DNA of 23,310 nt from a virus. Below the pieces are notes generated by a model that saw only the letters and a program-made list of their open reading frames with translations, had not been told where the DNA came from and did not search any database. Location of the stretch: positions 1 to 23,310 of IMG/VR virus record IMGVR_UViG_3300046005_000306; one strand, given 5' to 3'. Each line of letters starts with the position of its first letter. Position 1 is the first letter of the stretch. The position numbers were made by a program, and so were the translations under genes. This document shows, one piece after another, positions 1 through 23,310 of this stretch.

Positions 1-2
1 AC

Positions 3-479
3 GGTAAAACATTAACTCAAGGTACTGTTTTCACAATACCTGGCGTTTATGCTGTGAACCCACAAAACCGTCAATCAACTGGTACACTACGTAATTTCGT
101 AGTAACTGCGTTGACTACTGGTACTGGCTCTGCACAAACTGTTCAAGTATCACCAACACCTGTCTTTAGCGGTCAATTCCAAAACGTAACTAGCACTGGC
201 GGTACTATTGCTTCTGGCAATGCTACTGTAATTTCTGGTTCTGCTAGTGCAAGTTATGCTAACGCTATCGCTTTCCATCGCGATGCTTTTGCTCTTGGTA
301 CTGCTGATCTGTTATTGCCACAAGGTGTTGATATGGCTGGACGTGCGTCTGCTGATGGTATGTCAATTCGTTTGGTTCGCCAATACGATATTAACTCTGA
401 CCAATTGCCGACTCGTCTTGATGTACTTTATGGTTTCAGCACAGTTTATCCTGAGCTGGCTTGCCGTATCACTGGTTAA
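3..479 (+). CDS. P22-type major coat protein, C-terminal part (5' truncated)
   Basis: The reading frame is open from the window edge, so the start codon lies upstream and only about 158 C-terminal residues are seen. The first GTG (54) is an internal codon, not a start. The visible part is rich in Thr, Val and Gly beta-strand sequence (GDVFTIAGV-like 'GTVFTIPGVYAVNP' near the edge). It ends with the block 'NAIAFHRDAFAL', then a Met-Ser-Ile-Arg-Leu-Val-Arg-Gln-Tyr stretch and 'LDVLYGFSTVYPELACRI'. From memory of the family, an N-x-AFHRDAFAL block followed by a 'DILYG...RPELA.RI' tail is typical of the P22 gp5-like HK97-fold coat family. The protein builds the icosahedral head. Downstream genes (gp4- and gp10-like) are the P22 neighbours expected of such a coat protein. 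Confidence 0.85.
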   Translation, partial: GKTLTQGTVFTIPGVYAVNPQNRQSTGTLRNFVVTALTTGTGSAQTVQVSPTPVFSGQFQNVTSTGGTIASGNATVISGSASASYANAIAFHRDAFALGTADLLLPQGVDMAGRASADGMSIRLVRQYDINSDQLPTRLDVLYGFSTVYPELACRITG

Positions 480-491
480 TAGGAGTTTAAA

Positions 492-866
492 ATGAGTAAT
501 CCAGGCCCTAATGTAGTTGCAGTTACGTCAATACGTGCTACAGCTATTGTATCGTTAGCAGTAACTCCTGTTGCGGTTTTAACTATCACAACCGCTGAAC
601 AAGATTTTACTCTTGCTGGCGTTGCGGTAGGTGATTTTGTATCGGTATCAACTACAGCGGCTCAAACTGCTGGCGTTGCTATAGCTGGTGCAAGAGTAAA
701 ATCTGCTAACACTATCAGTATCACTTATGTAAATCCAACTGCGGCATCTAAAACGCCTGCTGCGGATACATATTTAGTTCAAATTGTCCGTTCTTATCCT
801 GTTGTTACTGACTTCATGTCAACTTCACCAAGTAACTACGGCGCAATTCCAGCTAATAACCCATAG
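492..866 (+). CDS. Small beta-rich protein, candidate capsid decoration/accessory protein
   Basis: This 124-residue protein starts at ATG 492, with AGGAG at 481-485 giving a normal spacing. It is rich in Ala, Val and Thr. It has alternating strand-like segments, a 'GVAVGDFVSV' block around residues 42-51 and a 'TISITYVNP...AADTYLVQIVR' block around residues 74-99. There is no signal peptide or membrane segment. Small proteins of this build (GD-[FV]-V ... T-x-x-[IV]-x-[FY]-x-N-P-T) commonly sit directly behind phage coat genes. A capsid decoration or spike role is therefore the best guess from position and composition. I do not recognise a named family, and the function is inference. Confidence 0.6.
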   Translation: MSNPGPNVVAVTSIRATAIVSLAVTPVAVLTITTAEQDFTLAGVAVGDFVSVSTTAAQTAGVAIAGARVKSANTISITYVNPTAASKTPAADTYLVQIVRSYPVVTDFMSTSPSNYGAIPANNP

Positions 867-873
867 TAAGTTG

Positions 874-914
874 AAGGTGGGGGGGTAAAATCCTCCACCT
901 TTTCCTTTAAGGTG
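874..914 (+). promoter_or_regulatory. Two mutually exclusive hairpins before the 58-residue gene
   Basis: AAGGTGG (874-880) pairs with CCACCTT (895-901). The stem can be extended by GGGG with TCCT, including G-U pairs, around a GTAAAA loop, and TTCCTTT follows. This resembles a weak intrinsic terminator. The 3' arm (CACCTT, 896-901) can instead pair with AAGGTG (909-914), which is the Shine-Dalgarno of the ATG at 919, over a 7-base loop. The two structures cannot form together. The pairing is visible in the sequence, but a regulatory role is inference. Confidence 0.45.
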
Positions 915-918
915 AAAT

Positions 919-1095
919 ATGGCAATCGATTATCCATGCTCGATGCACAAAGACTCATACGCCAATTCAACAATTGCCGTTGATGAGCAAGAATATAAAG
1001 CTTTATCCAAGGACGGATGGCTTACTTCCCAAGAATGGGATGACCAGGGTAAAACCCCTAAAAAACGTATTAGAAATACCCCATTTGAGGAATAA
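919..1095 (+). CDS. Small conserved-looking phage protein, 58 residues
   Basis: ATG at 919 is preceded by AAGGTG (909-914), and the frame runs to TAA at 1093-1095. The product is acidic/basic mixed and starts MAIDYPCSMHKDSY. A middle 'VDEQEYKALSKDGWLTSQEWD' segment is followed by a basic 'KKRIRNTP' tail. A 'V-x-[DE]-x-x-E-x-x-[AL]-x-x-x-GW' segment is common in small proteins encoded within phage head and tail gene clusters, but I cannot give it a function. It lies 3 bases before the tailspike start and shares its transcript. Its Shine-Dalgarno lies within the alternative hairpin described at 874-914. Confidence 0.65.
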   Translation: MAIDYPCSMHKDSYANSTIAVDEQEYKALSKDGWLTSQEWDDQGKTPKKRIRNTPFEE

Positions 1096-1098
1096 CGA

Positions 1099-3081
1099 AT
1101 GTCTAGCCTAGCGAATCAGCAACAAAATCTATCCTTTCCAGGCTTATTGCAGGTTCCTGGTGGCATTACTTCAGCACTTCAACAAGTTCAAGATGGAAAT
1201 GGAAATGCTACAGGCTTAAGTTTAAGCTCTGCGGGCGCGTCTGTTACTACATCAAGCACTTTTCAGGCATCTAAAAACGGAATTACATTAGTTGGGGCTG
1301 TTGCTAGATTAATCAGCGATGGTTTTGGAGATTTGCCAACAGTTAAAGATTTTGGCGCAGTTGGCGATGGCGTTACGGATGACACAGCCGCTTTTACTGC
1401 GGCTATTGCTGCCAGCCCTGCTGGTGTAGCTGTTCCGGCTGGAAGTTATAAAATTATAGGTACAGTTACAGGCGCTTTTTATAGTTTTGGTACAGTTACT
1501 GTAATTACAGGAACTGTTACATCGATTCAAAATTTAACAAATTATCTTACTGCATCTAATGGGTCAACCTTAGTAGGAACTATTCAAACTGGTACTGGCG
1601 CAACCGCCAGAACAGTAGCAGCTAAAGTAAACGATATTGTTTCTGTCAAAGATTTTGGTGCTGTTGGTAATGGTACTGCTGATGATACTATAGCTATTCA
1701 AGCGGCTATGGATGCAATCCCTTCTACTGGGGGAAGTTTATATTTTCCTGCGGGAACATATATATTAACAGATGTTGTTACTATTACAGACAAGCCCATT
1801 ACATTACATGGCGATGGTATGAATATATCTGTCCTAAAATGGACAGGTGTAGGCATGACAGGGGTAAATGGTATTGAATATACTGCTACACAACAGCGCG
1901 TATTCACTATGTATGATCTAAGTTTAGAAGCCGTACCAAATTTATTGTCGGCAGCTACGTTAGCTGGATCAGCTATAAAACTAATTTATCCTTCACAATT
2001 AAGTGTATTTGAAACCACTATTCAATTTCAACGCGTTTATTTTTCCCCTTTAAGAACTGGCAATACTTGGGCGCCTATTTTAACTGGTGGTTGGACTACT
2101 TGCGTTGAGTGTTTTGATTGCAACTATGCAAACTTTACAAATTGCACTTTTTTGAATACTGGTGTTGGGACTATTGGCGTAGACTTTACTACGGCTTTAA
2201 ACGCTAATTACACGGTTTTTGGAAAATGTAATTTTATTGGTTGTAATACCGCGCTTAAATTTAACGGTATTTCTGGCGGGTCTTGCGGCGGCATTGTTGT
2301 AGAGGGTTGCGATATTTTGTCTGTTGGTATTGGAATTGACATAACTGTTCCTACTGATTTGCTTCAAGTCTACGGAAGCTATTTCAAATTTTCACAATTT
2401 GGCATTCGTAGTTTAGCTAGAAATACAACTGTTAGCGGAAGCCGATTTGATTCGGGCGATAGTTCAATTTACCCTGCGGCAGAAATTGAGGGCATACGAA
2501 TTAGTTTAGGTGTTGGTGGCCCGTTTGATGGAAACATCATTAGCAATAATACATTTAATGACAACTCTATTTCTCCATACGATGGTATTGTTTTAGATAG
2601 CGCGTGTGTGTATTCATCTATTACTGGAAATACATTTGGCACTAATATTTCGTATGGCGGTGTTATGCGACGAGGCGCGTTTTTCAAAACTGGCTCTAGT
2701 CAAAACAGATTTACTAATAATGTAGCTGTTGCTGTTACTTCTTTGTGCTACGACCTTGGGTCTAATAACATTGTTTATGACAACGCTGGCGGTAATTCAA
2801 TAATGCCAATTAACGGTGCTACGCCTAATTTAGTTTCAGGGCAGTTCGATAAAGTGCTTGGAAATATGGTTACGATAGCTCAAACAGGCCCAACTAACGT
2901 AACAGACTTACTTAACGGCTTTGAGGGGCAAGAAATTACTATTGTTGCGGATGATTCAAACAGCACAATAATTGCAAATACACATTTTTTAATCGGTACC
3001 AATTTTGCTATGACGATAAATAGTTCGATTACTTTAAAATTTGACGGTTCTGCATGGCGGCTAGTTTCAAGATTTGCCTAA
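1099..3081 (+). CDS. Tailspike with right-handed beta-helix (pectate-lyase-3 type)
   Basis: The product has 660 residues and is probably a trimeric receptor-binding or polysaccharide-degrading tailspike. Residues 1-60 carry the N-terminal block 'NLSFPGLLQVPGGITSALQ', typical of virion-attachment parts of phage tail proteins. The beta-helix entry motif V-K-D-F-G-A-V-G-[DN]-G-x-x-D-D-T occurs twice, at residues 82-96 and 183-197. The second copy leads into the full helix ('GGSLYFPAGTYIL', residues 211-223) and many N-x-[FI]-x-x-N turns up to about residue 570. The last 75 residues form a separate beta-rich cap ('GQEITIVADD...SITLKFDGSAWRLV'). No catalytic residues can be assigned by eye, so enzymatic activity is inference. 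The position between head genes and the gp4-like adaptor is unusual, because P22 encodes its tailspike elsewhere. There is no clear Shine-Dalgarno, and translation may be coupled to the upstream gene that ends at 1095. Confidence 0.85.
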   Translation: MSSLANQQQNLSFPGLLQVPGGITSALQQVQDGNGNATGLSLSSAGASVTTSSTFQASKNGITLVGAVARLISDGFGDLPTVKDFGAVGDGVTDDTAAFTAAIAASPAGVAVPAGSYKIIGTVTGAFYSFGTVTVITGTVTSIQNLTNYLTASNGSTLVGTIQTGTGATARTVAAKVNDIVSVKDFGAVGNGTADDTIAIQAAMDAIPSTGGSLYFPAGTYILTDVVTITDKPITLHGDGMNISVLKWTGVGMTGVNGIEYTATQQRVFTMYDLSLEAVPNLLSAATLAGSAIKLIYPSQLSVFETTIQFQRVYFSPLRTGNTWAPILTGGWTTCVECFDCNYANFTNCTFLNTGVGTIGVDFTTALNANYTVFGKCNFIGCNTALKFNGISGGSCGGIVVEGCDILSVGIGIDITVPTDLLQVYGSYFKFSQFGIRSLARNTTVSGSRFDSGDSSIYPAAEIEGIRISLGVGGPFDGNIISNNTFNDNSISPYDGIVLDSACVYSSITGNTFGTNISYGGVMRRGAFFKTGSSQNRFTNNVAVAVTSLCYDLGSNNIVYDNAGGNSIMPINGATPNLVSGQFDKVLGNMVTIAQTGPTNVTDLLNGFEGQEITIVADDSNSTIIANTHFLIGTNFAMTINSSITLKFDGSAWRLVSRFA

Positions 3082-3114
3082 TAAGCTTAAGTCTTAATTT
3101 GGAGTAAAAAGTAT

Positions 3115-4218
3115 ATGAGCCGTTATTTTACTATTGATTTAGTGCCTCAATTAGGGGGTCAATTAGGGTTGATCTCCGCAGAAGTTAAATTTGCTAATAC
3201 TGCATCTGCGGCCGCGATCTTCCAAGATGAAGCTATGACTACACCTATAGATAACCCTATAGTAATTACTAGCGGATATAATATTTCGTTTTGGGTAGCT
3301 GACGGCACACAAGAATATGATATTCAATTGATAGGTGGTAATCTCATATCAACTGTTTTCATTAATGATATTTGGACATTGCCAGGGCCTATATGGGGTA
3401 ATCGATCAGTTTTTTGGAGTAATGCTCCAGAAGAATGGGCGCATATTTCACCATATACTATTGCTGTTTCAATGGTCAGCAATGTCGGTCAGCTTTATAC
3501 CGCAAATGATTTAGTACGCGCCGCAATGCGATTAATCCAAGTATCATCTGTAGATACTGATTTAACTGCAAACGAGCTTAAAGACGGTATAGAATCGCTT
3601 AATCGCATGTTAGATTCGTGGTCTGCTGATGAATTGATGCTTTATCAGATCACTAGAGAAACATTCCCTTTAACCTCTGGTACTAACCCTTATACTATAG
3701 GGTTAGGGGCTACATGGAATACCATCAGGCCAAGCCGAATTATTGATGCTTATTTTACTATCTATACCGGAAGTATCCCTGTTGATTATCCCATGCAAAT
3801 TATGGAATGGGATGATTACAACGCAGTAAGACTTAAAAGTTTACAAACTAATTTCCCCGGCTATTTATTTTACGATAGAGGCTTTCCTATCGGAAACGCA
3901 TATATCTATCCAATATGTTCATCAAGTAATGAAACTATTACTCTGACATCTTGGAAGCCATTTACAGTTGTTAATGACCCTACTGCGTACATTAGCCTTC
4001 CTCCAGGCTATTGGGAAGCCATAGTGTTTAATTTAGCTATTCGTATTGCTGAAGAATACCAATTTGATATTAGACAAACTTCTGTTGCATTAGCTCAAAA
4101 TGCTATTAAACGCATTAAGAGAATTAATCAACGAACTCCTACCCTTAGTACGGATGTAGCGCTTATGAGTACCAGCCAAATGAGATACAATATTTATAGC
4201 GATGGGTATGGACGATAA
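3115..4218 (+). CDS. P22 gp4-like head-to-tail adaptor with extra N-terminal domain
   Basis: ATG 3115 is preceded by GGAG at about 3101. The C-terminal part (about residues 128-367) has the hallmarks of gp4-like tail accessory/adaptor proteins. These include a helical start 'ANDLVRAAMRLIQVSS', then 'ELKDGIESLNRMLDSWSAD', then 'LTSGTNPYTIGLGA' and a 'RPSRIIDAYF' strand. A late helix follows ('PPGYWEAIVFNLAIRIAEEY'). Such proteins bind the portal and close the head for the tail hub. P22 gp4 has 166 residues, whereas this protein has 367. The extra N-terminal 120 residues hold 'FQDEAMTTPIDNPIVI...FWVADGTQEYDIQL', a beta module that resembles residues 38-78 of the collar protein at 15304. The stop overlaps the next start by one base (TAATG), which implies coupling to the gp10-like gene. 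Confidence 0.82.
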   Translation: MSRYFTIDLVPQLGGQLGLISAEVKFANTASAAAIFQDEAMTTPIDNPIVITSGYNISFWVADGTQEYDIQLIGGNLISTVFINDIWTLPGPIWGNRSVFWSNAPEEWAHISPYTIAVSMVSNVGQLYTANDLVRAAMRLIQVSSVDTDLTANELKDGIESLNRMLDSWSADELMLYQITRETFPLTSGTNPYTIGLGATWNTIRPSRIIDAYFTIYTGSIPVDYPMQIMEWDDYNAVRLKSLQTNFPGYLFYDRGFPIGNAYIYPICSSSNETITLTSWKPFTVVNDPTAYISLPPGYWEAIVFNLAIRIAEEYQFDIRQTSVALAQNAIKRIKRINQRTPTLSTDVALMSTSQMRYNIYSDGYGR

Positions 4219-6710
4219 TGCCAGAAGCCATTGTACTACCTATATTAGGGGCTGGCATAGCCGGGCGATCTAAAGCTGTTTCTGCTCAAAAAAGACAGAA
4301 TCTTTTTCTTGAAGTTAAGCCTGAAAAAGATAAAACAAATTTAGCCGCCTATCCAACACCAGGGCTAACTTTATTTGCTGATGCGGGTAATAACCCTTCG
4401 CGTGGATTGTGGTGGCTACAGGCATTAAACTTACTTTATTCAGTAAATGCTAATAAGCTATTAGAGATTGATAAAAACGGCGTAGTTACGGAAAGAGGAA
4501 CGCTTTCAACGGCTGAAGGCACAGTATCGATTTCGGATAACGCTCAGCAAATCATAATTGTAGATGGCGAAAACGGATATATCTATGAGCCTAAAACGCT
4601 TCAGTTAAGCTATACATATCCTGCTAATTCGGTTTCAAATGTTTATAGCCGTACAGGATTAACTATCACCGTTTCAGGTTTTGTTAATGCTGGCATTGCT
4701 GGCGATACTGCTACCATTACTACTAATGGTGGCGATGTCCTTTCAGGGGACTATACAATTGCCACAGCTACTCAAGGTAGTTGGACTTTCGCTGTTGTTT
4801 TACCATCATTGCAAACTCCAATCCTAGCAACTGCATTAGTAGCAGGATCAAAATATGTTGTTTTAACATTGGGAACTTCGGATTTTACTATTGCAGGCGC
4901 AGCGGCTAACGTATTAGGCGCGGTTTTTACAGCTACTAAAGCGGCTACTGGCACAGGCACAGCGGTTCCAGCAACTATTGATGTTAATGTTCTCGCAACA
5001 TCTTTAGTAGTGGGGCAAAAATATATAATTTTAATTATTGGCACTACAGACTTTACACTCTATGGAGCCGCAACCAATACTGTAGGGTTGGTATTTACTG
5101 CCTCATTACCAGTTGTTAATGCCACAGCTTTAGTAGCTAGTACAATTTATCAAATTCTAACATTAGGCACTACAGACTTTACACTTTATGGGGCCGCAAC
5201 TAATACTGTAGGCACTATATTTACTGCAACTGGCGTAGGTATTGGTACGGGAACAACTTATGAAATGCCTATTGGCACAGGCGTAGTCATCAATAATAGC
5301 GCTAGTGGATTGCTTACCTATACGCAAAACGGTATTGTTGCAGTAACTGAAAATGCAACTAATCGCCACTCTAATGAAGCTGTTGAAATTTTAAAAACCG
5401 CAGGGCCTGTACCTTCAGGTAACTATGTTGTTAATTTTCCTTTGACCGCCGCTACAGCATTAGTTGTTAGCACTCAATACGTTATCAATAGTGTAGGTAC
5501 TTCAAATTTTCAATTAGTTGGCGCTATAAATAATGAAGTTGGTACTTCTTTTGCAGCTACTGGAACTACACCAGGAACTGGCACATGTACATTAGCTAAT
5601 GAATGGACATTTAATGTACCTAATACTACTCCTGCTGGTGCGGGCGGTTTAGAGGTAGTTAATAATTTTAGGGCCATTACAGCAGAGGGCTTCCCTGGCG
5701 GCAATACTGTAACTTTCTTAGATGGGTATTTCATTGTTAATTCACCTAATACACGTCAATTCTATTTATCCCAACTATATGACGGCTTCACTTGGAACGC
5801 TTTATCATTCGCCAGTAAAGAAGCTTATACCGATACTTTAGAAGCTGTTGCGGTTGATAATAGCTGTTTAGTTTTATTAGGTTTTATTTCGCAAGAATAC
5901 TGGCAGGATATAGGTGCATTTCCCTTTCCATTATTAAGAATACCTGGATCACCTACCGATATGGGCGTGGCTGCACGATGGAGTGTTGCGCGATGTAATG
6001 GTGAATTAATCTATTTAGGCCGAGCAAGACGGGGCGGTTTATCAGTTGTAACGATCCGAAATTATCGACCTGTTACCGTGTCAACGCCCGACTTAGATTT
6101 TCTATTCAATGAGTATGTAAATCCTGGTGACGCTATTGCATTTAGTTATCGTCAAAATGGGCATGAATTTTATCAGATAAGCTTTCAACAACAAGGTGTT
6201 ACTTGGCTTTATGATGCAACTTCAGAAGTCTGGAGTACATTATTGTCAGGCGCTACTACTAGGCATTATGCAAATTTTGGCTGTCAGTTTGATTTTCATG
6301 TAATAACTTCTGATTACCGTAATGGTAAATTGTATATTCTTGATCCCGCGTCATATACTGATAATGGTGATTTAATAGCGCGAGAATTAATTACGCCTCA
6401 TTTCTTTGTGAACACCTCGTTTAATAAGCTTCATATTTATCGTTTGCGATTAGATATGGAACAAGGGGGCGGCCTTAATGATGGTCAGGGTCAAACGCCA
6501 CAAGTTATGTTACAAGTAAGCCGTGATGGAGGCTTTACTTGGGGCGATGAAATGTGGGCAACTTGTGGAGCGCAAGGCAATTTCTTAAGTCGGGCTGAAT
6601 GGCGCAGATTAGGGGTATCTCGTAATTATGTTTTTAAATTTAGAATAACTGATCCAATTAAGACAGTTTTAATTGGCGCTGCGGCTTATGCAACACAGGC
6701 ATCTAAATAA
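4218..6710 (+). CDS. P22 gp10-like packaged-DNA stabilisation / tail hub protein
   Basis: The product has 830 residues against about 470 for P22 gp10. The N-terminus ('AQKRQNLFLEVKPEKD', then 'YPTPGLTLFAD') and the C-terminal half match the family. That half includes 'GNTVTFLDGYFIVNSPNT', 'LEAVAVDNSCLVLLGFISQEYWQDIG', 'GSPTDMGVAARWSVA' and 'GGFTWGDE'. gp10 binds below the gp4 ring and, with the needle, keeps packaged DNA in place. Residues about 145-460 are an insertion that interrupts the propeller-like core. They contain one beta domain ('LTITVSGFVNAGIAGDTATI') and four copies of a roughly 45-residue repeat, described in the separate repeat entry. A second small domain lies between repeats 3 and 4. 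The gene starts in a TAATG overlap with the adaptor gene and ends in another with the fibre gene. Confidence 0.82.
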   Translation: MPEAIVLPILGAGIAGRSKAVSAQKRQNLFLEVKPEKDKTNLAAYPTPGLTLFADAGNNPSRGLWWLQALNLLYSVNANKLLEIDKNGVVTERGTLSTAEGTVSISDNAQQIIIVDGENGYIYEPKTLQLSYTYPANSVSNVYSRTGLTITVSGFVNAGIAGDTATITTNGGDVLSGDYTIATATQGSWTFAVVLPSLQTPILATALVAGSKYVVLTLGTSDFTIAGAAANVLGAVFTATKAATGTGTAVPATIDVNVLATSLVVGQKYIILIIGTTDFTLYGAATNTVGLVFTASLPVVNATALVASTIYQILTLGTTDFTLYGAATNTVGTIFTATGVGIGTGTTYEMPIGTGVVINNSASGLLTYTQNGIVAVTENATNRHSNEAVEILKTAGPVPSGNYVVNFPLTAATALVVSTQYVINSVGTSNFQLVGAINNEVGTSFAATGTTPGTGTCTLANEWTFNVPNTTPAGAGGLEVVNNFRAITAEGFPGGNTVTFLDGYFIVNSPNTRQFYLSQLYDGFTWNALSFASKEAYTDTLEAVAVDNSCLVLLGFISQEYWQDIGAFPFPLLRIPGSPTDMGVAARWSVARCNGELIYLGRARRGGLSVVTIRNYRPVTVSTPDLDFLFNEYVNPGDAIAFSYRQNGHEFYQISFQQQGVTWLYDATSEVWSTLLSGATTRHYANFGCQFDFHVITSDYRNGKLYILDPASYTDNGDLIARELITPHFFVNTSFNKLHIYRLRLDMEQGGGLNDGQGQTPQVMLQVSRDGGFTWGDEMWATCGAQGNFLSRAEWRRLGVSRNYVFKFRITDPIKTVLIGAAAYATQASK
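4824..5585 (+). repeat. Four-copy repeat inside the gp10-like gene
   Basis: Four copies of a module read roughly A-x-A-L-V-x-x-x-x-Y-x-[IV]-x-x-[IVL]-G-T-[ST]-[DN]-F-x-[IL]-x-G-A-x-x-N-x-[VL]-G-x-x-F-x-A-[ST]. They lie at protein residues about 203-248, 259-296, 302-346 and 412-456, that is 4824-4961, 4992-5105, 5121-5255 and 5451-5585. Most copies end in a Gly-Thr-Gly-Thr tail. Copies 2 and 3 are nearly identical in DNA over 46 bases (5041-5086 and 5167-5212, three mismatches), which suggests recent duplication. The others are similar in protein only. Confidence 0.85.
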
Positions 6711-9700
6711 TGGCTATTTCCCAACCTCCATTCCAGTCTACTTTAGTTGATGCTGATGATCGAGTGCAAACTCCTTGGGCGCAATGGTTTAGCCAATTAC
6801 AACCTATTCTGCAATCTGTTGTAGCAAGTGGCCCTACGTCAGGTAGGCCCACTCAAAATCTTTTTATAGGGTATCCTTATTTCGATACAACAATAGATCA
6901 AACGGTTTACTGGAACGGTGTCATTTGGGTAACTTATGCCCCATCTACGACTGGAACCAGTATCCTGAAAGGAAATGGTACAGGAGGGTTTAATAACGCC
7001 ATAGCGGGCATTGATTTTGCTCCTGCAACTTCTGGTACTGCCATTCTTTACGGTAATGGCGTTGGCGGTTTTAATTCAGTTTCTATTGGTTCTGGCGTTA
7101 CTTTTGCTGGCGGTGTTTTATCCGCTACAGGATTAGGCGGTACAGTAACTTCTGTTAGTGGAACAGGCTCAGTTAATGGCATCACCTTAACAGGAACGGT
7201 TACTTCAGCCGGAAGTTTGACATTAGGTGGAACGTTAGGCGGTATCGGCAATAGCCAATTAACTAATTCCTCCCTTACTATTAATGGAAATCTTGTTAGT
7301 CTTGGCGGTTCAACTACTGTAACTGCTACAGCGACAAATGCACTAACCATTGGTACAGGTTTAAGCGGTACGTCTTATAACGGATCAACTGCCGTTACGA
7401 TTGCTAATACTGGCGTTTTATCAATTACAGGCACAGCGCTGCAAATTACGGCTTCAGCTTCTACAGGTGCAGTTACTTTAAGTTTACCCAGTTCAATTAA
7501 CGTAAATACTACAGGTTACGCTGCTGGATTAGCTGGCGGTGGGGCTAATTATGTACCTTATCAGACTGCGGTTAATACTACAGGTTTTGTATCTCCTGGT
7601 GTAGTAGGTCAAGTATTTACTTCAACAGGATCAGGAAGCGCGCCTAATTGGCAGAACGCTACTAGTCCTCCAGGTTCACCAGGCTATTATGGCGCATGGC
7701 ATGATACGACTACCGTTACAGCAACCAGTACAACGACTGCTTATGTAATGGCTATCGGGTCTATTGACTTGGAGAATGGCACAAGCATTGTTGGTGGAAC
7801 TAAAATAACAGTCGCTAATACTGGGGTGTACAATCTACAATTTAGCGCACAATTATCTAACCCTAATTCACAAATTGCAAACGTAACTATATGGATACGT
7901 CTTAACGGCGTTAATGTAACTGATGGAGCTGGCACAAACGGTGTTCCTGCTAAACACGGGGCAAATGACGGATTACAGATCATTAGTTGGAATTATGTTC
8001 TTAATTTAACTGCTGCCGATTATATAGAATTAGTATGGCACTCTGATACAGCAGGTGTTCAGCTTATTACCTTTCCGGCTACAACTAGCCCTGCTGCGCC
8101 TGAATCACCATCGCTTATTGTTACTATTCAAGCAGTAACTCAAATAGGTATTGGATATGAAGGATTAACTTCAGCGACATCGGTGCTTATTGCAACAGGT
8201 TCTAAAGTCTTTACAACTAACTTTACTAATTCACAAACCGCTTTTGCTATTGGAACTAGAGTTCGAGTAGCGTATTCATCTACTCCGGCCAATTTCATGG
8301 AAGGTGTAGTTACAGCTTTTAGTGGAACTACTTTCACAGTATTAGTTGATTCTATTGGCGGATCAGGCACATTTGCATCTTGGACTATATCTGTAGCAGG
8401 TATTCAAGGTTCTAATGGTGTCACATCCATTACCGGAACGGCTAACCAAGTTATTGCTTCAGCTTCAACAGGCGCAGTTACTTTAAGTTTACCTCAAAGT
8501 ATTAATAGTGGAGCAACACCTACTTTTACAGGCACAAACTTTACAGGCATACCTAATGCAGGATTGACCAATTCATCCGTTACTATTAATGGATCATCTG
8601 TCAGTCTTGGCGGATCAACTACAGTTACAGCTACAGCGACTAACGCGCTTACAATTGGAACTGGGCTTTCAGGAACTTCCTATAATGGTTCAACCGCAGT
8701 TACGATTGCTAATACTGGGGTTTTATCTTTTTCAGGTAACTCTACTGGATTAACTCCTGCTACAGCAACCACAGGCGCAGTTTCACTTGCAGGAATATTA
8801 GTTGGTGCTAATGGAGGAACAGGCGTAGCTAACACTGGTAAGACGTTTACTATAGGGGGTAATTTTACTACTTCAGGCGCGTTTACTACGTCATTAACTG
8901 TCACAGCTAATACATCCTTAACTTTACCTATTAGTGGAACAGTTATCAGTTCAGTAACTGCGCCAGCAGCTAACCCTATTACAGGTACACCTTCAGCTTC
9001 AAAATATTTACGCGGCGATGGAACTTGGGCTACATTTACATCCGGTACAGTTACTTCAGTTGCAGCTTCAGTTCCAGCGTTCTTATCTATATCTGGAAGC
9101 CCTATTACATCTAGCGGTACTTTAGCTATTACATTATCAGGTACAGCGTTACCTGTAGCTAATGGCGGTACAGGATTAACAACTTTAGCTACAGGATATA
9201 TCCCCTACGGTAACGGCACAGGTGCTTTAAGCTCAAGTAGTCAATTTACATATAATGGAACAACAATATTAAATTCAACTGCTGTTGGAGCATCTACGCC
9301 TACAAACTTAATATCTCTCCAAAGTACAAATGGTGTTGATAACGTAATAATGCGAATCGCTGGATCGCCATATACAGGATCTGCTGCAACAGCTATTGAT
9401 TTTATACAGAATAGCGCTAGTAATTTTCAGTCTCAAATAGTGTTTAGCACTAATGGAGGAGGGGGGCTTACAGAGCGTATGCGTATCAGCGCTCCAGGTA
9501 TTATCACCATGAACGCTTATGGCGCAGGGGCAGCTACATTTTCAGCAGCGGGGGTTATTAGTTCTGTTTCCGATGAAACTTGGAAAATAAAAGATGGTAC
9601 TCCTAATAATCCTGATGATATGCTTCAAAAATTAAAGCCGGGGTATTGGTTTTATAATGATGAAAAAGCGCCTATATTTGGCGCTGAAAGACAATTAGGT

Positions 9701-9928
9701 TTTTATGCTCAAAATGTTAATCAAGCAATAGGTATAGAAGCTGCGCCAATACCTGAAACATATTTAGAAACTGATATTAATGGCGTTGAAAGTATTAAAA
9801 CTAAACCTTGGGGGTATTACGATAGGTCAGTTTTAGCAGTTGCAGTTATGTCTTTACAAAAAGCATTGACAACAATTGAATCATTAACAGCCCGTATTTC
9901 TTTATTAGAAGCGAAAAAAAATGATTGA
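6710..9928 (+). CDS. Long tail fibre with C-terminal S74 intramolecular chaperone
   Basis: This 1072-residue fibre has several parts. Residues 1-75 form a virion-anchor part ('TPWAQWFSQLQPIL', then 'GRPTQNLFIGYPYFDTT', then W-x-G-x-x-W). A Gly/Ser/Thr-rich shaft of short beta repeats follows. A jelly-roll, C1q/TNF-like domain is at about residues 331-480 ('HDTTTVTATSTTTAYVM...IWIRLNGVNV...YIELVWHSD'). Another small domain lies at about 481-567, then more shaft ('GTVTSVAASVPAFLSISGSP', 'PVANGGTGLTTL'). The C-terminus is an S74 peptidase/chaperone. Its Ser954-Asp-Glu-Thr-Trp-Lys959 gives the Ser and Lys (+5) used for self-cleavage in endosialidase-type tails, followed by 'LGFYAQNVNQ' and a coiled-coil-like end. 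Cleavage before Ser954 would release about 119 residues after trimer folding. An internal duplication is listed separately. Confidence 0.85.
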   Translation: MAISQPPFQSTLVDADDRVQTPWAQWFSQLQPILQSVVASGPTSGRPTQNLFIGYPYFDTTIDQTVYWNGVIWVTYAPSTTGTSILKGNGTGGFNNAIAGIDFAPATSGTAILYGNGVGGFNSVSIGSGVTFAGGVLSATGLGGTVTSVSGTGSVNGITLTGTVTSAGSLTLGGTLGGIGNSQLTNSSLTINGNLVSLGGSTTVTATATNALTIGTGLSGTSYNGSTAVTIANTGVLSITGTALQITASASTGAVTLSLPSSINVNTTGYAAGLAGGGANYVPYQTAVNTTGFVSPGVVGQVFTSTGSGSAPNWQNATSPPGSPGYYGAWHDTTTVTATSTTTAYVMAIGSIDLENGTSIVGGTKITVANTGVYNLQFSAQLSNPNSQIANVTIWIRLNGVNVTDGAGTNGVPAKHGANDGLQIISWNYVLNLTAADYIELVWHSDTAGVQLITFPATTSPAAPESPSLIVTIQAVTQIGIGYEGLTSATSVLIATGSKVFTTNFTNSQTAFAIGTRVRVAYSSTPANFMEGVVTAFSGTTFTVLVDSIGGSGTFASWTISVAGIQGSNGVTSITGTANQVIASASTGAVTLSLPQSINSGATPTFTGTNFTGIPNAGLTNSSVTINGSSVSLGGSTTVTATATNALTIGTGLSGTSYNGSTAVTIANTGVLSFSGNSTGLTPATATTGAVSLAGILVGANGGTGVANTGKTFTIGGNFTTSGAFTTSLTVTANTSLTLPISGTVISSVTAPAANPITGTPSASKYLRGDGTWATFTSGTVTSVAASVPAFLSISGSPITSSGTLAITLSGTALPVANGGTGLTTLATGYIPYGNGTGALSSSSQFTYNGTTILNSTAVGASTPTNLISLQSTNGVDNVIMRIAGSPYTGSAATAIDFIQNSASNFQSQIVFSTNGGGGLTERMRISAPGIITMNAYGAGAATFSAAGVISSVSDETWKIKDGTPNNPDDMLQKLKPGYWFYNDEKAPIFGAERQLGFYAQNVNQAIGIEAAPIPETYLETDINGVESIKTKPWGYYDRSVLAVAVMSLQKALTTIESLTARISLLEAKKND
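7259..7423 (+). repeat. Fibre shaft duplication, copy 1
   Basis: It encodes 55 residues beginning LTNSS and ending TGVLS. The copy at 8564-8728 matches it at 52 of 55 residues. At the codon level 27 further codons differ only synonymously, so the DNA copies are clearly diverged while the protein is kept. The flanking 'ASASTGAVTLSLP.SIN' block is also repeated (about 7450 and 8458), but in this copy it lies after the unit and in the other copy before it. Confidence 0.9.
8564..8728 (+). repeat. Fibre shaft duplication, copy 2
   Basis: This is the second copy of the 55-residue shaft unit at 7259-7423. Differences from copy 1 are L6V, N11S and L12S only. The C1q-like and the following small domain sit between the two copies, so the globular head domains are framed by matching shaft segments. 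Confidence 0.9.
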
Positions 9929-10391
9929 TTTTATGGTTTTAGCGCTTCCTAGATCGGGAACAGCTTGGGTCGCTAATCTTTTAACGACTGATACATCGCT
10001 GTGTATTCACGAAGCATTTATGGATAACTCCATTAACGATCTGGATACTCGATCTTATGATGGAATGTTAGGAATTGCTGAAACAAGTGCCTTTACCAAA
10101 GTGGACGAGATCAATCAGCACTCTGCTAAAAAGCTTGTTATAGAGCGACCATTGAACGAAGTGAATGAATCAATAGCAAAGCTAGGCTTTAAAACGATGC
10201 TATCGTATGATTTGATGATTCAACTTAAAGGGTATAGAATAGCTTTTAAGGACTTGTTTAATTACGATATTATGGCTGAAGCGTATTATTATTTACTGCG
10301 TAAAGAGCTTAACCAAGAACGGCATCGGATGTTATGCCAAATGAATATTGAAAACACCGTAGCTATTGAACGCGTCAGAGGGCTAGTATGA
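9921..10391 (+). CDS. Minimal sulfotransferase-like P-loop protein
   Basis: The product has 156 residues. Residues 6-22 read 'VLALPRSGTAWVANLLT', matching the 5'-phosphosulfate-binding loop (P-R-S-G-T-x-W) of PAPS-dependent sulfotransferases at the end of strand beta-1. It is followed by 'LCIHEAF', the usual second strand of this fold. 'KLVIERPLNEV' (71-81) could be the next strand. Typical sulfotransferases have 250-300 residues and a recognisable 3'-phosphate motif, which I cannot find, so activity is uncertain. The start lies in an A8 run (9914-9921) and overlaps the fibre stop by 8 bases with no clear Shine-Dalgarno, implying coupling. It forms an ATGA overlap with the dioxygenase-like gene. 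It may modify a virion protein or host surface glycan (inference). Another nucleotide-binding P-loop protein is the alternative. Confidence 0.6.
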   Translation: MIDFMVLALPRSGTAWVANLLTTDTSLCIHEAFMDNSINDLDTRSYDGMLGIAETSAFTKVDEINQHSAKKLVIERPLNEVNESIAKLGFKTMLSYDLMIQLKGYRIAFKDLFNYDIMAEAYYYLLRKELNQERHRMLCQMNIENTVAIERVRGLV

Positions 10392-10963
10392 ACAACATTA
10401 TGGCTATTGCTAAGGTAGATATTACGCAGATACTGTTACAGTTGAAGCGTAATCCTCAGCTTTGGAATAGAAATCCTATTAGGACTAATACGCCTTCTAG
10501 CCCTCATTATGGATTTGAGGACATCCATGTTAGATTCCGCGATCTTGCTGAGTATGACGGGGGGGATTGGGCTAAGTTCAATGGCGAACACCGTTCATGC
10601 TGGTATAAAGAAGCAGATAGCCTTCCTGCTATTAAAGATTTAGCTTTTCAGTTAATGGCTACCATGAAAGGTGAAGAACTAGGTGGGATTTTAATTTCTA
10701 AAATCCCCCCTGGTGGATTATGCAAACCCCATACTGATACTACTTGGCACGCCAAGTATTATGACAAATATGCAGTACAGTTAGAAAGCCATCCAGATCA
10801 AGCGTTCTGTTTTGAAGAAGGAGAGCATATATCTCCACCAGGTGAAGTCTATTGGTTTAATAACCAAGCCGTTCATTGGGTGCGTAATAATTCTCCGGTT
10901 GACCGGATCACATTAATTTTCTGTATTAAATCAGATAGGAGGTTTTCATGCCTTGGGGAATAG
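10388..10963 (+). CDS. 2-oxoglutarate/Fe(II) oxygenase, aspartyl/asparaginyl hydroxylase-like
   Basis: The product has 191 residues with the double-stranded beta-helix signature. 'GGLCKPHTDTTWH' gives the H115-x-D117 iron ligands, and the second histidine is H163 in 'YWFNNQAVHWVRNN'. R173 in 'VDRITLIFCI', ten residues after H163, is the expected 2-oxoglutarate-binding arginine. 'GGILISKIPPGG' (99-110) is the strand leading into the first ligand, as in aspartyl/asparaginyl beta-hydroxylases. The family hydroxylates protein side chains, or small molecules in some members. Nothing in the sequence shows the substrate. The neighbouring sulfotransferase-like gene and tail genes suggest a virion or envelope target (inference). 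The ATGA overlap supports ATG 10388; an internal ATG at 10400 is possible. Confidence 0.75.
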   Translation: MNNIMAIAKVDITQILLQLKRNPQLWNRNPIRTNTPSSPHYGFEDIHVRFRDLAEYDGGDWAKFNGEHRSCWYKEADSLPAIKDLAFQLMATMKGEELGGILISKIPPGGLCKPHTDTTWHAKYYDKYAVQLESHPDQAFCFEEGEHISPPGEVYWFNNQAVHWVRNNSPVDRITLIFCIKSDRRFSCLGE

Positions 10964-11739
10964 CAGCAGCAGGCGCAATAGGTGGTTTAGCACAAGGTGA
11001 AGGTGAAAAAGCAGGCGCAGCAGCTCAAGCAGCGAACGCCGCAGCGCAATTAGCTTGGACTAAGAAAGTCTATGGCAATGCTCAAAAAGGCATTGAACCA
11101 TACACGCAGTTAGGTGAAGTAGGCGCTAAAGGTTATGAAGCTAACCTACCTTATTTAACTTCGCGTTATGGTATGGAGGACTATAGACAAAGTCCTTTAT
11201 ACACACCGATGGTCAGTAACTTAGCAGAACTGCAAGCAACACCAGGGTATCAATTTCAATTGCAACAAGGTTTGCAAGGCGTTCAACAAGGCGCAGCCGC
11301 TAAAGGTGGATTGATGTCCGGTGCGGCTGGTCAAGCCATGAACAATTATGCTCAAGGTCAAGCAGCTCAAGGTTATCAATCGGCTTGGGAAAGAGCGCAA
11401 AAAGCTTACGGTACAGCATTTACTCAAGATTTAAATCAAAAAGCACAGATTGGTCAAATGTATTTAGAACCTTCCAAGTTAGGCCAAAGTTCGGTACTAG
11501 GTTTAGGTCAAATCGGTGTAGGTGCAGCTACAGCAATGCAACCTGCTTATGCAGCTTTAGGCGCTGCTAACGCTGCTTCAGCAATGGCTCCTTACGGACA
11601 AATTTCTAGCTTGGCTGGAACCGCTGGTAGCTTATTTGGCGGCGGAGGTATTGGCTCATTAAGTAATTATTTTGGTGGTGGAGGCGGTGGCGGAAACTAC
11701 GGAACCCTCAATACTTCTTTTGCAGGATTAGGAGGGTAA
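10948..11739 (+). CDS. Internal/DNA-ejection protein (glycine- and glutamine-rich)
   Basis: The product has 263 residues. The start is set by AGGAGGT about 6 bases upstream, inside the oxygenase gene, with which it overlaps by 16 bases. The N-terminus is a Gly/Ala helix ('GIAAAGAIGGLAQG'). Residues 97-150 carry the block 'ATPGYQFQLQQGLQGVQQGA', then 'AKGGLMSGAAGQAMNNYAQG' and Y-Q-x-A-W. I know this block from phage proteins annotated as DNA transfer or injection proteins. The C-terminus is a low-complexity poly-Gly tail. Such proteins are packaged in the head and ejected to help DNA cross the cell envelope. It occupies the position of P22 gp7. Confidence 0.72.
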   Translation: MPWGIAAAGAIGGLAQGEGEKAGAAAQAANAAAQLAWTKKVYGNAQKGIEPYTQLGEVGAKGYEANLPYLTSRYGMEDYRQSPLYTPMVSNLAELQATPGYQFQLQQGLQGVQQGAAAKGGLMSGAAGQAMNNYAQGQAAQGYQSAWERAQKAYGTAFTQDLNQKAQIGQMYLEPSKLGQSSVLGLGQIGVGAATAMQPAYAALGAANAASAMAPYGQISSLAGTAGSLFGGGGIGSLSNYFGGGGGGGNYGTLNTSFAGLGG

Positions 11740-11740
11740 A

Positions 11741-13138
11741 ATGAGTGATTTAACTGATTTATACAAATTTTACGGTGAGAAATTCCCCGGTGCCTTAAAG
11801 ACTGGACAAGAAGCTCAAGCTAGCGCTATTGCTTTAGATAACGCCCGTAGAGCGCAACAAGAGCGTATGGACTTGAAAGCGCTATACGCTCAACAAGTTC
11901 AACCTTCAATGGCGCAATTAGGCGCAGTTAGCCCTGAATACGCTCAAGCAGCAAGGAAAAATGAATTAGAGATGCAACAAGCCATAATTGGTATGCAGCA
12001 TCAACAAGCTCAGACGGGCGATATACAACGTAAAGCTATTGAAGATCAATCAAAACTAAGAGCGCAAGCAGTAGTTCCAATCGTTGATATGTATAATGAA
12101 ATGATAGCTTCTGGGGTGCCTAAAGATCAAGCGCTTTCACGGTTTCATTCTGCAAGCGGTCAAGCCATAGCGGGGCTTCAACAACAAGGTTTAATTCCTG
12201 AAAATTTTTCTTACAATGCTAATGATATAACGCCAGAAGATGCTGAAAGAACTTCTGCTGGGCTAGGGTTACTTTCGCGTAGGCTTCAAGCTTTGCAGGA
12301 GTCATCAAAAACAACTGCTGAACAACAAGCAAGAGTCAATGTAGGGCCTGTTATGACTCCTGAGCAAGAATTTGGAAAAATAGCTGATGTGCCAGGAGCG
12401 CCAGGCACGTATGTAACTCAGCCTGCGTTAGGGGGTCAAACGGCACCGCAAATGCAAATGCCTGATGACATGACTGCACAGCTTAATTCAATTAATTCGT
12501 TATTGCAGACTGTACAAGAGCCAACAGCAAGAGGAGCGCTTATTAAAGCGCGTAATGATTTATTGAATACGCTTCCTCCAGAACAAGGAAGTGCAATTGC
12601 CTCTCCTGAACAAGCAGCAGAATTACAAATTGAAGGTGCGGCTAAAAAAGAAGCTGCTGTAATTACAGCTAAACAACAAGCTGAAGAACAGCAGACTATT
12701 AATAAAGCACTTAATTCATTTGAAACGCTTCCTGATATTAACCATATCCGAGACTTGGTTAAAGGCTCTATAGGAAGTGATATTGAATATTGGACTAATA
12801 GATTAGGTCAAACTGTCGGTGAATCATTAGCTTCTGGTGATATTCAGGCGGCCTTAGCTGTTGTAGCTAATGATATGGCTAACACTGTACCTTTTGCACC
12901 AGGCTCGCAATCAGATAAAGAGTTAGCTCAACGATTAAAACAAGTGGGTAATCTTGAATCTAAAATGACTATCGATCAAAAGATGTCAGCACTTGAAGAA
13001 TGGTATCAAAAAGAGCAACGTTACATTGGAAAATACGGTAAATATTCAGACGCTGAATTGATAGACTTAGGTAAAGAAGGTAAAATTACCCATGACACAG
13101 CGATGAAAGTTAGGGCTAACCGAAAGAAAGGACAATAA
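11741..13138 (+). CDS. Coiled-coil, Gln-rich internal virion / ejection protein
   Basis: The product has 465 residues. AGGAGGG lies 7-13 bases before ATG 11741, which is two bases after the previous stop. Residues 20-120 are almost purely helical and Gln/Ala/Glu-rich ('QQERMDLKALYAQQVQPSM'). A proline-rich linker around residue 200-250 and further helices follow ('ITAKQQAEEQQTINKALNSF'). A C-terminal segment has Lys/Asp-rich helices ('AQRLKQVGNLESKMTIDQKM'). No catalytic motif is seen. By position between two ejection-type proteins it corresponds to P22 gp20. The assignment rests on context and helical composition rather than on a recognised domain. Confidence 0.6.
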   Translation: MSDLTDLYKFYGEKFPGALKTGQEAQASAIALDNARRAQQERMDLKALYAQQVQPSMAQLGAVSPEYAQAARKNELEMQQAIIGMQHQQAQTGDIQRKAIEDQSKLRAQAVVPIVDMYNEMIASGVPKDQALSRFHSASGQAIAGLQQQGLIPENFSYNANDITPEDAERTSAGLGLLSRRLQALQESSKTTAEQQARVNVGPVMTPEQEFGKIADVPGAPGTYVTQPALGGQTAPQMQMPDDMTAQLNSINSLLQTVQEPTARGALIKARNDLLNTLPPEQGSAIASPEQAAELQIEGAAKKEAAVITAKQQAEEQQTINKALNSFETLPDINHIRDLVKGSIGSDIEYWTNRLGQTVGESLASGDIQAALAVVANDMANTVPFAPGSQSDKELAQRLKQVGNLESKMTIDQKMSALEEWYQKEQRYIGKYGKYSDAELIDLGKEGKITHDTAMKVRANRKKGQ

Positions 13139-13140
13139 CG

Positions 13141-14787
13141 ATGAATGATGACGAGTTCACTTCTGCGTTTAATGCGCCTCAAGCTGAAGATGGGTTTTCT
13201 AAAGCTTTTAGAACGGCTACGTCTAAGCAGATGCCTCAAGCTGTATCACCTTGGGAAGCTTATGGCGTACCTAAATATCCTGCTCAAGAAAGTACGCTCA
13301 TGCGAATGGGGCGCGGTGCAAATGTCGCCTTAACTAAAGCTGGAACAGGACTGAAAGGCTTATTTGCTGATTTATCTGAAGAAGATATTGCTAAATTAAG
13401 AGCTGGTGAAGCCTATATGCAAGAAGCAGGGCTTCCCGCTACTGTAGGTGGGCTAGGCGTTGATATAGCGGCAGAAGCCGCTGCTATGACTCCTATGGGT
13501 AAATTACCGTTTCTCATGCGTGTATTAGGCGCTGGCGGTACTGCTGCGGCATTATCACCTGAAGATCGTACAAAAGCGGGAATGTATGGTGCTGCTGGTC
13601 AAGGCGTAGGTGAAGCCGTGGCTAAAGGCTTAGGTGCAATGTTTAGAGGCCCTTCTGCTGCACCAGGCGTTAGAGAATTTGTTGAAGCTGGTGGTACTCC
13701 TACCATTGGTCAAGCGTTAGGTGGAACACCTAAAGCCTTTGAAGAAAAATTAACGTCATTACCCTTTTTAGGTGGTCATGTTACTGAAGCTCAAAAAAGA
13801 GCATTAGAAAGTTTTAATACTTCAGAACTTCAAGGTATCGTAAATACTTTAAACAAAGGTATCCGTACTGCTCCCAGTCAAGAAATTGCAATACCTGGTC
13901 AAGCCGCTGTTCAACGTGAGCTTGTTGACTTAGGTAAAATTGAACCGACTGCGGAAGGGTTTGCTAAAGTTAAAAAAGCGGTTTCTAATGCGTATGATAA
14001 TTTAGTAGTTAATACAAGCGGTGAAATGACACCTGAACTGGCAACAGGTATTCAAGGCATTAAAGACTTATCGAAGAATTTACGTCCTGAATTTAGAACG
14101 CAGATTGATGATATTTTAAATAACAGCGTGATTAGTAGATTTACACCTGGTCAACGTGTAGATGGAAGAACTTTGAAAGAAATGCTTTCTGAATTACGAA
14201 CATCCAGCGAAAGCTACAGTAAAAGTTCAATTGCTGATGAAAGACGTGTTGGCGATGCCGCTAAAGAAGCCGCGAGTCAACTAAAGCAAATGATGGAAGT
14301 TCAAAACCCACGTTATGCAGAAGCGTTAAACGCTGCGGATAATGCTTATCGTGATGCTAAACGAATGGAAACTGCAATGACCTCAAGCGTAGGGCATGAA
14401 ATGGCTACGCCTGCATCTTTACTTCAAGCTTTAAGAGGAAGAAATCGTCCAGGTTATGCAGAAGGTAAAATGCCTATGCAAGAAGAAGCTAGACGGGCGC
14501 AAGACATTATAGGTAACAGACTTCCTTCATCCGGATCCGCAGAACGCTTAAACGCAACTAAAGGCTTTAATGAACTAATGGGGGATGTTGTTGGTGCAGT
14601 TCCTGGTGCGTTAATGAAATATTACGGAGGGGCGCATTTTTACTCTCCTGCATTTCAAAGGATGATGGTTGAGCAATCGTTAAAAGAAGCAGGGCCTATA
14701 AGAGGCGCAATTGGTCAAGGCTTATCTCGAATGGGGCCTTATGTCGGTTCCGTTGGTGCAGGCGCAGCGCAACAAGGTAGAAGATAA
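13141..14787 (+). CDS. Large internal virion / ejection protein
   Basis: The product has 548 residues and starts two bases after the previous stop, behind AAAGGA. It begins with an acidic 'DDEFTSAFNAPQAEDGFSKAF' type segment. An amphipathic or membrane-active Gly/Ala region follows at about residues 98-165 ('GGLGVDIAAEAAAMTP', 'VLGAGGTAAALSP', 'GAAGQGVGEAVAKGLGAMF'), and then a long helical body. 'GGTPTIGQALGG' and 'VKKAVSNAYDNLV' followed by 'LKEMLSELRT' recall large virion proteins of podoviruses. It takes the place of P22 gp16, the last ejection protein, and membrane insertion by the Gly/Ala region would suit that. No transglycosylase motif is visible. The stop overlaps the next ATG by one base. 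Confidence 0.62.
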   Translation: MNDDEFTSAFNAPQAEDGFSKAFRTATSKQMPQAVSPWEAYGVPKYPAQESTLMRMGRGANVALTKAGTGLKGLFADLSEEDIAKLRAGEAYMQEAGLPATVGGLGVDIAAEAAAMTPMGKLPFLMRVLGAGGTAAALSPEDRTKAGMYGAAGQGVGEAVAKGLGAMFRGPSAAPGVREFVEAGGTPTIGQALGGTPKAFEEKLTSLPFLGGHVTEAQKRALESFNTSELQGIVNTLNKGIRTAPSQEIAIPGQAAVQRELVDLGKIEPTAEGFAKVKKAVSNAYDNLVVNTSGEMTPELATGIQGIKDLSKNLRPEFRTQIDDILNNSVISRFTPGQRVDGRTLKEMLSELRTSSESYSKSSIADERRVGDAAKEAASQLKQMMEVQNPRYAEALNAADNAYRDAKRMETAMTSSVGHEMATPASLLQALRGRNRPGYAEGKMPMQEEARRAQDIIGNRLPSSGSAERLNATKGFNELMGDVVGAVPGALMKYYGGAHFYSPAFQRMMVEQSLKEAGPIRGAIGQGLSRMGPYVGSVGAGAAQQGRR

Positions 14788-15302
14788 TGGCGTCATTATA
14801 TGAGTTATTGCAAGGCCAAAATGAAGATGCCGCATACAATAGATTAGCTGCTATGAGGCAATCATATATGCCTAGTCAATTTCAACAAGCCGCTACACCG
14901 ATGAACTATAGAGTTAATGCTAACCCTATGGTTCGAGGTATGCAAAACGGTCAACCTAATTATGGATATGGTAATCGTTATAATTCAAAGATGCCTAAAG
15001 GCACTGGATATTACGGTGAAGTAGCTAGACCTGAAGGTGGTTATTCAGGCGAGTTAAGCGTTGATACTGGTTATGGCGATATACCTTCAATGGTTCCTGG
15101 CTTAACGCCTAATGAAATGCAATCAGTTTTAACTGCTGAAGAAGGTCAGCAATTTCCTGAATCAGTATATAGAAAAGCATCTAGCCATGCTGCTTTTAGA
15201 AAGCTTAATGGCTTGGCTGCATTTGCTGGAATTAATGATCAGCCCTCTTTATTACCGAGTAGATCAGGTACAATGCTTTCAGACTTAATGACTAGGAATT
15301 GA
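14787..15302 (+). CDS. Hypothetical protein in the virion gene cluster
   Basis: The product has 171 residues and starts in a TAATG overlap with the ejection gene. It is rich in Tyr, Gly, Asn, Met and Pro, especially at residues 25-100 ('NPMVRGMQNGQPNYGYGNRY'), which predicts an extended or disordered protein. A helical tail 'RKASSHAAFRKLNGLAAFAG' follows. I do not recognise it. Tight coupling to ejection and collar genes suggests a structural or morphogenesis role. Confidence 0.6.
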   Translation: MASLYELLQGQNEDAAYNRLAAMRQSYMPSQFQQAATPMNYRVNANPMVRGMQNGQPNYGYGNRYNSKMPKGTGYYGEVARPEGGYSGELSVDTGYGDIPSMVPGLTPNEMQSVLTAEEGQQFPESVYRKASSHAAFRKLNGLAAFAGINDQPSLLPSRSGTMLSDLMTRN

Positions 15303-15303
15303 A

Positions 15304-16251
15304 ATGACTCAAGCTTACTTATCACCGATTTTACAAAACGCGCAGTTTAGCGATGACGGTACTTTCTTAAATGGAGGTCTTATTTGGTTCTACGCGGCTG
15401 GCACTTCGACACCTTTAACTGCTTATCAAGATGGCGCTGCTACAACGCCTTGGCCTAACCCTATAATATTAAACGCTAGGGGCGAAACGGGCGGTGAACT
15501 TTGGTTAGATGGCATCTACAAATTGGTATTGCAAGGCGCTCCTTTAGTCGGAGAAACTAATGGCCCTGCTATCTCGACATTTGATAACATTTACGGTATC
15601 AATGCTCCGACATCGTTTGCACCTCCTTATGTGTTTGCTGGCACGTCAACTTCACAATCTAACACCGACATCTTCATGGGATGGAATGGGGTTAATTTTA
15701 CTGCTTCACAAGACACTACGGATTTTGGTGCTAACTGGCCTATCAATATCACAGGTGCTGCTGGCCCTATCGGTCATGTAGCTGCTTATGCTGGCAATGT
15801 AGTGCCGTTAGGCTACTTAGAATGTAATGGCGCTGCGGTATCAAGAACAATTTATGTTGATTTGTTTGGTGTCTGTGGCATCTTATACGGTGCAGGCGAT
15901 AGCACAACGACATTCAACCTTCCTGATTTAAGAGGCTATTTCGTCCGAGGGTGGGATGATAGCGCTGGTGTGGATGTCGGACGTGTCTTAGGTTCTACCC
16001 AAGCAGATTTAGTTGGGCCTGTTACAATTACCGATCCTGGGCATACGCATACTGACGCGGGGCATACACATTCATATACTAATAATATGGGTGGGGGAAA
16101 TGGGGGTTCGTCAGGATCAGCATCACCTACTGGCGCAACTACAGGTTCAGGCGTCGCCGATATTCAATCCAGCGTAACTGGTATTCTGATTGCGTCAGGC
16201 GCTGAAACACGTCCTAAAAACGTAGCAATGATGTACATCATAAAAACATGA
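15304..16251 (+). CDS. Tail-collar domain protein (short tail fibre)
   Basis: The product has 315 residues. Residues 1-100 contain a beta module ('FYAAGTSTPLTAYQDGAATT', 'PNPIILNARG', 'LWLDGIYKLVLQG') like the extra domain of the adaptor at 3115. Residues about 158-218 match the phage tail collar domain, with 'GYLECNGAAVSR', 'LYGAGDSTTTFNLPDLRGYF' and 'RGWDD'. After it come His-Thr-His (247-249) and His-Thr-His (254-256), the HxH type of motif that holds iron in T4 gp37-like fibre tips. A Gly/Ser loop and the end 'GAETRPKNVAMMYIIKT' are also typical of collar proteins. The role is host-surface contact. The stop forms an ATGA overlap with the holin-like gene. Confidence 0.85.
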   Translation: MTQAYLSPILQNAQFSDDGTFLNGGLIWFYAAGTSTPLTAYQDGAATTPWPNPIILNARGETGGELWLDGIYKLVLQGAPLVGETNGPAISTFDNIYGINAPTSFAPPYVFAGTSTSQSNTDIFMGWNGVNFTASQDTTDFGANWPINITGAAGPIGHVAAYAGNVVPLGYLECNGAAVSRTIYVDLFGVCGILYGAGDSTTTFNLPDLRGYFVRGWDDSAGVDVGRVLGSTQADLVGPVTITDPGHTHTDAGHTHSYTNNMGGGNGGSSGSASPTGATTGSGVADIQSSVTGILIASGAETRPKNVAMMYIIKT

Positions 16252-16454
16252 GTACTTTATTAGGTTTTTTTATATGGTTAAAAGCAAGGCTATCTGAACC
16301 TAGCACAATGGCTTCTATAGCCGCTGTTTCTGCTCTAGGTGGGGTTAATGTTGATCCTGGTGCAGTACAAAACGCCCTTAATATAGGTACAGTTGTATTC
16401 GGTGCTTTGGGGTTCTTTGTAGCTGAAGCAAAACCAAAAACTATAGTTAATTAA
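16248..16454 (+). CDS. Small membrane protein, holin candidate
   Basis: The product has 68 residues. 'WLKARLSEPSTMASIAAVSA' is a sequence pattern I know from small phage lysis-cassette membrane proteins. Hydrophobic stretches lie at about residues 21-33 and 43-59 ('ALNIGTVVFGALGFFVAE'), with a charged C-terminal end. The ATGA overlap with the collar gene and the nearby lysozyme support a lysis role: a holin opens the inner membrane so that the endolysin reaches the wall. The identity is inferred from size, topology and position. Confidence 0.6.
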   Translation: MSTLLGFFIWLKARLSEPSTMASIAAVSALGGVNVDPGAVQNALNIGTVVFGALGFFVAEAKPKTIVN

Positions 16455-16467
16455 AGGAACTGACAAC

Positions 16468-16698
16468 GTGGACGACATATTAAGCAGAGTGGCAAAAGTG
16501 GAAGAAAGATTAGATGGATTATGTAAGGATATTTACGTTGAAAGAGAAGATGCGCGTAGGCGTTCAGATCGGATATTTGTAGCTCTTGATGAATTACAGA
16601 AAAACGCGCACTCAAACAAAGGCTTCTTTGGGGGGGTGGTATTCAGCGTAAGCGCGATCTTTGCTTTCTTGGCGTATATTTTTTCTAAAGGCACTTAA
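16468..16698 (+). CDS. Coiled-coil protein with C-terminal membrane anchor (XhlA-like)
   Basis: GTG 16468 is the likely start, with AAAGGAAC at 16454-16461 as Shine-Dalgarno; no ATG fits better. The 76-residue product has a charged heptad-like N-terminal two thirds ('ILSRVAKVEERLDGLCKDIYVE', 'RRRSDRIFVALDELQK'). One transmembrane segment follows ('GGVVFSVSAIFAFLAYIF', about residues 55-72). This topology matches XhlA/hemolysin-type small phage proteins that sit next to holins and lysozymes. It could be a second holin or a holin accessory. A spanin is less likely because the single membrane segment is at the C-terminus and there is no periplasmic domain. Confidence 0.6.
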   Translation: MDDILSRVAKVEERLDGLCKDIYVEREDARRRSDRIFVALDELQKNAHSNKGFFGGVVFSVSAIFAFLAYIFSKGT

Positions 16699-16702
16699 AT
16701 TA

Positions 16703-17137
16703 ATGTCGGCTTTAGAGATAGTTCTTAAGCTCATTAGAGATAGTGAAGGTTGTAAATTAACTGCATACCAATGCAGTGGGGGCGTGTGGACAGTGGGTTG
16801 GGGATATACTGGCGCTGAAGTAAAGAAAGGTGTTTGCTGGACACAAGAAAAAGCTGATGAATGTTTGTTAATAACGGCTATGGCGGTGCTTGACAGAGCG
16901 GTGAAGTATTCACCCATACTAGCAACGGCGAACATTGAAAAATTAGCTGCTATTGCTGACTTCATTTATAATCTGGGTGTTGGTAATTACGCCAAATCGA
17001 CATTAAAGAAACAAGTCGATGCGGGTAATTGGCTGGCGGCTTCATCCGAAATAAAGAAATGGGATAAAGCAGGCGGTAAGGTCTTAAAAGGTCTTACTAT
17101 TCGTAGAAATAAAGAAGCAGAATTATTACTCTTATGA
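16703..17137 (+). CDS. Endolysin, GH24 lysozyme with E-C-T triad
   Basis: The product has 144 residues from ATG 16703. An upstream in-frame ATG (16661) lies inside the previous gene, adds only a short non-SAR segment and is less likely. The GH24 motif is visible: Glu15 in 'RDSEGCKLTAYQCSGGVWTV', eight residues, Cys24, five residues, then Thr30, followed by 'GWGYT'. E-8-[DC]-5-T is the catalytic spacing of lambdoid-type lysozymes, and here the usual Asp is Cys. 'IADFIYNLGVGNYAKSTL' and 'GLTIRRNKEAELL' are the conserved helices of the family. It cuts peptidoglycan glycan strands. No signal peptide or SAR helix is seen, so export would need a holin, consistent with the two upstream genes. Confidence 0.88.
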   Translation: MSALEIVLKLIRDSEGCKLTAYQCSGGVWTVGWGYTGAEVKKGVCWTQEKADECLLITAMAVLDRAVKYSPILATANIEKLAAIADFIYNLGVGNYAKSTLKKQVDAGNWLAASSEIKKWDKAGGKVLKGLTIRRNKEAELLLL

Positions 17138-17289
17138 TTAACTTAGAATTAGAACTAGAAGAAATTAACATCATTATGAACGCTTTAGGTGTAGGCCAAT
17201 TCGTTCAAGTAGCTGGCGTTATCAAAAAGATTCAAGAACAAGCAGGCCCACAAGTTGCTGCGATGCCTGCTGAAGAAGAAATTATTTAA
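17134..17289 (+). CDS. Small 51-residue phage protein after the endolysin
   Basis: ATG 17134 overlaps the endolysin stop (ATGA). The frame runs to TAA 17287-17289. The product begins MINLELELEEINIIMNALGV. It continues with 'VAGVIKKIQEQAGPQVAAM' and an acidic end. This is the pattern of a small phage protein I recognise (L-x-x-x-E-[LI]-N-x-[IV]-[LM]-N-x-L-G ... V-x-x-[LV]-I-x-K-I-x-x-Q), whose function I do not know. It is the last + strand gene, and its end overlaps the end of the convergent gene at 17282. Confidence 0.75.
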   Translation: MINLELELEEINIIMNALGVGQFVQVAGVIKKIQEQAGPQVAAMPAEEEII

Positions 17290-17578
17290 TACCTGGTATT
17301 GGTGGGATAGGAACAACTAGCATAGCAGGCGCTATTTGTTCCATCGGCGTTACTACTGGAACCACATCAGGTGTAGTAATATTTGTACCTAATGCCATGC
17401 GGTTAATCACCATCCCATTAGTACAGGTAGTTTGCGTACCAAAGGTAGTGCAGTTAATTGTTTCTGCTGATGCCACATTAACCATTAGTGACATAATCAG
17501 CAGAATCATTAGTACAATATTCAGTATTCTTGATTTATGCAGTTTTTGTTCGATTTCTTCACAGTTATAGAATATCAT
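17282..17578 (-). CDS. Secreted or anchored small protein with signal peptide
   Basis: The product has 98 residues, with a charged N-terminus, a hydrophobic stretch 'ILNIVLMILLIMSLMVNVASA' (about residues 18-38) and a plausible signal peptidase I site after A-S-A. The exported part has two cysteines in 'CTTFGTQTTC', which could form a disulfide, and a Pro/Val-rich C-terminus. GGAG precedes the start and an ATGA overlap links it to the 60-residue gene upstream. It is the last gene of the - strand operon. No lipobox is present, so it does not look like an outer-membrane spanin. The function is unknown. Confidence 0.6.
   Translation of the reverse strand: MIFYNCEEIEQKLHKSRILNIVLMILLIMSLMVNVASAETINCTTFGTQTTCTNGMVINRMALGTNITTPDVVPVVTPMEQIAPAMLVVPIPPIPGIK
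17310..17342. other. Bulged hairpin near the convergent gene ends
   Basis: GGAACAA (17310-17316) pairs with TTGTTCC (17336-17342). ATAGC (17322-17326) pairs with GCTAT (17331-17335) around an AGGC loop, and five unpaired bases lie on the left side. It lies 20 bases after the last + strand stop and inside the - strand gene. It could slow or end transcription from the late operon, but there is no T tract, so a terminator call is weak. Confidence 0.25.
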
Positions 17579-17757
17579 TGACTTTCTCCAAAAAGTTGAT
17601 TGCGCTCCCTAGCCATTCTCAGGGTGCAAAAGCGTTGATGTAGACGTATCATAACCATCGCCCGCCTAGCACCTATTTTTTCATTCTCCAACAATTTTAC
17701 TACTTCTTCTTCATCTAAATCTGATAACACTTCATTCAGTTTTCTCCAACTTAACAT
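17575..17757 (-). CDS. Small conserved-type phage protein, 60 residues
   Basis: The start at ATG 17757 is preferred to an in-frame codon 39 bases upstream, because it has GGAG at the right spacing and gives the familiar start MLSWRKLNEVLSDLDEEEV. The sequence continues 'KLLENEKIGARRAMVMIRLH' and ends in 'LRMARERNQL'. This acidic-then-basic pattern (W-R-K-L ... L-x-x-E-x-x-x-x-R-R-x-x-x-x-x-R-L-H-x-R-[FY]-x-x-L-R) occurs in small phage proteins next to helicase genes. The function is unknown, though the basic helical C-terminal half could bind nucleic acid. It overlaps the helicase end by 7 bases. Confidence 0.75.
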   Translation of the reverse strand: MLSWRKLNEVLSDLDEEEVVKLLENEKIGARRAMVMIRLHQRFCTLRMARERNQLFGESQ

Positions 17758-19097
17758 TTTGAAAGCTCCAAGATTGCAATTTCTGATAAGGTGCATTTCT
17801 CCTGCAAAACAGAATAGATGCGTTCGTCTATCGTTTTATCGGTCAGCATGACGTAGCACCACACTTCCCGCTTTTGACCACTCCTATGAATACGCCCTAT
17901 TGCCTGTTCGTACAGCTCCCGTGACCACGGCAGCGATAAGAACACTATCTTATTACCATGATGCTGAAGATTCAGGCCATGCCCTGCGCTCTTAGGGTGC
18001 GCCAACAACAACTCAATCTGCCCCGTATTCCAACGCTCAACAGCGTTATGGTCATCTAAAGTTTGCGCATGGGGGTATCTGCGCTTCAGTTCTGCTAACT
18101 CCTCCTTGTAGGTGTAAAAAATCATTGTACAGTCTCTCTGATTTTCTGCAAGTAATTCTTCTAACCTATCGAATTTATGACTGGAAAACCAAATCGATTC
18201 AGTAGATGAATCATACTTCCCCGGAGTCTTAGCAGGCGTAGTAGTCGTATGGTACACAAAGCCAGAACTCATTTGTTGCAGTTTGGTTGTTACGACTGCC
18301 GAATTAACCGCAACGGCTGTCACGCTAGGAAACTCCACTACAAAATCTTTCTTCATGGTGTTGTAGAGTTCCAATTCCATCTGGCACTTCACTTCAACAA
18401 TGTGCAATGGCGGCATTAAGTCAGTATAATCCCCTGCGTCTAATAGATATGTCGCTGGGCGTATCGCTTTCATTATCTTAGGTAAGGAATCAGAACGTGC
18501 CGCCCATTCTCCATAATCTCGATTCATCAGTACGAAATACTTTTCTAAGAACGCACCTTTGCTTCTGCCTAGCAATGTTTGGTCTACTACTTTACATTGC
18601 CCAAAGACATCTTCTAAACCATTGCTAGTAAACGATCCGGTCAAACCCCAACGTATCTTGAACAGATCAATTACTTTGAACAACGCTTTAAAGCGTGACC
18701 CAGACGGGTTCTTCAAACGTGTCAATTCATCGAAAACGATCCCGTCAAATTTCAGCAGCTCTGGATGTTCACGGCAAAGCCATAGCAGATTGTCGTAATT
18801 CGTTACGATGACATTGGCGCTGCATTTAAAAGCGTCCAATCTGTTCTTAGCTGTACCAACAGCTACTTCAATGTATAGATTAGAAGCCCATTTAAGCCCT
18901 TCCTGCCTCCAAACATCTGTACACACACGCTTGGGTGCAAGCACTAGAAATCGTTTAACATGCCCGTCCTGAATCATCGCCTGCATAGCTGTTAAAGTGA
19001 TGGCCGTCTTGCCAGCACCAACTGGCGCAAGAATCATCGCTCGATCACGGCTATACAGGAAGTCAGCAGCCTCATCCTGATACGGTCTTAAAACCAT
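17751..19097 (-). CDS. SNF2-type DEAD/DEAH-box helicase
   Basis: The product has 448 residues and holds a complete two-lobe superfamily 2 helicase core. The motifs are Q-like 'LRPYQDEAADFL' (3-14), Walker A 'APVGAGKT' (24-31) and motif Ia 'FLVLAPKRVC' (50-59). Walker B/motif II is 'FDELTRLKNP' (122-131, DELT in place of DEAH), and motif III is 'GLTGSFTSNG'. Motif V is 'AGHGLNLQ' (371-378) and motif VI is 'QAIGRIHRSGQ' (398-408). The R-I-x-R-x-G-Q ending of motif VI marks the SNF2/RapA side of the superfamily. Phage members are compact and probably work in replication, recombination or remodelling of DNA. It overlaps a 41-residue gene upstream by 10 bases and the 60-residue gene downstream by 7. 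Confidence 0.9.
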   Translation of the reverse strand: MVLRPYQDEAADFLYSRDRAMILAPVGAGKTAITLTAMQAMIQDGHVKRFLVLAPKRVCTDVWRQEGLKWASNLYIEVAVGTAKNRLDAFKCSANVIVTNYDNLLWLCREHPELLKFDGIVFDELTRLKNPSGSRFKALFKVIDLFKIRWGLTGSFTSNGLEDVFGQCKVVDQTLLGRSKGAFLEKYFVLMNRDYGEWAARSDSLPKIMKAIRPATYLLDAGDYTDLMPPLHIVEVKCQMELELYNTMKKDFVVEFPSVTAVAVNSAVVTTKLQQMSSGFVYHTTTTPAKTPGKYDSSTESIWFSSHKFDRLEELLAENQRDCTMIFYTYKEELAELKRRYPHAQTLDDHNAVERWNTGQIELLLAHPKSAGHGLNLQHHGNKIVFLSLPWSRELYEQAIGRIHRSGQKREVWCYVMLTDKTIDERIYSVLQEKCTLSEIAILELSKC

Positions 19098-19213
19098 TGC
19101 CTTGTCCAGTTCAAGTAGGCTTTACACGGAGTGCTTCCAAAACCTTTAATCTCATAAGGCCCAATGCACAGCCACATATTACCTACACGTTTAATTCTAG
19201 GTTTAATGTTCAT
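19088..19213 (-). CDS. Small phage protein, 41 residues
   Basis: ATG 19213 overlaps the end of the Cys-rich gene by 11 bases, and the frame ends at TAA 19088-19090, inside the helicase start. The product begins with a basic segment 'MNIKPRIKRVGNMWLCIGPY', continues 'GFGSTPCKAYLNW' and ends 'TRQWF'. The arrangement K-P-R-I-x-x-x-x-x-x-W-x-C ... G-x-G-x-T-P-x-x-A-Y-x-x-W is one I recognise from small phage and prophage proteins of unknown function. Retention of Trp, Gly, Thr-Pro and Ala-Tyr supports a real gene. There is no strong Shine-Dalgarno, and coupling to the upstream stop is likely. Confidence 0.72.
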   Translation of the reverse strand: MNIKPRIKRVGNMWLCIGPYEIKGFGSTPCKAYLNWTRQWF

Positions 19214-19400
19214 ATTCATGCGCGTTGCGCCAGTCTATAAATAAGGTACATTCAAGTTCTTTTATTTCTTTCTTTGCGTCCATGCGCCACATAAAGTCCT
19301 TAGTATCTATCTCGATAGTTAGATAACGAGCGCAGTCTTGTTTTTTTTCGCAGTTACTTCCAAGACAACGGGCGTTTTCATTTGGTAATGGATATTTCAT
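19203..19400 (-). CDS. Cys-rich small protein, copy 1
   Basis: The product has 65 residues with C12-x4-C17-x5-C23 ('CLGSNCEKKQDC') and a fourth Cys in 'ELECTLFID'. The spacing suggests a metal or Fe-S site (inference). It is a paralogue of the protein at 20614-20817, sharing ARCLGSNC, K-K, C-x-R-Y-L-x-I-E, D-T-K-D-F, M-D-A-x-K-E and F-I-D-x-R. The start overlaps the end of the upstream array gene by 23 bases, because that gene's frame is shifted compared with the equivalent junction at copy 2. The function is unknown. Confidence 0.72.
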   Translation of the reverse strand: MKYPLPNENARCLGSNCEKKQDCARYLTIEIDTKDFMWRMDAKKEIKELECTLFIDWRNAHEYEH

Positions 19401-19557
19401 TATTTACTCCGTGCATCTTTTCTGCAAACTTAACCCCAGCCCAGAAGCTTTCAGCGTTAATTGCATCTTCATTATCTCTAAAGCCTTGAGAGATTTCTTC
19501 ACGAGTTAAACCTTCTCGTAATTCTTCTCGTAAATCTTCTCGTAAATCTTTACTCAT
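19378..19557 (-). CDS. Array protein A (short paralogue, MSK...EK-x-HG family)
   Basis: ATG 19557 is set by GGAGGTGGGG just upstream. A longer in-frame version (to 19593) would begin inside gene B and is not preferred. The 59-residue product has three tandem Asp/Glu-Leu-Arg-Glu units, 'LTREEISQGF', and the family end 'FWAGVKFAEKMHGV'. Unlike its relatives it does not stop after HG. Relative to the remnant at 20817 the DNA lacks 7 bases after the HG codons, and the frame then reads through into the next gene before stopping. It looks like an internally deleted member of the B/C/D family. The function is unknown. Confidence 0.68.
   Translation of the reverse strand: MSKDLREDLREELREGLTREEISQGFRDNEDAINAESFWAGVKFAEKMHGVNNEISITK
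19513..19548 (-). repeat. 12-base tandem repeats at the start of gene A
   Basis: Three 12-base units, GATTTACGAGAA and close variants, encode DLRE, DLRE and ELRE. The same unit is present in two copies in the 19-codon remnant at 20844-20867. The units keep the reading frame when they expand or contract. Confidence 0.85.
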
Positions 19558-19934
19558 TCCCCACCTCCAATACCGTGTTCTTTTTCTGCCCACTTAACCC
19601 CATCTTTAAACGCTTCTCTTGTGACATTTAGCATTGATTGATTGCCAACACTTATTTGTTGCGGTGTTAAAGGCTCACGTTTTGGCGGTGCTGCGTAAAG
19701 TGGTGAGGTGTATATCTTAGTGCCAACTGGTAGTGCTTCTAATTTTTTTGCGTCCTCAAAAGATACTCTGAATGATTGAAATTGTGGTGTTTCTAACTTT
19801 GTTGCCACGGGTTGGTCTTGTTCAGGTTGGGCGAGGAGTTCTTGGATTTCTTTGTACAGTGTATGACCAATAAACCAATCCCCGTCATCATCTTCAACCA
19901 TAGCTCTTTTCAGTAACTCCCTTTCTTTACTCAT
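19554..19934 (-). CDS. Array protein B (MSKERELL...LYAAP...AEKEHGIGGGE)
   Basis: ATG 19934 follows AAGGAG at normal spacing. A TTG two codons earlier sits too close to the Shine-Dalgarno and is not preferred. The product has 126 residues. Its parts are an N-terminal helix 'MSKERELLKRAM', 'IQELLAQPEQDQPVA', a middle block 'TKIYTSPLYAAPPKREPLT' and a C-terminal helix 'NQSMLNVTREAFKDGVKWAE', then KEHGIGGGE. The middle and end match gene C, and the N-terminus and end match D. Proteins with a 'LY-x-x-P-x-x-R-x-P-L-T' segment and an E-K-x-H-G-I end are common accessory genes in phages of proteobacteria. I know no function for them. Confidence 0.75.
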   Translation of the reverse strand: MSKERELLKRAMVEDDDGDWFIGHTLYKEIQELLAQPEQDQPVATKLETPQFQSFRVSFEDAKKLEALPVGTKIYTSPLYAAPPKREPLTPQQISVGNQSMLNVTREAFKDGVKWAEKEHGIGGGE

Positions 19935-20295
19935 TATCAAAGCTCCTTATACCGTGTGCTTTTTCTGCAAACTTAACGCCTTTCCTAAACGCCAATCTAG
20001 TCACCTCTAATAATGATTGATTAGCCAGACATATAAAATACTCACTCAAAGGCTTACGTTTTTGTGGTGCGGCGTATAAAGGTCTTAAGTTAAATGGTTG
20101 CGTTGACTCGCCTTTAAATGGTTTTTCACTCCCACAATATGCTTGTGTTGACTCAAGGTCATTCTCGTACCACTCATACATCCAAGCCACAGGCTCTTGC
20201 TCAGGTTGGTCGAGGAGTTCTTTGATTTCATCAGCAAGCTCTCCTTCCCACATATAATCTAGTATTCTCTGCAACAACTCTCTTTCTTTACTCAT
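19927..20295 (-). CDS. Array protein C (paralogue of B)
   Basis: ATG 20295 is set by GGAGGTGGGG, which is also the coding end of gene D. The product has 122 residues: 'MSKERELLQRILDYMWEG', 'IKELLDQPEQEPVAWMYEWY', then 'LRPLYAAPQKRKPLSEYF' and 'ANQSLLEVTRLAFRKGVKFA' with EKAHGI. The end differs from its relatives (RSFDNE) because its DNA holds a different Shine-Dalgarno, AAGGAG, for gene B. It overlaps gene B by 8 bases. 'ESTQ' occurs twice in the middle (LESTQAY and GESTQPF). The function is unknown; the cytoplasmic, soluble character is clear from composition. Confidence 0.75.
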   Translation of the reverse strand: MSKERELLQRILDYMWEGELADEIKELLDQPEQEPVAWMYEWYENDLESTQAYCGSEKPFKGESTQPFNLRPLYAAPQKRKPLSEYFICLANQSLLEVTRLAFRKGVKFAEKAHGIRSFDNE

Positions 20296-20624
20296 TCCCC
20301 ACCTCCAATGCCGTGTGCTTTTTCTACGCTTCTTATCCATCTAATGACGTATCTGACTTGATGATCGTCCATATTTTCAACAATCCCTTCTTTATCAAGA
20401 GCATATATAACATCTTCTGTTAATGGTTTGGGTGGTGCAAACTCATTGACCCCTTGTCTAAACCCTTTCCCATACCATTCAATCTTTGTTTCTGCTAAAA
20501 GAGGCTCTTGATCTTGCTCAGGTTCGGCAAGACACTCTTTTATATCATTGAACAAACTGACCACATCTTCTTCTGTTTTCAGTTCAGTCATAAACCTTTT
20601 AAGCAACTCTCTTTCAATAGTCAT
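20292..20624 (-). CDS. Array protein D (diverged paralogue of B and C)
   Basis: ATG 20624 is chosen because AGGGA lies about 8 bases before it. The in-frame ATG 12 bases upstream directly abuts that AGGG. The product has 110 residues. The N-terminus 'MTIERELLKRFM' and 'IKECLAEPEQDQEP' match B and C. The centre differs ('FAPPKPLTEDVIYALDKEGI' replaces the LYAAP block but keeps P-x-x-P-L-T). The end 'WIRSVEKAHGIGGGE' is the family end. It overlaps the Cys-rich gene upstream by 11 bases and gene C downstream by 4 (ATGA). Confidence 0.72.
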   Translation of the reverse strand: MTIERELLKRFMTELKTEEDVVSLFNDIKECLAEPEQDQEPLLAETKIEWYGKGFRQGVNEFAPPKPLTEDVIYALDKEGIVENMDDHQVRYVIRWIRSVEKAHGIGGGE

Positions 20625-20817
20625 AAAAATTAACATCCCTAAAATCTATAAAAAAACTACAATCCATTTCTTTTAATTCTTTCATTGCATCCATGTGAAA
20701 AAAGAAATCTTTTGTATCTACCTCAATGCTTAAGTATCTGGAGCAGTTTTCTTTTTTGTCGCAGTTGCTACCTAAGCAACGTGCTGTGTCGTCAGACAGT
20801 GGGCGTGTCATTTTCAT
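20614..20817 (-). CDS. Cys-rich small protein, copy 2
   Basis: The product has 67 residues with C14-x4-C18-type spacing, 'CLGSNCDKKENCSRYLSIE', then 'DTKDFFFHMDA' and a fourth Cys in 'EMDCSFFID'. It is the closest relative of the protein at 19203-19400, roughly half identical by eye and identical at all four Cys. The start is a TAATG overlap with the 19-codon remnant, whose GGAGG serves as Shine-Dalgarno. A second ATG two codons later is possible. In both copies an array gene ending in HG lies directly upstream, so the pair was probably duplicated as a unit. Metal binding is an inference. Confidence 0.72.
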   Translation of the reverse strand: MKMTRPLSDDTARCLGSNCDKKENCSRYLSIEVDTKDFFFHMDAMKELKEMDCSFFIDFRDVNFYDY

Positions 20818-20876
20818 TATTTACCTCCAATGCCGTGCATATCTTCTCGTAAATCTTCTCGTAAATCTTTACTCAT
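20817..20876 (-). pseudogene. 19-codon remnant of the array family
   Basis: The frame from ATG 20876 (Shine-Dalgarno GGAGGTAGG, coded by the end of the HTH gene) to TAA 20817-20819 reads MSKDLREDLREDMHGIGGK. It joins the start of gene A (MSKDLREDLRE) directly to the family end (MHGIGG), with the whole centre missing. Both flanking junctions are intact, so it still carries a start, a stop and the Shine-Dalgarno for the Cys-rich gene. It is either a deletion remnant kept because it transmits translation, or a leader peptide. Whether it is translated is not known. Confidence 0.6.
20844..20867 (-). repeat. 12-base tandem repeats in the remnant
   Basis: Two units of GATTTACGAGAA encode DLRE twice, identical to the first two units in gene A at 19525-19548. 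They are good material for recombination between the two loci. Confidence 0.8.
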
Positions 20877-21115
20877 TTCCTACCTCCAATAGTAATATGA
20901 TCGCCTACTCTTGGAGGCGTTTCACCTGTCATTTTCAGCCAGTAATCCAATAAGTTAATGGCTTCCTGCCATCCTGCTGGTGGTCTTTTGGTTTCCTGTT
21001 TGACGCATGACAGGGTGCTTACTGCGGTATCGGTCTTTCTAGCTAGTTCTGCCAGGCTAACCCCTTTTCCATATAGCACCTGAATCATCAAGGCAAAGTC
21101 TATATCTCTAGCCAT
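20873..21115 (-). CDS. Small helix-turn-helix DNA-binding protein
   Basis: The product has 80 residues. ATG 21115 follows GGGAGGT and overlaps the upstream gene by 8 bases. Residues 9-45 read as an HTH of the Cro/CI or XRE sort: 'MIQVLYGKGVSLAELARKTD' then 'AVSTLSCVKQETKRPPAGWQ'. It has the usual L-A-x-x-x-x-x-x-x-S-T-L-S pattern and a following helix 'EAINLLDYWLKM'. It probably regulates transcription, and the divergent region at 22448-22563 is one candidate target (inference). The last residues, ITIGGRK, are encoded by the same junction DNA as the array proteins' ends, although the rest of the protein is unrelated to them. Confidence 0.72.
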   Translation of the reverse strand: MARDIDFALMIQVLYGKGVSLAELARKTDTAVSTLSCVKQETKRPPAGWQEAINLLDYWLKMTGETPPRVGDHITIGGRK

Positions 21116-21578
21116 TTTTAGACCTCCCGTCCATCATTCTGCGTCTGGCTTCATCGCAGTACAGTTCCATGTCCTTACTGCGGTGCATGAACTGAACGAT
21201 CTGTGCAGACATTCCAGTCAACTTAATGACCGGGCGTTTATACATGAACGCGCACATTTCTCTTATGTACGGTAGCCAATCCATGATCTCAGCGCGGTTA
21301 TAAAGGACTGTTCCGTCCATGTGAGTGCCAGTATGCTTAGGCATACAATAGCGCGCGTCTTTGACGATCTTGTCGAGTGTTAAGGCTTTAATACCGATCA
21401 GCGTTAAGATTTCTTTTTTGGTGATGTTAGCTTGAGCAATAGGCCGGATACCATCTACACTTAAACGAGTGTTGAGGCGTTTCAATCGGACACGCTCATT
21501 GATAGCAATTCGGTTCTTGTCGTAGTAGGCAAAGCTCCTTTGCCGTTGTAATTCGTCACGTTGCGTCTTTGTGTGCAT
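21108..21578 (-). CDS. Unknown protein with possible winged-HTH segment
   Basis: The product has 156 residues. ATG 21578 follows GGAGC and overlaps the DUF3310 gene by 23 bases. The N-terminus is strongly basic and helical ('QRDELQRQRSFAYYDKNR', 'INERVRLKRLNTRL'). Residues about 53-103 ('ITKKEILTLIGIKALTLDKI', then 'CMPKHTGTHMDGTVLYNRAE' and 'IMDWL') resemble the MerR/AlpA type of winged HTH, where a [FYC]-x-P-K turn is followed by a strand and an E-[IV]-x-x-W-L helix. DNA binding is therefore plausible but unproven. It could regulate the operon or act in replication. I do not recognise the full-length family. Confidence 0.6.
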   Translation of the reverse strand: MHTKTQRDELQRQRSFAYYDKNRIAINERVRLKRLNTRLSVDGIRPIAQANITKKEILTLIGIKALTLDKIVKDARYCMPKHTGTHMDGTVLYNRAEIMDWLPYIREMCAFMYKRPVIKLTGMSAQIVQFMHRSKDMELYCDEARRRMMDGRSKNG

Positions 21579-21768
21579 AGTCTAGCTCCAAGATTAGTTC
21601 ACAGTAGTGTATGATTTTTTTAATGTCCTCTGCGCCATTCTTACTTCGATGACGCGTGATGTACTTTACGATGTTGCCTTCCATGTACGGTAATTTGTTG
21701 GCATGGATGTAAACAACGGGTTGAATGGGTAACAAATAATGATCCCCTCCAACCATCCTAGTCGTCAT
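21556..21768 (-). CDS. DUF3310 family protein
   Basis: The product has 70 residues with the family landmarks: 'MVGGDHYLLPIQPVVYIHAN' at the start, then 'LPYMEGNIVKYITRHRSKNG' and 'AEDIKKIIHYCELIL'. The G-x-H-Y, E-G-N-[IV]-[IV]-K-Y-[IV]-x-R and K-x-G-x-x-D-[IL]-x-K elements are all present. The family is widespread in phage early regions next to nucleotide-metabolism or replication genes, and its biochemical role is, to my knowledge, not settled. The start overlaps the upstream 57-residue gene by 4 bases. Confidence 0.85.
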   Translation of the reverse strand: MTTRMVGGDHYLLPIQPVVYIHANKLPYMEGNIVKYITRHRSKNGAEDIKKIIHYCELILELDYAHKDAT

Positions 21769-21938
21769 ACCATAACCTCTTTAAAAGCTTTAGTTCTAGC
21801 GGAAGCTGTGGTTAAGCCGTTGATGCGTTTGTAGCGGCTGACTAAGTATTCAAATTCATCTTCCTGCTTTTCAGTTGGCCGTTTAAGCCCACCTTTTACT
21901 ACTTGTTCGTACAGCCAATCTATATCTTGATCTACCAT
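21765..21938 (-). CDS. Small phage protein, 57 residues
   Basis: ATG 21938 overlaps the VRR-NUC stop by 7 bases and has GGAG about 12 bases upstream. The frame ends at TGA 21765-21767. The product starts MVDQDIDWLYEQVVKGGLKR and has a helical acidic/basic centre 'TEKQEDEFEYLVSRYKRING'. It ends with a short basic tail. No membrane segment or known motif is seen. Dense overlap with both neighbours and a good start support a real gene. The function is unknown. Confidence 0.68.
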   Translation of the reverse strand: MVDQDIDWLYEQVVKGGLKRPTEKQEDEFEYLVSRYKRINGLTTASARTKAFKEVMV

Positions 21939-22237
21939 ATCATTTCTCCTATGTATCTATAACCTAAATGTTCTGCTGACCAATCATCAACCTGCTCGAT
22001 TGTCCAAAGACAGGCGTAGTTTTGATTAAGCCGGAGCATTTCTTGTGCAAACAATTTTTGTAATTCCGATAAGCGTCCACCTTTTGTTTTTAATTCGACA
22101 AACCAACATGTGCCATCTGCCAGACAAGCAATCCTATCCGCTACGCCTCGCTGGGTAGGTGAAGTAAACTTGAAGGTCTTACCTCCGTTCACTTCAACTA
22201 CCCATTTGAAATGCTTTTCAATGTCACGTTCTAGCAT
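21932..22237 (-). CDS. VRR-NUC domain nuclease
   Basis: The product has 101 residues and is a single-domain member of the PD-(D/E)xK superfamily. 'GVADRIACLADGTCWFVELK' (31-50) gives the catalytic D34 and the E48-x-K50 pair. 'GRLSELQKLFAQEML' follows, with the Q60-x-x-F typical of VRR-NUC proteins. The N-terminal helix with Glu3 and Asp5 also fits. Stand-alone phage VRR-NUC proteins are thought to act on branched or recombining DNA. It abuts the membrane-protein gene upstream (TAAATG), with GAGAG as Shine-Dalgarno. Together with the SNF2 helicase and the DUF2800 nuclease it points to a recombination or replication module. Confidence 0.88.
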   Translation of the reverse strand: MLERDIEKHFKWVVEVNGGKTFKFTSPTQRGVADRIACLADGTCWFVELKTKGGRLSELQKLFAQEMLRLNQNYACLWTIEQVDDWSAEHLGYRYIGEMIW

Positions 22238-22447
22238 TTAATCTCTCAGCGTCACAAAAGAAGTGACATTAGTTGGCAGTTCCAATACCTGGTAAATACG
22301 TTCATCACCTTTTACGCCTTTGTCGATGATAAACATACCGCTGCCAGTTTTATGAATTACTCGTCCTTCTTTTGTAAAGGTTGCACCGATAAAGCCACCT
22401 AATGTAAAAGCAGATAAGATTAATATGATTGCTGTTTTATTGTTCAT
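22238..22447 (-). CDS. Small membrane-anchored or secreted protein, first gene of the - operon
   Basis: The product has 69 residues. 'NNKTAIILILSAFTLGGFIG' (2-21) is a signal peptide or N-terminal membrane anchor, followed by a polar beta-rich domain ('GRVIHKTGSGMFIIDKGVKG', 'RIYQVLELP'). The exported part would lie in the periplasm or outside the membrane. As the first gene after the promoter it should be among the earliest expressed. A role in host takeover or superinfection exclusion is possible but speculative. The start sits 3 bases after one arm of the long inverted repeat. Confidence 0.65.
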   Translation of the reverse strand: MNNKTAIILILSAFTLGGFIGATFTKEGRVIHKTGSGMFIIDKGVKGDERIYQVLELPTNVTSFVTLRD

Positions 22448-22563
22448 TTCATTTACTCTCGTTTCGTTTAGTGAGGTGACAGCTTACCACTGTAAAAAAC
22501 ATTTGTACAATATATTTTTCTGTGAAATAATGTACCCACTTTAAACGAAACGAGAATAAATTA
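22448..22563. promoter_or_regulatory. Symmetric divergent control region
   Basis: This 116-base gap separates the - strand operon from the + strand DUF2800 gene. Two 20-base arms, 22451-22470 and 22542-22561, are inverted copies with one mismatch (core TAAACGAAACGAGA on each outgoing strand). Each arm stops 2-3 bases before its own start codon, so it supplies the leader and Shine-Dalgarno area of both transcripts. At the centre lies the perfect palindrome TTGTACAA (22503-22510). On the + strand TTGTAC (22503-22508) is followed after 17 bases by AATAAT (22526-22531), a good -35/-10 pair. On the - strand the same palindrome is followed after 18 bases by the weaker TAAGCT. Promoters are predicted and the symmetry is directly visible. 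Confidence 0.7.
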
Positions 22564-23310
22564 ATGGCACACTCAAAGATTGTTGGTGGATCAACTGCCA
22601 AACGTGTTATCAACTGCCCCGGTAGTGTTGCGCTATGTAACGCTGCACCTGAAAAGCCTTCCAGCTCTTACGCTGAAGAAGGTACACTTCTCCATAACAC
22701 CATCGCTGAATGGCTTGCGGATGGAAAAAAGCCTATTGCTAATGATATACTGACGCAAGACCTAATTGACGAAAAGTACGCTGTTGCTTTGGAGTTGCTT
22801 AATGAAATTGATCCCGAATTTGGTATGGACTACGCGGTGGAAGTTGAAGTCGGTTTCGGTGATTTCATTCCTGACGTTTTTGGTAGCTGTGATTTGCTTG
22901 GTCGTTTGGATAACCGCGCTATTGTATTGGATTGGAAGTTCGGTAACGGTGTGGCGGTTGATGCGATAGAAAACGAGCAGCTAATGTTCTACGCGGCTGC
23001 TGCAATGAGGACTGAGAAAGCGCAGTGGGCGTTCAAGGATGTACAAGAAGTCGAGCTTATCATTATCCAGCCTCCAATGATTAAGCGTTGGGTAACGACA
23101 ATAGAACGCATCAAAGCGTTTGAACAGCAACTGTTAAGTGCTGTTAATGCCGCATCTAAGATTGATGCGCCCCTTCGTGAGGGTAGCCATTGTAAATGGT
23201 GTGCGGCTAAGCCTACCTGCCCGTTAATGACAGGTGCAGTTGATCGCGCGTTGAAGGTAAAGATAGATGCTATTGATGCACCTACTATAGATGCGTACCT
23301 TCAGAACGCT
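22564..23310 (+). CDS. DUF2800 Cas4/AddB-like nuclease (3' truncated)
   Basis: The frame from ATG 22564 is open to the window end (249 codons seen). It has the parts of a PD-(D/E)xK exonuclease with an Fe-S cluster. Cys18 ('INCPGS') begins the cluster. 'AEEGTLLHNTIAEWL' gives the H44 region. 'GSCDLLGRLD' carries D110 and 'IVLDWKFGNG' carries D123-x-K125. 'NEQLMFYA' is the Q139-x-x-x-Y motif, and 'HCKWCAAKPTCP' gives Cys210, Cys213 and Cys219 (C-x2-C-x5-C). This layout matches DUF2800 phage proteins related to Cas4 and AddB nucleases. It probably resects DNA ends in recombination, with a single-strand annealing partner encoded further on (inference). It is transcribed away from the - strand operon. 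Confidence 0.88.
   Translation, partial: MAHSKIVGGSTAKRVINCPGSVALCNAAPEKPSSSYAEEGTLLHNTIAEWLADGKKPIANDILTQDLIDEKYAVALELLNEIDPEFGMDYAVEVEVGFGDFIPDVFGSCDLLGRLDNRAIVLDWKFGNGVAVDAIENEQLMFYAAAAMRTEKAQWAFKDVQEVELIIIQPPMIKRWVTTIERIKAFEQQLLSAVNAASKIDAPLREGSHCKWCAAKPTCPLMTGAVDRALKVKIDAIDAPTIDAYLQNA

Follow-up and report, generated by a model that had tools for sequence, protein, structure and literature searches.

The window, the whole stretch of DNA analysed here, spans the 23,310 bases of an IMG/VR virus record. All genes and joints described below lie on its minus strand and are given in the direction of reading. The conserved left flank closes with a gene (20873..21115) for an HTH-like protein whose tail, ITIGGRK, is read from a short repeated element that we call the joint. 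It is followed by a mini-ORF of 19 aa, MSKDLREDLREDMHGIGGK (20817..20876), which consists only of the two ends of an array gene (MSKDLRED...MHGIGGK) and is apparently an array gene with an internal deletion; locus L041 has one too. Next come a Cys-rich small protein (copy 1, 20614..20817) and the array genes A1 (20292..20624, tail AHGIGGGE), A2 (19927..20295, tail AHGIRSFDNE, with no IGG), A3 (19554..19934, tail EHGIGGGE) and A4 (19378..19557, tail MHGVNNEISITK). A second Cys-rich copy (19203..19400) opens the conserved right flank, with a helicase after it. Inside the array genes lie linkers reading LAEPEQ in A1 (20512..20531), LDQPEQ in A2 (20195..20214) and LAQPEQ in A3 (19816..19835). The two Cys-rich copies (19203-19400 and 20614-20817) form a divergent pair (CLGSNC...C...Y) flanking the array, and arrays of relatives very commonly adjoin such a gene. 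The starts of A4 and of the mini-ORF (19523-19560 and 20842-20867) carry 12-nt tandem repeats, GATTTACGAGAA.

Joints and junctions of the island

The joint sequence ATTGGAGGTGGGGAATGAG occurs exactly twice, at 20291-20309 (joint 3) and 19553-19571 (joint 4), and with two mismatches, as ATTGGAGGTAGGAAATGAG, at 20872-20890 (joint 1). No match was found in 100 dinucleotide shuffles (chance expectation 0). The sequence-only reading had reported these three copies with ranges one base too long, and had overlooked a fourth, ATTGGAGGTAAATAATGA (joint 2, 20814-20831), which terminates the mini-ORF. As it described, each of the three contains GGAGG, the overlap of stop and start in ATGA, and the last upstream codons (IGGGE or IGGRK). 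Its claim that the protein upstream of joint 1 is unrelated to the array proteins agrees with the absence of that protein among their phmmer relatives, although its assignment as an HTH protein is weak (HTH_38, E=0.043). Two further tight junctions lack the joint motif and take a ribosome site from the last codons of the upstream gene. At A2/A3 (19927..19953) these codons are ATAAGGAGCTTTGATAATGAGTAA, in a tail HGIRSFDNE (ATAAGGAGC); AAGGAG stands there in a different reading phase, and the genes overlap by 8 nt, ATGAGTAA. At A4/Cys-rich (19395..19413) they are CACGGAGTAAATAATG, in a tail HGVNNEISITK (CACGGAGTA), where CAC GGA GTA gives GGAG.

Positions 19401-20866 of the window form a variable accessory-gene island, with the HTH-like gene on one side and the Cys-rich/helicase block on the other. 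In many relatives the match to the window runs to 20866 on one side and resumes from 19401 on the other, with different sequence between. Different arrays are held between flanks of about 92-96% identity; in L060, for example, the flanks are 92.3 and 93.0% identical to the window, while its island is about 400 nt long, against 1465 nt in the window. From the gene preceding the HTH-like one to the helicase, 4 to 11 genes were counted in 41 walkable loci. A 37.7-kb contig (L001, L055) matches the window across the array and also encodes P22-type portal and coat proteins, a DUF2800 nuclease and a family A DNA polymerase.

The array proteins gave no hits in Pfam or NCBIfam and only marginal hits in PHROG, and those of the window matched no defence families. 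A tblastn search with three of them against 50,697 phage records returned zero or marginal hits. A scan of genome contigs for EKAHGIGG yielded scattered, mostly internal matches and no host. The AlphaFold prediction for A1 with 32 relatives was poor (pLDDT 69.6, pTM 0.35).

Conservation of the joint in relatives

Relatives were collected as some 200 non-redundant loci by protein and pattern scans of viral contigs. The joint itself served as query for part of this sample, so that conservation inside the pattern is partly built in; only four of the scans, among them one for EKAHGIGG with all codons left free, do not have this limitation. Near-duplicates were collapsed, some contigs overlap, and the comparisons count pairs, not events on a tree. 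The joint profile found 164 distinct joints in uncultured viral contigs and none in shuffled sequence. The joint is a near-identical stretch of about 24 bases, CACGGcATTGGAGGTGGGGAATGA, which nearly always comprises the end of one gene and the start of the next, and information content drops sharply beyond about -30 to +11. A start codon with an ORF of at least 25 codons was present at 155 of the 164 joints; the other nine mostly have a shorter ORF or a later start, two of them (L012, L218) are in-frame fusions, and one (L260) has no evident start. The expectation of the sequence-only reading that the junction joins different gene pairs was borne out by many such pairs. Downstream, at least 30 protein clusters were found, including proteins with Dam methyltransferase, HNH-AP2 endonuclease, ExoX-like and PAPS-reductase domains, and upstream, the array superfamily predominates, together with the HTH-like protein, a Dam-type methyltransferase and others. 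The PAPS-reductase-like gene at L236:5035-5901 (Pfam PAPS_reduct; PADLOC SspD model, E=1.6e-18) lies right behind a joint.

The conserved thing at the joint is DNA and not peptide, because the joint of one methyltransferase is switched in frame and another joint is left untranslated. The methyltransferase ends in ...IIIKAHGIGG.. in L100 and L066, whereas after a one-base shift the same joint is read as ...IIIKLTVLEVGNE, KLTVLEVGNE, in L102. The tail LEVGNE is found in L059, L240 and L102, and L085 has ..LEVNDE. In L071 the joint is kept wholly behind the upstream stop. The HTH-like gene of relatives ends in ITIGGRK, ITIGGGE, IEVCDE, IEVSDE, IEVNDE or ISVEACDD, each variant with a purine-rich match to a ribosome site in or near the tail. 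The codon-free scan gave 90 matches, 89 of them C-terminal, and 51 non-redundant ones were taken for a codon test. GGA was used at the first Gly after Ile in 32 of these 51, against 2 of 51 at the Gly of HG (Fisher 1e-10; background 0.20).

The alternative that the protein needs its tail, with EKAHGIGGGE as a functional C-terminal peptide of the array family, is quite improbable. HGI is indeed present in most array members and, with different codons, in distant phages, and the EKAHGI portion of the tail is also a feature of the protein family. A distant set of seven contigs with the tail IGGINE moreover retains IGG by GGTGGC, GGGGGG or other codons; here, in a minority, the residues outlast GGAGG, the case that the sequence-only reading had named as telling against selection on the DNA. 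On the other side, besides the two frames and the untranslated joint, the tail is carried by unrelated proteins, and it is replaced by HGIRSFDNE, HGVNNE or HGIT where other sequence makes up the ribosome site or there is no next gene. The tail is kept in relatives where a start codon follows, as had been predicted. An ORF of 30 or more codons that starts with ATG comes next in 208 of the 220 array members. Most of the remaining 12 show a start codon, ATG or GTG, in this position with a shorter ORF behind it, and L061 among them is a frame-broken copy. L040, the only clear case of an array end that no gene follows, reads HGIT and has lost the ribosome site too.

The translation signal at the joint is strong. 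GGAGG lies 6 nt before ATG in 121 of 141 in-frame joints. A ribosome-site match of at least 4 bases was found in 91% of array members with a gene behind and in 76% of control tight junctions, and one of at least 7 bases in 57 and 5%, respectively. Array tails without GG have ordinary ribosome sites (at least 4 bases, 84%; at least 5, 18%; at least 7, 9%; controls 76, 35 and 5%). The upstream gene thus holds the ribosome site and the overlapping stop/start, as at ATGA/TGATG coupling overlaps. ATGA overlaps are known to be able to couple genes by reinitiation (PMC6728339); we infer translational coupling at the joints.

Homology breakpoints at joints and linkers

Homology ends were defined as the ends of DNA matches of 85% identity over 150 nt or more. 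Within 15 nt of the joint they were 6.3-fold above the expected number. Relative to GGAGG, matches start mostly from -30 to +10 and end from 0 to +40; starts thus fall before the joint and ends after it, and therefore both kinds of match tend to include the joint. Ordinary tight junctions also gather homology ends, though per site several-fold fewer, the density at joints being several times that at 527 other tight junctions nearby. Among 296 scored joint pairs alike on at least one side, 16 were alike on both sides and 280 on one side only; for 294 control junction pairs the corresponding numbers were 161 and 133. The suggestion that the junction provides homology for swapping genes is therefore upheld in that the joint is a homology breakpoint.

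If the joints were alike merely as the ends of recent tandem copies, with no special role of their own, the end segments common to A1-A4 and the two Cys-rich copies of the window would be readily accounted for. Plain duplication is nevertheless very unlikely, given that the joint is kept between flanks unrelated on one or both sides, that at least 30 families lie downstream of it and that one-sided pairs exceed two-sided ones by 280 to 16. Two in-frame fusions (L012:2587 and L218:2914, HGIGGEPLSNEQ), in which the joint is followed by the KREPL linker of another array gene, are apparently a by-product of exchange. At L041:3770-4093 an array protein (..PLYTAPP) is chimeric with the C-terminus of a Dam methyltransferase (SAVIIIKAHGIGGGE).

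No recombinase was recognised in the window or in two examined stretches of the larger contig of the window phage; in these stretches a DUF2800 PD-(D/E)XK nuclease and PolA were seen, and no annealing protein was recognised. Folding of the joint gave no structure beyond that of shuffled sequences (z-scores 0.94, -0.13 and 0.06), and no promoter-like site was found at it above chance. A dedicated, integron-like cassette system, with a site-specific recombinase acting on the joint, would suit the discrete, gene-sized units and the near-invariant core. It is extremely unlikely in view of the unstructured joint, of the two contig stretches in which no recombinase was seen and of the intragenic linkers, which differ in sequence and are breakpoints too. 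Since Red-beta needs a minimum of about 30 bp (PMC3945230), by analogy an annealing recombinase acting on short homology would suffice for exchange at the joint.

The linkers inside array genes behave similarly. Homology starts just before ELLAQPEQ at 1.11 per site per 10 nt, against a mean of 0.18 for all ends in array ORFs, and ends of homology follow MSKERELL and, to a lesser degree, KREPL. Where the flanking sequences are unrelated, the second Leu of ELLAQPEQ is CTC in 35 of 40 (background 0.05), and in PPKREPL both CCA and GAG are used in 23 of 23. These linkers have no ribosome site, yet they are about as codon-fixed as the joint. Pairing of the linker CTCC with the ribosome site was considered and dropped, being by eye too weak and variable. 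Cutting 49 proteins at the linker blocks gave 38 N, 40 middle and 34 C types, and all segment types seen at least twice have at least two partner types (N 8/8, middle 6/6, C 7/7).

Because linkers without a ribosome site are equally codon-fixed and carry breakpoints, the identity of the joint DNA cannot be credited to translation alone. The earlier proposal of selection on the junction DNA thus holds as far as the frame-switched and untranslated copies go, while the linkers point to homogenisation, and to judge from these codons recombination seems to homogenise the joint DNA as much as translation conserves it. Homogenisation might even act alone, with the ribosome site incidental. Such a pure recombination linker would explain why ELLAQPEQ and PPKREPL gather breakpoints and fixed codons, and why ribosome sites are merely ordinary in array tails without GG. 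We consider it rather unlikely, as GGAGG and its spacing are retained in frame-switched copies, ribosome sites of at least 7 bases are far commoner at joints than at controls, and a start codon follows nearly every joint.

The joint is, in our judgement with good probability, a composite DNA element that combines ribosome site, stop/start and exchange homology for the accessory-gene island. It would supply the last codons of the upstream gene, the strong ribosome site GGAGGTG (with most often 6 bases from GGAGG to ATG) and the overlapping ATGA, so that a gene bounded by joints should be translated wherever it is inserted, by local initiation or reinitiation. As many array gene ends carry almost identical joints, these, together with the adjacent MSKERELL codons (24-50 bp), could provide the homology for inserting, deleting and exchanging whole genes, by general or phage-type annealing recombination, in which the breakpoints are observed and the enzyme is putative. 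ELLAQPEQ, strongly, and PPKREPL, more weakly, would have the same role in recombination and none in translation. As these intragenic blocks would recombine, the array proteins would therefore be mosaics of N, middle and C segments. Uniformity of the joint would come both from recombination and from the need for a ribosome site; where a junction does not have the motif, there is usually a different ribosome site in the tail, often a weaker one. A wider reading, which we put forward tentatively, is a combinatorial accessory locus, in which codon-frozen linkers let genes and segments reassort, N, middle and C modules build hypervariable early proteins, and the linkers are kept since exchange at them is safe.

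The frame-switched tails, the untranslated copies and the homology on one side only each indicate that genes are exchanged at the joint. They are also a warning that conserved tails of phage proteins are not to be read as functional peptides.

Comparison with known systems

Integron-type cassettes have a structured recombination site, which the joint lacks. The SAS of cluster K mycobacteriophages (PMC3203893) are similar in being repeated, asymmetric and mostly in one orientation, in accompanying different gene families of the non-structural half, and in carrying a ribosome site 3-7 bp from a gene start. They differ as 13-bp sequences, GGGATAGGAGCCC, which for the most part lie between genes more than 50 bp apart and half of which have 17-bp inverted repeats, whereas the joint lies inside the upstream gene with overlapping stop/start and gene gaps of about -1 to -8 nt. 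The PeSL of T4-type phages (Arbiol 2010, Comeau 2014; cited in PMC4503421 and PMC3950731) resemble the joint as intergenic repeats whose homology mediates gene-by-gene shuffling, and differ as early promoters with a stem-loop, the joint being without structure or an above-chance promoter-like site.

The Ead/Ea22 family (PMC7093339) likewise comprises early-region proteins with divergent segments and a shared short tail, K/R-G-E. The array proteins share no detectable sequence family with it, and no Pfam Ead/Ea22 hit was found among them. The significance of the K/R-G-E tail was stated as unknown (PMC7093339). We surveyed 13 lambdoid or related records, lambda (L322) and L323-L334. A gene of the Ea22 region ends in KGE or KGGE, coded AAAGGAGAG, AAGGGGGAR or AAAGGAGGTGAG, in 10 of the 13 records (lambda, P22, HK620, epsilon34, epsilon15, HK633, HK022, SE1 gp08, phiV10 and ES18 gp40). 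The next annotated start lies at -4 to +1 in most of these; in HK022 and ES18 gp40 it is unannotated in the stretch shown. EaE/hkaH-type genes end in LRKG.., coded CGCAAAGGAG, and D6 orf102, a neighbour of another kind, ends in NKGE. These codons suggest that the Ea22 tail fits a ribosome site, and some conserved C-terminal peptides of phage early proteins, including lambdoid Ea22, may really be ribosome sites. Lambda Ea22 (29847) keeps KGE, AAAGGAGAGTGAG, with no annotated gene directly behind; the tail can therefore outlive its gene.

Among known kinds, the joint comes nearest to the lambdoid boundary sequences. These are short, conserved stretches at gene borders, where homologous recombination was proposed to reassort genes (Susskind and Botstein 1978; Clark et al. 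2001, HK620; cited in PMC3029335). Like them, the joint is short conserved DNA bordering otherwise unrelated genes, and homology breakpoints of related phages lie at it, with 6-fold enrichment and a two-sided signature. It differs in sequence (the joint is unlike AAAGGAGAGTGA) and in protein families, and in that joints occur in tandem, several per island, together with codon-frozen linkers inside genes. The joints offer a large natural data set on which the long-standing view that phage modules evolve through boundary sequences can be tested.
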